This document shows, piece after piece, positions 1 to 64,000 of a stretch of DNA of 64,000 nt. This DNA is from Collinsella tanakaei (GTDB lineage Bacteria > Actinomycetota > Coriobacteriia > Coriobacteriales > Coriobacteriaceae), in NCBI RefSeq assembly GCF_016900375.1, contig NZ_JACJKB010000003.1, forward strand, positions 124,001 to 188,000, written 5' to 3'. The notes under the pieces were generated by a model, which saw nothing but the letters and a program-made list of their open reading frames with translations, was not told the DNA's origin and searched no databases. Both the position numbers and the translations under genes were made by a program. Positions within the stretch are counted from its first letter, which is position 1, and every line of letters starts with the position of its first letter.

Positions 1-337
1 CACCGGCGATGACGCCGGTACCCTCGACAGCGGGCTTGATGATGATGCGGCCGGCACCGAAGTGACCGATGACCTCGTGCGGGATGGTGCCCTCCTCGGT
101 CACGGGAACATGGAACATGTTCTTCTTGGCGTCGAGCGAAGCCTTGGAGATGGCCAGGGGCACCTCAGCGGACTTGCCCATGCCCAGGCCGACGTTGCCC
201 TTGCCGTCGCCGACGACCACGAGGGCCACGAGCGACATGCGGCGACCGCCCTTGACGGTCTTGGACACACGGTTGATGAAAACGACGCGCTCCTCGAACT
301 CGGAGGCCTCGCGCTGCTGCTTTTGATTACGAGCCAT
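1..337 (-). CDS. rpsE: 30S ribosomal protein S5, 5' part only
   Basis: S5 contacts 16S rRNA in the small subunit and takes part in decoding accuracy. The visible N-terminal ~112 residues hold the typical S5 run with [18 protein letters not shown] near residue 15, then the conserved [16 protein letters not shown] stretch. The gene runs off the left edge, so its C-terminus is not seen. The ATG at 337 follows a strong GGAGGT ribosome binding site and lies 13 bases after the rplR stop, so it is co-translated with the rest of the spc operon. Confidence 0.97.
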
Positions 338-350
338 AGCTACTTACCTC

Positions 351-713
351 CTAGAACTGCAGGCCGGCGGCGCGGGCGCCATCGGCGAGGGCCTTAACAC
401 GGCCGTGATAGATGCGGCCGCCACGGTCGAAGGTGACCGCCGTGATGCCGGCCTCGAGGGCGCGCTCGCCCACGAGCTTACCGACCTTCTCGGCAGCCTC
501 CTTGTTCGAGGTGGTCATGCCCTCGAACTCCTTCTCGAGCGTCGAGGCGGAAACCAGGGTGTGGCCCTTGGTGTCGTCGACGATCTGAGCGTAGATGTTG
601 GCGTTGGTGCGGGTGACGCGGAGACGCGGACGCTCGGGCGTACCGAAGATCTTGCCGCGGACGCGACGCTGACGGCGCTTGAGGCCCGCCAGCTTCGCCT
701 TATGCTTATCCAT
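351..713 (-). CDS. rplR: 50S ribosomal protein L18
   Basis: L18 binds 5S rRNA and joins it to the large subunit. The 120-residue protein begins [17 protein letters not shown] and ends [11 protein letters not shown], both typical of bacterial L18, and has the usual length. An in-frame upstream start would add seven residues, but the ATG at 713 has a GGAG motif six bases before it and is preferred. It sits between rplF and rpsE, the normal spc order. Confidence 0.97.
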
Positions 714-784
714 GGAAAACTCCTTCGAAGTCATGTGCCAGCACCTGACGGGGTACTGGTCTTGGACGAAGCGCTGAGCGCCTA

Positions 785-1321
785 CTACTTGGCGGCCTTA
801 CCGAGCTTGCGACGGATGTGCTCGCCCACGTAGTGGATGCCCTTGCCCTTGTAGGGCTCAGGCGGACGCTTGGAGCGAATCTCGGCGGCAACCTGGCCGA
901 CCTGCTGCTTGCTGATGCCCTTCACGTGGATGTGCGTGTTGTCGGGCACCTCGAAGGTGATGCCCTCGGGGGCATCGTAGGTCACCGGGTGCGAATAGCC
1001 GAGCGAGAGGTCCAGGGTGTTGCCCTTGAGGGCGACACGGTAACCGACGCCGGCGAGCTCGAGGGACTTGGTGAAGCCCTCGGAAACGCCCACGACCATG
1101 TTGTGGATGAGGGCGCGGGTGAGGCCGTGCATAGCGCGGGTCTCACGCTCGTCGTCAGCGCGGGAGACGGTCAGAACGCCGTCCTCGACGTTGATGCTGA
1201 GCTTCTCATAGAAATCGTTCTCAAGGGTGCCCTTGGGGCCCTTGACGGCGACATGGGTGCCGTTGACTGCCACTTCGACTCCGGCGGGAATCTGGACAGG
1301 CTTATTACCGATACGAGACAC
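785..1321 (-). CDS. rplF: 50S ribosomal protein L6
   Basis: L6 binds 23S rRNA near the sarcin-ricin loop. The 178-residue sequence begins [17 protein letters not shown] and contains the C-terminal [12 protein letters not shown]-like signature (here [16 protein letters not shown]), giving full family length with both L6 repeats. The gene is 33 bases downstream of rpsH and 71 bases upstream of rplR on the same strand. Confidence 0.98.
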
Positions 1322-1354
1322 GGGTGTATCCTTTCCTTCTACTCGCCGTAACCG

Positions 1355-1753
1355 TTACCAAACGAACGCGATGATCTCGCCGCCGACGCCCGTGGTGCGG
1401 GCATCGCGGTCGGTCATGACGCCGCGGCTGGTGGAGACGATGGCGGTACCAAGGCCACCGCGGACGCGGGGCAGGTCGGCGACGCCGGCGTACTTGCGCA
1501 GACCAGGCTTGGAGATGCGCTTGATGCCGTTGATGACCTTCTGCTTCTTGGGACCGTACTTGAGGGTGATGTGGAGGGTCTTCTGGGGCTCGGTGTCCTC
1601 GACGGTGTAACCGGCGATGTAGCCCTCCTCGTAGATGACGCGCGCGATCTCCACGAGCTTCTTGCTGCTCGGCATGGAGACCTCGGCCTTGTTCGCAGAA
1701 TTCGCGTTGCGAATGCGCGTAAGCATATCTGCGATCGGGTCAGTGACGTTCAT
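1355..1753 (-). CDS. rpsH: 30S ribosomal protein S8
   Basis: S8 is a primary 16S rRNA binding protein and, in E. coli, the translational repressor of the spc operon. The 132 residues start [17 protein letters not shown] and end with the signature GGEIIAFVW; both are standard for the family. In E. coli the S8 repressor site lies at the start of rplE. Whether that control remains after the split of the operon is an open question. Confidence 0.98.
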
Positions 1754-1874
1754 GCAGATTCTCCTTCGTTCTTGATGAACCTGTGCCAGCGGTTCTCATC
1801 CACCCATAGCGGACAAGCCGGCTGACACGATCTTCCGTGCAGAGCGGATCGAATCCGCCTGCGCTGGCAGTGAC

Positions 1875-2060
1875 TTACCAGCTGGCCTTCTTGATGCCGG
1901 GAAGTTCGCCCTTGAGCGCGAGCTCGCGGAAGCAGACACGGCACAGGCCGAACTTGCGGTACACAGAGTGCGGACGGCCGCAACGCTGGCAACGCGTGTA
2001 CTCACGCGTCGAGAACTTCTGCTTGCGCTGCTGCTTGACGATCATCGATGTCTTAGCCAC
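1875..2060 (-). CDS. rpsN: 30S ribosomal protein S14, zinc-binding type
   Basis: This is the short, 61-residue form of S14 (often called rpsZ or rpsN type Z). It carries a CxxC-x12-CxxC zinc knuckle (CQRCGR...CRVC) and ends GIKKASW. It replaces the longer zinc-free S14 of enterobacteria and is usual in Gram-positive bacteria. It lies between rplE and rpsH, as in a normal spc operon. Confidence 0.97.
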
Positions 2061-2144
2061 TTATTTCCTCCTCACATACATGTATCAAAGCGCCGGACGG
2101 GCGGCCCGCCGGTTGCGCGCCGCCCGGAGCCGGGGCAGATGAAC

Positions 2145-2702
2145 CTATTTCTTGAACGGGAACCCGAAGGCGTCGAGAAGGGCCTTGGCCTCCTCGTCGG
2201 TCTTCGCGGTCGTCACGATGGTGATGTCCATACCGCGGGTGCGATCGACGGAGTCGAAGTCGACCTCGGGGAAGATGAGCTGCTCGGTGACGCCCATGGA
2301 GAAGTTACCACGGCCGTCGAAGCTCTTGGGGGAGATGCCGCGGAAGTCGCGGATACGGGGGATGGCCACGGAGGTCAGGCGATCGAAGAACTCCCACATG
2401 CGGTCGCCGCGCAGGGTGACCTTGGCGCCGATCGGCATGCCGGCGCGCAGGTGGAAGGAAGCGATGGACTTGCGGGCACGGGTCACCATGGGCTGCTGGC
2501 CGGTGATGACGCGAAGGTCGCGCACGGCGCCCTCGATGGCCTTGGAATCGGTCGCGGCCTCGCCGACGCCCATGTTCACGACGATCTTCTCGAATTTCGG
2601 GATCATCATGACATTCTTGTACTGGAACTTGTCCTGCATGAGCTGCTTGACCTCGTCGTTGTACTTGGCCTTCAGACGCGGGACGTACTTCTCCTCTGCC
2701 AT
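2145..2702 (-). CDS. rplE: 50S ribosomal protein L5
   Basis: L5 binds 5S rRNA and contacts the P-site tRNA. The 185-residue product starts [18 protein letters not shown], contains the L5 signature around [11 protein letters not shown], and ends DAFGFPFKK. The ATG at 2702 has GGAG five bases upstream; a GTG six bases earlier would leave no spacer and was rejected. The unusual point is what lies upstream: instead of rplX and rplN there are 264 non-coding bases and then an unrelated membrane protein. The rplX end appears 61 kb away at the other edge of the window. L5 must therefore be transcribed from a local promoter. Confidence 0.97.
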
Positions 2703-2865
2703 GTTCACTCCTTTGGGGTTTTAAGCACGGGGCGGTGCTCGGCGCTTGGCGGCCGGTATGCGCGGCCTTGCGCTTCGCTGTCCTCGTGCCTCCTGTCGCG
2801 TGCAGGCCGCCTATGGCGTAGCGGCATGACGATAAACCGACAGGAGCCGGGCAATACGAGTCGGT

Positions 2866-2894
2866 ATGATACGCCGTCGCGGCCGCGAATGCCA
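2866..2894 (-). promoter_or_regulatory. Candidate promoter for rplE-rpsE
   Basis: Because rplE is separated from the rest of the ribosomal operon it needs its own promoter. On the minus strand a good -10 hexamer TATCAT (2866-2871) lies 17 bases after a weak -35 TGGCAT (2889-2894). The leader to rplE would be about 155 bases. The weak -35 makes this a tentative call; no better pair was seen in 2703-2966. Confidence 0.3.
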
Positions 2895-2937
2895 TGAAAA
2901 CCTTATCCGTGGCGGAAATCCACATTTCGCGACAGCA

Positions 2938-2966
2938 CGTGAAAAAACCCCTGGGGTATTTTCACG
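2938..2966 (-). terminator. Terminator after the zinc-ribbon protein gene
   Basis: Immediately after the TGA of the gene ending at 2967, the minus strand forms an outer stem (ACGTGAAAA / TTTTCACGT) around an inner CCCC-A-GGGG hairpin followed by six T. It should isolate the downstream ribosomal genes from read-through. Confidence 0.6.
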
Positions 2967-4088
2967 TCAGTTCATGCGGAGCAGATGGAAGGCGACCTCG
3001 CCCTCGTCGTTCAGGTAGGCTTCGATAGTCGCCGAGGCGCTGTAGATGGGCGTGTGGTCGCAGCCGAGCTCGTCGAGCATGTCCTCGAGCGGCCAGCCGT
3101 ACACGCGCAGCAGCACGTTCACCGGCTGCGTGCCCTCGGCGGGCATGTAGACGTCGAAGGTCACCTCGTAGCGGTTGTCGCCCGTATCGGCAAGCGAGGT
3201 CACGTAGGGCACGCCCATGCTCTGCCAGTACTCGATCGGGGTCGCGTAGTAGAACCAGTCGCCCTCGACCGTGCCCTTGTTGCCGCTCGAGAGCTCGTAG
3301 TGCAGCTGGTCGGCCGTCACGGTCAGGTCGAAGTGCTTGACGAAGTACTCGATCAGGTAGTTCACGTCGACGCGGTAGGCGTAGCCCTGCTGCGCCATGG
3401 GGTCGTCGGCGGTGATGACCTCCACGTTCTGGTTGGCGTTGCCGTTCATGTGGTACTCGAAGTACAGCAGCATGTTCGTGATCGTGTCCGCATCGGGCGT
3501 GCCAGTGCGCTCGTAGGTGCTTTGGGCCGTGAGCCCCTGCCCCACCTCGGTGAAGTTGCTGATGAAGGTGCCGATGGCCTCGCGGTCGTCCGCGTTCTCG
3601 AGCGTGAGCTTGATGGCGCTCTCGGCCGGCGCCTCCTCCTCGGGCTCCTCGGGCTCCTCTTCTGCCGCGGGAGCCTCCGCCACGGGCTCGTCCGCAGCAG
3701 GCTCCGGGCGCGACAGCAGGCCAAAGCCCGAGGTCAGGGCAGCCGTGATGCCAAGTCCGACGACCGCCGCGAGCACGACGGTCACCACGATGGGGGCCGT
3801 GGCCCCGCGGCGCTTGCCGGGGGCCTCCCCCGCCGCTGCGGGCTGCGGGCAGGTGTCCTCGGGGCGGGACGTGGGCGCGACACGGGGCATGATGCGCGTC
3901 GCGGTCTGAGGTGAGGTCTCAGGCTGCTGAGCGGGCGCTGCCCGGTTCGCCGCGGGCCGCGGGAGGTCGGCCTCGTAGGGCGCGTGGACCTCGTTGTTCG
4001 CATCGGGCCCCACGGGCAGGGCCGTGCCGCATTTCGTGCAATAGCGCGTGCCCTCGGGCATTCGCGCGCCGCAATTCACGCAATACAT
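2967..4088 (-). CDS. Zinc-ribbon membrane-anchored protein, paralog 1
   Basis: Function unknown. The 373 residues show a CxxC-x10-CxxC zinc ribbon at positions 3-20 and a proline/alanine-rich linker to about residue 90. One transmembrane segment lies at about 98-121, preceded by basic GKRRG, then an acidic Glu/Pro/Ala stretch (130-157) and a folded ~215-residue outer domain. The arrangement suggests a cytoplasmic zinc ribbon and an extracytoplasmic sensor- or ligand-binding-like domain. The next gene upstream encodes a paralog with the same layout and matching C-terminal motifs (ILLRVYGWPL, IYSxTATIEAYL). The start ATG gives the zinc ribbon at the extreme N-terminus, as usual for such proteins. 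Confidence 0.75.
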   Translation of the reverse strand: MYCVNCGARMPEGTRYCTKCGTALPVGPDANNEVHAPYEADLPRPAANRAAPAQQPETSPQTATRIMPRVAPTSRPEDTCPQPAAAGEAPGKRRGATAPIVVTVVLAAVVGLGITAALTSGFGLLSRPEPAADEPVAEAPAAEEEPEEPEEEAPAESAIKLTLENADDREAIGTFISNFTEVGQGLTAQSTYERTGTPDADTITNMLLYFEYHMNGNANQNVEVITADDPMAQQGYAYRVDVNYLIEYFVKHFDLTVTADQLHYELSSGNKGTVEGDWFYYATPIEYWQSMGVPYVTSLADTGDNRYEVTFDVYMPAEGTQPVNVLLRVYGWPLEDMLDELGCDHTPIYSASATIEAYLNDEGEVAFHLLRMN

Positions 4089-4153
4089 GGAACCCCCATC
4101 GTCGATGCCTCCGGGTGCCGGGCGCCAGGCGAGCCGTTTTTCGATAGCTTACC

Positions 4154-5239
4154 TCAGTTCATCCGGTACAGGCGAAACGCGAGCTCTCCCTCGTCGAGAT
4201 ACGCCTCGATCGTCGCCGTGCCGCTGTAGATGGGCGACGACCCCGCGCCGACCGCCTCGAGCATCTCGCTCAGGGGCCAGCCGTACACGCGCAGCAGGAT
4301 GTCGGCGGGCGCGAGGTTTCCCGCCGGGCGGTACACGTCGAAGGAGACGTCGTACAGGTTACCGCCCAGATCGGTGAGCGACGTGACGTTCGCCACGCCC
4401 TGGCTCGCGAACCACGCGTCGGATCCATACGCGTAGTAGAACCAGCTGCCCGACACGGCGCCGCGGCCGCCCGCGCCGCGCTCGTAGGGCAGGTCCCCGA
4501 TATCGATACCCACGCCGAAGTACTTATAGACGAGCTCGCACATATAGCTCGCCTCGCAGCGGAACTGATAGCCCGCCGCCGCCATCGGGTCGCTCGACCC
4601 GACCTCCTCCAGATACGGGTTGGCGTTGCCGTTCATATGGCGCTCCACGAACACGAGCATCTCGACGATCGTGTCGTGGTCGAGCGGATCTTCGCGCGAG
4701 TAAGAGCTCTGCGCCGACAGGCCCTCGTTCACCTCGGAGAAGTTCGTGATGAAGCAGTTGACGACCTCGCGGTCACCCTGGTTGCCCAGATCGACCGCGA
4801 TGGCGCTGGGCTCGCGCGGCGCGTCCTGGGTGCCCTCGGCATCCGGCGCCGCCGCGGGTGCCTCGGTGGTCGTTTCGTCCTGTTCATCGGCAATCGGTGC
4901 GGGATCGTCGGCATCGTCGGAGCCCTCGCCGCGGTCGTCGTCTTCCGCCTCGGCCGCCACCGGGGCGGTGTCGGCACCCTTCTGGCCGAGCAGGCCGAAA
5001 CCCGAGGTCGCGACCGCCGCGATGCCGATGCAGACGATCGCGGCAACCGCGATGCCCGCGACGACAAGCGGCATCCTCGACGGACGGGATGGCGCGGGCG
5101 AATCGGCAGCAGGCGCCTTCGCCGGAGCAGAAGGCGCCGCCGGCGCAGCGGGATCCGTGGCACCGACCATCGGCGCTCCGCATGCCGTGCAGAAATTGGT
5201 CCCCTCGGGCATCTGCGCCCCGCATCTCGTGCAGTACAT
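4154..5239 (-). CDS. Zinc-ribbon membrane-anchored protein, paralog 2
   Basis: A 361-residue paralog of the neighbouring protein. It has the zinc ribbon CTRC...CTAC at positions 3-20, an Ala/Pro linker, a transmembrane segment at about 56-80, an acidic Asp/Glu stretch and a C-terminal domain ending ELAFRLYRMN (compare EVAFHLLRMN in paralog 1). The frame is open far upstream, but ATG 5239 is chosen because it places the zinc ribbon first and has GGGAG six bases before it. The two genes are 65 bases apart and look like a tandem duplication. No function can be assigned. Confidence 0.75.
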   Translation of the reverse strand: MYCTRCGAQMPEGTNFCTACGAPMVGATDPAAPAAPSAPAKAPAADSPAPSRPSRMPLVVAGIAVAAIVCIGIAAVATSGFGLLGQKGADTAPVAAEAEDDDRGEGSDDADDPAPIADEQDETTTEAPAAAPDAEGTQDAPREPSAIAVDLGNQGDREVVNCFITNFSEVNEGLSAQSSYSREDPLDHDTIVEMLVFVERHMNGNANPYLEEVGSSDPMAAAGYQFRCEASYMCELVYKYFGVGIDIGDLPYERGAGGRGAVSGSWFYYAYGSDAWFASQGVANVTSLTDLGGNLYDVSFDVYRPAGNLAPADILLRVYGWPLSEMLEAVGAGSSPIYSGTATIEAYLDEGELAFRLYRMN

Positions 5240-5290
5240 GCCATCTCCCGTCGCGCCGAAACGTCTCGTTGAAGCCATTGTACTGCCCCA

Positions 5291-5321
5291 TGAAAGTTTG
5301 GGGACAGGCACCAAACTTTCA
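5291..5321. repeat. Dispersed palindromic repeat, copy 1
   Basis: A 31-base imperfect palindrome built on TTTGGGGACAGGCACCAAA with TGAAAG/CTTTCA outer arms. The same 19-base core recurs at 40704-40722. From memory, similar GGTGCCTGTCCCC motifs are common as REP-like elements in many bacteria; no associated transposase gene is present here. Confidence 0.6.
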
Positions 5322-5412
5322 CGGGCAACGAAAAACGCCCCCGCAAGCAAAGGCTCTCGGGGGCGGTGCAGCGTCAGATCGGCTCTGGTCGGCTCGATAT
5401 GTGCCTTGCGCG

Positions 5413-6024
5413 CTAATCGCGCGAGAGGCCCTGCACGACGAGGCCGGCGATGGTGAACACGACCGTGGCGACGAGCACGGCGGTGCCGAACTCGGCCGTG
5501 AAGTCGCCGCCGATATAGGCGGACAGGGCGTCGAAGGTCGCCGTCACGTCGCCGGGGACGGCGTGCTCGACGAGCTGGCCGAATGCGAGCACGGCGGCCA
5601 TGAGGTTGGAGCCGATGAACGTCGCGCCCGCGTAGGCGGTGCCCAGGCGGACGAACAGGTCGCACCAGCGCAGCGCGGCTAGGCCGCAGAGCAGCGCGAC
5701 GACCGCCATGACGACGCCCAGGTAGTCGCCGGCCTGCTGCGGCATCAGCATGCCGATCAGAAAGCCGAGCGCGGCACCCGCCAGGGCACCGGCGATGAAG
5801 ACGCCGGCCTTGTAGACGTACTTGGAGAGCAGCGCCGCCACGATGCCGAGCACGACGGCGATGACGATCGACACCGCAGATCCGTCGTTCGTCGAAAGGC
5901 CGATGTTCAGCACGCCCAGAAACACCAGGGCGCCGAGCGCGATGTAGAACAGGCGCTTGCCGGCAAAGCACGCCAGGGCGCCGATGCCGATGTTGATGAG
6001 CAGGTACAAGATCACGAATTCCAT
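5413..6024 (-). CDS. Multi-pass membrane protein, DUF4203-like
   Basis: A 203-residue, very hydrophobic protein with about six or seven transmembrane helices and glycine-rich helix faces (for example GIVAALLSKYVYKAGVF followed by AGALAGAALGF). The pattern resembles the DUF4203/TMEM198-like family, but that is recognition by eye. Start ATG 6024 is preceded by AGGT; an earlier in-frame start would add a non-hydrophobic tail and lacks a ribosome binding site. It is probably a single-gene unit between two minus-strand groups. Role unknown. Confidence 0.6.
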   Translation of the reverse strand: MEFVILYLLINIGIGALACFAGKRLFYIALGALVFLGVLNIGLSTNDGSAVSIVIAVVLGIVAALLSKYVYKAGVFIAGALAGAALGFLIGMLMPQQAGDYLGVVMAVVALLCGLAALRWCDLFVRLGTAYAGATFIGSNLMAAVLAFGQLVEHAVPGDVTATFDALSAYIGGDFTAEFGTAVLVATVVFTIAGLVVQGLSRD

Positions 6025-6158
6025 AGCGGAACCTTTCGTATGCGCATGACATGAACCCGGCAATGATAGCCCCTATGGAACCTTTTGAAACCCACTCGTC
6101 ATGAAGACGCCCCGCATGCGCAAGCAATGCACATGCGGGGCGCGGTCAGGCAGCCGCC

Positions 6159-7187
6159 CTAATGGGGGCGCGGCAGCAGGACCGTGCGCCGATGCGAAAT
6201 CAGCTCGGCGACGATGCTCACCGCGATCTCCTCGGGAGTCTCGGCGTGGATGGGCACGCCGATCGGCATGTGGATGTGCTCGATGTCCTCGGGCGCGAAG
6301 CCCTCCTCGGCGAGCTTGCCGCGCACGAAGGCGGTTTTCTTCCTGCTGCCCAAGCAGCCCAGGTACGAGGGATGCGCCGCAAGCGCCTGCGACACGACGG
6401 CGTAATCGCTGCCGTGGCCGGAGGTGGCGGACACCACGAGGTCGCGCGGGCCGATCGCGCAGGTCGCCGCCAGATCGTCGTAATCCACAAGACGACGGTC
6501 AGCCGCCGCGGGCAGAAGATCCGCCTCGAGCATCTCGGGGCGGTCGTCGCACGCGATGACCGCGAAACCCGCCGCGGCGAGCGCGCCTGCGCACGCGCGG
6601 CCCACGTGGCCGCAGCCGAAGATATAGGTGAAGCCCTCCGGGCAGATGGGCTCGAGGTAGCGCCCCCCGCTCACCCCTGCGCGCAGGTCCATCTGGTTCA
6701 GCGGGTGCTCGACCGCCCAGGCGAGCGGGCCTGCCGCCGTGCGCGCCGACTCGGCACCGTGGGCGGCCGCACCGGCGACGTCGTCCCCCAGCAGGGCCAG
6801 ATCGATCGCCAGAACGCCCTCGCCGCGGTCTTTGAGCACGTCTCGCTCCTGCTCGAGCGCGGCGCGCACGGAATCATCCACCAGCGCGTAGCACAGGTCG
6901 ACCGCGCCGCCGCAGATCATGCCGGTGTCGCTCTTCTTGCCACCCAGGGTGTAGCGGACCGTGCGGCTCTTTCCCGCCGCGAGCAGCTCGGACGCCTCGG
7001 CAAGGGCAAGGTCCTCGACGCGGCCGCCACCCACCGTCCCGCAAAACGAGCCGTCGGCGAACACGGCCATCCAGGCGCCCGCGGAACGCGGCGCCGAGCC
7101 GTGCGAGCCGGTGACCACGACCAGCTCGGCCTGCTCGCCCGCGTCGAGCGCCGCGAGCATCCGTTCGACGATCTCAATCTTGTTCAT
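6159..7187 (-). CDS. XdhC/CoxI-family molybdenum hydroxylase chaperone
   Basis: Proteins of this family handle the molybdenum cofactor (adding the terminal sulfur and inserting it) for xanthine dehydrogenase-type enzymes. The 342 residues have the N-terminal XdhC/CoxI region (TGSHGSAPRSAGAWMAVFADG, then GTVGGGRVE) and a C-terminal Rossmann domain with FGCGHVGRACAGALAAAGF near residue 195. The ATG at 7187 has GAAGG upstream. It follows yqeB by 54 bases, so the two are likely co-transcribed. Together with yqeC, the mocA-like gene and the hydroxylase genes at 40958-55434 it serves selenium/molybdenum hydroxylase maturation. Confidence 0.85.
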   Translation of the reverse strand: MNKIEIVERMLAALDAGEQAELVVVTGSHGSAPRSAGAWMAVFADGSFCGTVGGGRVEDLALAEASELLAAGKSRTVRYTLGGKKSDTGMICGGAVDLCYALVDDSVRAALEQERDVLKDRGEGVLAIDLALLGDDVAGAAAHGAESARTAAGPLAWAVEHPLNQMDLRAGVSGGRYLEPICPEGFTYIFGCGHVGRACAGALAAAGFAVIACDDRPEMLEADLLPAAADRRLVDYDDLAATCAIGPRDLVVSATSGHGSDYAVVSQALAAHPSYLGCLGSRKKTAFVRGKLAEEGFAPEDIEHIHMPIGVPIHAETPEEIAVSIVAELISHRRTVLLPRPH

Positions 7188-7241
7188 CGCAAACCTTCAA
7201 TCTCTATCGCGCAGCCGCCCGCAACGGACGGCCGTGCCATT

Positions 7242-8024
7242 CTAGTGCGCGAAGTGAAGCAGCGCCTCGAGCACGCCGCCGCCCACCGCGGACGCCTTGT
7301 CGGACACGGTCAGGCAAAACGACGCGTCGCCGCGCGGGTCGATGTCGCCGGCCTTCATGCCCGCATGCGCGGGTACGCCCGGGGCGAGCAGGCCGCGCAG
7401 CACGCCGTCGATCGTGGCCAGCATGGACTCGCCCGCCACGCGGCCGACGACCTCGCCGGCGCGCACGGTATCGCCGATGGCGCGCACGCACTCGAAGGGC
7501 CCGTCGGCAGGCGCGCGCAGCACGCGCTCGGCACCCACGCCGCCGATGATCCCGGGGATGCCGGTGTTCGCGATCGGGGATCCCTCGTACAGCACGCGCC
7601 CCAGGTAGTGGCCGCGCTTCGTCTCGACGGCGGCGTGGCAGTCCTCCCCTGCCGTGAACCCGGGGCCGACGCCGATCACGCACGGCGCCATGTCGATACG
7701 CGTGCCGAGGTTGCGCTTGGCCAGAATCGCATCGACGACCGCATCGGGCGCGAAGGCGTCCACGAGCGCGGCCTCGGGATCGACCATGACGGCAACGTCG
7801 CCGGATGCCATCACGGCGCGCGCCTGATCGACCGTGTCCGCGCGCCGCGCCCAGACGTCCTCCACCTGGGTCGCGTCACAGCGAATGGCCTCGGAGAACG
7901 CGACGGTGCGACGGATACACGTGGGCGCGTCGATATCCGCCATGACCACGTCCATCCCCGCGCGATGGAGGCGAAGGGCGATACCCGTCGCGATGTCCCC
8001 CGCGCCGCGCATATATATCAGCAT
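7242..8024 (-). CDS. yqeB: YqeB, selenium-dependent Mo-hydroxylase maturation protein
   Basis: YqeB-family proteins co-occur with selenium-dependent molybdenum hydroxylases and are thought to help mature them; the biochemistry is not settled. The 260-residue protein opens with a dinucleotide-binding-like MLIYMRGAGDIATGIALRL and carries family stretches RIDMAPCVIGVGPGFTAG and NTGIPGIIGGVGAERVLRAP. It is first in a two-gene unit with the XdhC-family gene and diverges from yqeC. Family assignment is firm; exact role is inferred. Confidence 0.88.
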   Translation of the reverse strand: MLIYMRGAGDIATGIALRLHRAGMDVVMADIDAPTCIRRTVAFSEAIRCDATQVEDVWARRADTVDQARAVMASGDVAVMVDPEAALVDAFAPDAVVDAILAKRNLGTRIDMAPCVIGVGPGFTAGEDCHAAVETKRGHYLGRVLYEGSPIANTGIPGIIGGVGAERVLRAPADGPFECVRAIGDTVRAGEVVGRVAGESMLATIDGVLRGLLAPGVPAHAGMKAGDIDPRGDASFCLTVSDKASAVGGGVLEALLHFAH

Positions 8025-8149
8025 GTCAGCATCATCCTCTCAGCGCCGCGCGCCCGCTGCGCACGGCATCATGTACCTTCTCCCCCAAAACGGCGGGCGC
8101 GAACCCGCCCCTCACATGAACGGTGAGGCCGGTGCGCGCCGCCCGTCCG

Positions 8150-8161
8150 GATAGTACTATC
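8150..8161. promoter_or_regulatory. Palindrome in the yqeB/yqeC divergent region
   Basis: A perfect 12-base palindrome GATAGTACTATC lies in the 231-base gap between the divergent yqeB and yqeC genes, 95 bases before yqeC. It could be an operator, or hold a -10 element (TACTAT). A GGCGGG/CCCGCC hairpin lies at 8092-8109. No convincing -35 was seen. Confidence 0.3.
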
Positions 8162-8255
8162 AAGATGGCGTGCATCCATCTGCCGATGCGCGCGTCCGAA
8201 TCGTAAACCGGATCCCGGCGTGCGCTCCGCGGCCGGCCGATGCGAAAGGAACGCC

Positions 8256-8945
8256 ATGTACGAGCCCGTCGACCTCATCGATATCATCCGGCAGACGCCC
8301 GGCATCACCGCGGTGATCGGAGGCGGCGGAAAGTCCACCTTCCTCGCGCGCGTGGGCCGCAGCCTTGCCGGGCGGGGGCTGCGCACGGTCCTCGCGACCT
8401 CGACGCATATGTTCCCCGCAAGCGGCGTGCCCTTCCTGGCAGAGGCGAAGCCCGGGATTCTGCTCACCCAGACGGGCGTGCTCGAGGAATCGACCGGCAA
8501 GCTCACCGCGCCGCGCGAACCCTGGGAGGAGCTCGCGGAGCGCGCCGACCACGTCCTCGTGGAGGCGGACGGCTCGCGCGGCAAACCCTTCAAGGCGCAC
8601 GACGAGCGCGAGCCGCAGATTCCCGCCGCATGCGCCCGCGTGGTGTATATCGTCGGGGCACGCGGCTTCGGCCTGCCCATCTACGACGTCGTCCACCGGC
8701 CGCAGCTGTTCTGCCAGCTCACCGGCGCTGCGCAATCGGACCTCGCCACGCCCGAGCTCATCGCCGCGGGCATCGTCTCGGAGGGGCTCGTCGGGCTGCC
8801 GGGCGACCTCGTCGTGGTGAACCAGACGGAGACCGACGAGGCGCGCGAGCAGGCCGAGGCCCTCGCCCGCGCGCTCGCACCGGCCATCGGCTGCCCGATC
8901 ATCGCCGGCAGCCTCCGCGAGGACGCGCTCTACCGGCTGACGTAG
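8256..8945 (+). CDS. yqeC: YqeC, selenium-dependent hydroxylase accessory protein
   Basis: A 229-residue nucleotide-binding accessory protein. A P-loop-like GGGGKST sits near residue 20, followed by VLATSTHMF and the family block VLVEADGSRGKPFKAHDEREP around residue 100. YqeC accompanies yqeB and XdhC-type chaperones in genomes with selenium-dependent molybdenum hydroxylases. ATG 8256 (MYEPVDLID) has AAAGGA five bases upstream and is preferred over an upstream in-frame start. Its stop overlaps the end of the convergent hydantoinase gene by 16 bases, tail to tail. Confidence 0.87.
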   Translation: MYEPVDLIDIIRQTPGITAVIGGGGKSTFLARVGRSLAGRGLRTVLATSTHMFPASGVPFLAEAKPGILLTQTGVLEESTGKLTAPREPWEELAERADHVLVEADGSRGKPFKAHDEREPQIPAACARVVYIVGARGFGLPIYDVVHRPQLFCQLTGAAQSDLATPELIAAGIVSEGLVGLPGDLVVVNQTETDEAREQAEALARALAPAIGCPIIAGSLREDALYRLT

Positions 8946-10294
8946 GTGCCGGGGCGCTCCCCCGTCGGCGCGCCGTCGCGCGCGGCGAGCACGCCGTTCA
9001 CATACACCAGATGCGCGCGACCGTGCGCCTCCATGCCCTCGTAGGGCGTGTAGTCCACAGCCTGCTGCTGCGTTGCGGCCGAGATCGTCCAGCGCGCGGC
9101 GGGATCCCACACGCACACGTCCGCGTCGGCGCCCACGGCCAGTCTGCCCTTGCGCGGCCACATGCCGAAGACGCGCGCCGGCCCCTCGCTCATGAGGCGC
9201 ATGAGCTCCACCGGCCCGAGCTGGCCCTCGAAGGTCGTCGCCATCACGGCGGGACGATGCTCGATACCCGGCCCGCCGTTGGGGATCTTGGTGAAGTCGT
9301 CGCGGCCGCGGTCCTTTTGCCCGTGCAGGTTGAACGAGCAGTGGTCGGTGGCGATGGAATCGACCTCGCCTGCCACCACGGCCCCGCGCAGGGCCGTGCG
9401 GTCGGCGGGCTTGCGCAGCGGCGGGCTCATGACGTACTTGGCGCCCGCGAAACCGTCATCGCCCGTCTCGAGGTAGCGCGTGTCGTCGAGCGTGAGGTAC
9501 TGGGGGCAGGTCTCGACGAAGATGCCCTGCTGGCCGCGGGCGCGCGCCGCGCGGATGGCCTCGAGCCCGAGCGCGGTCGAGAGGTGCACGACGTTCACCT
9601 TGGCGCCGGCGATACTCGCCAGGTACAGCAGGCGCGAGACCGCATCGGCCTCCGCCTCGGCGGGACGCGACAGCGGGTGGCCTTCCGGACCGGTGATGCC
9701 GGCGGCGAGCACCTCGCGCTGCAGCTCGTTGACCACATCGCCGTTCTCGCAATGCACGCAGAGGACCGCGTCGAGGTCGCGCACGCACTCGAGGCACTGC
9801 AGCGTCTCGGCATCGGTCAGCTTCAGGTGGTCGTAGGCAAGATAGGTCTTGAACGAGCTCACGCCCGCCTCGCGCATCCGGCGCATCTGGGCGGGGCCGT
9901 CGGGCCCCCACTCGGCGATCGCCATGTGAAAGCCGTAGTTCGCGGTGCAGGTGCCGTCGGCACGGCGATGCCATTCGGAGAGTGCCTCGTCCATGGTCAC
10001 GCCGCGGTCGGCCGTGGCGTAGTCCACGATCGTGGTGGTGCCGCCGCAGGCAGCCGCGCGGGTACCCGTCTCGAAGCTGTCGGCCGTCCAATCCATACCC
10101 GTCCAGCACTGCAGGTGGGTGTGCGCGTCGATGAATCCGGGGAAGACCCAGCAGCCCGTCGCATCCTCCACCGTATCGCCCGCCGCGGGCTCGATATGCG
10201 CCTCGATGGCAGCGATCTTGCCCCCGTCGAGGGCGATGTCGCCGCGCCGCAGGCCCTCGGGCGTCACAAGCGCGCCGCCTTTGATGATGATCAT
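8930..10294 (-). CDS. hyuA: D-hydantoinase / dihydropyrimidinase family hydrolase
   Basis: Cyclic amidohydrolase that opens five- or six-membered cyclic ureides. The 454-residue protein has the metal ligands of FPGFIDAHTH (His58, His60), the bridging lysine in SSFKTYLAYDH, the histidine of VVHLSTA and the aspartate of IATDHCSF. These are all catalytic elements of the hydantoinase family. It matches the hyuA position in the E. coli yge-yqe-ygf purine cluster, where the natural substrate is thought to be a ring-opened purine intermediate. ATG 10294 has GGAGG nine bases upstream. Confidence 0.88.
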   Translation of the reverse strand: MIIIKGGALVTPEGLRRGDIALDGGKIAAIEAHIEPAAGDTVEDATGCWVFPGFIDAHTHLQCWTGMDWTADSFETGTRAAACGGTTTIVDYATADRGVTMDEALSEWHRRADGTCTANYGFHMAIAEWGPDGPAQMRRMREAGVSSFKTYLAYDHLKLTDAETLQCLECVRDLDAVLCVHCENGDVVNELQREVLAAGITGPEGHPLSRPAEAEADAVSRLLYLASIAGAKVNVVHLSTALGLEAIRAARARGQQGIFVETCPQYLTLDDTRYLETGDDGFAGAKYVMSPPLRKPADRTALRGAVVAGEVDSIATDHCSFNLHGQKDRGRDDFTKIPNGGPGIEHRPAVMATTFEGQLGPVELMRLMSEGPARVFGMWPRKGRLAVGADADVCVWDPAARWTISAATQQQAVDYTPYEGMEAHGRAHLVYVNGVLAARDGAPTGERPGTYVSR

Positions 10295-10413
10295 ACGAAT
10301 GCGCCTCCTTGCGTATCGCTTTCGCAAAACCTCTGATGTCGATGCTCGGCAGCGCCGCGGGCGCGGCGGTACCGAACGCCGGCATCAGCTGTTTCGCATG
10401 GCGCAGACGGCAC

Positions 10414-11022
10414 TCACTCCCCTACCAGATAGCGCGCCGCGCGGTCGAGGTCCTCGGGCGTGTCGATATCCCAGAGCTCGGCGGCATCGCGCGCCTCCAC
10501 GAGCGAAACCGGCACGTTGCCCCGGCGCAGGACCTCGCCGCCGCCCTCGGAGCCGGTGAGCGCCATGAGGGCGGAAAAGCAGGATCTCGGGAACAGCACC
10601 GGGCTTCCCGGGGTCCCTTGCCACGACAGACGGTAGGCCCGTGTCGGGTCCGCCGCGAAGGCGTCGGCAAGCGCCCGGAAGCTCGCATCGCTCACCAGGG
10701 GCTGGTCACCCGGCAGGAACAGGCAGCCATCCCATCGGTCGATGCCGTAGGCGAGCGCTCCGCGCAGGGCGATGCTGCGCGGCGGGTAGGCGGCCCCGTG
10801 GTAGACGGGGGCTGCCGAAAGCGACGCTAGACCGACCGCGGCGCCGACCCACTGGCTGCGCACGCTGAGCACGACCTCGTAGATATCGCTCGGCACCGAG
10901 GCGACCGTGTGGACGATCAGGGGCATGCCCGCAAGGTCGGCGAGCAGCTTATCTCCATCGCCGCCCGCAGCGGTGAACCGCTTGCCCTGGCCGCAGGCCA
11001 TGACCACGCATCCGAGCTCCAT
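10414..11022 (-). CDS. ygfJ: MocA/YgfJ-like nucleotidyltransferase
   Basis: The 202-residue product has the nucleotidyltransferase fold of molybdenum cofactor cytidylyltransferases: an N-terminal MACGQGKRF (compare LAAGxGxRM), FLPGDQPLVS for the metal-binding acidic motif, and a C-terminal DIDTPEDL. It likely makes the cytosine dinucleotide form of molybdopterin for the hydroxylases, or a variant cofactor as proposed for YgfJ with selenium hydroxylases. ATG 11022 has GGAG upstream; longer starts add an unconserved tail. It lies between carbamate kinase and hydantoinase on the same strand. Confidence 0.82.
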   Translation of the reverse strand: MELGCVVMACGQGKRFTAAGGDGDKLLADLAGMPLIVHTVASVPSDIYEVVLSVRSQWVGAAVGLASLSAAPVYHGAAYPPRSIALRGALAYGIDRWDGCLFLPGDQPLVSDASFRALADAFAADPTRAYRLSWQGTPGSPVLFPRSCFSALMALTGSEGGGEVLRRGNVPVSLVEARDAAELWDIDTPEDLDRAARYLVGE

Positions 11023-11081
11023 CGCCGCTCCTCTCGCCTGTTGGTCGTCTCCCCTTTGCACTCATCACCACCATAGCAAAG

Positions 11082-11109
11082 GGGATGCCCCGCCTGCACG
11101 GGGCATCCC
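11082..11109 (-). terminator. Hairpin downstream of carbamate kinase
   Basis: A perfect 10-base stem GGGATGCCCC / GGGGCATCCC with an 8-base loop lies in the 107-base gap between arcC and ygfJ. On the minus strand it is followed by CTTTGCT, so it is at best a weak intrinsic terminator or an mRNA-stabilising hairpin. Confidence 0.5.
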
Positions 11110-11129
11110 TGTGGAAGGAGAGCGTGTCT

Positions 11130-12074
11130 CTATGCGCGGGCGATCGTGGTGCCCGTCTTGCCCGCCAGGCCGTCTGCGGCCTTCTCGAGCAGGGTGATGA
11201 GCGAGGTGCGGCCCTCCTTGCTCTCGACGAACGCCGCGGCAGCCTGGACCTTGGGCAGCATCGAGCCGGTGCCGAACTCACCGGCCTCGCCCAGCTCCGC
11301 CGCGCGCTCGGGCGTGAGGGTGTCGAGCCACTCCTCGTGGTCGGTGCCGAAGCCCACAGCGACCTTCTCCACCGCGGTGAGGATCACGAGCGAGTCGGCA
11401 TCGAGCTGCTCGGCGAGCTTCTCGGCGGCGAAGTCCTTGTCGATGACGGCCGCCGCGCCCTTGAGGTGATGGCCATCGGTGGGCATCACGGGGATACCGC
11501 CACCCCCGCAGCAGACGACGACGTGGTTGGCCGCCACGAGCGCCTCGATGGTGGAGAGCTCCACGATCGACACGGGCTTGGGACTCGCCACGACGCGACG
11601 GTAGCCCTTCTTCTCGTCGTGCATGAACTCGTAGCCGCGGTCGCGCGTGAGCTCGGTGGCCTCGGCCTCGCTCATGAAGGGGCCGATGGGCTTGGTGGGA
11701 TTCTCGAACGCCGGGTCGTTCGGGTCGACCTGGATCTGGGTCAGCACCGTGGCGACGCCCTTGTCCATGCCGCGGTCGAGCATCTCCTCGCGCAGAGCGT
11801 TCTGCAGGTCGTAGCCGATGTAGCCCTGGCTCATGGCGCCGCAGACCGAAAGCGGGCACGGGATGTACTTCTCGGGGTCGGAGCGGGTGAGCTCGGCCAT
11901 GGCGTTGGCGATCATGCCCACCTGCGGGCCGTTGCCGTGGACGATGATGACCTCGTTGCCGTCCTGGATGAGGTCGACGATGGCGCGGGCCGTGATCTTC
12001 ACGGCAGCCATCTGCTCGGGAAGGTTGGAGCCGAGGGCGTTGCCGCCGAGGGCGACGACGATGCGACGGGACAT
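11130..12074 (-). CDS. arcC: Carbamate kinase
   Basis: Transfers phosphate from carbamoyl phosphate to ADP, giving ATP, CO2 and ammonia. The 314 residues open MSRRIVVALGGNALG and contain VIIVHGNGPQVGMI, CCGGGGIPV and DKDFAAEKLA, all hallmark motifs. Length fits the family. In this context it corresponds to E. coli yqeA and most likely harvests carbamoyl phosphate made by YgeW during purine breakdown. A GGTAT/AAGGCGG region precedes the ATG; the upstream 493 bases to ygeW hold repeats rather than genes. Confidence 0.95.
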   Translation of the reverse strand: MSRRIVVALGGNALGSNLPEQMAAVKITARAIVDLIQDGNEVIIVHGNGPQVGMIANAMAELTRSDPEKYIPCPLSVCGAMSQGYIGYDLQNALREEMLDRGMDKGVATVLTQIQVDPNDPAFENPTKPIGPFMSEAEATELTRDRGYEFMHDEKKGYRRVVASPKPVSIVELSTIEALVAANHVVVCCGGGGIPVMPTDGHHLKGAAAVIDKDFAAEKLAEQLDADSLVILTAVEKVAVGFGTDHEEWLDTLTPERAAELGEAGEFGTGSMLPKVQAAAAFVESKEGRTSLITLLEKAADGLAGKTGTTIARA

Positions 12075-12174
12075 GAGCGATACCGCCTTTCAGTGAATCG
12101 AGATAGAACGGCGGCAGCGCCCGGGGCCATCCGACGCCATCCGGGCGCTGCCGTCACATGAAGAGAGGACATAT

Positions 12175-12328
12175 ATGACAGTTAGGACGGGGCCCACTGC
12201 CATGTTTTCAGACTTGGCGACGCCGGGACCCGATCCTGCGGTCAAAACCATGACACGGGAGCACGTCCTACCTGTCACCATCTGAGCGAGGGCAAAAGCA
12301 TGACACTGGAACACGTCCTAACTGTCAT
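12175..12328. repeat. REPIN-like module A: three 29-nt palindromic units
   Basis: Three 29-base units at 12175-12203 (forward), 12250-12278 and 12300-12328 (both reversed). Each begins or ends with the core ATGACAGTTAGGACG or a variant and closes with a TGTCAT-type arm, so each is itself a weak palindrome. Gaps are 46 and 21 bases. A module with the mirror-image order and nearly equal gaps lies at 47074-47226. Confidence 0.8.
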
Positions 12329-12432
12329 GAAAACCCTCATAGGTCGAGCACTCAGCCAACGAGCAACTGACGGCCCGAGAAAACCCAAGCGAAAAACCCT
12401 CATAGGTCGAGTACTCAGTCAGCGAGCGGCTG
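12329..12432 (+). repeat. Degenerate direct repeat, two ~41-base copies
   Basis: Copies at 12329-12369 and 12391-12432 share AAAACCCTCATAGGTCGAG followed by xACTCAGxCAxCGAGC, with a handful of differences, and are separated by 21 bases. They abut the REPIN-like module. No function is evident. Confidence 0.7.
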
Positions 12433-12567
12433 GCTGGCGAGGCAGATCGCCTTGAAAGAGGAGGGCATAGGCCTTCTGGCCATGCCCGACGATTGAAAGG
12501 CGAGGTGCCCGCCAGACAGCCGCGCAGCGTCGACCAGTTCCGCGGTTCGGTAGAACCGCGGAACCCG

Positions 12568-13770
12568 CTAAAGCTGATTCCAGCGCGGAGTCGCGGCGGC
12601 CTCGAGGGCGCGCAGGGTCTCCACCGGGTTCTTGCACTTCTGCAGGAAGATCATGGCAGCGATGGCGTAGGGCTTGTAGCTGGCCTCCTTGTACATGCCC
12701 ACGCGGTGCATGTCGAAGACGTCAGCCATGACCTCGCCGTGCTCGCAGGAGACGCCGGAGATGTCGGCGGGCAGCGGGTGCATGAAGATGGTGTCGTCGC
12801 CGTGAGCGGTCTTGGCCATGAGCTCGCGCGTGGAGCACCAATCCATGTGGGTGGCGTTCTGGGCCAGCAGCTCCTTCTCGAGCGCGGCGATACCGGCGTC
12901 GTCGCCCTCGGCGTAAAGCTTCGTGCGCTTCTCCATGGCGGCGTACGGCGCCCAGCTCTTGGGGATGACGATGTCGGCGCCCTCGAAGGCCTCGGCCATG
13001 GTGCCGACCTGCTTGAAGGTGGCGCCGGACTCGGCGGCGTAGCCCTTGGCCTTCTCGACCAGGTCGGGCATGAGGTCGTAGCCCTCGGGATGAGCGAGGG
13101 TCACGTCGACGCCGAAGCGGGGCAGCAGGGTGATGAGCGACTGCGGGCAGGACAGCGGCTTGCCGTAGGAGGGCGAGTAGGCCCAGGTCACGGCAACCTT
13201 CTTGCCGCGCAGGTTCTCAAGGCCGCCGAACTCCTCGATGAGGTAGAGCATGTCAGCAGAGGACTGCGTGGGGTGATCGGAGTCGGACTGCAGCGAGATG
13301 AGCGTCGGGCGATGATCGAGCACGCCGTCCTTGAAGGCCTCGTCGACGGACTCGGCGACCTCGGCCATGTAGGCGTCGCCGGCGCCGATGTACATGTCGT
13401 CGCGGATGCCGATGACGTCGGCCATGAAGGAGATCATCGTGGCGGTCTCGCGGACGGTCTCGCCGTGGGCGATCTGGGACTTCTTCTCGTCGAGGTCCTG
13501 GAGCTCAAGGCCGAGCAGGTTCGTGGCCTTGGAGAACGAGAAGCGGGTGCGGGTGGAGTTGTCGCGGAACAGCGAGACGGCGAGGCCGGAGTCGAACACG
13601 CGGGAGGAGATATTGCGCTCGCGCAGGTCGCGCAGGGCGGCGGCGACGGCGTAGAGGGCCTTCAGCTCGTCGGTGCTCTTGTCCCAGGTGTGCAGGAAGT
13701 CGCTGTTGTACATGCCGGCGTAATCGAGACCGGACAGATCCTCGAGCAGCTCATTGAAGGTCTTGGCCAT
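12568..13770 (-). CDS. ygeW: YgeW-type carbamoyltransferase
   Basis: A 400-residue relative of ornithine/aspartate carbamoyltransferases. It has the carbamoyl-phosphate loop FRDNSTRTRFSF (Ser72-Arg76), HPTQSSADML, and HPLPADISGVSCEHGEV in the C-terminal domain. The extra length and the last motif fit YgeW, a family of unknown substrate tied to purine/selenium clusters. There it is proposed to phosphorolyse a carbamoylated intermediate, giving carbamoyl phosphate for carbamate kinase. It is third in the ygeX-ygeY-ygeW order, 183 bases after ygeY. Confidence 0.93.
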   Translation of the reverse strand: MAKTFNELLEDLSGLDYAGMYNSDFLHTWDKSTDELKALYAVAAALRDLRERNISSRVFDSGLAVSLFRDNSTRTRFSFSKATNLLGLELQDLDEKKSQIAHGETVRETATMISFMADVIGIRDDMYIGAGDAYMAEVAESVDEAFKDGVLDHRPTLISLQSDSDHPTQSSADMLYLIEEFGGLENLRGKKVAVTWAYSPSYGKPLSCPQSLITLLPRFGVDVTLAHPEGYDLMPDLVEKAKGYAAESGATFKQVGTMAEAFEGADIVIPKSWAPYAAMEKRTKLYAEGDDAGIAALEKELLAQNATHMDWCSTRELMAKTAHGDDTIFMHPLPADISGVSCEHGEVMADVFDMHRVGMYKEASYKPYAIAAMIFLQKCKNPVETLRALEAAATPRWNQL

Positions 13771-13953
13771 GATGGTTCCTCTCTTGTTATACGCCGCCCC
13801 GGCGGGGAGGCTGGTATACGGGTTGCAGCCTGCGCGCAGCGGCGCTCAGGCCAAAAGGCAGGCCCCGACCAAGCGGGAGTCCGCGCGGTAAAGCATGGGA
13901 GAAAACCCGCGCGGACCTCGCTCGCTTGACGGGAACGGGAAAATCGAGACGGA

Positions 13954-15360
13954 CTACTGGATGTCGTTATCCGTGGTGCCGGCGCGGAACACGGTGACGT
14001 CGCCGGTCTTCTTGGACGGATCGTAGAGGTTGAGCGCGGCGGTGTAGAGCGCGGCGCAGGTCACGAGGTCCTGCTTGTAGGTGACCTCGTTGGGGGCGTG
14101 AGCCTGGCTCTCGGCGCCCGGGCCGAAGCCAACGCAGGGGATGCCGTAGCGACCCTGGATGGACACGCAGTTGGTGGAGAAGGTCCACTTGTCGGTCAGC
14201 GGACGGCCGGCGCGCTTGTCCATGGACTGCTCGACGCCGATGCGCTCATCGCCGTACAGGGCGTGGTGCGCGTCGACGAGCGCCTGCACGTGGGCGGCGT
14301 TCTCGGCGTTGATCCAGGTCGGGAAGTAGGCCTCGGTCTCGTAGACGGTGCCCTTCCAGCTCGGACGGTCGTACATGTACATGGAGACCTCGACGTCCTC
14401 GCCGTACTTCTTGACGGCGGGCAGATCGCGGATCTCCTGCAGGCAGGAGTCCCAGGTCTCGCCGGCGGTCATGCGGCGGTCGATGGAGATCGCGCAGGAG
14501 TCGGCGACGGCGCAGCGGGAGGGGCTGGTGTAGAAGATCTGGGAGACGGTGCAGGTGCCGCGGCCCAGGAAGCGGGCGTCCATGTAGTGCTCGGGGTTGT
14601 ACTTGGGGTCGAGCATCTTCACGAGACCCTTGATGTCGGTGGACTCGTCGCAGCCGTTATTGTTGAGCGAGCGGACGTCGGCGATGATGTCGGCCATCTT
14701 GTAGATGGCGTTGTCGCCGCGGTCGGGCGCGGAGCCGTGGCAGGAGATGCCGTGGACGTCGACGCGGATCTCCATGCGACCGCGGTGACCACGGTAGATG
14801 CCGCCGTCGGTGGGCTCGGTGGAGATCACGAACTCGATCTTCTCGCGGGCGTCCTCGGGGCCGTCGAAGTACTTGTTGACGATGTACTGCCAGCACATGC
14901 CGTCGCAGTCCTCCTCCTGGACGGAGCCGACGACCATGATCTTGTAGCCCTCGGGGATGAGACCCATGTCCTTCATCATCTTGGCAGCGTAGGTGGCCGA
15001 CGCCATGCCGCCCTCCTGGTCGGAGCCGCCGCGGCCGTAGATGACCTCGTCGTCCTCGTAGCCCTCATAGGGATCGTGGGTCCAGTTGTCGCGGTTGCCG
15101 ACGCCAACGGTATCGATGTGGGAGTCGATGGCGATAATCTTGTCGCCCTCGCCCATCCAGCCGATGACGTTGCCGAGGCCGTCGACCTCAACCTTGTCGA
15201 AGCCCAGCTTCTCCATCTCGGCCTTGATGCAGGCGACGACCTCGCCCTCCTCGCAGGACTCGGACGGATGGCTGATCATGGCGCGCAGAAAGGCGGTCAT
15301 GTCGGGACCGTAGGCAGCGGCAGCCTGCTTGATAGCGTCGAAATCGAGTTCGGTGGTCAT
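13954..15360 (-). CDS. ygeY: YgeY, M20-family hydrolase
   Basis: A 468-residue zinc-dependent M20-type hydrolase. Metal-site motifs are visible: [24 protein letters not shown], and SVQEEDCDG with the catalytic glutamate, then [17 protein letters not shown]. The M20 family cleaves amide bonds in peptides, N-acyl or N-carbamoyl amino acids. YgeY is the member associated with selenium/purine gene clusters and probably removes a carbamoyl or formyl group from a ring-opened purine product. ATG 15360 is used; a TTG three codons earlier has poorer spacing. Confidence 0.92.
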
Positions 15361-15420
15361 GTGGCTCAAATCCTCTCTTTGGATGGTGGTAAACAGAAGG
15401 TGTGTCGCTTGCGGTATCTG

Positions 15421-16635
15421 CTACTCCGCGGGATAGGCACCGTCCCAGACGACCTTGCGGTAGTTGACCGGATCGGTGTCGCCCTCGGTGGAGAACAGCA
15501 GGACGGAGCTCTGGTCGGTCAGGCCGATGGCCTCGCGGAGGTCGGCGTACTCATCGGACTCCATGAGGGTCGTGATGAGGCCCGTGCCCACCGCGCCGGA
15601 CTCGCCGGAGATCACGCGGGGGTCGTTCGCCAGCGGGGCGCCCAGGACGCGCATGCCCTTGGCGGCAACCCAGTTGGGGCAGGCCACGAACACGCTCACG
15701 TGGTTGCGCAGGATGTCCCAACCCAAGATGTTGGGCTCGCCGCATGCGAGGCCGGCCATGATCGTGGGCATGTCGCCGTCCACGATGCGGGGCTCGCCAT
15801 CACCAGCCACAGCACCCTTGTACAGGCACGCGGCCTCGTCGGCCTCCATGACCACGAAGGTGGGCGGGTTGTCGGGGAACAGGTTCGCGAAGTAGCCCAC
15901 CACGGCGCCCGCAAGGCTGCCCACGCCTGCCTGCACGAAGACGTGCGTGGGGCGCTCGACGCCGGCGGCGGCGTACTGCTCTGCCGCCTCGGAGGCCATG
16001 GTGCCGTAGCCCTCCATGATCCAACTGGGGATATCCTCGTAGCCCTCCCAGGCGGTGTCCTGAACGATGACGCCGTTCTCGCAGGCCTCGGCCTCGGCGG
16101 CGGCCATACGGACGCACTCGTCGTAGTTGACCTCCTCGATGGTCACCTCAGCGCCCTCGGCGGCGATGTTGTCGAAGCGGCTCTTCACGGAACCCTTGGG
16201 CATGTGGACGACGGCCTTCTGGCCGAGCTTGTTCGCGGCCCACGCCACGCCGCGGCCGTGGTTGCCGTCGGTGGCGGTGAAGAACGTGGCCTGGCCGAAG
16301 TCGCGGGCGAGCTCATCGCTCGTGAGGTAGTCGTAGGTCATGTCGGACACGGGCTTGCCGGTCTTCTCGGCGATATAGCTCGCCATAGCGAAGGAGCCGC
16401 CGAGCACCTTGAACGCGTTCAGGCCGAAGCGGTAGCTCTCGTCCTTGACGGCGAGGTTCGCGAGGCCCAGGTCGCTCGCGAGCGCGTCGAGCTTGGCGAG
16501 CGGCGTCACGCTGTACTGCGGGAAGCTCTCGTGGAACGCGCGGGCGGCGGCGACGTGGTCGAGCGACATGATGCCCAGATGAGCGTCATCGCTCTTGGGC
16601 ATATTGTTCGCAACCCATTTGATCTGATCGGCCAT
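15421..16635 (-). CDS. ygeX: Diaminopropionate ammonia-lyase
   Basis: PLP enzyme that converts 2,3-diaminopropionate to pyruvate and ammonia through 2-aminoacrylate. The 404-residue protein has the PLP lysine in RFGLNAFKVLGG (Lys76, matching Lys77 of the E. coli enzyme), the TDGNHGRGVAWAA phosphate/substrate motif and QAGVGSLAGA. The ATG at 16635 has GGAGAG upstream; the frame is open further but without conserved residues. It is first of the minus-strand ygeX-ygeY-ygeW group and diverges from a YheO-type regulator, its probable controller. Confidence 0.95.
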   Translation of the reverse strand: MADQIKWVANNMPKSDDAHLGIMSLDHVAAARAFHESFPQYSVTPLAKLDALASDLGLANLAVKDESYRFGLNAFKVLGGSFAMASYIAEKTGKPVSDMTYDYLTSDELARDFGQATFFTATDGNHGRGVAWAANKLGQKAVVHMPKGSVKSRFDNIAAEGAEVTIEEVNYDECVRMAAAEAEACENGVIVQDTAWEGYEDIPSWIMEGYGTMASEAAEQYAAAGVERPTHVFVQAGVGSLAGAVVGYFANLFPDNPPTFVVMEADEAACLYKGAVAGDGEPRIVDGDMPTIMAGLACGEPNILGWDILRNHVSVFVACPNWVAAKGMRVLGAPLANDPRVISGESGAVGTGLITTLMESDEYADLREAIGLTDQSSVLLFSTEGDTDPVNYRKVVWDGAYPAE

Positions 16636-16734
16636 GCTTTTGTTCTCTCCTTTTGCCTCGCTTTGCCGGTGCTTCGGATACGCGCTCGCCCGTCTGGCTG
16701 TTCTGTCCGTATGGGCTGAACTTTTATCTGAACA

Positions 16735-16751
16735 CCAAACAAAAAGTTTTG
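16735..16751. promoter_or_regulatory. Candidate operator 1 upstream of ygeX
   Basis: CCAAACAAAAAGTTTTG, an inverted repeat CCAAAC-A5-GTTTtG, lies 100 bases upstream of the ygeX start in the divergent ygeX/regulator region. A second near-identical site lies at 16885-16901. They are likely targets of the adjacent regulator, by position and shared sequence only. Confidence 0.45.
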
Positions 16752-16884
16752 CTGCCCTAGTTTTACCACATGGCTCAGAGCAAAGTCCATACAGATTGTC
16801 AGGTTTCATAAACGGTCGGAATTGGCCGGTAAACGGTATATTCTGCGGCTATTTGTGTCGGTACTGGTCTTGTGTCAGGATATA

Positions 16885-16901
16885 CCTAACAAAAAGTTTG
16901 G
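16885..16901. promoter_or_regulatory. Candidate operator 2 before the YheO-type regulator
   Basis: CCTAACAAAAAGTTTGG, the partner of the site at 16735-16751, ends three bases before the AGGAGG ribosome binding site of the regulator at 16914. The position would allow autoregulation. Confidence 0.45.
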
Positions 16902-16913
16902 AAGGAGGCTTCT

Positions 16914-17573
16914 ATGTCACCTGCGCAGATTGAGTTCTATCGCCGCCTCGCCAAGGGCCTGGCGCTTCAATTCGGCCCCAATTGCGAGATCGTCGTCCAC
17001 GATCTGGAGGCTGAAGATCTCGACCATTCCATCGTCGCGATCGAAAACGGCCACGTATCGGGCCGCCATCTGGGCGATGGCCCCAGCCACGTCGTCCTCG
17101 AGGCCCTGCACGACGACGAGCGGGGAAAGATCGAGGACCGTCCCCCCTACCTCACCAAAACGGCCGACGGCAAGCTGCTGAAGTCCAGCACCATCTTCAT
17201 CCGCGATGACGCGGGCTGGCCCTGCGGCATCCTGGCCATCAACTTCGACATCACGATCATGACGGCGTTTTCCAGCACGCTGTCGCTGCTTATCGGCACC
17301 GGCGAGCAAAACGAGCCCGAACCCATCGCCAAGAACATCGGCGATCTGCTCGACGACCTGTTCAGCGAGTGCGAGCAGGTCGTCGGCAAGCCCGCGGCCC
17401 TCATGACCAAGGAGGAGCGCGTGCGCGCCATCGGCTACCTGGACCGCCGCGGAGCGTTTCTCATCAGCAAGTCGAGCCAGAAGGCCTGCGAGTTCTTCGG
17501 TATATCCAAGTACAGCTTCTACAGCTATCTGGACGAGGCGAAGGCGCTCGCCGACAGCCAGCGGGACGGCTAA
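16914..17573 (+). CDS. YheO-type PAS/HTH transcriptional regulator A
   Basis: A 219-residue DNA-binding regulator. The N-terminal YheO-like PAS domain (residues ~1-120) has the family motifs CEIVVHDLE, HSIVAIENGHVSGR and LKSSTIFIRDD with GILAINFD. The C-terminal ~50 residues are a helix-turn-helix with LDRRGAFLISKSSQKACEFF then SKYSFYSYLDEA. Members commonly sit beside purine and amino-acid catabolic genes. It diverges from ygeX across 278 bases containing two matching inverted repeats. ATG 16914 has AAGGAGG upstream. Two homologues lie at 56023 and 56716. Confidence 0.87.
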   Translation: MSPAQIEFYRRLAKGLALQFGPNCEIVVHDLEAEDLDHSIVAIENGHVSGRHLGDGPSHVVLEALHDDERGKIEDRPPYLTKTADGKLLKSSTIFIRDDAGWPCGILAINFDITIMTAFSSTLSLLIGTGEQNEPEPIAKNIGDLLDDLFSECEQVVGKPAALMTKEERVRAIGYLDRRGAFLISKSSQKACEFFGISKYSFYSYLDEAKALADSQRDG

Positions 17574-17590
17574 TCCGAACCCATCAACTC

Positions 17591-17637
17591 AAACGGGAGG
17601 CGCGGCGGCTCACGCAGAGCCGCCGCGCCTCCCGTTT
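17591..17637. terminator. Bidirectional terminator, 20-bp perfect stem
   Basis: A perfect 20-base inverted repeat (17591-17610 with 17618-17637, 7-base loop) with AAA/TTT outer ends. It lies between the convergent regulator (+) and the Nif11-like gene (-) and can terminate both. Confidence 0.85.
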
Positions 17638-17696
17638 ATTCCGATATCGCTTGCGGTGCGGACGCCTTTCGTGGGGCCCCGGCCCTACCGCCGACC

Positions 17697-17975
17697 TTAC
17701 AGCATTTCGTCGAGGAACTTGTCGATGACCTCGCCCCAGGCGATGCCGCCGGTCACGCCCGCGAGAGCATTGTCGTCGATCTCGCCCGCCGCGCCGCCGC
17801 TCGCCTGCTGGACGAGCTCGACGATCTTGCCCGCAACCCCGGAGTCGAGCTCGATACCGAGGGAGCCCGCCGCATCGACGAGCGCCGCCGCATCCATCGA
17901 AGCGATGCCCTCGAGCACTTCCGGATGCTCCTTCAGAGCGGCCAGTGCCTGCTTGATATCAACCTGAGCTGCCAT
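17697..17975 (-). CDS. Nif11-like small protein with double-glycine leader
   Basis: A 92-residue protein with strong ribosome binding site (AGGAGG, five bases before ATG 17975). Residues 6-43 resemble a Nif11-type leader (IKQALAALKEHPEVLEG, then AAGSLGIELD). Residues 66-77 (IDDNALAGVTGG) resemble a double-glycine cleavage site, leaving a 15-residue tail IAWGEVIDKFLDEML. That is the plan of a ribosomally made peptide precursor. No modifying enzyme, peptidase or dedicated ABC exporter is seen nearby, although two CmpB-like membrane proteins follow on the other strand. It may be an orphan precursor or a small protein of another function. Confidence 0.6.
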   Translation of the reverse strand: MAAQVDIKQALAALKEHPEVLEGIASMDAAALVDAAGSLGIELDSGVAGKIVELVQQASGGAAGEIDDNALAGVTGGIAWGEVIDKFLDEML

Positions 17976-18214
17976 GATGTCCTCCTTACCGCGCTGACGG
18001 GCATTGCCCGAGACGCGCAACCGGCGGGCTCCTCCCCGCCGTCACCGTTCACTTTGGAGTATAAGGGCAAGCCGGGCGCGGCGGAACATTCAGCCTCCAA
18101 TCAGCCCGATGTGGCACCAATTGATTCCGGCTCCGCCGCCCTGTGCGCGCACGCCCCCTATAATTGGTCGAGATGCGCCACCCGACGGCGCCCGCGAACG
18201 CATAGGAGACGACA

Positions 18215-19282
18215 GTGCAGACGGACTATTCAGATACCCATCGGCTCGGATTTCTCAGGATCATCCAGGTCCTTTTGGCCTTCAACATCATGATCACGCT
18301 GGCGGTCACGGTCTTTTGGATCAAAGACAGCCACGCGATGGAGTACTCCGATATCCTCGACTACGTGAACCTCGTGTTCAACGGCATCTTCTTCTGGCTC
18401 ATCTGGCGCCGCGCGAGCATCACCCGCGCCGTCATCATCGGCTGCTGCGCGTTCAACATCGTGTCGGGCAGCATCTACAACATGGTGACCGGCACCTTCA
18501 ACCCGATCGACCAGGTGATCCTCTCGATCGTCGACATCGTCCTTATCGCCTATTTCGCCACGTCGAAGCGCGTAAGGGCCCAGCTCGTCGAGCCGTTCAC
18601 CCTCGAGTCGACCCGCGCCGACGGCCAGCGCGAGGCCGAGTTCTACCGTCCGCGCACCTGGGGCTTCTGGCGCAACCTCATCATGTACTTCTGCGTGTTC
18701 AGCGTGGTCGGCCACTGGCTCGAGGCGGGCTACTGCACCTTTATCCGCTTTGGCATCCTGCCCGGTATCTACGACCCCAACTCGCAGATCTGGAGCGACT
18801 GGCTCTATCCCTTCCCCGTCTACGGCTTCGGCGCCGTCGCCTGCGTGCTTTTGCTCTACCCGCTCAAGACGCTGCTGCAGAAGCACCTGCGCGGAACGGT
18901 GGCGCCGCTCCTTATCAGCTTCGTCGCCAACGGCCTCGTGTGCACGGGCATCGAGCTCGTCATGGGCCTCATGCTCAACCAGCCCCTGCCCGACGGCAGC
19001 CTCCCGCTGTGGGACTACCGCGACATGTTCTGCAATTTCATGGGTCAAGTCTGCCTGCAAAACGGCGTGGCGTTCGGTCTCGTGGCCACGCTCATGACCT
19101 GGGTGATCTACCCCGGCTTGGAGACCCTTTTCTCGCGGCTCTCATCGGATGCCATGAACACGCTGTTCGTCGCCGTCGCGGTCGGCTTCGCGGTGCTGGT
19201 CTTCCTGTACTTCATCAACGTCGTGGCGCCCGGCATCTCCAGCGGCGGCAGCACCGACATCTTCATGGGCCTCCTTGACTGA
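18215..19282 (+). CDS. Polytopic membrane protein with CmpB-like domain
   Basis: A 355-residue membrane protein. The first ~115 residues form about four helices. From about residue 148 the sequence (FWRNLIMYFCVFSVVGHWLE ...) resembles the 'putative ABC-transporter type IV' (CmpB) family, with four or more further helices. Neither half carries an ATPase motif. GTG 18215 is the start, with AGGAGA seven bases upstream. The downstream gene encodes a shorter paralog. Transport role is only suggested by the family name. Confidence 0.65.
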   Translation: MQTDYSDTHRLGFLRIIQVLLAFNIMITLAVTVFWIKDSHAMEYSDILDYVNLVFNGIFFWLIWRRASITRAVIIGCCAFNIVSGSIYNMVTGTFNPIDQVILSIVDIVLIAYFATSKRVRAQLVEPFTLESTRADGQREAEFYRPRTWGFWRNLIMYFCVFSVVGHWLEAGYCTFIRFGILPGIYDPNSQIWSDWLYPFPVYGFGAVACVLLLYPLKTLLQKHLRGTVAPLLISFVANGLVCTGIELVMGLMLNQPLPDGSLPLWDYRDMFCNFMGQVCLQNGVAFGLVATLMTWVIYPGLETLFSRLSSDAMNTLFVAVAVGFAVLVFLYFINVVAPGISSGGSTDIFMGLLD

Positions 19283-19328
19283 CAAGGCTGTCCGCGCAAG
19301 CAACTCGATGCCCGGAAAGGAGATCCCG

Positions 19329-19946
19329 TTGGACCTGCGATCGACCGTCATCGAACGGCATATCGCGCGCCTGAAGACCTGGGAGTTCTGGCGCAACCAC
19401 GCGCTGTACTTCTGCGTCTACAGCGTGGTGTGCCACTGGCTCGAGATCCCCTACAGCCTGTTCATGGAGGAGAACTTCGGCATCGTGGGCGAGTTCTCCG
19501 TCATCTGGGAATACCCGTTCTACCCGTATCTCGCCTACGGCTTCGCCGTGCTGATTGTCGGCGTGTTCCTCATTCCCCTGCGGGATTGGATCTGGGCCCA
19601 AAGCGTCTCGCGCGGGCATGCCGCCGCGACGTTTTACGTGCTTGCGCTCATCGCCTGCATCGTGATGGAGGCGGGCTGCGGGATGATCATCAACGCACCC
19701 GACGCGAACGGCGTCTACCCGCTCTGGGACAACTCCGACCTGCCGCTCAACATCCTGGGGCAGGCGTGGCTGCCGAACGACATCCTCTTCGCCCTGCTTG
19801 CCAGCGTATACGTCTGGGTGCTGTACCCCGCCTCCGAGCAGTCGCTCGCCCGCATGCCGCGCCGTGCCGCCGACATCCTGACCGTCGTGGTCGTCATCGC
19901 CTTCGTCGCATTGTGCATCTGGCAGTTCTCGACCGTCCCGATGTAG
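19329..19946 (+). CDS. CmpB-like membrane protein, shorter paralog
   Basis: About 205 residues with four or five transmembrane helices, aligning with the C-terminal half of the preceding protein (FWRNHALYFCVYSVVCHWLE; then YPFYPYLAYGFAV). The best start is TTG 19329, which has AAAGGAG six bases upstream. An upstream TTG at 19275 would overlap the previous stop and is the alternative. The pair probably forms a two-gene operon. Function unknown. Confidence 0.6.
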   Translation: MDLRSTVIERHIARLKTWEFWRNHALYFCVYSVVCHWLEIPYSLFMEENFGIVGEFSVIWEYPFYPYLAYGFAVLIVGVFLIPLRDWIWAQSVSRGHAAATFYVLALIACIVMEAGCGMIINAPDANGVYPLWDNSDLPLNILGQAWLPNDILFALLASVYVWVLYPASEQSLARMPRRAADILTVVVVIAFVALCIWQFSTVPM

Positions 19947-20296
19947 GCGGCCCGCGTGCCCGGCGGCACATCGGACGCGCGCCGACCCCCTCGCAGACCC
20001 ACGGAATACGTATTGTTCGACCGTTTCAGCGCAGCAAAGCGCAGGGCGAAAAGGTATGAAGCCCGTTTTCAGCGAATCTCATTGGCTCGCTCCGGTAGAC
20101 GGCACTGTGCCGGTTTACGCCAATGCGTTGACCTGCTGTTTTACGGTAACGACACATGCGAAAAGACGCGTCTGCCCAGCCTGTCGGAAAAGATTCGCTG
20201 AAAACGGCCTTCATAACTTGTCGGCCCGAGCGAAATCGGTCACCCGCGCCAGCTAAAGGACCGAAATCGCCCCGCCAGGCAGCAGGGCGGCGGCCC
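19947..20296. other. Gene-free gap holding a MITE-like element
   Basis: No gene was recognised in these 350 bases. Most of the gap is the inverted-repeat element at 20055-20215; the flanks show nothing else. Confidence 0.7.
20055..20215. mobile_element. 161-bp MITE-like inverted-repeat element
   Basis: The ends form a 25-base inverted repeat (20055-20079 and 20191-20215) with one mismatch: TATGAAGCCCGTTTTCAGCG on the left, the same with one C changed to G on the right. The interior does not code. The size and terminal repeats fit a miniature inverted-repeat transposable element or a very long hairpin. Clear target-site duplications were not seen. Confidence 0.65.
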
Positions 20297-21121
20297 CTAC
20301 CGCTCGAAGGGCCACTCTCCCGCCGCAAGCGCCTCGATCGCAACCGCCACGGCGTCATCCGCGCAGGCGCCGATATGCCAGCGCGCCGCGGCAGCCGCCT
20401 CGGGCGTCGCGTTGCCGACGGCGACCGCATGTTCCACGACGTTGAACATCGTGAGGTCGTTGCCGGCATCGCCAAACACCACGACCTCGTCGAGTCCGAT
20501 GCCCAGATGCGCGCAGAGCGTCTCGATCGCGCTGCCCTTGTTGCGCCCGGCGGGCATGATGTTTGCGTACCCCAGCATGGGAATATCAAAGTCCAGCCCA
20601 TCGACCTCGGCGTTCAGCCGCGCCACGAAGGCCTCCGTTGCCGCCATGTCGCCGTCGATGAACGCGTTCGCCTTGAGGATGGGTGCCTCGGGCAGCTCAT
20701 CGGTGGGAACGCACGCACGGGCGTAGGCGGGCACGATACGATCCAGCACCGCGCGGTCGCCCGCCACCAGATAGGGCTGCGCCCCGTCGAACCACAGCAG
20801 GCCAGCCTCCGGAATCGAGCGCACCATCTCGGCCGTCCGCGCCAGGCAATCGACCGGCAGCCGGTACTCGCCGATCTTCTCGTCCGCACAGTAGACCTCG
20901 AGACCGTTCGTGGCCACAGCCGTCGCAAAGCAGGCCGCATCGCCCCGGAAAAACGGAGCCAGCTGCACGCGGCCACGGCCGCTCGCCGGCCCGATGGCGA
21001 TGCCCGCATCGAGCGCCGCATGGAACGCAGCAACCGTGCGCACCGACACCTCATGCGTGCCCGCCGGCATGATCGTGTTGTCGATATCGGTCATGATGAG
21101 CTTGATGCGAGAAGCGCCCAT
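20297..21121 (-). CDS. HAD-superfamily (Cof-type) phosphatase
   Basis: A 274-residue haloacid dehalogenase-type phosphatase. Motif I is MTDIDNTIMP with the nucleophilic aspartate near residue 12, and motif IV is VVFGDAGNDLTMFNVVEHAVAVGNATPE, with the Cof-type cap in between. Such enzymes dephosphorylate sugar phosphates or flavin/PLP nucleotides; the substrate cannot be told here. ATG 21121 has an AAGGGCGG region upstream; the frame is open further but without HAD sequence. Apparently monocistronic. Confidence 0.82.
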   Translation of the reverse strand: MGASRIKLIMTDIDNTIMPAGTHEVSVRTVAAFHAALDAGIAIGPASGRGRVQLAPFFRGDAACFATAVATNGLEVYCADEKIGEYRLPVDCLARTAEMVRSIPEAGLLWFDGAQPYLVAGDRAVLDRIVPAYARACVPTDELPEAPILKANAFIDGDMAATEAFVARLNAEVDGLDFDIPMLGYANIMPAGRNKGSAIETLCAHLGIGLDEVVVFGDAGNDLTMFNVVEHAVAVGNATPEAAAAARWHIGACADDAVAVAIEALAAGEWPFER

Positions 21122-21341
21122 GCGTCCGCCCTTCCTCTTCGCCGTCTGCCGTGCGCAAATGCCAACGGGTCCATTGTAGCCGCGCTCCGCGCAGGGCACC
21201 GCACGTCGTACGGCCCCGTAACGAAACCGAAAGCGCTGCCTATATGTCCCCTCGCTGTTGACCTGCAGCATGCGCCGCGCACATAGGCTATGGCTATCAA
21301 ACAAAAGCGTGCTGCAGATTGCAGCAGGACGGGAGCGGCAC

Positions 21342-22169
21342 ATGAACACCAAGATGAGAGACGCCGTATACGGCCTTGCCGTCGGAGATGCGCTGGGGGT
21401 TCCCTATGAGTTCCATGCGCGCGATACCTTTCGAGCCGCGGAACCGATCGGCGGCGGCTTCCACGGCCAGCTGGCGGGAACGTTTTCGGACGACACCTCG
21501 ATGACCCTTGCGACCTGCGAGAGCCTTCGCGCCAAACAGGGGGCAATCGATGCGGATGACATGCGGTCAAGGTTTCTCGCGTGGCTCGAGCGCGGGGTCT
21601 ACGCCATCGACGGCACGATCTTCGATGTCGGCATCACCACGCGGCGCGCCCTGGAAGCGGGGCACGGCCTCGACGGCGAGCATGACTGCGGCAACGGATC
21701 GCTCATGCGCATGCTCCCTCTGGCCTTTACCGAGGCGAACGATAGCGAGATCGCGCAGGTATCTGCCATCACGCATGCGCACCCCGTGGCCTGTCGGGCC
21801 TGCGCGACCTACGTCCATGTGGCGCGCGACCTCGCCGCCGGCGCGACGGTTCCCGAAGCGATCGCACGCATCGCCGACACGGAAGCGCCCTTCGGCCGCC
21901 TGCCCGAGATCGCGAGCCTCGAGTGCGAGCAGATCAGGTCCAGCGGATACGCGGTCGACACCCTGGAGGCCGCGCTCTGGTGCCTTGCCACCACGGAAAG
22001 CTACCGCGCGTGCGTGCTCGCCGCGGTCAATCTGGGCGACGACACCGATACCGTCGCCGCTGTAGCCGGCGGACTTGCCGGCATCGTCTACGGAATGGAG
22101 GCCATCCCGCATGTCTGGATCGACAAGCTGCGCGGGCGCGACCTCATCGAGCGGGCGCTCGGCTGCTAG
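21342..22169 (+). CDS. ADP-ribosylglycohydrolase (DraG-like)
   Basis: Removes ADP-ribose from modified proteins or nucleic acids, or cleaves related ADP-ribosides. The 275-residue protein has the magnesium-site motifs of the family: GLAVGDALGVPYEF, TFSDDTSMTLAT and NLGDDTDTVAAVAGGLAG, plus CGNGSLMRMLP. The ATG at 21342 follows GGGAG. No ADP-ribosyltransferase partner is next to it, but a macro-domain protein able to bind ADP-ribose lies 9 kb away (30726-31886). Confidence 0.9.
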   Translation: MNTKMRDAVYGLAVGDALGVPYEFHARDTFRAAEPIGGGFHGQLAGTFSDDTSMTLATCESLRAKQGAIDADDMRSRFLAWLERGVYAIDGTIFDVGITTRRALEAGHGLDGEHDCGNGSLMRMLPLAFTEANDSEIAQVSAITHAHPVACRACATYVHVARDLAAGATVPEAIARIADTEAPFGRLPEIASLECEQIRSSGYAVDTLEAALWCLATTESYRACVLAAVNLGDDTDTVAAVAGGLAGIVYGMEAIPHVWIDKLRGRDLIERALGC

Positions 22170-22197
22170 TGCGGGCACCCCGCGAGTCGCATGCGAA

Positions 22198-22234
22198 AAC
22201 CCCGCGTTCGGAGCTGAACTCCGAACGCGGGGTT
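22198..22234. terminator. Bidirectional terminator, 16-bp perfect stem
   Basis: A perfect stem (22198-22213 with 22219-22234), GC-rich with AA/TT ends and a five-base loop, between the convergent ADP-ribosylglycohydrolase (+) and membrane protein (-) genes. Confidence 0.8.
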
Positions 22235-22266
22235 ACAAAACGATGTCTGCAGGATTCACCTGGGGG

Positions 22267-23265
22267 CTATGCCGTCGCCGGCGCCTCGCCCTGGGCCTTG
22301 CCGAGCGCCTTCTTGAAGCCCTTGGACATGCCGGAGAGCTTCTCGTACACATCGACCTGCGGGGTGCTGCCGCGGCCGGCCTCGATGTAGCGGCGCATGA
22401 CGGAGACGAGCAGGTAAGGCTTGATGAAGGCGCCGTGGACGCCGCTCCAGAGCACGAGCGCGATGATGCCGCACAGCACGATCAGCGAGGTGCCGGCGGG
22501 CACAGCGGTGCCGTCCTCGAGCGTGGCGGCGGCGTCGATCTCGGACAGGACGCTGGTCAGAGGCTCGATGCCGCCGAGAAGCAGATAGGCCACGCCGAAG
22601 AACGCGCCTCCGATGATGGCGAGCGAGATGAGCGTGACGAGGATGACCTTGCCGGCGTTCTTCATGAGGGTCTTCCAGTTCTGGAAGTAGATGACAGCAC
22701 CGTCGCAGGTGCTCTTGAACGCGGACTGGCCCTCGTGCAGGAAGACCCAGCCCAGGCTGCAGTAGTTGAGGTGCTCCAGCACCACGCCGACAACGGCCGA
22801 AACGATACCCGCGATGATGGAGGCCGGACCGGTGGTGTTCTCGCCGTCGGCCGCGCGCGCCAGCGCGTTCATGCCGGAGGAGATCTCGTTGGTGATGGCT
22901 TTGGTGATGTTCCAGATGCCGTAGAACGCAGCCGCGCGAGCGAAGTTGCGCTTCACGGCGCGTTTGCCCTCGGCGTAGACATCGTCGGGCAGGCTGCCCT
23001 CGGCCACACCCTTCGTGATCATGGCAACTTGGCCGGCGATGAGCAGGTAGCCACCGAAGTGCACGATCACAGCGAAGGCGATCAGCACGACGAGGAAGGC
23101 GAGGCCCGCGGCCGCGGCCTGGATGCCCTCGTCAAGCCCCGCCATGCCGACGGCGACGAACGCCGCGAGCGGCACCGCAACGAGCGCGACGACGCCCACG
23201 ATGTTGCGGACGAGCCTCATGATGGAGAACCGCAGCGTGCGGCGGTAAATCTCGGAATTGGTCAT
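22267..23265 (-). CDS. Polytopic membrane protein of unknown function
   Basis: A 332-residue protein with about six hydrophobic segments: residues ~20-50, 55-85, a central amphipathic part, then ~150-170, 205-235 and 260-285. The C-terminus is soluble and charged (EKLSGMSKGFKKALGKAQGEAP). It starts MTNSEIYRRTLRFSIMRLV, putting a basic stretch before the first helix. I do not recognise a family with confidence. It is alone between a terminator and a divergent HD-domain gene. Confidence 0.55.
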   Translation of the reverse strand: MTNSEIYRRTLRFSIMRLVRNIVGVVALVAVPLAAFVAVGMAGLDEGIQAAAAGLAFLVVLIAFAVIVHFGGYLLIAGQVAMITKGVAEGSLPDDVYAEGKRAVKRNFARAAAFYGIWNITKAITNEISSGMNALARAADGENTTGPASIIAGIVSAVVGVVLEHLNYCSLGWVFLHEGQSAFKSTCDGAVIYFQNWKTLMKNAGKVILVTLISLAIIGGAFFGVAYLLLGGIEPLTSVLSEIDAAATLEDGTAVPAGTSLIVLCGIIALVLWSGVHGAFIKPYLLVSVMRRYIEAGRGSTPQVDVYEKLSGMSKGFKKALGKAQGEAPATA

Positions 23266-23526
23266 ATCCGGTCCTTTCCCTTGTCAACCGCCATGCGAGC
23301 TGTCAGGCCTCCAGGCCCGGCGCCGCATGATGTGACACGATGTAAGCACCCACCATACCATGGGCCGCTTCTTGACAGCCCTATGAGACCACATAATCAA
23401 CCGCTGCCTGAAGGCATGGCGCAAACGGGAGCTTTCTGGCGCGACATCGTCGCCATCGGCCGCAACGCAAGCTGCCAGCCTCGGCAGACGCATGAGACAA
23501 TGCCCGTAACGTGCTAGGAGGTCCCC

Positions 23527-23967
23527 ATGATCTACACGCCGCTCACGAACCGCGCCCTGCGCATCGCCTACGAGGCGCACGCGGGCCAGCTGGACAAATG
23601 CGGAGTCCCCTACGTGTTCCATCCGTATCACCTGGCCGAGCAGATGCCCGACGAGGCGACGACCTGCGCGGCCCTGCTCCATGATGTCGTGGAGGACACC
23701 GGCATCACGCTCGACGAGCTCGCCCGCAGCTTTCCTACCGATGTGGTCGACGTCGTGCGCCTGCTCACGCACGAGGAGGACGTCCCCTACCTCGACTACG
23801 TGCGCGCCATCGCGACGCATCCCATCGCACGCACCGTCAAGCGCGCCGATCTGCTGCACAACCTCGATGACACGCGCTTCGCCGGCCAGGCCGATGTGCC
23901 AAAGCGGGATATCGCCCGCAGGCGCGAGAAGTACACCGCTGCGCTCGCCATTCTCGAGGAAGAATGA
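23527..23967 (+). CDS. Small HD-domain hydrolase, alarmone-hydrolase-like
   Basis: A 146-residue stand-alone HD domain resembling the hydrolase half of RelA/SpoT proteins. The motifs are AYEAHAGQLDKCGVPYVFHP (metal His), AALLHDVVEDTGIT (HD pair) and TVKRADLLHNLDD. Single-domain proteins of this kind (small alarmone hydrolases, MESH1-like) degrade (p)ppGpp, though broader nucleotide hydrolysis is possible. The ATG has GGAGG five bases upstream. No synthetase domain is present. Confidence 0.8.
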   Translation: MIYTPLTNRALRIAYEAHAGQLDKCGVPYVFHPYHLAEQMPDEATTCAALLHDVVEDTGITLDELARSFPTDVVDVVRLLTHEEDVPYLDYVRAIATHPIARTVKRADLLHNLDDTRFAGQADVPKRDIARRREKYTAALAILEEE

Positions 23968-24007
23968 CGAGCGCAGCCAGGCGTCTTGATTTGGAGTGCC
24001 CGCGCGT

Positions 24008-25438
24008 CTATTTATCCCTAAACGTCAGCATGCCGCTGTAGTCCGTATCGCGCGGGCGACGGGTATCGGGGTCGCGGAAGAAGTCCTTCGCGAGGCGAGA
24101 GATCACGGGCGAGAGCGCGATCAAGGCGATCAGGTTGGGGATGGCCATGAGACCGTTGAAGCAGTCGGCGAACTCCCACACGACGTCGAGGTTCGCCACG
24201 CAGCCCGCGAACACCATGGCGACGTAGGCGACCTGGTAGATGCGCACCGCCACGCGCTGGGCGCGGCTCTTGCGGAAGAGGTACTCGACGCACTTCTCGC
24301 CATAGTAGTACCAGGCGATGAGCGTGGCGAACGCGAAGAGCATGAGGCCGACCGTCACGATGTACTCGCCGCCGGGGATGCTCTGCCCAAAGGCCTCGGA
24401 GCTCATGGCGCCCTCGGACATCATGGGATCGGCGTGCCACAGCCCCGAGGTGAGGATCACGAGACCGGTGACCGTGCACATGACGATGCTGTCGAAGAAC
24501 ACCTCGAACGTACCCCACAGGCCCTGGCGGGCGGGATGGTCGGTGTCGGCCGAGGCGTGCGCGATGGGCGCAGAGCCCATGCCGGCCTCGTGGGTGAACA
24601 CGCCGCGCGACATGCCGACGCGGCACGCGTACATGACCGTGGCGCCGAGGAAGCCGCCCGTGGCAGCCGTACCCGTGAAGGCATCGCCGATGATTTGGGC
24701 GATCGCCGCGGGGATCTCGGCGGCGTTGACGACGAGCACCGCGGCGGCGCCGACGAGGTAGAAGATGGCGGCAAAGGGCACGAGCTTCTCGGTGATCTGC
24801 GCTATGCGGGTGATGCCGCCGATGAGCACGAGGCCCGCAAGCAGCGCCACGATGGCGCCGATGACCGGCAGCGGAACGCCGAAGGTCGCGTTCACGCTGG
24901 TGGCCAGGGAGTTCGCCTGCACGCTCGCGCCGATGCCGAACGACGCGAGGAAGCCGAAGATGGCGAACAGCACCGCAAGCCAGGTGGTACCGAGGCCGCG
25001 GGAGATGTAGTACATGGGACCGCCCACGATCTCGCCGCGCTCGTTGCGCGTGCGGTAGGCAACCGACAGCGTGACCTCGCAGAACTTGATGACCATGCCC
25101 GCCAGCGCGGAGAGCCACAGCCAGAAGATCGCTCCCGGGCCGCCCGTTGCCACCGCGAGCGCCACGCCCACGATGTTGCCGGTGCCGAGCGTCGCGGCAA
25201 GCGCGGTGCACACCGCCTGGAAGGGTGAGATGGTGCCCTCGCCCGCCTCGGACTTGTCCTGGCGCTGGAAGAGCGTCTTGGTGGTGTAGCGCATCACGAT
25301 GTTGAAGCGCGTGAACACGACGCCCTTGGTGATGATGAGCAGGAACACGCCGGTTCCGAGCATCAGCACGACCATGGGGACACCCCACAGCACGTTGGTG
25401 TTCAATGCGGCCAGTATGGACATGAAGCTGTCGAACAT
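24008..25438 (-). CDS. Sodium:alanine/glycine symporter (AGCS family)
   Basis: A 476-residue, roughly eleven-helix secondary transporter. AGCS signatures are present: GTGNIVGVALAVATGGPGAIFW, GGPMYYISRGLG and FTHEAGMGSAPIAHA. It takes up small neutral amino acids such as alanine or glycine with sodium. Start ATG 25438 (MFDSFMSIL) has GAGGGG upstream; a longer frame adds 16 unconserved residues. Monocistronic by context. Confidence 0.92.
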   Translation of the reverse strand: MFDSFMSILAALNTNVLWGVPMVVLMLGTGVFLLIITKGVVFTRFNIVMRYTTKTLFQRQDKSEAGEGTISPFQAVCTALAATLGTGNIVGVALAVATGGPGAIFWLWLSALAGMVIKFCEVTLSVAYRTRNERGEIVGGPMYYISRGLGTTWLAVLFAIFGFLASFGIGASVQANSLATSVNATFGVPLPVIGAIVALLAGLVLIGGITRIAQITEKLVPFAAIFYLVGAAAVLVVNAAEIPAAIAQIIGDAFTGTAATGGFLGATVMYACRVGMSRGVFTHEAGMGSAPIAHASADTDHPARQGLWGTFEVFFDSIVMCTVTGLVILTSGLWHADPMMSEGAMSSEAFGQSIPGGEYIVTVGLMLFAFATLIAWYYYGEKCVEYLFRKSRAQRVAVRIYQVAYVAMVFAGCVANLDVVWEFADCFNGLMAIPNLIALIALSPVISRLAKDFFRDPDTRRPRDTDYSGMLTFRDK

Positions 25439-25573
25439 GGTGTTCCCCTCGATCGGTGCAGGCAGCATGGGCACGTATGGGGGCATACTTTACACCCCCT
25501 GTGTTTCCAACTCATGACGGGCTGCTTGTGCAATCGAATCGCATGGGGCGGACTTAATCCGCACGAACGCCCC

Positions 25574-26194
25574 TCACCGCTCCGGCTCCGCCGTCAACCT
25601 GATGCGGCTGCGATCTGCGAGCACCTCGAAGCCTGGGCCGAGCCACACCGACGACTCCCCCGGCCCCAGCACGAGCGGCATGCGGTTATGCACCGGTGAC
25701 ACCACGGCGTTGGGCTCGGTCGTCACGATGGAGAGGCGCCCGTCCGCGCACACCCCCGCAAGCAGGAACGCCCGGGTACCCGGCAGACGAAAGCGGTACT
25801 GTCGTCGCACCGGCCTGCCTGTGCGTTCGCTTTTGACGCGCTCGGTGGCATGCCCCTCGTAAAAGGCGCGTATCGGCACAAGGCAGCGCCCACGCGCGAT
25901 GGCATCGACCCACATGCCGCGGCCATCGCGCAGCTGGGCCACGGCAGTCTCGATACGCGTGTTGAACACGGGGCGTCCGGTGCCCGACGGGGCGTCGAAA
26001 CCCCAGATGAACGTTGCCGTCATGAGCCGCCCGTCTTCGCCTCGCACGTACGCGGGCACAAGCGAGCCCGGGTACGCGTCGCGTGCGGGATCGAACCCCG
26101 CGTCCGCGTCCACCTGCGCAAGTCCCGTCCGCTCGCGGGACTCGAGGACTTCTTGCGCCTCATCGTAGGAAAGCGGGCACATCCTCTGGCACAT
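25574..26194 (-). CDS. SRAP-family (YedK/HMCES) abasic-site protein
   Basis: A 206-residue SOS-response-associated peptidase domain protein that crosslinks to abasic sites in single-stranded DNA through its N-terminal cysteine. Cys2 is exposed by the start chosen here (MCQRMCP), which has AAAGGAGG six bases upstream. Other family marks are FNTRIETA, RCLVPIRAFYEG and PVHNRMPLVL. The usual FYEW is FYEG here. The family is often stand-alone, as here. Confidence 0.88.
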   Translation of the reverse strand: MCQRMCPLSYDEAQEVLESRERTGLAQVDADAGFDPARDAYPGSLVPAYVRGEDGRLMTATFIWGFDAPSGTGRPVFNTRIETAVAQLRDGRGMWVDAIARGRCLVPIRAFYEGHATERVKSERTGRPVRRQYRFRLPGTRAFLLAGVCADGRLSIVTTEPNAVVSPVHNRMPLVLGPGESSVWLGPGFEVLADRSRIRLTAEPER

Positions 26195-26247
26195 GCTGGA
26201 CCTCCTTTGCAGTCGAAACGCGGACGGTGCGGGCGGCGGGTGGCGCC

Positions 26248-26955
26248 CTACGCCACCGGCACGATATCCCGATACAGCAGCCGATGGCGACAGTCCAGCT
26301 CCGCATCGGCATGGTAATGGCCGAAGTACCAGCGTCGATAAACCAGGCGATCCTCCAGCATGTCGAACCACTCGTTCAGCGCATCCGGTTTGGCGCGCCC
26401 GTCGGGATACGGCGTGCGCTCGAGCGCGGCGCCCAGCATCCGCGTGGAGCAGCAATGCGAGATCACGTAGTCGACCTGCCAGCCTGTCGCCTCGAGACTC
26501 TCCTCTGCGCAAGCGACCTCCGCCGCGCCCGGCATCTCCTCGCAAAACCAATCCCAACCCGGCGTGCGGTACTGCTTGTCGTGACTCGCGGCGCCGCCCA
26601 TCGCAAAGATGCGCGCGCCGTCGATATCGTAGACCTGCCCGCGCATGAGATGCACGATGTTGGGGTAGTCCGGGTACGCTTGCACGCGCCCGCCCCAGCG
26701 TTCCGAGACGGGAAGGTCAGCCAGGTATGGGAAGCACTCGTGATTGCCGTCGACGAAGAGCGTGGTCCACGGCCGGTCGTTCAGCCAGGTGAGCCAGTAC
26801 TTCTCCTCGTTGGAACCGTCCCACGGCATGCCGAAGTCGCCGCAGATGATGAGCTTGTCGCAACGGGTGAGCTCGCGGCCCTGCGGCCAGCGGCGATACG
26901 ACAGCTTCTTGATGTCGATGCTCCCGTGGATGTCTCCGGTGACCCAGATCGCCAT
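26248..26955 (-). CDS. Metallophosphoesterase
   Basis: A 235-residue calcineurin-like phosphoesterase. All metal-binding motifs are present: GDIHG (residue 7), GDFGMPW, GNHECFPYL, ISHCC and GHYHAD. The substrate is unknown. It lies 53 bases downstream of nothing obvious on its strand except a toxin gene start region, so it is probably expressed on its own. The order phosphoesterase / SRAP on the same strand with a 53-base gap could also be a small operon. Confidence 0.85.
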   Translation of the reverse strand: MAIWVTGDIHGSIDIKKLSYRRWPQGRELTRCDKLIICGDFGMPWDGSNEEKYWLTWLNDRPWTTLFVDGNHECFPYLADLPVSERWGGRVQAYPDYPNIVHLMRGQVYDIDGARIFAMGGAASHDKQYRTPGWDWFCEEMPGAAEVACAEESLEATGWQVDYVISHCCSTRMLGAALERTPYPDGRAKPDALNEWFDMLEDRLVYRRWYFGHYHADAELDCRHRLLYRDIVPVA

Positions 26956-26993
26956 GCGCCCCTCCCTTCGTGCTGGCCGGTCTCTGCGTCGAT

Positions 26994-27314
26994 CTACGCC
27001 TCGTGCTCGATGATGGCGGCGTAATCCCGCAGGGGTGAGAACACGCGATGAATCGTGACCGGGCGGTCGACGTCGTAGCTATACAGCATGACGTAGCGCT
27101 TCACAAAGCACACCCTGAGGCCGCGGACCGCCAACGAGGGCTGCCGCGACACCGCGTAGGGCAACGGGGCGGAGGCAATACGATCGACCGCCTCCTCGAG
27201 CGCGTCCAAATGCTCGCGTGCGGCGATAGGACTCGCCAAGACCGTCGCGATATAGGCGATGATGCCGTCCACATCGCGCTCCGCATGCTGCGTCCAGACA
27301 ACCTCACAGTCCAT
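26994..27314 (-). CDS. ParE/RelE-family toxin
   Basis: A 106-residue toxin of the ParE/RelE fold: WTQHAERDVDGIIAYIA at the N-terminus, LPYAVSRQPSLAVRGLRVCFVKRYVMLYSYD in the strand region. ParE members poison gyrase and RelE members cut mRNA; the sequence does not tell which. Its ATG at 27314 overlaps the antitoxin stop by 11 bases, the usual translational coupling. Confidence 0.82.
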   Translation of the reverse strand: MDCEVVWTQHAERDVDGIIAYIATVLASPIAAREHLDALEEAVDRIASAPLPYAVSRQPSLAVRGLRVCFVKRYVMLYSYDVDRPVTIHRVFSPLRDYAAIIEHEA

Positions 27315-27573
27315 AGCGGTCCCTGATCTTGGCAAGCCCCTCGCGCGCATCGCTCAAGCGCCCGGCGCGGATGTCGCGATCCGACTCTTGAAGCAACCGC
27401 TCGAGATGCTCCCGGGGGCTCTCGCGACGGTACTCCCGAAACAGCTCGGCATCGATGACGACGAACTTCTCGTAACCGTTCTTGGTAACGATTACCGGCT
27501 CGCCCGCCATGGCGACCTTCTCGGAGAAGGCCACCGTATCTTTTAGATCGCTGATTGGTACACAAGTGGCCAT
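27304..27573 (-). CDS. Phd/YefM-family antitoxin
   Basis: An 89-residue antitoxin with the Phd/YefM N-terminal DNA-binding fold (PISDLKDTVAFSEKVAMAG, EPVIVTKNGYEKFVVID) and a C-terminal helical toxin-binding tail. It precedes the overlapping toxin gene. GGAGG lies six bases before ATG 27573. Autoregulation by binding its own promoter in 27574-27650 is expected for the family. Confidence 0.85.
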   Translation of the reverse strand: MATCVPISDLKDTVAFSEKVAMAGEPVIVTKNGYEKFVVIDAELFREYRRESPREHLERLLQESDRDIRAGRLSDAREGLAKIRDRYGL

Positions 27574-27892
27574 GATTTACCTCCAAATTCAGAGTTAATT
27601 ATAGCCACTTACCACAACTCGTAACGGCTGACGCATCCGCGGTAGGCAAATGGGATATTCAGCACCTATCGAAAGCATCATCTGAAACGGCCATCTCCGG
27701 CGATTAAAGCCCAGCTGCGTATCGGATAAAAGCCTACAGACGGATTCCAGGAGCCATCTATGGTGTTTTATCGCCCCGGCTCTACCAAAGCGCTACCATC
27801 TAGCTGCAACGCGCTGCGGGAAGGCATAAGTCCAGTTGCCCTCCCGCAGCGCCCTTGTGCGTTCATGAGGGCTGGACGCACAGGAGGACCGT
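27574..27892. other. Intergenic region with a structured leader
   Basis: No gene was seen. Near the right end, GCGCTGCGGGA (27811-27821) pairs with TCCCGCAGCGC (27842-27852) and GTGCGT (27857-27862) with ACGCAC (27876-27881), the second hairpin ending just before the AGGAGG of the next gene. This could be a structured 5' leader; no known riboswitch was recognised. Confidence 0.4.
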
Positions 27893-28393
27893 ATGCCCGC
27901 AACCCGATTCCAACAAGTCAGCTTCTCGATCTTCATGGCGTTCGCCATGGTTTACGGAATGGAGCTCTACAATCAGGCGCTCATGGCAGGAGGACTCTCA
28001 ACAAGGCTCTTCCTCACGCCGTTTATGGATATCGTGCCGCTCATGCTCGCCGTTATCGTGCTCGAGACGCTTATTGGCGGACGTCTGGCAAGCCGGCTGC
28101 TCGAACGTCTGCTCGACCCCAAAAGAACCCCCGCCCTGCTCTACACGATTCTCCGGGGTGCATTCACCTGCTGGAGCATGTGCCCCATGATGAGCATGGT
28201 GGCGACGCTCGCCTTCAAGCAGCCTCCGGTGGACGAGCTCATCGCCACATGGCTCCAGACCGTCGTGCTCAACTTCCCCATGGCGCTTCTGTGGCAGCTG
28301 TTCATAGCCGGACCGGCGGTACGAGCGGCGGTGCGCGGAGTCGGCGTGATGGAGAAACGACTCAAAAGGCCCTCTGCAGACCGCGCTCGCTAG
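27893..28393 (+). CDS. DUF2798-like membrane protein
   Basis: A 166-residue integral membrane protein with four hydrophobic segments in two similar halves (FQQVSFSIFMAFAMVYGMELYN and later ILRGAFTCWSMCPMMSMVATL), ending in a basic tail. The repeat layout is like DUF2798 proteins, whose function is unknown. AGGAGG is five bases before the ATG. Monocistronic. Confidence 0.6.
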   Translation: MPATRFQQVSFSIFMAFAMVYGMELYNQALMAGGLSTRLFLTPFMDIVPLMLAVIVLETLIGGRLASRLLERLLDPKRTPALLYTILRGAFTCWSMCPMMSMVATLAFKQPPVDELIATWLQTVVLNFPMALLWQLFIAGPAVRAAVRGVGVMEKRLKRPSADRAR

Positions 28394-28502
28394 GCACTCT
28401 GCAAGAAGCCGGGACGACGAGGTCCCGCTCGGCGGATTCTACCCCACAGCACCATCCGCCCCGCGCGCAAGCGCTTTCACCAGAACTCGCGCCCCGCTGT
28501 CT

Positions 28503-28532
28503 ATAGATAGTCATACTATTTTGACTATCTAT
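28503..28532. promoter_or_regulatory. Likely MarR-type operator
   Basis: A perfect inverted repeat ATAGATAGTCA-N8-TGACTATCTAT, 24 bases before the SDR start and close to its ribosome binding site. The downstream MarR-family gene makes it a likely operator for repression of the SDR-marR unit. The AT-rich sequence stands out from its surroundings. Confidence 0.65.
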
Positions 28533-28555
28533 TCAAACCAGAAGGGAGCATACCT

Positions 28556-29356
<801 letters not shown>

Positions 29357-29395
29357 TAGCATAGGCTGCATCACTACCGACATGTGAGAGGCATC

Positions 29396-29836
29396 ATGGA
29401 ACATCGCGCCGACATCGACTACGCCCGGCTGGCCTATCGCCTCCAGGTCCTCTTTGAGGACAAGGTCATCGCCGGCTATCGCGACTCATTTCGCGGCGAG
29501 CTCGGCCGCACGCAGGCCGTGGTGCTCGAGCGCCTCTACGAGCACGGTCCGATGCGGACCCAAGACCTTGCCGACGCGCTCCATGTCCCCAAGCAGCATG
29601 TCTCCAAGATCGTCGCGGCCTTCCAAAAGGCGGGGCTTGTGGCCAGCGCCCCCGACCCCTCCGACAGACGGGCCAAGACCATTCGCATCACCGATGCAGG
29701 GCGCTCCCTCATCGACCGCCATATCCACGAGAGCGGCCGGCGCTACCTTGCGCTCATCGACAGCTTGTCGGCCGACGAGCGCAAGGAGCTGGCCACCTCG
29801 ATGGAGCGGCTGATCGCCCTGTTCGAGAGAATCTGA
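29396..29836 (+). CDS. MarR-family transcriptional regulator
   Basis: A 146-residue winged-helix regulator. The DNA-binding core is LYEHGPMRTQDLADALHVPK followed by QHVSKIVAAFQKAGLV and the wing PDPSDRRAKTIRITDAGRSLI. MarR proteins are usually released from DNA by small aromatic or lipophilic ligands. It is the second gene of the SDR operon and likely binds the palindrome at 28503-28532. ATG 29396 has GAGAGG upstream. Confidence 0.88.
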   Translation: MEHRADIDYARLAYRLQVLFEDKVIAGYRDSFRGELGRTQAVVLERLYEHGPMRTQDLADALHVPKQHVSKIVAAFQKAGLVASAPDPSDRRAKTIRITDAGRSLIDRHIHESGRRYLALIDSLSADERKELATSMERLIALFERI

Positions 29837-29861
29837 CCCGCAAGAGGCCGCACACAGCGAA

Positions 29862-30530
29862 CTAGACGCGCCCGCGCTTTCGCATGTCCTCGTCGAGGCC
29901 CGCGCGCCATCCGTCCGACATCGGCGCGTTAGGGGCGGCACTGCGCACGCTCGCCACCGCCGCGCTCACCGCGCTGTAGAGCACTTCGGTGCCCCGAGCG
30001 TCCTGCACGTAGTTGGCAGCGCAGCAGGGATCGATACCCAGGTGGCCCGCCTCGGCGGCGGCATCGATGTTCGCGCCGATGAACAGGAACTCCCAGCCCT
30101 GCTCGCGATGGCGCTCGATCATGCCCTTCACCTTGGGATAGGTATAGCGGCGGCTGGCGTTCTCCATGCCGTCGGTCGTGATCACGAACAGGACCTTGTC
30201 CGCCTTGTAGGGATCCGGCAGCACGCTCTGCACCGTCTCCTGGTGATGGATGGCCCCGCCCACCGCGTCGAGCAGCGCGGTGCAACCGTAGCAGCAGTAC
30301 TGCTGGCGCGTGAGGCGCGGCACCTCGCGGATATCCACGCGATTGTGCAGCACGCGGCTGGCATCGTTGAAGATGACGGTCGAGACCACCGCCTCGCCCG
30401 GCTCCTTGCGGTTCTTGTCGATCATGGCGTTGAAGCCGCCGATGGTGTCGTCGGTAAACCCGTTCATGGACCCGCTCGCATCGAGGATGAAGACGATCTC
30501 GGTACGCGCGGCCTGCTGGTTCTTGCTCAT
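29862..30530 (-). CDS. VWA-domain protein
   Basis: A 222-residue cytoplasmic von Willebrand A domain protein. The metal-ion-dependent adhesion site is intact: DASGSMNGF (DxSxS) near residue 16, a threonine in the CTALLDAVGG loop, and ITTDGMENAS. Similar stand-alone VWA proteins accompany AAA ATPases or tellurium-resistance systems, but neither is adjacent. ATG 30530 has AAAGGAGG five bases upstream. Function unknown. Confidence 0.8.
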   Translation of the reverse strand: MSKNQQAARTEIVFILDASGSMNGFTDDTIGGFNAMIDKNRKEPGEAVVSTVIFNDASRVLHNRVDIREVPRLTRQQYCCYGCTALLDAVGGAIHHQETVQSVLPDPYKADKVLFVITTDGMENASRRYTYPKVKGMIERHREQGWEFLFIGANIDAAAEAGHLGIDPCCAANYVQDARGTEVLYSAVSAAVASVRSAAPNAPMSDGWRAGLDEDMRKRGRV

Positions 30531-30725
30531 GGTTGCCTCCTTTGTCGGCATCTCCTCTTGACACCACAAAGGCTACCGGGCGGAGGTGCACAGCAGGTAA
30601 ACCGCCAGGGGACATCGGCGGCGTGCCGTGTACATGCCGCACGCTGACCTCCAGTTGGTATGGCGGACAGGGCGACCAGCCCGCGTCCAGCGGGCCGACT
30701 CAACGACGCGCCCCGCGTGCGCCGC

Positions 30726-31886
30726 CTACGAGGACCCCAGCAGCGGCTGGTCGTAGGCGAACAGGGCCTCGTTGATCCGGAAGATGTTGTACTCGCCGTT
30801 TGCCACGAAGTACTCCACGATGACGTCGAAGGTGCTGCTGCGCGACAGCGTGAGCCCTGCGCGGGCGAGCAACCCCTGCAGCTCATCGTAGTCGAGTCCG
30901 AGCGCAAGCCCCAACGCGACGGCAGTGGGCTTGGTGGGGCGATACCCCGGATTCGAGCGAATCTTGGAGAACAGCTGACGGCTGATGTTCGCCCGCTTGT
31001 AGACCTCGGCATCCGTCATGCCGCGCGCATCGATAAGGGCGAGCAGCGCCGTGGAGAACGGTGCGTCCAGATGCTCGATCGCCTCGATCAGATCGCCGTC
31101 GAACATCGACCCGGGCTCGGGCGACGGCGCCGCGGCCTCGGCGCAAAACGCCTGGTTGGCCGGCAGGGGCACACCGAGCAGCGGCGACAGCACCTCTCCC
31201 TCGGTATCCGGCGCCGGAGTCCCGCAATCGACGCAGAAGCGCGCATCCGCGGTGTTCAGCATGCCGCAGACCGGGCAGTGCCACGAAGGAGCCGCCGCGC
31301 CCGGGGCGCATGCTCCCGCGCGCTGCATACGACGGCGCGCGAAGGGGCTCCGCTCGACATAGGTGTCGTCGATGTACGAACGCAGGCCGTCCAAGCCCTC
31401 CGCGCCGAGGGCGATCGTCGAGCGATCGAACACCACGAGCGTCACGTCGACATCCTCCGCGCGCTCCAGAAAGGCCTCCGTCTCCTCACGCGCGACGCGC
31501 AGCGCCTCGGCCACCGGGTAACCGTAGATGCCCGAGGAGATGAGCGGATAGGCGACCGAGTGCGCACCGAGGCGCTCGACCTCGGCAAACACGCTGCGGT
31601 AGCATGAGCGCAGCAGCTGCTCCTCATCGTGCCCGCCGCCCTGCCAAATCGGCCCCACCGCATGCACGACCCAGCGACACGGCAGCTTGAAGCCCGGCGT
31701 CGTCGCTGCGCTCCCCGTGGGGCAAAAGCCGATCTCGTCGCAGGCGCGCTGCATATCCGCATGCCCGGCGCCGGCAAACAGCGCGCCGCACACGCCCGAC
31801 CCCGCGGCAAGATGCGAGTTGGCCGCGTTCACGAGCACATCGGCGTGGACGCGGGCGATATCGTTGCGCACGATGGAAAACGGCAT
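30726..31886 (-). CDS. Macro domain - zinc ribbon - HTH fusion protein
   Basis: A 386-residue three-part protein. Residues 1-170 are a macro domain: NAANSHLAAGSGVCGALF and ISSGIYGYP form the ADP-ribose binding loops. Residues ~200-225 are a zinc ribbon (CPVCGMLN...CVDCG). Residues ~260-386 hold a helix-turn-helix-like region (MTDAEVYKRANISRQLFSKI) and a C-terminal module. Macro domains bind or remove ADP-ribose. The DNA-binding-like tail suggests an ADP-ribose-responsive regulator or a targeted hydrolase. It may work with the ADP-ribosylglycohydrolase at 21342-22169. Confidence 0.8.
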   Translation of the reverse strand: MPFSIVRNDIARVHADVLVNAANSHLAAGSGVCGALFAGAGHADMQRACDEIGFCPTGSAATTPGFKLPCRWVVHAVGPIWQGGGHDEEQLLRSCYRSVFAEVERLGAHSVAYPLISSGIYGYPVAEALRVAREETEAFLERAEDVDVTLVVFDRSTIALGAEGLDGLRSYIDDTYVERSPFARRRMQRAGACAPGAAAPSWHCPVCGMLNTADARFCVDCGTPAPDTEGEVLSPLLGVPLPANQAFCAEAAAPSPEPGSMFDGDLIEAIEHLDAPFSTALLALIDARGMTDAEVYKRANISRQLFSKIRSNPGYRPTKPTAVALGLALGLDYDELQGLLARAGLTLSRSSTFDVIVEYFVANGEYNIFRINEALFAYDQPLLGSS

Positions 31887-32022
31887 GACGGGCTCCCTTC
31901 AGGCGGCGGCTCTGCCCATCATACCGCGGCGGCGCATCTCCCCCACCGCGCCGACGACCGCCGCGGTAAACCGGCTGCCGAGCGAAGCGACGCGCACGCG
32001 AGGCTCGAAAGCAAACAGGGCC

Positions 32023-32382
32023 CTAGCGCACCTGGGCGCCGAAGGGCAGAAACGCCAGCTTGGCCATCTTGAAGCTCTGCAGCCCGAAGGGAATCCCGAT
32101 AATGGTGACGCAGGTGACCAGGCCGGCAATCAGATACACGATGCTCATCGGGATGCCCGCGAAGACCACCCAGACGATGTTGGCGATAAGCGACGGTGCA
32201 CCTCCGCCGTAGACGATCGTCTTGCCGAAGGGCGTGAGCGAAAGCGACGCCATCTTGAAGCACTGCCGCCCCAGCGGAATGCCGATGATCGTGATGCAGA
32301 ACAGGGTGCCCAGCAGCACCCAGCCGATAGCAGTCCAGATACCTCCGAGCACGATCCAGATAATGTTACCGATAAGTCTCAT
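32023..32382 (-). CDS. YccF-family membrane protein
   Basis: A 119-residue membrane protein made of two copies of the YccF domain: IGNIIWIVLGGIWTAIGW...GIPLGRQCFKMASLSLTPFG and IANIVWVVFAGIPMSIVY...GIPFGLQSFKMAKLAFLPFG. YccF proteins are small inner-membrane proteins of unknown role. Start and length match the family. Confidence 0.85.
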   Translation of the reverse strand: MRLIGNIIWIVLGGIWTAIGWVLLGTLFCITIIGIPLGRQCFKMASLSLTPFGKTIVYGGGAPSLIANIVWVVFAGIPMSIVYLIAGLVTCVTIIGIPFGLQSFKMAKLAFLPFGAQVR

Positions 32383-32804
32383 TTCAGCATTCCTCTGGGT
32401 AGCACAACGATAAAGGTAATCCTATCTTCGGCTCATGCATCGCTCTTGGAGACTCCCATGGGACTTGTTTTATTTCTTCGGACGACCGACACGCTGTCCG
32501 CACCGTACAACGAAATCCGCATGCCGCCGGTCCGCATCGCCCCTGGATCAAGCTGCGCGCGCAGCCGCCCCCTCGACGCCCAGTCGTCATCCGGCCGCGG
32601 AACCGCACTCCCCCGACATTCCACCAAAGCCCTTCCGCTCTACAACGCGAAAACGGACAAGACGGCTCTCAAACGGCAACAAAAAGGCCATATGGAACGG
32701 CATGAACGCATATTTCATTCAATCTTTTCCGCTTTCCAACGGAACAAGCACCGTTGGAACTTCACATTTTGCATACATATCATCGAAAAGGGGGAGGTGA
32801 TTCC
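32383..32804. other. Gene-free gap upstream of the PTS operon
   Basis: The left 300 bases show no gene or clear structure. The right end holds the promoter/operator described at 32734-32783 and is AT-rich compared with the rest. Confidence 0.5.
32734..32783 (+). promoter_or_regulatory. Promoter and operator of the PTS regulator
   Basis: TTCCAACGG (32734-32742) and CCGTTGGAA (32751-32759) form a perfect inverted repeat with an 8-base spacer. Its right arm contains a -35-like TTGGAA (32754-32759), 18 bases before TATCAT (32778-32783). An activator or repressor bound here would overlap the promoter. Confidence 0.5.
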
Positions 32805-34802
32805 ATGCGCACGGAACTGGAAGCAATGACTGCGTATATCGAGGCGCATCCGGGCATCATGCCCGTCGCTCTCGCCGAGCATCTGGGCGTGAGCGTGCGC
32901 ACCGTCCGCACGTACGTCAAACAGGCGAACGACGCCATGCACGGAATCGGTCGCATCCAGCTCAGCCGCAAAAACGGATTTCGCCTGCAGGTCTCCGACC
33001 AAGCCGCCTACGAGGCGTGGCATTCCAAGGAGAAGTCGGAAACCCCGCCCCAAGCCCCCAAAGACCGCGTGACGTACTTGCTGAACGACCTGCTCATGCG
33101 CTCGGACTGGGTCAAGTTGAACGACCTCAGCAACGCGCTGTTCGTGTCGCGCGCCACCATCACCAACGACCTCAAGCGCGCGCAGAAGATCCTCGACGAC
33201 TACGATCTCTCCATCGAGTCGCGCCCCCACTACGGCATCCGCATCGTGGGGCCCGAGCTGTCGCGTCGCGTGTGCTTGGCCAACGTGATCGTCAACCGCT
33301 ACAACAACGCGATGGGCGACGTGGAAAGCGAGACCACGCGCACGCTCAGCTGGCTGTCTTCCGATCTTGGCAGCGAGGACGCCACCAGCGACCCCACGCT
33401 TCGCGTCATATCGAGCTGCGTGGAGCGCGTGCTTCAGGCCGAGAAGTTCCAGATCAACACCGCGTCCTACCGCAACCTCATCGTGCACATCGCCGTGGCG
33501 CTCGTGCGCATCGAGGAGAACTGCTACGTGCCCATGGCGCCCGAGCAGATCGACCAGCTGAAGGGACGCCGCGAGTTCAAGGTGGCACAAGCCATCGCCG
33601 CCGAGATCGAAAGCGCGCTGGGGAGCTCCTGCACGCTACCCGAAGAGGAAGTGGCCTACATCGCCATCCACCTCGCCGGCAAGCGCATGATGCTCGACAA
33701 CTCCCCCAAGGAGGAGGGACTCGTCGTTACCGACAGCGTGTGGCACATCGTGGAAGAGATGGTCGAGTGCGTGTGGAAGGCGTTCCGCTTCGACTTCCGC
33801 AACGACCTCGAGCTCCACATGAACCTGGCACGGCACATCGTGCCGCTGGCTGTGCGCCTGCGCTACCACATGCAGCTGAAGAATCCGCTGCTGAACGACA
33901 TCAAGCAGCGCTATGCACTCGCCTACTCCATGGCGATGGACGCCTCCACCGTGCTCGCGCGCACCTACCAGGCGGAGCTCTCGGAAGACGAGACCGCCTA
34001 CATCGCGCTAGCATTCGCGCTCGCCCTGGAGCGGCAGAAGTCCGAGATTCCCAAGAAGAACATCCTGGTGGTCTGCGCCTCGGGTGCGGGCTCGGCGCGC
34101 CTTCTGGAGTACCGCTGCCGCCGCGAGTTCGCCGACTATGTGGACCAGATCTACACCTGCGACATCATGGCGCTCGATGGCTTCGACTTCTCGAAGGTGG
34201 ACTACGTCTTCACCACCGTGCCCATCGCCCGGAAGCTGCCGGTCCCCGTGCGCGAGGTCTCCTACTTCCTGGGCGACGAGGAGGTCCTGAACGTCCGCGA
34301 GATCCTGGACTCCCAAGGCAAAAGCGACGTCATCCCGCCGTTTTTCGACCGCAACCTGTTCTTCCCGCACCTCTCCTTCACTTCGAAGCAGAAGGCGCTC
34401 GACTACCTGCTCGACCAGGCGTGCGAACACCGCAGCGTGTCGTCGAACTTCCGCGAGCTGGTATGGAAGCGCGAGGCGATGGTTGCCACCTCGTTCGGCA
34501 ACCGCGTCGCAATCCCGCACCCCATCGAGGTGGCGAGCGACGAGACCTTCATCTGCATGGGCCTGCTCGACAACCCCGTAGCGTGGGACACCGACGGCGC
34601 CCCCGTTCAGGCGATCTTCCTGCTGGGTTTCGCCGAGCAACCGCACGCCGGCGAGCTTTCGCTCCACGAGTTCATGAACGCCTTCGCCGGCGTCCTCATG
34701 GATACCGAGGCCATTGAGCTGCTGCTCAAGCGTCAAAGCTGGGACACGCTCATCGAGCTCATCGGCAACGCGCTCAAGGGCGCGGACGCCAAACCGAACT
34801 GA
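32805..34802 (+). CDS. PRD-containing PTS transcriptional regulator (LicR/MtlR type)
   Basis: A 665-residue activator-type regulator controlled by PTS phosphorylation. In order it has an N-terminal helix-turn-helix (EHLGVSVRTVRTYVKQAN, ~25-45), a second HTH (LSNALFVSRATITNDLKRA), two PTS regulation domains (histidines in NLIVHIAVAL and EVAYIAIHLAG; then LHMNLARHIVPLAVRL), an EIIB-like domain (ILVVCASGAGSARLLEYR) and a C-terminal EIIA-like domain (SFGNRVAIPHPIEV). It is directly upstream of cellobiose-type EIIA/EIIB/EIIC genes. ATG 32805 has GGGGGAGG upstream. Confidence 0.92.
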   Translation: MRTELEAMTAYIEAHPGIMPVALAEHLGVSVRTVRTYVKQANDAMHGIGRIQLSRKNGFRLQVSDQAAYEAWHSKEKSETPPQAPKDRVTYLLNDLLMRSDWVKLNDLSNALFVSRATITNDLKRAQKILDDYDLSIESRPHYGIRIVGPELSRRVCLANVIVNRYNNAMGDVESETTRTLSWLSSDLGSEDATSDPTLRVISSCVERVLQAEKFQINTASYRNLIVHIAVALVRIEENCYVPMAPEQIDQLKGRREFKVAQAIAAEIESALGSSCTLPEEEVAYIAIHLAGKRMMLDNSPKEEGLVVTDSVWHIVEEMVECVWKAFRFDFRNDLELHMNLARHIVPLAVRLRYHMQLKNPLLNDIKQRYALAYSMAMDASTVLARTYQAELSEDETAYIALAFALALERQKSEIPKKNILVVCASGAGSARLLEYRCRREFADYVDQIYTCDIMALDGFDFSKVDYVFTTVPIARKLPVPVREVSYFLGDEEVLNVREILDSQGKSDVIPPFFDRNLFFPHLSFTSKQKALDYLLDQACEHRSVSSNFRELVWKREAMVATSFGNRVAIPHPIEVASDETFICMGLLDNPVAWDTDGAPVQAIFLLGFAEQPHAGELSLHEFMNAFAGVLMDTEAIELLLKRQSWDTLIELIGNALKGADAKPN

Positions 34803-34901
34803 AGGCCCACGACCCCATGGCATATCTAATAAGGCGGGCAACAGCACCGTCTTTCTAGATAGGAGAACGAACCGCAACGACCGCACAAGGAGGTGACGAA
34901 G

Positions 34902-35222
34902 ATGGCAGAGGAAAGCATGGAGATGATTTCGTTCGGAATCGTCGCTGCAGCCGGTCAGGCGCGCAGCCTCGCGATGGAGTCGATCAAGGCCGCCCGTGAG
35001 GGCAAGTTCGACGAGGCCCGCCAGATGCTCGAGGAGTCCCGCACCGCGGGTCTCGCCGCGCATGACGAGCAGACCAAGCTGCTTTCCCGCGAGGCCGGCG
35101 GAGACCACGTTCCCGTGGACATCCTGCTGGTCCATTCGCAGGACCACCTGATGACCGCCATGCTGTGCCAGGACCTGGCCGAGGAGATCATCAACCTGTA
35201 CGAGCTCAAGCAGGACAAATAG
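34902..35222 (+). CDS. PTS lactose/cellobiose-family EIIA
   Basis: A 106-residue cytoplasmic phosphocarrier. It is a three-helix EIIA-Lac fold with the phosphorylated histidine in ILLVHSQDHLMTAM (His78). It passes phosphate from HPr to the EIIB encoded at 35321. ATG 34902 is used, with AGGAGG eight bases upstream; a GTG three codons earlier has no spacer. The gene is 100 bases after the regulator. Confidence 0.93.
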   Translation: MAEESMEMISFGIVAAAGQARSLAMESIKAAREGKFDEARQMLEESRTAGLAAHDEQTKLLSREAGGDHVPVDILLVHSQDHLMTAMLCQDLAEEIINLYELKQDK

Positions 35223-35230
35223 TCCTGAAA

Positions 35231-35299
35231 GGGGCCCGGGGTCGAACAGACCGCACCCCGGGCCCCTCGAGCGACCGTCGCGGGACCCGAAGGTCCCGC
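35231..35299 (+). other. Two strong hairpins between EIIA and EIIB
   Basis: GGGGCCCGGGGT (35231-35242) pairs perfectly with 35255-35266, and GCGGGACC (35280-35287) with 35292-35299. Neither has a T tract. They are more likely to set mRNA processing or the relative amounts of the PTS proteins than to end transcription. Confidence 0.65.
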
Positions 35300-35320
35300 T
35301 CTACCGAAGGGAGTACGCAC

Positions 35321-35620
35321 ATGAAGGTACTGCTCGTTTGCGCAGCCGGTATGTCGACCAGCATGCTCATGAAGAAGATGGAGGCCTACGCCAAGGACAA
35401 CGGCATCGACCTCGAGATCGCCGCCCGCAGCTTCTCCGAGCTCAAGAACCCCGCCGATGACGGCTATGACTGCATCCTCATCGGTCCGCAGATCTCCTAT
35501 CAGAAGGACAAGGTCGTCGCCAAGGCCCAGGGCCTGCCCGTCGACGTCATCCCCATGAAGGACTACGGACGCCAGAACTGCCCGGCGATCTTCGAGCAGA
35601 TCGACAAGATCCTGGCGTAG
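35321..35620 (+). CDS. PTS cellobiose-family EIIB
   Basis: A 99-residue phosphocarrier with the active-site Cys7 in LLVCAAGMSTSMLMKKM, followed by SFSELKN and LIGPQISYQKD, the normal ChbB/CelA pattern. It receives phosphate from the EIIA and donates it to sugar entering through the EIIC at 36225. GAAGGGAG precedes the ATG. Confidence 0.94.
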   Translation: MKVLLVCAAGMSTSMLMKKMEAYAKDNGIDLEIAARSFSELKNPADDGYDCILIGPQISYQKDKVVAKAQGLPVDVIPMKDYGRQNCPAIFEQIDKILA

Positions 35621-35647
35621 GCCAGCAACAGATAAGAGAGCTCAAGC

Positions 35648-36220
35648 GTGAAAAAGGGAAAACGGAAAGAGCGCATTCGCGCGGAGCGTCGGCGGCTTCA
35701 TGACAGGGCCGGGCGCGGACCCACCGAGGAAGAGATTTCGTTTCGCCAGATGCAGCAGGTGAACACCGCGAAGTGGAACCGCTACATGCTGATCCGATAT
35801 CTGGATTCAGGGGTCTTCTTCGTGGGTCTGTACTGGGGCGTCATGCTGTTCGCGACGACAGACAGCCTCGTCGCGCTCGCTGCGCCCGCCTCGGAGATCG
35901 CACTCGGCGCCATCGTGCTGCTCGAGGTCAACCGCGTGCTCACGCACGATATCGAATATCTCAGGGCTTCGCACGTCGCGCTCGTCATCGGCTGCTTCCT
36001 GTCGGTGCTCGAGATCGCGATCACCGCCGTCTTCGGCAAGGAGGCGCTCTTCCCGTTTTTCTCCACCCCGGTCGTCGGCATCGGCCTGTGCGCGATACTG
36101 CTCGCGCTCAAGGCCCTCATCGCCTGGCGTATCGTGCTCGTGCGCGATCGCCGCGACAAGAAGCGCTACGACCTCTACCTCATGGCGCTTGAGCATGCAG
36201 GACAACAGAAGGGAGAGTAG
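35648..36220 (+). CDS. Membrane protein inside the PTS operon
   Basis: A 190-residue protein with a very basic N-terminus (MKKGKRKERIRAERRR), four hydrophobic segments between ~50 and 165, and a charged C-terminus. It lies between EIIB and EIIC with only four bases to the EIIC start, so it is part of the operon. No PTS domain is present and I do not recognise the family. A role in assembly or localisation of the permease is possible, but is only inferred from position. GTG 35648 is the start. Confidence 0.7.
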   Translation: MKKGKRKERIRAERRRLHDRAGRGPTEEEISFRQMQQVNTAKWNRYMLIRYLDSGVFFVGLYWGVMLFATTDSLVALAAPASEIALGAIVLLEVNRVLTHDIEYLRASHVALVIGCFLSVLEIAITAVFGKEALFPFFSTPVVGIGLCAILLALKALIAWRIVLVRDRRDKKRYDLYLMALEHAGQQKGE

Positions 36221-36224
36221 TCCT

Positions 36225-39141
<2,917 letters not shown>

Positions 39142-39186
39142 GATTCGCGACTCTGGCTATCGCGGATTCCGACGACTGCACAGTGA

Positions 39187-39223
39187 GGGCCGGGCTCGAC
39201 ACGGTTGAGTCCGGCCCTTTTTT
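39187..39223 (+). terminator. Intrinsic terminator of the PTS operon
   Basis: GGGCCGGGCTC (39187-39197) pairs with GAGTCCGGCCC (39207-39217) with one mismatch, followed by six T. A textbook rho-independent terminator on the plus strand. Confidence 0.92.
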
Positions 39224-39568
39224 CTATCTGCGTACGGTGAACGAGGTGTCGTGCTGCAGGGAAACCTCCCGCCACGAGCCGACCTCGAAGCGCGAGGGGA
39301 ACCAAGCGTCGAACTGCTCGTAATGAGCGTCCATACGCGCGATGAGCTGGGCCACGGCAATGCGCGTACCCTCCAGCTCCGCCTCCACGGTGGCTCCGTC
39401 GGGCAGGTTCTTCACCCAGCCCGCCACGCCTGCCTCCTCGGCAAAGGACTGCATGTTCCAGCGGAACCCCACCCCTTGGACCGGCCCGCAGAACAGCACA
39501 TGCACCCGGATGATGTCCTCGGTGCTGCCTGCGCTCAAGATCTCGTCCACACACGTTTGCGGCGTCAT
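39224..39568 (-). CDS. acyP: Acylphosphatase
   Basis: A small hydrolase of carboxyl-phosphate bonds. The 114-residue protein has the signature VLFCGPVQGVGFRWNMQSFA with the catalytic arginine, then GVAGWVKNLPDGATVEAELEG with the catalytic asparagine. The N-terminal ~20 and C-terminal ~25 residues extend beyond the ~90-residue core. ATG 39568 has GGGGAG upstream. It converges on the PTS operon terminator. Confidence 0.9.
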   Translation of the reverse strand: MTPQTCVDEILSAGSTEDIIRVHVLFCGPVQGVGFRWNMQSFAEEAGVAGWVKNLPDGATVEAELEGTRIAVAQLIARMDAHYEQFDAWFPSRFEVGSWREVSLQHDTSFTVRR

Positions 39569-39660
39569 GTTCCCCACTCCCCTCGCATGTCACAACTATC
39601 GTACCCCGCCAACGGTCCCTGGGAAGACGCGGCCCGTCCGCTCAGCAAGTGTCGCGTGGA

Positions 39661-39730
39661 TGAAACTTGCATTCCACACGACAGAGCCTTCTTTTGGCCT
39701 CTCTACCGTGTGAAATGCAAGTTTTGCCCA
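39661..39730. repeat. Paired palindromic element, left copy
   Basis: AAACTTGCATTCCACACG (39663-39680) pairs with 39707-39724 with one mismatch, around CAGAGCCTTCTTTTGGCCTC. The same element, about 85% identical over ~97 bases including flanks, recurs at 40787-40856. The two bracket the RelB/PIN toxin-antitoxin pair. Confidence 0.75.
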
Positions 39731-39834
39731 TCCGCCGGCGTGGCAGGTTGGGACAGCCACCGAACCGTTGTACCGCCCTCCCGGTCAAACGGTATGCTAT
39801 ACTTAGTTTTGCACCCGTATAGCAGGAGGAAGCA

Positions 39835-40182
39835 ATGGCTGCAGCGCAGATGAACATCCGCATGGATGCCGCCCTCAAGGCATCCGGCAATGCGGTGATT
39901 GCCGAACTTGGGTACACCCCATCCCAGATCGTACGCGCCCTCTGGGAGTTCGTTACCGTACAGGGTACACTTCCCCCCGCGCTCGCACATCTGCTGCGTG
40001 CTGAGCATGCCGCTGACTCCGCGCATACCGGCACACCCGACCGCGCGTCCGAAGGCGCTGCTCTCGTCTCCTCGTTCTACCAGCAGGTCGGCATTGAAGA
40101 ACCCGCACGCGGCGCTATCGATTACGATGAGCTTCGTGAACTCTCTGCCGCAGAGCAGCTTGAGAAATGGGGGCTCGCATGA
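39835..40182 (+). CDS. RelB/DinJ-family antitoxin
   Basis: A 115-residue antitoxin. The N-terminus (QMNIRMDAALKASGNAVIAELG, then TPSQIVRALWEF) is the ribbon-helix-helix DNA-binding region of RelB/DinJ. The C-terminus (YDELRELSAAEQLEKWGLA) is the toxin-binding part. AGGAGG precedes the ATG. The stop overlaps the PIN toxin start (ATGA). RelB-type antitoxins paired with PIN toxins are less common than with RelE/YafQ toxins. Confidence 0.82.
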   Translation: MAAAQMNIRMDAALKASGNAVIAELGYTPSQIVRALWEFVTVQGTLPPALAHLLRAEHAADSAHTGTPDRASEGAALVSSFYQQVGIEEPARGAIDYDELRELSAAEQLEKWGLA

Positions 40183-40700
40183 TGGCGTCTACCGGCCATA
40201 CCGTTCGCACCCCCATCAAAATCCTTGTCGACACCAACATATGGCTCGACTACTTCCTTGCACGTGGGACACATCACGATGCCGTCAGCGCGTTCCTGGC
40301 GGAGGCCTATAAGCGCGAGGATGTCGCTCTCTACGTCCCGTCGCTTTCCCTCAAAGACCTTGCCTACCAGCTGGCAAGCCTCATGAAACTCGATGCGCGG
40401 CGCGCCGGTAAGGACATCACGCCTGAAATCGCCGCAGCGGCCCGCGAGGTATCGTGGGGCTGCGTACGCAATGTGCTGGAAAAGGCCCTGGTGGCGCCCA
40501 TCGGCCATACCGAGGTACTTGGCGCGTTCACGTACAAGCGCATCCACGATGACCTTGAGGACGACCTCGTTCTCGCGGCAGCAGATACCGTGGGAGCAGA
40601 TTACCTCATGACGCACGACGCCACACTTAAGCGGCATATGGGCGACCTTTGTCTCACTGCCGAAGAGGGACTTGCGCTACTGGCCGAACGTACGAAATGA
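40179..40700 (+). CDS. PIN-domain toxin (VapC-like)
   Basis: A 173-residue PIN-domain ribonuclease. The acidic residues are in ILVDTNIWLDYFLA near residue 20, a middle acidic/polar region, and the C-terminal DDLEDDLVLAAADTVGADYLMTHD. PIN toxins cleave tRNA or rRNA when free of antitoxin. The start ATG overlaps the antitoxin stop by four bases, with GGGGG upstream. Confidence 0.85.
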   Translation: MMASTGHTVRTPIKILVDTNIWLDYFLARGTHHDAVSAFLAEAYKREDVALYVPSLSLKDLAYQLASLMKLDARRAGKDITPEIAAAAREVSWGCVRNVLEKALVAPIGHTEVLGAFTYKRIHDDLEDDLVLAAADTVGADYLMTHDATLKRHMGDLCLTAEEGLALLAERTK

Positions 40701-40702
40701 CA

Positions 40703-40723
40703 GTTTGGGGACAGGCACCAAAC
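40703..40723. repeat. Dispersed palindromic repeat, copy 2
   Basis: Contains the core TTTGGGGACAGGCACCAAA identical to 5296-5314, two bases after the PIN toxin stop. The longer outer arms of copy 1 are not preserved. Confidence 0.6.
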
Positions 40724-40786
40724 AATTATGCTCCCCACCCCCTTCTCGCTCGACAGCTTTATCCTACCCAGCTGCGCTGACGTGGA

Positions 40787-40856
40787 TGAAACTTGCCTTC
40801 CACACGACAAAGCCTCCTTTTGGCCTTTCCGTCGTGTGGAATGCAAGTTTTGTCCA
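40787..40856. repeat. Paired palindromic element, right copy
   Basis: AAACTTGCCTTCCACACGAC (40789-40808) pairs with 40831-40850 with one mismatch, around a loop similar to that of the copy at 39661-39730 (CTTTTGGCC shared in part). It ends the toxin-antitoxin segment. Confidence 0.75.
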
Positions 40857-40957
40857 CCTGCCAGCATGGCAGTCTGGGGCCCGCCCCTCAAACTGCCGCA
40901 AAGCGCCCCGCCCGGCGGGACCGGACGGGGCGCAGATGGTCGCTTACGGGAGCGGTG

Positions 40958-43714
40958 CTACTTGTTGGAGTAGTAGGTATTCTCCAGCGGCAGCTTGGTG
41001 CGGTAGACGCCATCGAGCGCGTAGTAGGCGCCCGCCACGGCCTGGGCCGTGGGGATCGTGGCGATCTCGCCGATGCCCTTGGCGCCGTAGCCCACGGGCA
41101 GAAGCTCGTCTTTCTCCACGTAGATCGCGTTGATGAACGGGATGTCCGTGGAGCGGAAGAGCCCCAGCGTGCCGAACTTGGCCTGCGGCACGCCGTCCTT
41201 CAGCGGGAAGTCCTCGGTGAGCGCGTAGCCCATGCCCATGAGGACGCCGCCCTCGATCTGGCCCTGGATGGCGATGGGGTTCACGACCTTGCCCGAATCG
41301 TGCGCGGCGTGGACCTCGGTCACGCGGCCCTCGTCGTCGAGCACGACCACATGCGTGGCGTAGCCGTAGGCAACGTGGCTCTTGGGGTTGGGCACGTCGG
41401 CGCCGAGCTTATCGGTCTTCTCGAGGTACTCATAGGAGAACTCGCGACCCTCGAGCTTGGCGATCGCGGTGGTCGGGTCTGCAGGGTGCACCGCAGAACC
41501 CGGGCCCTGATAGGGCGTGCCGTCCGCGTACTCCACGATGAAGCCGTCGCCGTGGGCGACCACGGGCTCGCCAGGCACCTCGTCGCCCGCCTCGACGGCG
41601 AGCATGGCATCGCGCAGCAGGAACGCAGCGCCGCGCACGGCCTCACCGGTGATGAGGGTCTGGCGCGAGCCGGAGGTGGTACCGGAGTCCGGCGCGTTCT
41701 CGGTGGAGCACTCGCCGTTGACGATGTGCGACAGCGGCAGGCGCGTGGCCTCGGCCACATCCTGCAGAAAGACCGTGTTGCAACCCTGGCCGATGTCGGA
41801 GGTCGCCGAGTACACCACGGCGCGGCCGTCCTCCACGCGGATCTTGCAGCGGCCCGCGTCGGGCAGGCCCACGCCCACGCCGGCGTTCTTCATGGCGCAG
41901 GCGATGCCGGCATGTCCCGGGTGCGCGTCGAAGACGTCCTTCACGGCGAGCAGGGTCTCCTTGAGCGCCGTCGAGCAGTCGGCGATCTGGCCGTTGGGCA
42001 GCACACGACCCGGCTCGATGGCGTTGCGGTAGCGGATCTCCCACGGGCTGATGCCGACCTCCTCGGCCAGCAGGTTGATGAGCATCTCGAGGGCGAACTC
42101 GCTCTGGCACACGCCAAAGCCGCGGAAGGCGCCCGCAGGCGGGTTGTTGGTGTACCAGCCGTAGCCGCGGATGTCGGTGTTCTGGTAGCAGTACGGGCCG
42201 ACCGAGTGCGTGCAGGCGCGCTCGAGCACCGGGCCGCAGAGCGACGCGTAGGCGCCGGTGTCGAAGTTGATCTCGCAGTCGAGGCCGGTGAAGATGCCGT
42301 TCTCGTCGCAGCCGAGCGTAAACGTGCCCTCCATGGCGTGGCGCTTCGGGTGGAAGTTGATGGACTCCTGGCGCGTCATGCGGCACTTGACCGGACGGTT
42401 CACGGCCATGGCGGCAAGCGCGGCCAGGTGCTGGACGGAGACGTCCTCCTTGCCGCCGAAGCCGCCGCCCACGAGCATGGTCTCCACGACCACGCGCTCC
42501 GGGGTGGCGTCCCAGCCGAACATGTGCGCGATCTCCTTGCGGGAGTCGTAGGCGCCCTGGTCGGTGGAGCACACCTTGACGCCATCCTTGTACGGGAAGG
42601 CGACGGCGCACTCGGGCTCCAGGAATGCGTGCTCGGTCGCCGGCGTGCTGAAGGAGCGGGTCACCACATGGGCGGAGTTCGCGAGCGCCGTGGCGGCATC
42701 GCCGCGCACCACGTGGCGCTGCTGGCAGATGTTGTTCTCGAGCTCGACCCAGTTGCCGAAGGCGAGGAACCTATCGTGCAGCAACGGGGCGCCCTCGGCG
42801 CTCGCCTCGGCGATGGAGCGCACGGGCTCGAGCTCCTCGTAGGTGATCTTCACGAGCTTCTTGGCGCGCTCGCAGGTAGCCGCGTCCTCGGCCACCACCA
42901 GGGCGATGGCGTCGCCCACGCAGCGGGTGATGTCGCCCTCGGCGATCATGACATCCCAGTCGTAGATAAGGTGGCCGACCGCGTTCACGGGCACGTCGGC
43001 AGCCGTCAGGACGGCAAGCACGCCGGGCAGGGCACGCGCCTTTTCGGCGTCGATCTTGACCACGCGGGCGCGCGGGTACTTGGAGCGCACGGCGGAGGCG
43101 TAGGCGAGATCGGGGAAATCCGTCTCATCGATGTCGTCGGGATACTTGCCGTAGCCGAGTACCTTGCGGCGCACGTCCACGCGGAAGGCGCGCTCGCCCA
43201 CGCCATAGCAGTCGCCGCGCTCGAGCTCGGGGTCGATCTGCTCCTCGCCGCGCAGGATGGCGGCGGCAAGCGCGATGCCCTCGATGATCTTCTTGTAGCC
43301 GGTGCAGCGGCAGACGTTGCCCTTGATGGCTTCCTTGATCTGGTCCTCGGTGGGGTTCGGCACGTGGTGGATGAGGCCGGCGCCCGCCATCACCATGCCG
43401 GGGATGCAGAAACCGCACTGCACGGCGCCCACGGCGCCGAAGGCGTAGACGAAGGCCTCCTGCTCCGCGGTCGGCAGGCCCTCGACGGTCACGATGTCGC
43501 GGCCGGCGGCGAGCTCGGTGGTGAGCACGCAGGCCTTGACGGCGTGGTCGTCCACGAGGATGGTGCAGGTGCCGCACGCGCCCTCGGAGCAGCCGTCCTT
43601 AGCGGAGTGGATATGCAGGTCGTCGCGCAGGTAGCGCAGAAGGGGCTTCTTCTCGGTCACCGTGCGCTCGACGCCGTTGACCGTAAAGGTATAGCTGACC
43701 GGTTGCTTGGCCAT
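40958..43714 (-). CDS. xdhD: Selenium-dependent xanthine dehydrogenase-type hydroxylase
   Basis: A 918-residue molybdenum hydroxylase fused to its iron-sulfur domain. Residues 1-160 carry two [2Fe-2S] motifs (GCSEGACGTC and CGFCIPG...CRCTG). The rest is the molybdopterin-binding part with GGGFGGKED, FRGFGVCQSEFA and the catalytic glutamate in YGAKGIGEIATIP. There is no FAD domain, so electrons must pass to a partner, probably the adjacent ferredoxin and YgfK. The family oxidises xanthine or related purines (XdhD in E. coli) with a labile selenium ligand. Last gene of the permease-ssnA-ygfK-ferredoxin run. Confidence 0.9.
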   Translation of the reverse strand: MAKQPVSYTFTVNGVERTVTEKKPLLRYLRDDLHIHSAKDGCSEGACGTCTILVDDHAVKACVLTTELAAGRDIVTVEGLPTAEQEAFVYAFGAVGAVQCGFCIPGMVMAGAGLIHHVPNPTEDQIKEAIKGNVCRCTGYKKIIEGIALAAAILRGEEQIDPELERGDCYGVGERAFRVDVRRKVLGYGKYPDDIDETDFPDLAYASAVRSKYPRARVVKIDAEKARALPGVLAVLTAADVPVNAVGHLIYDWDVMIAEGDITRCVGDAIALVVAEDAATCERAKKLVKITYEELEPVRSIAEASAEGAPLLHDRFLAFGNWVELENNICQQRHVVRGDAATALANSAHVVTRSFSTPATEHAFLEPECAVAFPYKDGVKVCSTDQGAYDSRKEIAHMFGWDATPERVVVETMLVGGGFGGKEDVSVQHLAALAAMAVNRPVKCRMTRQESINFHPKRHAMEGTFTLGCDENGIFTGLDCEINFDTGAYASLCGPVLERACTHSVGPYCYQNTDIRGYGWYTNNPPAGAFRGFGVCQSEFALEMLINLLAEEVGISPWEIRYRNAIEPGRVLPNGQIADCSTALKETLLAVKDVFDAHPGHAGIACAMKNAGVGVGLPDAGRCKIRVEDGRAVVYSATSDIGQGCNTVFLQDVAEATRLPLSHIVNGECSTENAPDSGTTSGSRQTLITGEAVRGAAFLLRDAMLAVEAGDEVPGEPVVAHGDGFIVEYADGTPYQGPGSAVHPADPTTAIAKLEGREFSYEYLEKTDKLGADVPNPKSHVAYGYATHVVVLDDEGRVTEVHAAHDSGKVVNPIAIQGQIEGGVLMGMGYALTEDFPLKDGVPQAKFGTLGLFRSTDIPFINAIYVEKDELLPVGYGAKGIGEIATIPTAQAVAGAYYALDGVYRTKLPLENTYYSNK

Positions 43715-43729
43715 GGCGATACCTCCTCT

Positions 43730-43942
43730 CTACTCGGCGGCGGCGAAGATGCCGAGCCGGTCGTGGATCACGTGCTTGGGGCATTTGGTGGCGCACATGC
43801 CGCAGCTGATGCAGCGGGTGTAGTCGATGGCAGCCTGCTTGGCGATAACATGCATGGCGCCGCAGGGGCACACGCGCTCGCACATGCCGCATCCGATGCA
43901 GCCCTCATCGGCAACCCAGATCTGGTGGGTCTCTTGAGTCAC
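43730..43942 (-). CDS. Two-cluster 4Fe-4S ferredoxin
   Basis: A 70-residue ferredoxin with two complete motifs, CIGCGMCERVCPCG and CISCGMCATKCPKH. The GTG at 43942 has GAGGAGG upstream. An alternative upstream start would add 28 basic residues without a site. It lies 15 bases before the hydroxylase gene and 111 bases after ygfK, and probably links the two electronically. Confidence 0.9.
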   Translation of the reverse strand: MTQETHQIWVADEGCIGCGMCERVCPCGAMHVIAKQAAIDYTRCISCGMCATKCPKHVIHDRLGIFAAAE

Positions 43943-44053
43943 GGGACCCTCCTCTCTCGTGAGCGCCCACCGCGCGGCACGGCCGGACGGCAGGCGGAAA
44001 ACGGCGACGCGACGGGCACGGGGCAAGGCGCCGCGCCCGTCGCGATCTCTTAC

Positions 44054-47053
44054 TTACTCGACGAACAGGTAGCTGTAGGAGTCGCGAACCGCAGCGATCG
44101 TCTTGCGGACGGCCTCGGGCAGGCCGCACGCGGCGTCATCGACGTTGCAGACGCGGATCTCGCCGCCGAGGCGCACCGAGAAGGTGCCGTCGGCGAGCTT
44201 CATGAAGCCGTCGTTCTCGGAGGCAAGCATGTCGTCGCCGCTCCAGAACAGCGTGAGCTTGTCCTTGTAGGGACGGCCGGTCTCGTACGGGCAGAACACG
44301 GCGCAGTTGCCGCACTCGTTGCACATGCCGTCCACGTGGACGACCTGCTGCTTGTCGAGGCCGGGAACCTCGATGGCCACGTTCGCGCGGTTGGGGCAGA
44401 CGTCGCAGCAGACCTCGCACACGGCGGCGCAGCCGAGGCAGCGGGTGTGCGTGCAGTTCGCCTTGTCGCGGCAGAGGTTGCCCTTCTTGGCGATGGAGGC
44501 GGCCACGTCGAGCTGCTCGTTGGCGTCGGCGTAGTGGTTGAAGTCGACGTTCGCGATCTGGCGCGCGACCTCGGCGGCGTCGGCGATGGCCTCGACGACG
44601 GTCGCCGGACCGCGGCGGCAGTCGCCCGCAGCCCACACGCCGGCAACACCGGTGGCCACGCCGGCCGGACGGCCGCGGCGGTCGACCTCGATGCCCGCGC
44701 CCTCGTAGAGGGAGGCGTCGATGCGCTCGCCCACCGCGCAGATCACGGTGGTGGCGGGCACGGTCACGGTCTCGCCCGTGGGCTCGGGCGCGCGGCGGCC
44801 GGAGGCATCCGGCTCGCCGAGGCGCATGACGTTGCACGTAAGCTGGCCGCCCTCCAGGGACACCGGGGCGAGCAGCTCCATGAACTCGACGCCGTCTTCG
44901 AGCGCGAAGTCCAGCTCCTCCTCGTCGGCCGGCATCTGGGCCTTGGTGCGGCGGTACACGAGGCGAACGTTTTCCACGCCGGCGGCGCGCTTGGCCACGC
45001 GGGCGGCGTCCATGGCGGTGTTGCCCGCGCCGATGACCACGACGTCGGTGCCGAGCGCCAGGGTCTCAGGAGCCTTCTTGGCGACCTCGAGGAACTCGAG
45101 GACGTCCATCTCGGCGCCCTCGCCGAGGCCGGCGGAACCGGGCAGCCAGGCGCCGGTCGCCACGACGACATCGGTGTAGCCCTCGGCCTTCAGGGCGTCG
45201 ATGGACTCGACGCGGGCGCCCAGCTTGACCTCGACGCCGAAGGCGCGGCAGAGCTCGACGTCGGCGTCGATGTCGGCGCTTGCGATGCGGAACTCGGGAA
45301 TCACGTGGCGCACGATGCCGCCGAGCGTGTCCTTGGCCTCGAAGATCGTGACGGGCACGCCGGCGCGCGACAGGAAGAAGGCCACGGCGAGGCCGGCAGG
45401 GCCACCGCCCACGACGGCGACGTTCTTATCGGAGACCTTCTCGGAAGCCCCGGCCTGAAGCTTGGGCAGGACGGTGGAGAACGCCTCGTGCGCGGCCTTC
45501 AGCTTGCTCGCGCGGATCTGAGCGCCCTCGGGCTCGTAGAAGGCGCGCTCGCAGCTCTTGCCGCAGGGATGCGGGCAGATGGTGCCGGTGATGTGCGGCA
45601 GGGCGTTACGCTCGATGATGATGGAGAAGGCGTCCTCGAAGCGGCCCTCCTCCACGGCGGCCAGGTAGGCCGGGATGTCCTGAGAGATGGGGCAGCCGGT
45701 GCGGCAGGGCGCGGTGAAGCAGTCCATGAGCGGCGTGCCGCCGGGCACCTTGGCAGACGGGAGCTTGCGCAGCGGGTTGCGGTAGAGCGGATTCACGAGC
45801 GAATCGGCCTGGATGGCGGTCACAGCCTCGAGCGAGACGCCCTCGAACGCGCGTCCGTCAAGGTCGCCGAACTCGCCGGCGATCTGGCTCATGCGCTCGT
45901 AGCCGCCGGGCTTCAGCACGTCGGTCGCCATGGTGATCGGCCAGATGCCCGCGTCGTAGAGCGAGCGGATGTTGTAGACGGTGGCGCCGCCGGAGTAGGA
46001 GATGCGAAGCTTGCCGTCGAACTGCTCGGCGATGCGGCGGGCGACCTCGATGGTGAGCGAGAACAGCGTGCGGCCGGACATGTACATCTCGTCGCTCGGC
46101 AGCTCGCCGCGGGTGACGTCGACCGGGAAGGTGTTCGTGAGCTTCACGCCGAAGTCCAGGCCTCGCTCGGCGGTGAGCTTCATCAGGCGCTCGAACATGG
46201 GCACGGCGTCGGCCCACTGCAGGTCCTCCACGAAGTGGCGGTCATCGAAGGCGATGTAGTCGAATCCCAGCTCGTCCAGGCGCGCGCGGGCGAAATCATA
46301 ACCCAGAAGCGTCGGGTTGCACTTGATGTAGGTGTTCAGGTTCTTCTCGGTGATGAGGTAGGTCGCGATGCGCTCGATCTCGGCGGGCGGGCAGCCGTGC
46401 AGCGTGGACTCGGTGATGGAGTTGGACACGCGCGCCGGGATGCTGTCGATGAAGGCGGCGTCAACGTTCTGGAAGCGGTCGAGGTTCGCCAGCGCCCACT
46501 CACGGCACTCGGCCCAGACCTCGGAGCCGGAGGCGTCCTTCATGCCCTCGATGTAGGCGTCGACCTTCGGGCTCTTGATGCCCTCGAGGTCGTAGCCCAC
46601 GCTCATGTTGAACACGAAGCCGTCGGGCGAGCCCAGGCTGTACTCCTTCGCGATCAGGTGGCAGGCGAACCAGGCCTTCACGTACTCGGCGTAGGCCTGC
46701 GGCACCTCGAGCTCGGTGGACCACTCGCAGTTGTAGCACTCGTCGGCCGCGGTGATGCAGGGCTTGTTCACGCAGGCGGAGAGCTCGGCGCCGTCCATGA
46801 CCTGGACGGTCTTGAGCTCGAAGAAGCGCGAGCCGGCCACGTAGGCGGCGATGATGTTCTGCGCGAGCTGCGTGTTGGGACCCGCTGCCGGGCCGAAGGG
46901 CGTCTCGATCTTCTCGTCGAAGATCGGCAGCGCGCCGTCGGCGTTGGCCTTCACGATCTTGCGGACGCCGAAGATGGCGCCCTGCTCATCGTGCTCGGTC
47001 ATGACCCAGTTCATCAGGTTGGCGAACGGAATGGGCCTCATGATGTCGCTCAT
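44054..47053 (-). CDS. ygfK: YgfK, selenate-reductase-like flavoprotein
   Basis: A 999-residue multidomain oxidoreductase. The N-terminal ~430 residues form a dihydropyrimidine-dehydrogenase-like TIM barrel (FGPAAGPNTQ, CNPTLLGYDF, YSGGATVYNIRSLYDAGI). The middle has GltD-type iron-sulfur and FAD/NAD domains (CRTGCPISQDIPAYL, VVGGGPAGLAVAFFL, VIGAGNTAMDAARVAKR, VWAAGDCRRG). The C-terminus has 4Fe-4S motifs (CLGCAAVCEVCCDVCPN, CNECGNCAVFCPYE). The family was named putative selenate reductase, but its place in purine clusters suggests reduction of a purine ring or intermediate. ATG 47053 has AGGGG upstream. Confidence 0.92.
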   Translation of the reverse strand: MSDIMRPIPFANLMNWVMTEHDEQGAIFGVRKIVKANADGALPIFDEKIETPFGPAAGPNTQLAQNIIAAYVAGSRFFELKTVQVMDGAELSACVNKPCITAADECYNCEWSTELEVPQAYAEYVKAWFACHLIAKEYSLGSPDGFVFNMSVGYDLEGIKSPKVDAYIEGMKDASGSEVWAECREWALANLDRFQNVDAAFIDSIPARVSNSITESTLHGCPPAEIERIATYLITEKNLNTYIKCNPTLLGYDFARARLDELGFDYIAFDDRHFVEDLQWADAVPMFERLMKLTAERGLDFGVKLTNTFPVDVTRGELPSDEMYMSGRTLFSLTIEVARRIAEQFDGKLRISYSGGATVYNIRSLYDAGIWPITMATDVLKPGGYERMSQIAGEFGDLDGRAFEGVSLEAVTAIQADSLVNPLYRNPLRKLPSAKVPGGTPLMDCFTAPCRTGCPISQDIPAYLAAVEEGRFEDAFSIIIERNALPHITGTICPHPCGKSCERAFYEPEGAQIRASKLKAAHEAFSTVLPKLQAGASEKVSDKNVAVVGGGPAGLAVAFFLSRAGVPVTIFEAKDTLGGIVRHVIPEFRIASADIDADVELCRAFGVEVKLGARVESIDALKAEGYTDVVVATGAWLPGSAGLGEGAEMDVLEFLEVAKKAPETLALGTDVVVIGAGNTAMDAARVAKRAAGVENVRLVYRRTKAQMPADEEELDFALEDGVEFMELLAPVSLEGGQLTCNVMRLGEPDASGRRAPEPTGETVTVPATTVICAVGERIDASLYEGAGIEVDRRGRPAGVATGVAGVWAAGDCRRGPATVVEAIADAAEVARQIANVDFNHYADANEQLDVAASIAKKGNLCRDKANCTHTRCLGCAAVCEVCCDVCPNRANVAIEVPGLDKQQVVHVDGMCNECGNCAVFCPYETGRPYKDKLTLFWSGDDMLASENDGFMKLADGTFSVRLGGEIRVCNVDDAACGLPEAVRKTIAAVRDSYSYLFVE

Positions 47054-47073
47054 TGTCTTATCCCCTCTATTTC

Positions 47074-47226
47074 ATGACAGCTAGGACGGGGCCCACTGTC
47101 ATAATCCAAACATCTCCCTCGACATGACAGGTAGGACGGGGCCCCGTGTCATAATCTGGCGGCTTCCCGCGCGCAGGCGCACGACGGGCGCAAAAGCATG
47201 ACAGCTGGAACCGTCCTAACTGTCAT
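47074..47226. repeat. REPIN-like module B: three 29-nt palindromic units
   Basis: Units at 47074-47102 and 47124-47152 (forward) and 47198-47226 (reversed), with gaps of 21 and 45 bases. Order and gaps are the mirror image of the module at 12175-12328. It fills the ssnA-ygfK gap; the last unit overlaps the start of nothing but ends five bases before the ssnA stop. Confidence 0.8.
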
Positions 47227-47230
47227 ACGG

Positions 47231-48583
47231 TTAATAGGTGCGGCCGTTGAGGTCGCCCCAGAGCTTCTTGGACTGCTCCATCGTCCAGGCGTTGATGCGC
47301 TCCTCGTCGAAGGCCACGAACTCGCGGTCCTTGTAGAGCACACGGCCGTTGACGATGGTGGTGCGGCAGTTCTTGCCCATCATGCCGAACAGCATGTGGC
47401 CGTCGACGTTCTCCTCGCTGAACGGCGTGAACTTGTTGTAGTCCATCACGATGACGTCGGCGGCGGCCCCCGGCTTCAAAACGCCGATCTCGCGGCCGAA
47501 GTAGGTGCTCGCCATGGCGGGATTGTTCTGGAAGAGCATCGTCATGGCCTCGCCCCAGCCGACGTTCGGCATGGCGGCGTTGTGGCGCTGGATGATCAGG
47601 AAGACCTTCAGGCTCTCGAGCATGTCGTGCGTGTAGGCGTCGGTACCCATGTGCACCGAGATGCCGCGGCGGAAAAACTCGAGCACCGGCGCGCAGCCGA
47701 CGGCGTTGCCCATATTGGACTCGGGGTTGTTCACGATATGGGTGCCGGTCTCCTTGATGATGTCCATCTCGGCAGGCGTCACGTGGATGCAGTGGCCGAG
47801 CATCGTCCGCGGACCCAGCAGGTCATGCTGGAGCAGGCGCTCAATCGGCGAGATGCCGCCGCGATTCAGGCGCGAATCCCACACGTCGTTCATGCCCTCG
47901 CACACATGGATGTGGAACCCGGTGAGGCCGTTGTTGGCCTCGGCCATCTTGTCCATGGTCTCGTCGGAGAGTGTGAAGGTGGCGTGCCCGCCGAACATGG
48001 CGGCGATCATGGAGTTGCCCTCGGCCTGGGCCTTCGCGGCCCACTGCGCGAACTCGGCGTTCTCGGCGATCGACTGGTCGCGCTTCTCATCGCCGCGGCG
48101 GTCGGAGGTCTCGTAGCACAGGCAGGCGCGGATGCCCGTCTCCTCGCAGACGTCCTTGATGGCAAAGAGGCTGCCGGGGATCTCGCAGAAGCTCGCGTGG
48201 TGGTCGAAGATCGTGGTCACGCCGTCGCGCAGGCTGTCGAGCACCGTGGCGTAGGCCGAGGCGCGCGTGCCGTCGAGCGTCAGGTTGTCGTCGATCTTCC
48301 ACCACTGCTGCTCGAGGTTCTCGAGGAAGTTCGTGGGGTTGCAGCCCTTGATGGCAAGGCCGCGGGCCAGGCCGGAGTAGATATGCGTGTGGCAGTTCAC
48401 GAGACCGGGCATGATGATGCCGCCGTGGGCGTCCACGTACTCCGCATCCGGATTCGCCTTGACCAGCTCGTCCTCGGCCCCGACGGCGACGATGCTGTCG
48501 CCGTCGATGAGCACCGCCCCGCGCTCCAGATAGGGCATCTCCACGTCACGCGTGACGACCGAACCGTTACCAACGATGAGCAT
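47231..48583 (-). CDS. ssnA: SsnA-type aminohydrolase
   Basis: A 450-residue metal-dependent amidohydrolase/deaminase. Metal ligands are His65 and His67 in NCHTHIYSG, the histidines of GFHIHVCEG and LGHCIHV, and the aspartate in MGTDAYTHD. SsnA belongs to the guanine deaminase/chlorohydrolase group and always travels with ygfK-type clusters; deamination or ring hydrolysis of a purine intermediate is likely. AAAGGAG precedes ATG 48583. Confidence 0.92.
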   Translation of the reverse strand: MLIVGNGSVVTRDVEMPYLERGAVLIDGDSIVAVGAEDELVKANPDAEYVDAHGGIIMPGLVNCHTHIYSGLARGLAIKGCNPTNFLENLEQQWWKIDDNLTLDGTRASAYATVLDSLRDGVTTIFDHHASFCEIPGSLFAIKDVCEETGIRACLCYETSDRRGDEKRDQSIAENAEFAQWAAKAQAEGNSMIAAMFGGHATFTLSDETMDKMAEANNGLTGFHIHVCEGMNDVWDSRLNRGGISPIERLLQHDLLGPRTMLGHCIHVTPAEMDIIKETGTHIVNNPESNMGNAVGCAPVLEFFRRGISVHMGTDAYTHDMLESLKVFLIIQRHNAAMPNVGWGEAMTMLFQNNPAMASTYFGREIGVLKPGAAADVIVMDYNKFTPFSEENVDGHMLFGMMGKNCRTTIVNGRVLYKDREFVAFDEERINAWTMEQSKKLWGDLNGRTY

Positions 48584-48730
48584 GGGTTCTCCTTTCGTCG
48601 TCTAAGGCGGGGTTTAACACCTCGGACAGATATGGGTCGGTACGGCAGGGGGTCATCCCTACCGCACGCAGCGCGCCGGAACCCCGGTCGGCGGGCACCT
48701 CCCCCACCATCGCGCCTCTAGGCATGGGCT

Positions 48731-48758
48731 GCGGCAGGGCGAGTTCACGCCCTGCCGC
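48731..48758 (-). terminator. Hairpin downstream of the purine permease
   Basis: A perfect 11-base stem GCGGCAGGGCG / CGCCCTGCCGC with a six-base loop in the 213-base permease-ssnA gap. No T tract follows, so partial termination or transcript stabilisation is possible. Confidence 0.5.
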
Positions 48759-48796
48759 GCGTGGCGGGATGACGCTCCCGTCGGGCGATAAGCGGA

Positions 48797-50203
48797 TTAC
48801 TTCTTGTGATCGGGCAGAACCGTACCGACCGCGGCCTCCTTGGCGGCGTCGACGTGACGGTCGACCGGCGGGGTGGGCGGAAGGATGAGGTTCAGGATGA
48901 TGGCCATGATGGCGCAGGGGGTGATGGCGTTGGAACCCACGACGGTGGAGATCCAGGTGGGCATGCCCTCGCCCGCCAGGCAGCCGGATGCCATCCAGAT
49001 GCCGAGGCCGAACACGACGGAGGTGCCCACGATGGTGGCCACGCGCTGGGTCAGGCCCTCCTTGGTGAACATGCGGATGCCGTTCATGGTGATGGTGCCG
49101 AACACGCCGACGGTCGCGCCGCCGATGACGGGCTGCGGGATGGCGGTCAGCAGGGCGGAAAGCTGCGGGAACAGGCCGGCGAGCGCGAAGACCGCGGCGA
49201 CGATGGCGAAGACCCACTTGTTGATGACCTTGTTGGAAGCGATGATGCCCACGTTCTGGCCGAGCGCGCTGGTAGGCAGGCCGCCCAGGAAGGCGGAGAT
49301 GATGCTCGTCACGCCCTGGGAGACGATGGCGCCGGAGAGCTCGCGCTCCTCGGGCATGCGGTCGATGGAGCCCAGGCAGGCGGCGGAGACGTCGCCGATG
49401 ACCTGGATGGCGACCATGGGATAGACCACGGCGAGCGTGATGCAGACCTCGGGATGGAACTCGAGCGCATAGGGCATGATCTTGGGCAGGGCGAAGATGC
49501 CGGCCGAGCCGACGCTCGAGAAGTCGAGCATGCCGAAGGGCGCGGACACGATGATGCCCACGATCATGCCGAAGAACACGCTGCCGAGCTTGAGCGTGCC
49601 CTTGGTGAAGTTGGACAGGAAGAAGACCACAGCGAAGGTGATGAGCGCCACGATCCAGCTCTGCGGGGTGCCCCAGATGGGCGTGCCCTCGCCGCCGGCC
49701 ATGTACTTCACGGCGGTGGGATACAGCGACACGCCGATGGTGAAGATGACCGTGCCGGTCACGACCGGCGGGAACAGGTTCTTGACCTTGCTGTAGAACA
49801 GGCCGAAGAGGATCGCCGCGATACCGCCGACGATCTCGCCGCCGAGCAGCGAGCCGAACGAGAAGTCGGCGCCCATGGCCTGCAGCGCAGGCAGGAAGGC
49901 GAACGAGACGCCCATGACGATGGGCAGGCCGCCGCCGATGCGGCGGAAGGGGGCGAACGCCTGGAGCGCGGTGTCGATGGCCGAAAGGATCAGCGCGACC
50001 TGGATGATGTCGGTGCGCTGCTGCGCCGTCCAGCCGTAGACCGAGGCGATGATGATCGCTGGGGTGATGATGCCCGCAAACGACGCCAGAACGTGCTGCA
50101 GGGCGCAGGGGAGCATGTCCTTGATGGGCGGCATACCCTCCCGGGTAAAGAGATAATCGTGCGCGCTGCCCGTCTTCTGGGCTGTTGCTGTCTGTTGCGT
50201 CAT
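48797..50203 (-). CDS. Xanthine/urate permease (NCS2 family)
   Basis: A 468-residue nucleobase transporter with about fourteen membrane spans. NCS2 marks are ALQHVLASFAGIITPAIIIA near the N-terminus, the family motif beginning GQNVGIIASNKVINKW, and VIGGATVGVFGTI. In this locus xanthine or urate is the likely substrate. It has its own promoter with a long palindromic operator (50357-50424) and probably heads the transcript down to xdhD at 40958. Confidence 0.92.
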   Translation of the reverse strand: MTQQTATAQKTGSAHDYLFTREGMPPIKDMLPCALQHVLASFAGIITPAIIIASVYGWTAQQRTDIIQVALILSAIDTALQAFAPFRRIGGGLPIVMGVSFAFLPALQAMGADFSFGSLLGGEIVGGIAAILFGLFYSKVKNLFPPVVTGTVIFTIGVSLYPTAVKYMAGGEGTPIWGTPQSWIVALITFAVVFFLSNFTKGTLKLGSVFFGMIVGIIVSAPFGMLDFSSVGSAGIFALPKIMPYALEFHPEVCITLAVVYPMVAIQVIGDVSAACLGSIDRMPEERELSGAIVSQGVTSIISAFLGGLPTSALGQNVGIIASNKVINKWVFAIVAAVFALAGLFPQLSALLTAIPQPVIGGATVGVFGTITMNGIRMFTKEGLTQRVATIVGTSVVFGLGIWMASGCLAGEGMPTWISTVVGSNAITPCAIMAIILNLILPPTPPVDRHVDAAKEAAVGTVLPDHKK

Positions 50204-50356
50204 AGGCGTGTACCTCCCGTGAGTTACGCATCCGCAGCACCCGTAGCTTCAGCAGATGCGAAGCCGCTCCCCTCTGAAGCGGCGCCTAGCTTGACATCCG
50301 GGCGATGGCCGCCCGGCCATTAAATAGCCTGTCCCTCTACCGGCGATTCAATGCGA

Positions 50357-50389
50357 ACAAACAATTAGTTAGGCTAACTGAATGTTTGT
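50357..50389. promoter_or_regulatory. 33-bp palindromic operator
   Basis: Half-sites ACAAACAATTAGTTAG and its mirror (14 of 16 positions) around a central G at 50373. It lies just downstream of the -10 element of the permease promoter, so a bound protein would block initiation. The YheO-type regulators or a purine repressor are candidates. Confidence 0.65.
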
Positions 50390-50395
50390 ACTATT

Positions 50396-50424
50396 CTTAT
50401 AGACCTCCATCCCATCGGTTACAA
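50396..50424 (-). promoter_or_regulatory. Promoter of the purine permease operon
   Basis: On the minus strand, TTGTAA (50419-50424), a 17-base spacer, and TATAAG (50396-50401) form a good sigma-70-type promoter, with the palindromic operator starting six bases later. Confidence 0.6.
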
Positions 50425-50524
50425 GAAAACCCGTGTGCGGTTCGGTGAGCGGTGCTTTCCGACCGCTCACCGTGCTTTACAAACCCCCGTCTACTTCGGA
50501 GCGGATGCGTGCGATACCGCTCTT

Positions 50525-51511
50525 CTACCCGATAAACGAGCCCTGCGCGATCTGCTCGGCGATACCGAGATAGCGCTCCTGGACATACGGCTCCACGAGC
50601 ACATCCGACAGCGTGCCGACGCTGATGCCGCCCGTGGAGGCGTCGCCGGCAACCGTCTTGTTGCCAAAGGAGCCGCTCTCGATATCGCGAAACGCGTTTC
50701 TCATCATCATGGCGTTATCGGTCACGATGCTGCCGGCGATCACCTGGTCGTAGGCGCTGCCGGCGTCGTTGGGCTGCGCGATGGCCATGCCGAAACCGGT
50801 CTCGCTCAGGGCGCGGCGCGCGCCAACGTCGACAATCGACGCGTCGCCGAACAGGACGTCGACCTGGTGCTCCCGGATCATCTCGAGCGCGATCTCGTAG
50901 CCGCGCTCCTCGTCGTCGAACGACTCGGCGTAATCGGCGACCACCCGGATGTTCCCGTTGATGGCGCGCGCCGCGGCCTCGTAGTTCTCGACCTTGACCT
51001 TCGTGCCCGCAAGGCCGGTGCCCCCGATGAAGCCGATCACACCGGCCTGCGAGATGAGGCCCGCAAGCGCGCCGGCGAGCTGGCCGATCTGCGCGTTGTT
51101 GGGCACGAGGTTCTCGACGTTGTCGAGCTCGAAATCGCCGTTCAGCACGATGAACTTCACGTCCTCGTGCGAGGCGGCGACATCTGCCACCGCCTCGGTG
51201 TACTGCGCGCCCGGAGCGAAGACGATGGTGCAGCCGTCGGCGATCAGGTCCTCGATTGCCTGGGGCCAATCGGGCTCGGACACGCTCTCGGTCACGGTGT
51301 GCTCCCACTGATGGGCCTCGGCGGCATCCACGAGCGCCCGGTAGCAGCTCTCGCCCCAGCCGCCATCGTCGATGACGCCGTCGATGAACATACCCGCCTT
51401 ATGGGGCGCGTCCTTCGAGCAGGCGGAGAGGGTCGTCGGCAGCACGAGGGCGCATGCGGCTGCAAGCGAGCAGCGGATGGCGTTCCTACGGCTGATTGCA
51501 TAAGCGGTCAT
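50525..51511 (-). CDS. BMP-family substrate-binding lipoprotein
   Basis: A 328-residue lipoprotein: a basic twin-arginine-like SRRNAIR, hydrophobic core, and lipobox TLSAC with Cys31. The mature part has the BMP/PnrA-type ligand-binding fold (GVIDDGGWGESCYRALVDA, FIGGTGLAG, VDVLFGDASIVDVGA). BMP proteins bind purine nucleosides for ABC uptake, which fits the locus, but no ABC ATPase or permease gene is present here. It may act as a sensor or with a transporter elsewhere. Located between xdhC and the permease. Confidence 0.85.
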   Translation of the reverse strand: MTAYAISRRNAIRCSLAAACALVLPTTLSACSKDAPHKAGMFIDGVIDDGGWGESCYRALVDAAEAHQWEHTVTESVSEPDWPQAIEDLIADGCTIVFAPGAQYTEAVADVAASHEDVKFIVLNGDFELDNVENLVPNNAQIGQLAGALAGLISQAGVIGFIGGTGLAGTKVKVENYEAAARAINGNIRVVADYAESFDDEERGYEIALEMIREHQVDVLFGDASIVDVGARRALSETGFGMAIAQPNDAGSAYDQVIAGSIVTDNAMMMRNAFRDIESGSFGNKTVAGDASTGGISVGTLSDVLVEPYVQERYLGIAEQIAQGSFIG

Positions 51512-51699
51512 TGTTCACCCCACTGATGTATGCGTTACCTATCAATGTGTAAGATGCCCCGCCCTCCACCCCGCGCGGGGCAAGCGGGCGGCGCGAACAA
51601 TCGGCAAGCGGTCGGGCGGCAACCGGGAGGGATTCCGATGCGCAGAACACGGGAGCATCCGCGCACGGAACCGGAGGCCGCCCGAACGCCGGGGAGGGA

Positions 51700-52215
51700 C
51701 TAGGCGGCGTCGCCCGCGTGCTCGGCGCTGACGCGCTCGGCGATATCGGCGCACTCGTTCACCGCGCGCTCCACCGCGTTCACGATGTTCTGGTAGCCCG
51801 TACAGCGGCAGAGGTGACCCGAGATGAGCTTGCGGATCTCGTCGCGCGTGTAGCGCTTGCCGGAGCCCACGATCTCGGTCGCGCTCATGATGATGCCGGG
51901 CGTGCAGAAGCCGCACTGGACGGCGGCCTCGTCGACGAGCGCCTGCTGGACGGGCGTCAGCGTGCCGTCGCGCGCGAGCAGGCCCTCGGTGGTGATGATC
52001 TCGACGCCCTCGCACCATACGGTGAGATAGAGGCACGAATCGATGGCGGTGCCGTCGAGCAGCACGGTGCAGGCGCCGCACTCCTCCACCTCGCAGCCGC
52101 GCTTGACGCTCGTGAGGCCCAGGCGGTCGCGCAGGGTATCGAGCAGCATCTCGCGCTCGTCGACGCCGACCTCCATCGGCTTGCCGTTCACGGTCATCTT
52201 CACGAAGCGCATCAT
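51700..52215 (-). CDS. xdhC: Xanthine dehydrogenase iron-sulfur subunit
   Basis: A 171-residue small subunit with both [2Fe-2S] sites: GCEVEECGACTVLLDG with a following cysteine, and CGFCTPGIIM...CRCTG. It carries electrons from the molybdenum site to the FAD subunit. ATG 52215 overlaps the xdhB stop by four bases (ATGA), with GGGAGG upstream. Intact, unlike the large subunit gene. Confidence 0.92.
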   Translation of the reverse strand: MMRFVKMTVNGKPMEVGVDEREMLLDTLRDRLGLTSVKRGCEVEECGACTVLLDGTAIDSCLYLTVWCEGVEIITTEGLLARDGTLTPVQQALVDEAAVQCGFCTPGIIMSATEIVGSGKRYTRDEIRKLISGHLCRCTGYQNIVNAVERAVNECADIAERVSAEHAGDAA

Positions 52216-53090
52216 GCGTGCGCGCCTCCCTTCAGGGCCGTCTCGCGGATAAGACGGCGCGACAGCTCGACGATGAGCTGCAGACGGAACTCCTTGGACG
52301 CGCGCCAGCTCGTGCGCGGGTTCATCTCGGCGCAGGCGAGCTCGCCCACGCGCTCCACGGCCGCCTCGACCGTAAGCCCGCGCAGGGCGTCCTCCGTGGC
52401 GGTCGCGCGCTTGGGGTACGGGCCGGCCACGCCGAAGGCGAGGCGAATGTCGGCGATATGCTCGCCATCCGTATCCATCTTCACCAGGCAGCCCACGCCC
52501 ATCGTGGCGATCTCGAGCGCCTCGCGCTTGCCGTACTTGCAGTAGGTGCCGGCAAAGCCCTCGTAGCCCGCGCGTGGAAAGCGGATGCACACGAGTACCT
52601 CGTCGTGCGCGCGGCTCGTGCGGCCGGGGCCGGTGTACCACTCCGACACGGGGATGTCGCGCACGCCCGCGGGCCCCTGCACGCGCATCACGGCGTCGTA
52701 GGCGACCACGCTCGAGGCGGTGTCCGCCGAGGTGATGCCGTTGCACACGTTGCCGCCGATGGTGCCCACGGCGCGCAGCTGCGGGCCGCCGGGCGTGTCG
52801 GCCGCCATGCACAGGGCGCCCAGATACCGCGCGACAAGTGGATTCTCATGCACCTCGCGAAACGTGCAGGCAGCGCCGATCTCGATGGTGCCGTCGGCGC
52901 ACATGCGGATGCCGCGCAGTTCGGGCAGGTTGTGGATCGATACCAGACGGCAGCCCGCATGGCGGCCCTCGCGGATCTGCACGAGCAGGTCGGTGCCGGC
53001 GGAGATGATGATGGCCTCGGGGTCGGCCGCAAGCGCGGCGACGGCGTCGTCCACCGAGGTCGACAAGTGGATGGATTCGAAGTCGTACAT
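52212..53090 (-). CDS. xdhB: Xanthine dehydrogenase FAD-binding subunit
   Basis: A 292-residue medium subunit. The FAD contacts are IIISAGTDLLVQIREG near residue 30 and LRAVGTIGGNVCNGITSAD near 110; the C-terminal domain is complete. The start ATG shares its A with the xdhA stop (TGATG), so the genes are translationally coupled. Intact. Confidence 0.92.
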   Translation of the reverse strand: MYDFESIHLSTSVDDAVAALAADPEAIIISAGTDLLVQIREGRHAGCRLVSIHNLPELRGIRMCADGTIEIGAACTFREVHENPLVARYLGALCMAADTPGGPQLRAVGTIGGNVCNGITSADTASSVVAYDAVMRVQGPAGVRDIPVSEWYTGPGRTSRAHDEVLVCIRFPRAGYEGFAGTYCKYGKREALEIATMGVGCLVKMDTDGEHIADIRLAFGVAGPYPKRATATEDALRGLTVEAAVERVGELACAEMNPRTSWRASKEFRLQLIVELSRRLIRETALKGGAHA

Positions 53091-55434
53091 CAGATGAGCC
53101 CCTCTTCCTTGAACTTGGCGACGAGCCGCTGCTGCGTCATCGGAATCTGGTAGAACGCGCATCCCGTCGCGTCGAGGATGGCGTTGCGCAGCGCCGGCGT
53201 GGGCGGCATGAGCGGCGGCTCGCCGAGCGCCTTGTTGCCGTACGGGCCGCTCGGGTCGTCGGTCTCCACGAACAGGCAGCGCAGGTCGGGCACGTCCATG
53301 GCCGTCGGGATCTTGTAGTCGAGCAGGTTGGGGTTGAGCAGGCGGCCGGTCGCAGGATCGATGAGCTGCTCCTCGTAGAGCGCCGCACCGATGCCCTGCG
53401 CCATGCCGCCGTGCACCTGGCCCTCGGCCGTGGCCGGGTTCAGGATGCGGCCCGAATCGTGCACGTTCAGGATGTCCAGGATCTTCACGCGGCCGAGCGG
53501 CATGTCGACCTCGACCTTCACGAAGCAGGTGCCGAAGGCGAAGGTGTTGTCGCGCACCTGGGCGGTTTCCTCGGCATGGATGTGGACGGAGTGGCGGAAG
53601 CTGTAGAACGCCTCCTGCGCGAGGTCGCCCATGTCGAGGACCTTCGTCCCGGCCTCATCCACGATCTCGCCGTCGACGATATCCAGGCCGCGCGCGTCGG
53701 GCAGCAGCTCGTAGGCGTAGTCGAGGATGTTTTTGCGGAACGTCTCGGCTACCTTTTCACCGCGTGGCCCGTCACGTAGCTCTGGCGCGACGCGTAGGCG
53801 CCCGTGTCGAAGGGCGTGACGTCGGTGTCCTGGAAGCTCACGATGTGCATCCAGCTCGTCGGGATGCCGATGGTCTCGGCCGCCATCTGCGAGAACACGG
53901 TGTCGGCACCCTGGCCGATCTCGGTGGCGCCGATGGAAAGCTGGCAGGTGCCGTCCTGGTTCAGCACGAGGCGCGCCGTGGAGGTCTCGAGCGAGATGGG
54001 ATACACGCCGGTCTTGTACACGAAGGCGCTCATGCCGATGCCGTGGCGGATGGGGCCGGTCTCGTCCTTGTACTTAGCCTTGAACTCATCCCAACCGGAG
54101 GCCTCGCGCCCGGCGATGAGCGTCTCGGGAAAGCCGTTCGCATGGTTGGCGATGCCGTTGAAGGGGTCCGCATAGCCTTCCGGCATGAGGTTCTTCAGGC
54201 GGAAGTCGATGGGGTCCCAGCCCTCCTTGCGGGCGATGTCGTCCATCATGCACTCGACGGTGAACTGGCCCTGGGGCATGCCGTAGGCGCGCATGGCGCC
54301 GGGCGCGGGGATATTGGTATAGACGATCGTGGCCTGCGTATGGCAGCCGACCTTGTCCTTGTACGCCCAGCGGAAGGCGTTGATGGCGTTGGCCGCCAGC
54401 GCATGGCCATGGCTCGCGTAGCCACCCTGGTTCGAGAAGCACTCGCAGCTGCGCGCGATGATGTTCATGTCGTCATCGTAGGCGCACTGCACGTTGAAGC
54501 TCATGGGGTGGCGCGAGCGGGTGTTCTGGAAGACTTCCTCGCGCGGGAGCTCGATTTCCACCACGCGGCCGCCGAGCTCACGGGTGAGCCAGGCGCACAG
54601 GGGCTCGTAGAGCACCTCCTGCTTGTTGCCGAAGCCGCCGCCGATATAGGGCTTGATCACGCGGATATCGCCCCAGCCGCAGCCAAGCGCCTGACCGCAG
54701 ACGCGGCGCACGATGTGCGGAATCTGCGTGGACGACACCACGGTGATGCGCTTGCCCTCCATGTAGGCGAAGCAGACGTTCGTCTCGATATGCGTCTAAT
54801 CGACCTGCTGGGTCTCGGTATGGGCCTCGTAATGATGGTATTTCGGGTCGGCGAGCGCCGCCTCCACCGAGTCATAGCCGGTGCCCTCGAGCGGGGTCAC
54901 CATGTCGGAGTGCGCGAGCACGTTCGTCTCGCGGACCTCGGGGTGCAGCACCGGCGCATCCGGCGCGAGCGCCTGCTCCACCGTGGTCATGACCGGCAGC
55001 TCCTCGTAGGTCGTGTGCGCGAGCACGGCGCGCACGCCGCGGTCGGCCGCCACGTTGTCCTCGGCCACCACGACGGCGATGTCGTCGCCGTAGATGCGCA
55101 CGCGGTCGTCGAGCAGGCGGCGGTCCGCCACGTCCTGGTGCGCGGGCTCCACGCTCCAGGGATGCCCCGGCGTGGGAAAGCGGTGCACGGGCACGTCCTT
55201 GTACGTGAAGACGGCAACCACCCCGGGGATGGCCTCGGCCTCGGTCGTGTCGATCTCGCGCACCCAGCCGTTGGCGATCTGGGCGTGCACGAGGCGCGCC
55301 ACCAGGCACGGCTTGGGGCACAGGTCGTCGGTGTACTTCGCCGTACCCTTCACCTTGTCGAGCGCGTCGACGCGCGTCACGGCGGTGCCAACCTCGCGCA
55401 TGGGGGCGACCTTTTTCCAGAATTGCTGCTCCAT
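53090..55434 (-). pseudogene. xdhA: xdhA, molybdenum-binding subunit, broken twice
   Basis: The reading matches the ~750-residue XdhA large subunit end to end but is interrupted twice. First piece: 55434-54796, ending TQQVD then an in-frame TAG at 54798-54796. Reading resumes in the same frame with THIETNVCFAYMEGKRITVV, matching the E. coli XdhA segment HCHMESVTSLAWMEDDSRIT. The stop falls where a conserved histidine is expected. Second break: near 53752-53757, a run of four A gives HAVKR-stop, while one more A would give HAVKKVAETFRKNILDYAYELLP in the frame that continues to the natural end. Active-site parts (GGGFGNKQ, GQGADTVFSQ, LGEPPLMPP) are still recognisable. Probably inactive unless both are sequence errors. 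Confidence 0.85.
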
Positions 55435-56022
55435 GCGTCTCCCTCCTCGTTTCGCTTCCTGTTCCTATGCGTCAGGGACCGCCCGGCAGCGTGGACCCGC
55501 GCGGCGGGCAGCTGCTCAGAAGCCGACGTGTCCCCAGGGCCCGGCGATCAACCGGTCCCGTTCGATACGAGATGTGATATGAAATGTGAAAACGTTGCTT
55601 CCCGACCGTCTTACCTACAAGGTCGGGAACGCATGCGCTACGGACGATGCGCGCTGCTGGAGCCCGCACACGATGCAGACCTCATGAAACCCCCTTTTTC
55701 GCCACGGGTTCCCTCCCGTGGCAGTCCATGCGCACGCCAAGCGGTCCAGCGGAATCTCTCACCTTCAAAACCGGTAGCATGTGCAACCTAGGAGCTCTAA
55801 CAGGCATTATACGCATCGCGGGGACCTATGACCGCCTCAGGATAAAAATAGTTATCTATTAACGGGGATAATTCGTAGCTGCGCTTTTTCGGAATCGTGA
55901 TAATAAAAAGTTGTAACGCTATCCGCTCGCAGGCGCAAATCGACCGTTGGCGGGCGCTCCACCGTTGCATTCGCGTTCCCGCCACGGGACAATGAGAATA
56001 CCTTATCGCGTTGGGAGAGCAC
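55435..56022. other. Long divergent intergenic region, xdhA / regulator B
   Basis: No gene in 588 bases. It has two hairpins: TTCCCGACC (55599-55607) with 55621-55629, and a perfect GCCACGGG (55701-55708) with 55715-55722. The right part (55790-55930) is AT-rich and is the likely promoter zone for the regulator at 56023 and for xdhA. No known riboswitch was recognised. Confidence 0.5.
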
Positions 56023-56691
56023 ATGAACAAGACGGTCGAGGGCTACCTGCCCTTCTTCAATTTCCTGAGCACCATCGTCGGCGGCAACACCGAGGTCGTC
56101 CTGCACGACTTCACCGACCTGTCACACTCCATCGTCGCGCTCCACAACGGGCACGTCTCGGGCCGCAAGCTGGGCGCTCCCGCCACGGACTTCGCGCTCA
56201 AGATGATCAGCAGCGATATCCCCGCCGATCAGGACCATACGGATATCTACCAGTCGCACAGCACGTCCGGCAGGCCGCTGCGCTCCTCGACGCTCTTCAT
56301 CCGCGAGGACGGCAAGCTCGTGGGCATGCTCTGCGTCAACACCGACACCTCGATCATCGTCAAGCTCCAGTCGCTCGTCGACACCATCGTCGAGACGCTT
56401 CCCCCTGGAACCAACGACAATCAGGGCGAGCAGGGGCGCCATGCGGGCGCCATCGGCGAAAACCTGACCGCCTCCGTCGACGACCTCGTGGAGAAGACCG
56501 TCAGCGAGTTCGCCACCGCGCGGGACAAGACGGCCTCGGAGCTTTCGCCCAACGAGCGCCTCGAGCTCGTCAAGATGCTCCAGGACGACGGCGTCTTCCT
56601 GCTCAAGGGTGCGGTCACCGTCGTCGCCCAGTCGCTGGAGATCTCAGAGCCGAGCGTCTACCGCTACCTGCAGAAGGTGCGCCGGGGCTAA
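56023..56691 (+). CDS. YheO-type PAS/HTH transcriptional regulator B
   Basis: A 222-residue homologue of the regulator at 16914. The PAS part has TEVVLHDFTDLSHSIVALHNGHVSGR and RSSTLFIREDGKLVGMLCVNTD. The C-terminal HTH has LKGAVTVVAQSLEISEPSVYRYLQK. It diverges from xdhA and is followed by a convergent third homologue. ATG 56023 has GGGAG upstream. Likely controls the xdh genes. Confidence 0.86.
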   Translation: MNKTVEGYLPFFNFLSTIVGGNTEVVLHDFTDLSHSIVALHNGHVSGRKLGAPATDFALKMISSDIPADQDHTDIYQSHSTSGRPLRSSTLFIREDGKLVGMLCVNTDTSIIVKLQSLVDTIVETLPPGTNDNQGEQGRHAGAIGENLTASVDDLVEKTVSEFATARDKTASELSPNERLELVKMLQDDGVFLLKGAVTVVAQSLEISEPSVYRYLQKVRRG

Positions 56692-56715
56692 TGGCCCGTT
56701 TCATAAACTAAAAAC

Positions 56716-57423
56716 CTATTCGCTCGGCCCCTCGCCCGTGCGCGAGCGGCGGATGCTGCGCAGGCCGCGATAGATCGTAGGCTCCGAGATGCCGAGCAGG
56801 CAGGCGATCTCGCCCACCGCGCCCTTGATGCGAAAGACCCCCTGGGAATCCAGGACGCTCAGCAGGCGCAGGCGCTCGTCGGCGGGGATCTTCGTTCCCT
56901 CGAAGCCCAGAAGCCGGCAGGCGTCCTTGAGGGCGGCCTCCACCGAATCGCCCGAGGCGCTCATGGTGCGCTCGGATGCAACGGAGTCGAACTGGTCGCG
57001 CACGGCGCCCAGACGCTGCTGGCGCTGGCCGTCGGCGCCGCCGGGAATATAGGACTCAATGAGCCCGTGCAGGGCGTCCTCAAGTGTGCGGAAGGCGGCG
57101 ATATCGCGGTTGATGCTCAAAAAGCCGACGATGCGATCGTCCTCGCGAATGGGATAGACGCCCGAATAGAGCGTGCGGCCGTCGAGCGATTTGGTGGGAA
57201 AGCCCGTGCGATGCCCCTCGAGCTCCTCAGGATGCTCAAGGAGCTCCGTCAGGTAATCCGAGAGCGGCGCACCCTCGCGACGGCCCGACACATACGGATG
57301 CACGAGCTTGATGAGCGAATGCGACGGGTCCTCCAGGTCGTGCAGGGCGATCTCGGTCTGGGCGCCGAACATATCGCCCAGAAAAACGCACAGGGGGATG
57401 TAGCGGGATACCGTCTGGTTCAT
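56716..57423 (-). CDS. YheO-type PAS/HTH transcriptional regulator C
   Basis: A 235-residue member of the same family: TEIALHDLEDPSHSLIKLVHPYVSGR and LYSGVYPIREDDRIVGFLSINRD in the PAS part, then IKGAVGEIACLLGISEPTIYRGLRSIRR in the HTH. Its end faces regulator B with 24 bases between. ATG 57423 has GAAGGG upstream; the start a little earlier at an overlapping ATG would hide that site. Target unknown, perhaps the RidA gene or the xdh genes. Confidence 0.85.
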   Translation of the reverse strand: MNQTVSRYIPLCVFLGDMFGAQTEIALHDLEDPSHSLIKLVHPYVSGRREGAPLSDYLTELLEHPEELEGHRTGFPTKSLDGRTLYSGVYPIREDDRIVGFLSINRDIAAFRTLEDALHGLIESYIPGGADGQRQQRLGAVRDQFDSVASERTMSASGDSVEAALKDACRLLGFEGTKIPADERLRLLSVLDSQGVFRIKGAVGEIACLLGISEPTIYRGLRSIRRSRTGEGPSE

Positions 57424-57565
57424 GGGGTTCGCACCCTTCATCGCGGGGCGGAAGAGGGTCGTGGCAAAACGATTCGGCAGCCCGCGGCGCACGGCGGCTG
57501 GTGACCGACCTTCAGCATAGCATCGTACCCCACGGGCACCGAAGGATTCTTCCGGCACTTGAGGG

Positions 57566-57601
57566 CTGCGGGCGGCACGCCGAAAGACGTGCCGCCCGCA
57601 G
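57566..57601. terminator. Hairpin after ridA
   Basis: A perfect 14-base stem (57566-57579 with 57588-57601), very GC-rich, eight-base loop, no T tract. It follows the ridA stop on the minus strand. Confidence 0.55.
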
Positions 57602-57627
57602 ATGCCTGATACGTTGTGGGAGTTCGC

Positions 57628-58005
57628 CTACAGCGCGGCGATGACCTCGATCTCGACGAGGCCGCCGGCGGGAAGCGCAGCCACCTGGAAGGCGCTGCGG
57701 GCCGGGAAGGGCTCGGAGAACTTGGAGGCGTAGATCTCGTTCACGGTGGCGAAGTCGGCGATGTCGGCCAGGAGCACCGTGGTCTTCACGACGTTGTCGA
57801 ACGTGGCGCCCGCGGCGGCGAGCAGGGCCTCGATGTTGGCGAGGGACTGGGCAGCCTGGGCCTCGATGCCCTCGGGGAGCTTGCCCGTCGCGGGGTCGAT
57901 GCCGAGCTGGCCGGACAGGAACAGCATGTTGCCCGTCTTGATGCCGGCAGAGTAGGGGCCGAGGGCGGCAGGGGCCTTATCGGAGGAAACGACGTTCTTG
58001 TCCAT
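57628..58005 (-). CDS. ridA: RidA-family enamine/imine deaminase
   Basis: A 125-residue trimeric-type RidA protein that hydrolyses 2-aminoacrylate and similar reactive enamines. Typical stretches are SSDKAPAALGPYSAGIKTGNMLFLSGQLGIDPATG, VVKTTVLLADIADFATVNEIY, and PARSAFQVAALPAGGLVEIEVIA with the conserved arginine and C-terminal glutamate. YgeX (15421-16635) makes 2-aminoacrylate, so the gene fits the pathway. ATG 58005 has AAAGGAG upstream. Confidence 0.93.
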   Translation of the reverse strand: MDKNVVSSDKAPAALGPYSAGIKTGNMLFLSGQLGIDPATGKLPEGIEAQAAQSLANIEALLAAAGATFDNVVKTTVLLADIADFATVNEIYASKFSEPFPARSAFQVAALPAGGLVEIEVIAAL

Positions 58006-58352
58006 GGAATGCTCCTTTGCAATACGTTGGAACGGTATATCCACAACGGATGCCGGTGTCCGGAGGCTATGCGTGGACCTCGGCATCCGTTGCGGCATGG
58101 GGCCGAAAAAGGCACGAGAGGCCCCGGCGCGATGCGCTGATTTCGATACTAGCCCGCCAGCTGATGCTGTGCAAGTTTTTTATCGGTACTAAGAATGTTT
58201 TATCTTCCAACGGTGGCATCTTCGGTCCCTGCGGCGGCCTGCGCACGCGAGGCCACACCACCATGCGGATAGCCTGCGGAGATGCGCGGCCGCGCTTGCG
58301 GCAACGCTATACTCTTGTCCGATACACAGCCAGAACCTGCAGAAAGGCGCGT
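58006..58352. other. Divergent intergenic region, ridA / U32 gene
   Basis: No gene. It holds the ridA promoter (58146-58174) and, in the ridA leader, a hairpin formed by CAACGGATGCC and GGCATCCGTTG (about 58043-58099). A TATACT at 58308 could be the -10 for the U32 gene, but no -35 is evident. Confidence 0.5.
58146..58174 (-). promoter_or_regulatory. Candidate ridA promoter
   Basis: On the minus strand TTGCAC (58169-58174), 17-base spacer, TAGTAT (58146-58151), with an A/T-rich stretch just upstream (GATAAAAAAC). The leader to ridA is about 135 bases and contains a stable hairpin. Confidence 0.5.
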
Positions 58353-60860
58353 ATGTCGCAATCGCTTGGGCACCTCGTGCCGCCCCGTCATCCCGAGCTC
58401 CTCTCCCCCGCGGGAGGCCCCGAGCCCTTCGCCGCGGCCCTCGCGGCGGGAGCCGACGCCATCTACTGCGGCATGGGCACCTTCAACGCCCGCCGCAAGG
58501 CCACGAACTTCACCGACGAGGCCTTCGAGGCCGCCTGCCGTGCGGCGCACCTCGCCGGCGCCCGCGTCTACGTGACGGTGAACATCGTCATCAAGGACAC
58601 CGAGATGGCCGATGCCCTCGAGCTCATCCGCCGCTGCGCCGCGCTCGGCGCCGACGCCTTCATCATCCAGGACTGGGGCCTCTTCTTCGAGGTGCGCCGT
58701 CTCATGCCCGAGCTCGAGCTCCACGTGTCCACGCAGGCGAACATCCACGACCTGCGCGGTGCCCTCTGGTGCCGCGAGGCGGGAGCCGACCGCGTGACGC
58801 TTTCGCGCGAGCTCTCGGTCCCCGAGATCGACCGCATCTCGCAGGCGGGTATCGACCTCGAGGTCTTCTCCCACGGCTCCATCTGCTTCTCGTATTCCGG
58901 CGTCTGCCTGCTGTCGAGCTTTGCCTGCGCCGGCCGCTCGGCCAACCGCGGCATGTGCGCTCAGCCCTGTCGCCTTCCCTACGAGCTGCTCGACGAGGAC
59001 GGCTCCGTCATCCCCACGCCCGGCCGTGAGCGCGCCCTGTGCCCGCGCGACAACTGCACGGCCGACATGCTGCCCGAACTCCTGCGCGCCGGCGCGGGTG
59101 CCCTCAAGCTCGAGGGGCGCATGAAGGCTCCCGACTACGTCTACTCCGTGACCCGCGCCTACCGCGAGGCCCTCGACGACGCCATCGCCGGACGCACGCC
59201 GGACGCACGCGACGCCGCTGACCGCGCCCGCCGCCTCAAGCGGTGCTTCAACCGCGACTTCACGAGTGCCTACCAGCATGGCACCTCTGGCGACGAGATG
59301 ATGAGCTACGAGCGCTCCAACAACCGCGGCCAGATCGTGGGCGAGGTCGTGGGCAGCAGGCGCGCCAACAACCCCAAGGGCCTGCACCCCGACGACCGCC
59401 GCGTGCGCGCCGCCATCGTGCGCATCCGCCTCGACGAGCCCGTGGGTGCCGGCGACCTGCTCGAGCTGCGCCACGACGACGAGTTCGACCAGTTCCTGAC
59501 CGTGATCGCCCAGGCCGATGCCGCTGCGGGCGAGACCATCGAGTGCCGAGCCGCGCGCTCCATGCCCGAAGGCGCCCTCGTGCGCCTCATCCGCAGCCAG
59601 GCCGCGCTCGATGAGGCCTCTGCCGCCCTGCATCGCGACGTCCCGCGCAAGCGGGCGGTCCACGTGAGGGTTCGCGCGCACAAGGGCGAGCCCTTCACCG
59701 TCGAGCTCGCCTGCGCCGACGACCCCGCCGCCACCGCCTGCGCCGCCGGCTTCACCGTCGAGCCCGCGCGCACGAAGGCGGTCACCGAAGCGGACCTCAT
59801 CGAGCACGTCGGCCGCATGGGCTCAAGCCCCTTCGAGGCGGCATCGTTCGACATCGACCTCGAGGACGGCTGCGGCATGGGTTTCTCCGCCGTGCACAAG
59901 GTGCGCGCACAGGCCTGCGAAGCACTCGAAGACGTCATCGTTGCGGGTTACCGCGAGCGCGCCGAACGCTTGGCTGTACTCGAGGGCTTCGAGCAGACAG
60001 CCTACACGGCGGCCAGCGCCGAAGCACCGTCGGCGGATGGCGCTCCCCTGCCCCAGATCTGCGCCGTCGCGACCACCATCGAGGCGGCAGAGGCCGCCCG
60101 TGCGGCGGGAGCCGACCGCATCTACATGACCACGGACATCCTCGAGGCGGCGGGCCTCGATGCCGAGCACACTGCCGTGCGCGGCATCGTGCCCATCCTG
60201 GACGAGATCTGCCGCGCCGCCGACGGCGAGCGCCTCGACCCCTGGCTGCAGGCGGGCAGCCCCGCCGCCATCGGCAACATCTCGGAGCTCGCCCGCGCCG
60301 CCGAGGTCGGTGCGGCGCCCGAGATCCGCACCTGCCTGCCCGTCCACAACGTCGCCTGCATTCGCGCCCTCGAGGCGCACGGCGCCGCGGGCTTCTGGCT
60401 TTCCCCCGAGCTCACCTTGGACGAGATCGAGCGCATCGCCCCGCACGCCACGGCACCCGTAGGCATCGTCGTGTCCGGCCGCCCGCGCGTGATGACGAGC
60501 GAGCACTGCATCCTGCAGGTGGCGGGCGCCTGCATCCACGACTGCGCACGCTGTCGCCTGCGCTCGCGTGGGCTTGCCCTGCGCAATATCGACGGCAAGG
60601 TGCTGCCCGTTCGCACCGACATCCACGGCCGCTCGCGCCTCTACGACGGCTTCCCGCTCGACCTCACCCCGCAGATGGGCAAGCTGCTCGCCGCGGGCGT
60701 GACGCGCTTCGCCGTCGATGGCACGCTGCTTGAGGCAGGCGAGCTCGCGAACCTCGTCGAGCGCGCATGCCGCGCACGCGACGCCGCGCTCGCCGGCCGC
60801 AAGCCTGCCCCGCGGTTGAAGGGTGCCACCGCAGGCTGCCTGTTCGTAGGTGTCGACTAA
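58353..60860 (+). CDS. Peptidase U32-family protein
   Basis: An 835-residue U32 protein. The N-terminal barrel has ELLSPAGGPEPFAAALAAGADAIYCG, HVSTQANIHD and RVTLSRELSVPEI. The U32 signature with iron-sulfur cysteines follows (SHGSICFSYSGVCLLSSF then CAGRSANRGMCAQPCRLPY), with ALKLEGRMKAPDYVYSVTRAYREALD after it. The C-terminal ~350 residues are a second, U32-like region with CARCRLR. Members modify tRNA or 23S rRNA by prephenate-dependent hydroxylation (TrhP, RlhA) rather than acting as simple proteases. Which RNA is targeted is not known. ATG 58353 has GAAAGG upstream. Confidence 0.88.
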   Translation: MSQSLGHLVPPRHPELLSPAGGPEPFAAALAAGADAIYCGMGTFNARRKATNFTDEAFEAACRAAHLAGARVYVTVNIVIKDTEMADALELIRRCAALGADAFIIQDWGLFFEVRRLMPELELHVSTQANIHDLRGALWCREAGADRVTLSRELSVPEIDRISQAGIDLEVFSHGSICFSYSGVCLLSSFACAGRSANRGMCAQPCRLPYELLDEDGSVIPTPGRERALCPRDNCTADMLPELLRAGAGALKLEGRMKAPDYVYSVTRAYREALDDAIAGRTPDARDAADRARRLKRCFNRDFTSAYQHGTSGDEMMSYERSNNRGQIVGEVVGSRRANNPKGLHPDDRRVRAAIVRIRLDEPVGAGDLLELRHDDEFDQFLTVIAQADAAAGETIECRAARSMPEGALVRLIRSQAALDEASAALHRDVPRKRAVHVRVRAHKGEPFTVELACADDPAATACAAGFTVEPARTKAVTEADLIEHVGRMGSSPFEAASFDIDLEDGCGMGFSAVHKVRAQACEALEDVIVAGYRERAERLAVLEGFEQTAYTAASAEAPSADGAPLPQICAVATTIEAAEAARAAGADRIYMTTDILEAAGLDAEHTAVRGIVPILDEICRAADGERLDPWLQAGSPAAIGNISELARAAEVGAAPEIRTCLPVHNVACIRALEAHGAAGFWLSPELTLDEIERIAPHATAPVGIVVSGRPRVMTSEHCILQVAGACIHDCARCRLRSRGLALRNIDGKVLPVRTDIHGRSRLYDGFPLDLTPQMGKLLAAGVTRFAVDGTLLEAGELANLVERACRARDAALAGRKPAPRLKGATAGCLFVGVD

Positions 60861-60861
60861 C

Positions 60862-61554
60862 ATGCCAACCCCGCTCGCGATCCTCTTCGAATCCGATACG
60901 CTCGTCGCCGTGGACAAGCCTGCCGGCATCATCGTCCACGGCGACGGCACGGGCGCAGAGACGCTCACCGACCGCCTCGCCGCAACCCTCGCCGCGCGCG
61001 GGGGCGAGGTGGCAACCCGTATCGACGAGCTGCAGGCCCTCCAGCGCCTCGACCGCGAGACCTCGGGCATCGTGCTGTTCTCGACCGCCAAGGCGACGCA
61101 GGGCACCTACGACCGCGCCATCGCCGAGCACCGCTTTGAGAAACGCTACCTCGCGATCGTGGAGGGCAAGCCGAACTGGCGCGAGCGCACCTTCACCGGG
61201 CCCATCGGCCGCGATCGCCACGACGCACGCCGCATGCGCGTCAGCCGAACCGGCAAGCCAGCCACGACGCACGCGCGCGTGCTGGCCGCAAGAACCGTGC
61301 ACGGCCGCGCGCTCACCCTGCTCGACATCCGCATCGAGACGGGCCGCAAGCACCAGATCCGCGTGCACCTCTCGCATGCCGGGCTGCCCCTCATGGGAGA
61401 CGCCCTCTACGGCCGTGCGGACACCGCCGGACTCATGCTCCACGCCGCGCATCTGGCCTTCACCGACCCGGTCAGCGGCGAGCACGTGTCGATCGACGCA
61501 CCTGCACCTGTGCGGATGCGAACCCTCTTCGGCCGCAAACTAGGTCCGGCATAG
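60862..61554 (+). CDS. RluA-family pseudouridine synthase
   Basis: A 230-residue pseudouridine synthase. The catalytic aspartate is in LQRLDRETSGIVLFS, and other RluA marks are VVDKPAG-like AVDKPAGIIVHGD, EKRYLAIVEG and ETGRKHQIRVHLSHAGLPLMGDALYG. It lacks an S4 RNA-binding domain. The ATG follows the U32 stop by one base, so both are co-translated; both act on RNA, which makes a shared role plausible. Confidence 0.9.
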   Translation: MPTPLAILFESDTLVAVDKPAGIIVHGDGTGAETLTDRLAATLAARGGEVATRIDELQALQRLDRETSGIVLFSTAKATQGTYDRAIAEHRFEKRYLAIVEGKPNWRERTFTGPIGRDRHDARRMRVSRTGKPATTHARVLAARTVHGRALTLLDIRIETGRKHQIRVHLSHAGLPLMGDALYGRADTAGLMLHAAHLAFTDPVSGEHVSIDAPAPVRMRTLFGRKLGPA

Positions 61555-61678
61555 CCTCTACCCGCAATACCTGGCCCACAAGGCGGCCAAACATGCGAGA
61601 ACCAGCGCGAGCGGGTAAAATCCTATGATCCGGCGAGGTCCGTGCGCGGGCGGCGCTCCATTTGTGGAGGCGACGCCT

Positions 61679-61801
61679 ATGGATGTAATCCTCAATCTTC
61701 CGAAAGCCCTCGCGACCATCGCGAGCACCGCGAAGACGCTCTTCGAGCTGTACGAGCGGTGGAAGGAGAGAAAGCGCAAAACGGATGACGTAGCGAGATA
61801 G
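61679..61801 (+). CDS. Small 40-residue peptide, unknown
   Basis: A short ORF with a strong GTGGAGG eight bases before the ATG and its own terminator three bases after the stop. The peptide (MDVILNLPKALATIASTAKT, then LFELYERWKERKRKTDDVAR) is predicted to be one amphipathic helix with a basic C-terminus. The ribosome binding site can pair with CTCCA just upstream, so translation may be masked. This layout recalls type I toxins, but no antisense RNA was identified. Confidence 0.45.
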   Translation: MDVILNLPKALATIASTAKTLFELYERWKERKRKTDDVAR

Positions 61802-61803
61802 AC

Positions 61804-61827
61804 AGAGCCCGGGGGCAACCGGGCTCT
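61804..61827 (+). terminator. Terminator-like hairpin after the small ORF
   Basis: Perfect 9-base stem AGAGCCCGG / CCGGGCTCT with a GGGCAA loop, directly after the stop of the 40-residue ORF. Only a short T pair follows. Confidence 0.65.
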
Positions 61828-62125
61828 TGAATCAATGACCTGCGCCGCCCGCGACCTGTAACCACTAGGCGGGCTTCGCTGGCACTATCATTCTACCCTA
61901 TCTTTCGGCGTCCACACGGCAGTCACGATTCCCGGATCCCGTGCCTCCACCGCGTCGGAGGAATTCGACCTTGGACCCTTCTCCTCTAAGTCGATCCACC
62001 CCGCACGAATGCATGTCCGCCTTATCTGCGAGCTCAGCCCGGCATAGCCTCCTGGGCCACGCTCCACCCCGCAAACCCTGCGTTCTGCAACAATAGACAG
62101 AAGAACCAAGAGCAGCGGAGGGGCA

Positions 62126-63481
62126 ATGAGGATCTAACCAGCACAGGTGACGGATCGAAATCGTTCGAGCAGCAGGATGCCGCCTTCGAGCGCGATGAGC
62201 GCAGCGAGTACCGGCAGGTCATCTGCTTTCCCGACCTGCCCCGCCAGCGCATCCTCGGCTTCGGAGCTGCGCTCACCGAGGCATCCGCCTGGACGTTCGC
62301 GCAGATGCCCGCCCCCGTGCAAGATGAGTTCCTGATGAGCTGCTTCGGCCCCGCCAGCCACGGTGGCAACGCCTACACCCTCTGCCGCACGCCTCTTCAG
62401 AGCTGCGACTTCGCACAGGGCAGCTACGCCTACGTCTCCCGCCCGCGACGCGGACAAGACGTGCTCGGCTCCTTCTCGATCGCGCGCGATCAGGCGCTCC
62501 TCATCCCCTTCATCCGCTGCTGCATGGCACTTGCGCCCACGCTCACGCTCGTGGGCGCGCCCTGGAGCCCGCCGGCCTTCAGAAGACGAACCGCTCGATG
62601 TGCCATGGAGGCCGACTGCGCGCCAAATACCGCGACACCTGGGCGCAGGTGCTCGCCCGCGCCGTCGCCGCTTGGCGCCAGGAAGGCATGCCGCTCGAGT
62701 ACCTCAGCGTGCAAAACGAGCCCCTCGCCCGCCAGACATGGGATTCCTGCCTCTACACCGCGCAGGAAGAAGCCATCTTCGCCGCCCGGCACCTGCGCCC
62801 CGCCCTCGACGCCCAGGGCGTCGCTGACCTCAAGCTCCTCGCTTGGGACCACAACAAGGATCGGCTCATAGCGCGCATGCAGCAGCTTGAGCACGAGCTG
62901 GATGGCCTAGGCACCACGTATGAGGACGTCTTTGCCGGCACCGCATTCCACTGGTACACCGGCGACCACTTCGAAGCCGTCCGCACCGCACGCCAGATGA
63001 AGCCCGCCCTCGAGCTCATCCACACTGAGGGTTGCGCCGCCTATTCCCACGGCAAAGGCACGCGCACACACGCGGACGCCGAACACTACGCCCGTGACAT
63101 CATCGGCGATCTCAACGCCGGCGCCACCGCCTACATCGACTGGAATATCCTCCTCGACGAAACCGGCGGCCCCAACCACACCGGCAACTACTGCGACGCC
63201 CCTATCATGTACGACCGTCGCACCCAAACCCTCACCTACAACCGCAGCCACACCTACCTCGGCCACTTCTCCCGCTTCACCCAGCCCGGCGCCCGCATCT
63301 TTCCCACCTCGTCCTACACCGACCGCCTCGACACCCTCGGCGTCCTCAACCCCGACGGAACAAAGGTCCTCATCCTCCTCAACCGCACCACCAAACCGAA
63401 AAAGCAACCATCCGAGAAGGCACGAACACCGCCGCAACCACCCTCCCCGCCCACAGCATCCAAACCTGCGTGTGGAGGTAG
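62126..63481 (+). pseudogene. GH30-family glycosidase, frameshifted
   Basis: The remnant of a glycoside hydrolase family 30 enzyme (glucosylceramidase/beta-1,6-glucanase type). Recognisable parts are RQRILGFGAALTEASAWTFA, SPWSPPAF-like GAPWSPPAF, MCHGGRLRAKYRDTW, LSVQNEPLARQTWDSCLYTA (acid/base Glu), AFHWYTGDHFEAV and LIHTEGCAAYSHG (nucleophile Glu). Three single-base losses break it: near 62128 (ATGAGGATCTAA where ATGGAGGAT would open the frame), after 62581 (TTCAGAAGACG for TTCATGAAGACG), and near 63406 (A5 for A6). Restored, the end reads LLNRTTKPKKATIREGTN to a TAG at 63479. A GGAGGGG site precedes the old start. Confidence 0.8.
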
Positions 63482-63561
63482 ACGACCCAAGACGCGCCCC
63501 CAAATGAACCAGATAACCTCAGGAACCGAGAAACCCAAGAACCCCAGTCAACCCCCCGCCC

Positions 63562-63588
63562 GTCGTCCCGGCGGCACGCCGGGACGAC
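63562..63588. repeat. Perfect 12-bp-arm hairpin
   Basis: GTCGTCCCGGCG (63562-63573) and its complement (63577-63588) around a three-base loop. First of a cluster of hairpins between the GH30 remnant and rplX. Confidence 0.7.
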
Positions 63589-63598
63589 AAAGCATAGG

Positions 63599-63692
63599 GC
63601 CCACCCCGCCCCGAGCAATCAGCAGAACAGGGGGTCCTCAGGCCAAAGCCTGAGGACCCCCTGTTCTGCTGATTGCTCGGGGTGGGGTGGGC
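63599..63692. repeat. Very long palindrome, 45-bp arms
   Basis: Positions 63599-63643 and 63648-63692 are complementary with a single mismatch and a four-base loop (CAAA). The inner part reads GGGGGTCCTCAGGC / GCCTGAGGACCCCC. It could be a strong bidirectional transcription barrier or a recombination-prone cruciform. It sits 158 bases from the rplX stop. Confidence 0.9.
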
Positions 63693-63735
63693 GCCAACTT
63701 CCTCCCGCCTACCGGCCGCCGAGCTCCGAAAACGC

Positions 63736-63759
63736 AGGAAGGCCCCCGAGGGCCTTCCT
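63736..63759 (-). terminator. Terminator of the rplX-side ribosomal operon
   Basis: Perfect 10-base stem AGGAAGGCCC / GGGCCTTCCT with a four-base loop, followed on the minus strand by GCGTTTTC. A second, near-copy hairpin with one bulged base lies at 63802-63822, closer to the rplX stop. Both suggest that transcription of the upstream ribosomal operon ends here. Confidence 0.65.
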
Positions 63760-63849
63760 AAGCCGACAATCCCGCAGCCGCGCAGCGGCGAGGACGTCGG
63801 CGTGGAAGCCCTCGGGGGCCTTCCGATGGGACGCTTTACGCTCTACGAC

Positions 63850-64000
63850 TTAGAACTCGGCGCCGCACTTCTTGCAGACGCGCAGCTTGTTCTTGCCGTC
63901 CTTCTTGTGGCCAACGCGCGTGGCCTGGCCGCACTTGGGGCAGATGAGCATCACGTTGGAGGCGTCGATGGCGGCCTCCTGGGAAACGATGCCACCCTGC
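63850..64000 (-). CDS. rplX: 50S ribosomal protein L24, C-terminal part
   Basis: L24 starts assembly of the large subunit. The visible 49 residues ([20 protein letters not shown], then [20 protein letters not shown] and VCKKCGAEF) match the L24 C-terminus. Two CxxC pairs suggest a zinc-binding variant. The 5' part lies beyond the right edge. In a normal spc operon rplE would follow within about a hundred bases; here hairpins and a GH30 remnant follow instead. Confidence 0.93.

Follow-up and report, generated by a model that had tools for sequence, protein, structure and literature searches.

A probable divergent Nif11-led peptide precursor in Collinsella tanakaei and a candidate exporter encoded on another contig

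Where a Nif11-type leader is found, lanthionine, azole or radical-SAM chemistry is usually expected. The locus described here raises the question of what such a leader does when it precedes a core of only 15 residues and no enzyme for this chemistry is encoded beside it. The window, which is the whole 64,000-nucleotide stretch of the genome of the gut bacterium Collinsella tanakaei that was analyzed, contains a 92-residue open reading frame (ORF) that a sequence-only reading had described as an orphan Nif11-like peptide precursor. That interpretation as a whole is supported by our analysis and was largely right; the points on which it has to be modified are the terminator, the assignment of the leader and the word orphan.

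The precursor gene and its genomic neighborhood

The coordinates given for the ORF were exact; the strand, which had been left out, is minus, and the plus-strand reading of the same interval is an unrelated non-ATG frame of no relevance (Table 1). Among the 43 genomes of the genus Collinsella one syntenic ortholog was found, in genome G029, with 61% identity; it lies between the same two neighbors, the YheO-like regulator and the CmpB gene. The ribosome binding site, which had been called strong, reads AAGGAGG, and AAGGAGG likewise precedes this ortholog. Comparison of the two genes (NG86) gave dN 0.26 and dS 0.91 overall (dN/dS 0.28), with dN 0.26 and dS 1.02 for the leader and dN 0.25 and dS 0.46 for the core, and the substitutions were distributed over the codon positions as 18/24/39. 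The overall dN and dS and the distribution over codon positions support the coding status of the ORF, which we regard as confirmed to be a real gene.

The gene was also said to have its own strong terminator. A strong, perfect hairpin does lie downstream (-49 to -50 kcal/mol, z -9 to -10; not listed by a simple terminator scan), but it is not the gene's own, because it lies where two convergent genes meet and can fold on either strand. The statement that no RiPP enzymes are adjacent holds: the flanks are the YheO-like HTH gene and the CmpB-type pair, followed by metabolic genes, and among ten other genes between 11130 and 26557 Pfam assigned nine to metabolic, transport or housekeeping families and left one without a match. 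Exporter and radical-SAM queries gave no match among the 511 ORFs of the window. The YheO-like regulator is present in 29 of the 43 genus genomes and is therefore not specific to the peptide. At the 15 regulator loci inspected, the peptide and CmpB genes adjoined only in the source genome (G000) and G029, and in G040 the regulator is directly followed by an ADP-ribosylglycohydrolase gene, which in the window starts at 21258, beyond the CmpB pair; for these reasons the peptide and CmpB genes appear to have been inserted into a conserved locus. Elsewhere in the window, two ORFs arranged tail to tail (56023-56691, plus; 56716-57423, minus) are 31% and 27% identical to the regulator, respectively, and a Collinsella-1 RNA (RF01700, 43.3 bits) is found at 61806-61959 on the minus strand.

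Table 1. Positions of the features at the precursor locus (window coordinates) and of CmpB homologs at other loci (locus coordinates)
Feature	Position	Strand	Remarks
Precursor gene, 92 aa	17697..17975	minus	ATG at 17975, stop 17699-17697
Leader, residues 1-77, Nif11-like, MAAQVDIKQALAALKEHPEVLEGIASMDAAALVDAAGSLGIELDSGVAGKIVELVQQASGGAAGEIDDNALAGVTGG	17745..17975	minus	ends LAGVTGG; V-4, L-7, I-12
Core peptide IAWGEVIDKFLDEML, residues 78-92	17700..17744	minus	first 8 residues identical in ortholog
Ribosome binding site AAGGAGG	17981..17987	minus	direct reading; 5 nt before ATG
Bidirectional terminator-like hairpin	~17591..17637	both	21-22 bp perfect stem, between convergent genes
YheO-like PAS/HTH regulator	16914..17573	plus	convergent with precursor
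CmpB-type membrane protein CmpB1 (PF06541)	18215..19282	plus	divergent from precursor; same 2/43 genomes as peptide
Second CmpB-type membrane protein (PF06541)	19275..19946	plus	Pfam
CmpB homologs in or near NHLM exporter loci	L201 4776-7649; L202 11206-12603; L203 8241-10043		
Further CmpB homologs in or near NHLM exporter loci	L205 12159-13286; L206 10839-12284		

Relationship of the leader to Nif11 leaders

Nif11 precursors have been described as carrying a helical leader of about 70 residues with an acidic stretch and a [LIV]xxV[AT]GG motif (N11P, Haft et al. 2010, PMC2887384), and LahT binds Nif11-type leaders via hydrophobic residues at positions -4, -7 and -12 (PMC6363468). The cleavage-like LAGVTGG motif that had been pointed out is present, as NALAGVTGG at residues 69-77. 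A Gly-Gly site with hydrophobic residues at the pocket positions -4, -7 and -12 (V, L and I) was found in both orthologs, and the GG and IAWGEVID are kept in G029. Both this motif and the HMM result given below go beyond chance: among the 384 window ORFs of 40-150 aa, the precursor alone has the LahT-type motif (hydrophobic -12, -7 and -4, then GG) near its C-terminus. An AF2 model of the precursor (mean pLDDT 66) places leader helices at residues 7-15, 18-24, 29-38 and 45-59 and has low confidence in the GG stretch; Foldseek with this model (E<=0.001) and a PDB sequence search gave no match, and no relative was found in viral contigs.

The curated models did not recognize the precursor. Nothing credible was returned by Pfam, NCBIfam or PHROGs, and no Pfam or NCBIfam cut-off was passed, that of Nif11 included; TIGR03798 (cut-off 32.3 bits) gave no match at E<=10, and the gathering score of PF07862 was not reached in the Pfam scan. 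The best chance match, to MutH, was rejected (12.2 bits vs a cut-off of 229.9), and no unrelated globular family claims the precursor. We used a Nif11-leader HMM made from 27 Coriobacterial TIGR03798-positive leaders, from 34 loci; left out were L119 (no ORF), L110 (an ORF without a GG core), L105, L109, L124 and L125 (no GG by the pattern) and L129, where the match, in G022, sits in a 441-aa protein that was taken by eye for a homoserine dehydrogenase and for that reason was not counted as a precursor. On this HMM the precursor, which was the only one of the 511 window ORFs at E<0.05 (E 0.0055), scored 12.3 bits, a score reached by none of 4975 scored full shuffles (of 5000). Shuffling residues 1-65 only, with GG and core kept, matched the score in 18/2000 cases, and the score of residues 1-65 alone was matched by 90/2000 shuffles. 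The G029 ortholog scored 22.3 bits (0/4995 scored shuffles) and its leader without GG 15.2 bits (0/5000). Using hhalign, the profile of the ortholog pair (A1) aligned with the 27 leaders over query residues 6-77 (Prob 95.1%, E 3.1e-8), and with a second model, made of leaders of at least 60 residues, at 91.4%; on this second model 2 of 4996 scored shuffles reached the score of the precursor. Profile homology to Nif11 leaders was thus found with the ortholog pair as query and is marginal for the precursor alone.

The same pair profile finds peptides in G373 (E 7.4e-9) and G152 (E 7.1e-8), in which the GG is kept, the pocket positions -4, -7 and -12 are A, L and L, and VSWTKHL comes after the GG. 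Neither of the two outcomes that had been named as refuting the interpretation, an unrelated globular family or homologs without the GG, was observed. On TIGR03798 the two peptides reach 27-28 bits, less than its cut-off requires; on PF07862 the G152 peptide is above the cut-off (24.1 vs 23.8 bits). Many Collinsella genomes gave weak profile matches within long ORFs, and these were treated as chance. Scanning the genome contigs with the single precursor protein gave no match; a second scan, with A2, gave 5 loci. Two Lachnospiraceae MAGs hold further relatives, some of them with short Cys-free cores; one MAG has several consecutive Nif11-led ORFs (L152 7992-10029), among them one with the Cys-free core GIIDTIKRWVGSLFGR.

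Taken together, the profile-profile comparison and the intermediate sequences indicate that the leader is related to Nif11 leaders, with the caveat that the curated cut-offs (Nif11, TIGR03798) are missed; the description of the leader as Nif11-like can be kept in this sense. We do not file the precursor as a member of TIGR03798/PF07862, because the cut-offs were tried without success and the Cys/Ser/Thr-rich core of a Nif11-leader RiPP precursor was looked for and not found in IAWGEVIDKFLDEML. The weak Nif11 score of the precursor itself, the lack of a maturase and the narrow distribution (2/43 genomes) would also suit a small, non-exported helical protein containing a Nif11-like domain, or a relic in which the GG has gone out of use. 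We consider this improbable, since purifying selection is seen in the leader as well as in the core (dN 0.26 and 0.25, respectively), the GG and IAWGEVID are invariant and the protease-pocket residues are intact.

The core peptide and a candidate exporter encoded in trans

Direct reading gives IAWGEVIDKFLDEML as the 15-residue tail behind the GG, and it contains no Cys, Ser or Thr, as had been noted. Lanthionine or thiazole formation had been called unlikely; lanthionines and azoles are excluded by this composition, and LanM would be unable to modify the core through its usual reaction. Given a core without these residues and no maturase gene next to the precursor, a linear product is the most likely. 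We have not used an amphipathic-helix reading of the core as evidence: its hydrophobic moment (0.43) is not significantly above that of shuffles, of which 1096/20000 were as high, compared with 1682/20000 for the G029 ortholog and 12829/20000 for the G373 peptide. As the core helix of the AF2 model is also of low confidence, membrane activity is not claimed.

Trp- or Lys-centred cross-links made by radical-SAM enzymes need no Cys, and the four closest peptides all retain the Trp of the core. A search for paralogous precursors found three further Nif11-led precursors in the source genome near radical-SAM genes, one on contig C9 (47.8 bits) and two on C87 (33.4 bits, and 20.7 bits, below cut-off). 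The cores of all three contain Cys, and radical-SAM genes are the direct neighbors of two of them, the precursor on C9 and the one of 33.4 bits on C87. The loci that combine radical-SAM and Nif11-precursor genes in this genome lie at L139 9680-11464 and L138 7964-9900. G152 and G345, from another family of the order, have a relative of the C87 enzyme with 82-83% identity, a likeness that suggests recent transfer. These observations would allow the core to be modified in trans by one of the genome's radical-SAM enzymes and then exported: such genes neighbor the C9 and C87 precursors, an 82% identical gene exists in G152, and the Trp is conserved. We think it unlikely that this happens, given that those enzymes have Cys-containing precursors of their own next door and that the sequence following the Trp varies from one lineage to another. 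Moreover, the G029 match to the C87 enzyme lies in a frame of 275 aa and extends over only 176 residues, and at E<=1e-10 no homolog was found in G014 or in G373, an 86%-complete MAG that has both peptide and exporter. A radical-SAM gene of only 257 aa beside a Nif11 precursor on G029 contig C33 (L066 5046-5819) aligns with about the first 176 residues of the C87 enzyme and is possibly truncated or frameshifted.

A search for C39 peptidase transporters bears on the word orphan, which is correct locally and fails for the genome, where a C39 exporter is encoded on contig C35 (the window is on C13). Strong matches (E<1e-30) were found in 3 of the 43 genus genomes, namely the source genome, G029 and G014, which has two. 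The exporter ABC1 of the source genome scores 939.6 bits on TIGR03796 (cut-off 853.3), and its partner ABC2, which follows it, 716 bits on TIGR03797 (cut-off 709.4); the HlyD partner before ABC1, of 154 aa, scores 34.5 bits on TIGR03794, under the cut-off of 156.2. The best PDB match of the C39 domain is LahT (6mpz, E 5.5e-63, over 142 residues), with C31, H105 and D121 aligned to the LahT triad C27/H101/D117. The exporter is 85% identical in G029 and 72% in G152. Directly upstream of it (L053 6651-9383) are genes for a SpoIIE-like phosphatase, a STAS protein and an RsbW-like ATPase, which suggest partner-switch control of peptide export.

Both carriers of the peptide are among the three exporter carriers, and the peptide is in none of the other genus genomes. 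Simple arithmetic gives 3/903 for this by chance; because G000 and G029 are related, the co-occurrence is suggestive only and not independent evidence. G014 has its two exporters without a peptide of the precursor's kind, and no TIGR03798 match over the cut-off was found in it; it does contain a 66-aa ORF (L141 8042-8242) in which a short GG leader precedes a zinc-ribbon-like core, CxxC..CxxC. At the level of the class (396 genomes), TIGR03796 is over its cut-off in 54 genomes, and Nif11-leader matches (E<=1e-4) occur in 52, of which 44 also have the exporter; 8 genomes have the leader only, 10 the exporter only and 334 neither. In four of the leader-only genomes (G073, G241, G278 and G365) there are truncated or just-below-cut-off exporter matches. 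Nif11 precursors are described as occurring with NHLM exporters, Eggerthella lenta included (PMC2887384).

We therefore set out the reading that we hold to be probable, that of a divergent Nif11-led precursor that is cut after its GG and exported in trans. The helical leader would be recognized by the C39 peptidase of the NHLM-type ABC exporter on the other contig, the peptidase would cut after Gly76-Gly77, and the exporter ATPase would release the 15-mer IAWGEVIDKFLDEML outside, most likely as a linear peptide. The sequences show the ORF, the relationship of its leader, the conservation of GG and core, an exporter with its catalytic triad, and the co-occurrence; we infer that the exporter handles this peptide, that the peptide is unmodified and that it has a role outside, for which a signal or a class-II-like bacteriocin is favored. 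Points against this reading are the low Nif11 score of the precursor and its failure at the curated cut-offs, the two exporters of G014 without such a peptide, the existence of other candidate substrates for the exporter in the genome, the short HlyD partner far below its cut-off, and the modest pLDDT of the AF2 model, for which Foldseek gave no match.

CmpB-type genes and comparison with known systems

In other Coriobacteriia, homologs of CmpB1 lie within or close to NHLM exporter loci (Table 1), and several of these loci also have STAS and SpoIIE-like phosphatase genes. When all 78 exporter loci over the cut-off were compared with the 108 CmpB matches listed, at least 11 of the 78 had a listed CmpB within 12 kb, a count that is a lower bound; a CmpB match is present in 41 of the 54 exporter genomes. 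As a general genomic partner of the peptide CmpB was rejected, for adjacency fails at the 28 CmpB-homolog loci outside the genus, where no credible Nif11-led ORF was found within 1.5 kb and a single match (E 0.016) was spurious. In G296, a 66-aa Nif11-led ORF with the Cys-free core INPTAAIYQFVKRYLTKHFGN stands directly before a same-strand CmpB pair (L204 11385-13947), with an NHLM exporter about 7.5 kb away.

One could imagine a self-contained cassette in which the peptide works with the CmpB pair (as immunity, receptor or exporter) independently of the NHLM exporter. The 2/43 genomes that have the peptide are also those that have CmpB1, and the two genes share a divergent intergenic region of 239 bp; the HTH gene of G040 is directly followed by the ADP-ribosylglycohydrolase gene, and in G296 a Nif11-led ORF adjoins a CmpB pair. 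We rate such a cassette as very unlikely, however, in view of the 0/28 result outside the genus and of G373 and G152, in which the CmpB pair and the peptide are on different contigs. A wider and tentative proposal, improbable in our own estimate, is that Coriobacteriia NHLM exporters, under SpoIIE/STAS/RsbW-type control, secrete unmodified as well as modified Nif11-led peptides, with CmpB-type proteins (PF06541) as a dedicated receptor, immunity or accessory component; the peptide/CmpB pair of the window would then be a dispersed unit of this system. CmpB-type genes at Coriobacteriia NHLM exporter loci offer a testable context for a family of unknown role.

If the export reading of the precursor is true, a conserved member without Cys/Ser/Thr chemistry, without an adjacent maturase and with its exporter in trans would suggest that the main role of the leader is export recognition, and such peptides would escape genome mining by enzyme neighborhood. 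Export recognition has been argued to be the primary role of the leader in the related NHLP family (Haft et al., PMC2887384). Among the titles and opening abstracts searched, with subscription papers outside this scope, no Cys/Ser/Thr-free Nif11-led peptide of Coriobacteriia was found. The cores of Nif11 precursors are described as Cys/Ser/Gly-rich (PMC2887384), and those of E. lenta have 50-59 residues (PMC4289311). The precursor of the window resembles the TIGR03798/PF07862 precursors in its long helical leader, acidic stretch and cleavage motif, and differs from them in falling below the cut-offs, in its core composition and in having no adjacent modification or transport genes. The exporter, in turn, is like NHLM exporters and LahT in passing TIGR03796 and TIGR03797 and in its aligned C39 domain with the conserved triad, and unlike them in its distance from the precursor, its short HlyD and the phosphatase/STAS/RsbW-like trio before it.

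Two other systems invite comparison. Prochlorosin-type precursors are dispersed and are served by one enzyme in trans; the leader-directed processing proposed here would similarly use machinery encoded elsewhere, although the shared machine would be an exporter and lanthionines are impossible in this core. In unmodified bacteriocins of class II (the double-glycine type) and in peptide pheromones, a linear core follows a GG leader that is cut by a C39 ABC exporter. The window precursor, with its putative linear core behind a GG leader for a C39 ABC exporter, is like these, and is unlike them in that its leader is of the long Nif11 type and no immunity or response gene was identified. The best reading is that the precursor would work like a Nif11-led, NHLM-exported precursor and be an unusual yet recognizable relative of a known peptide class.
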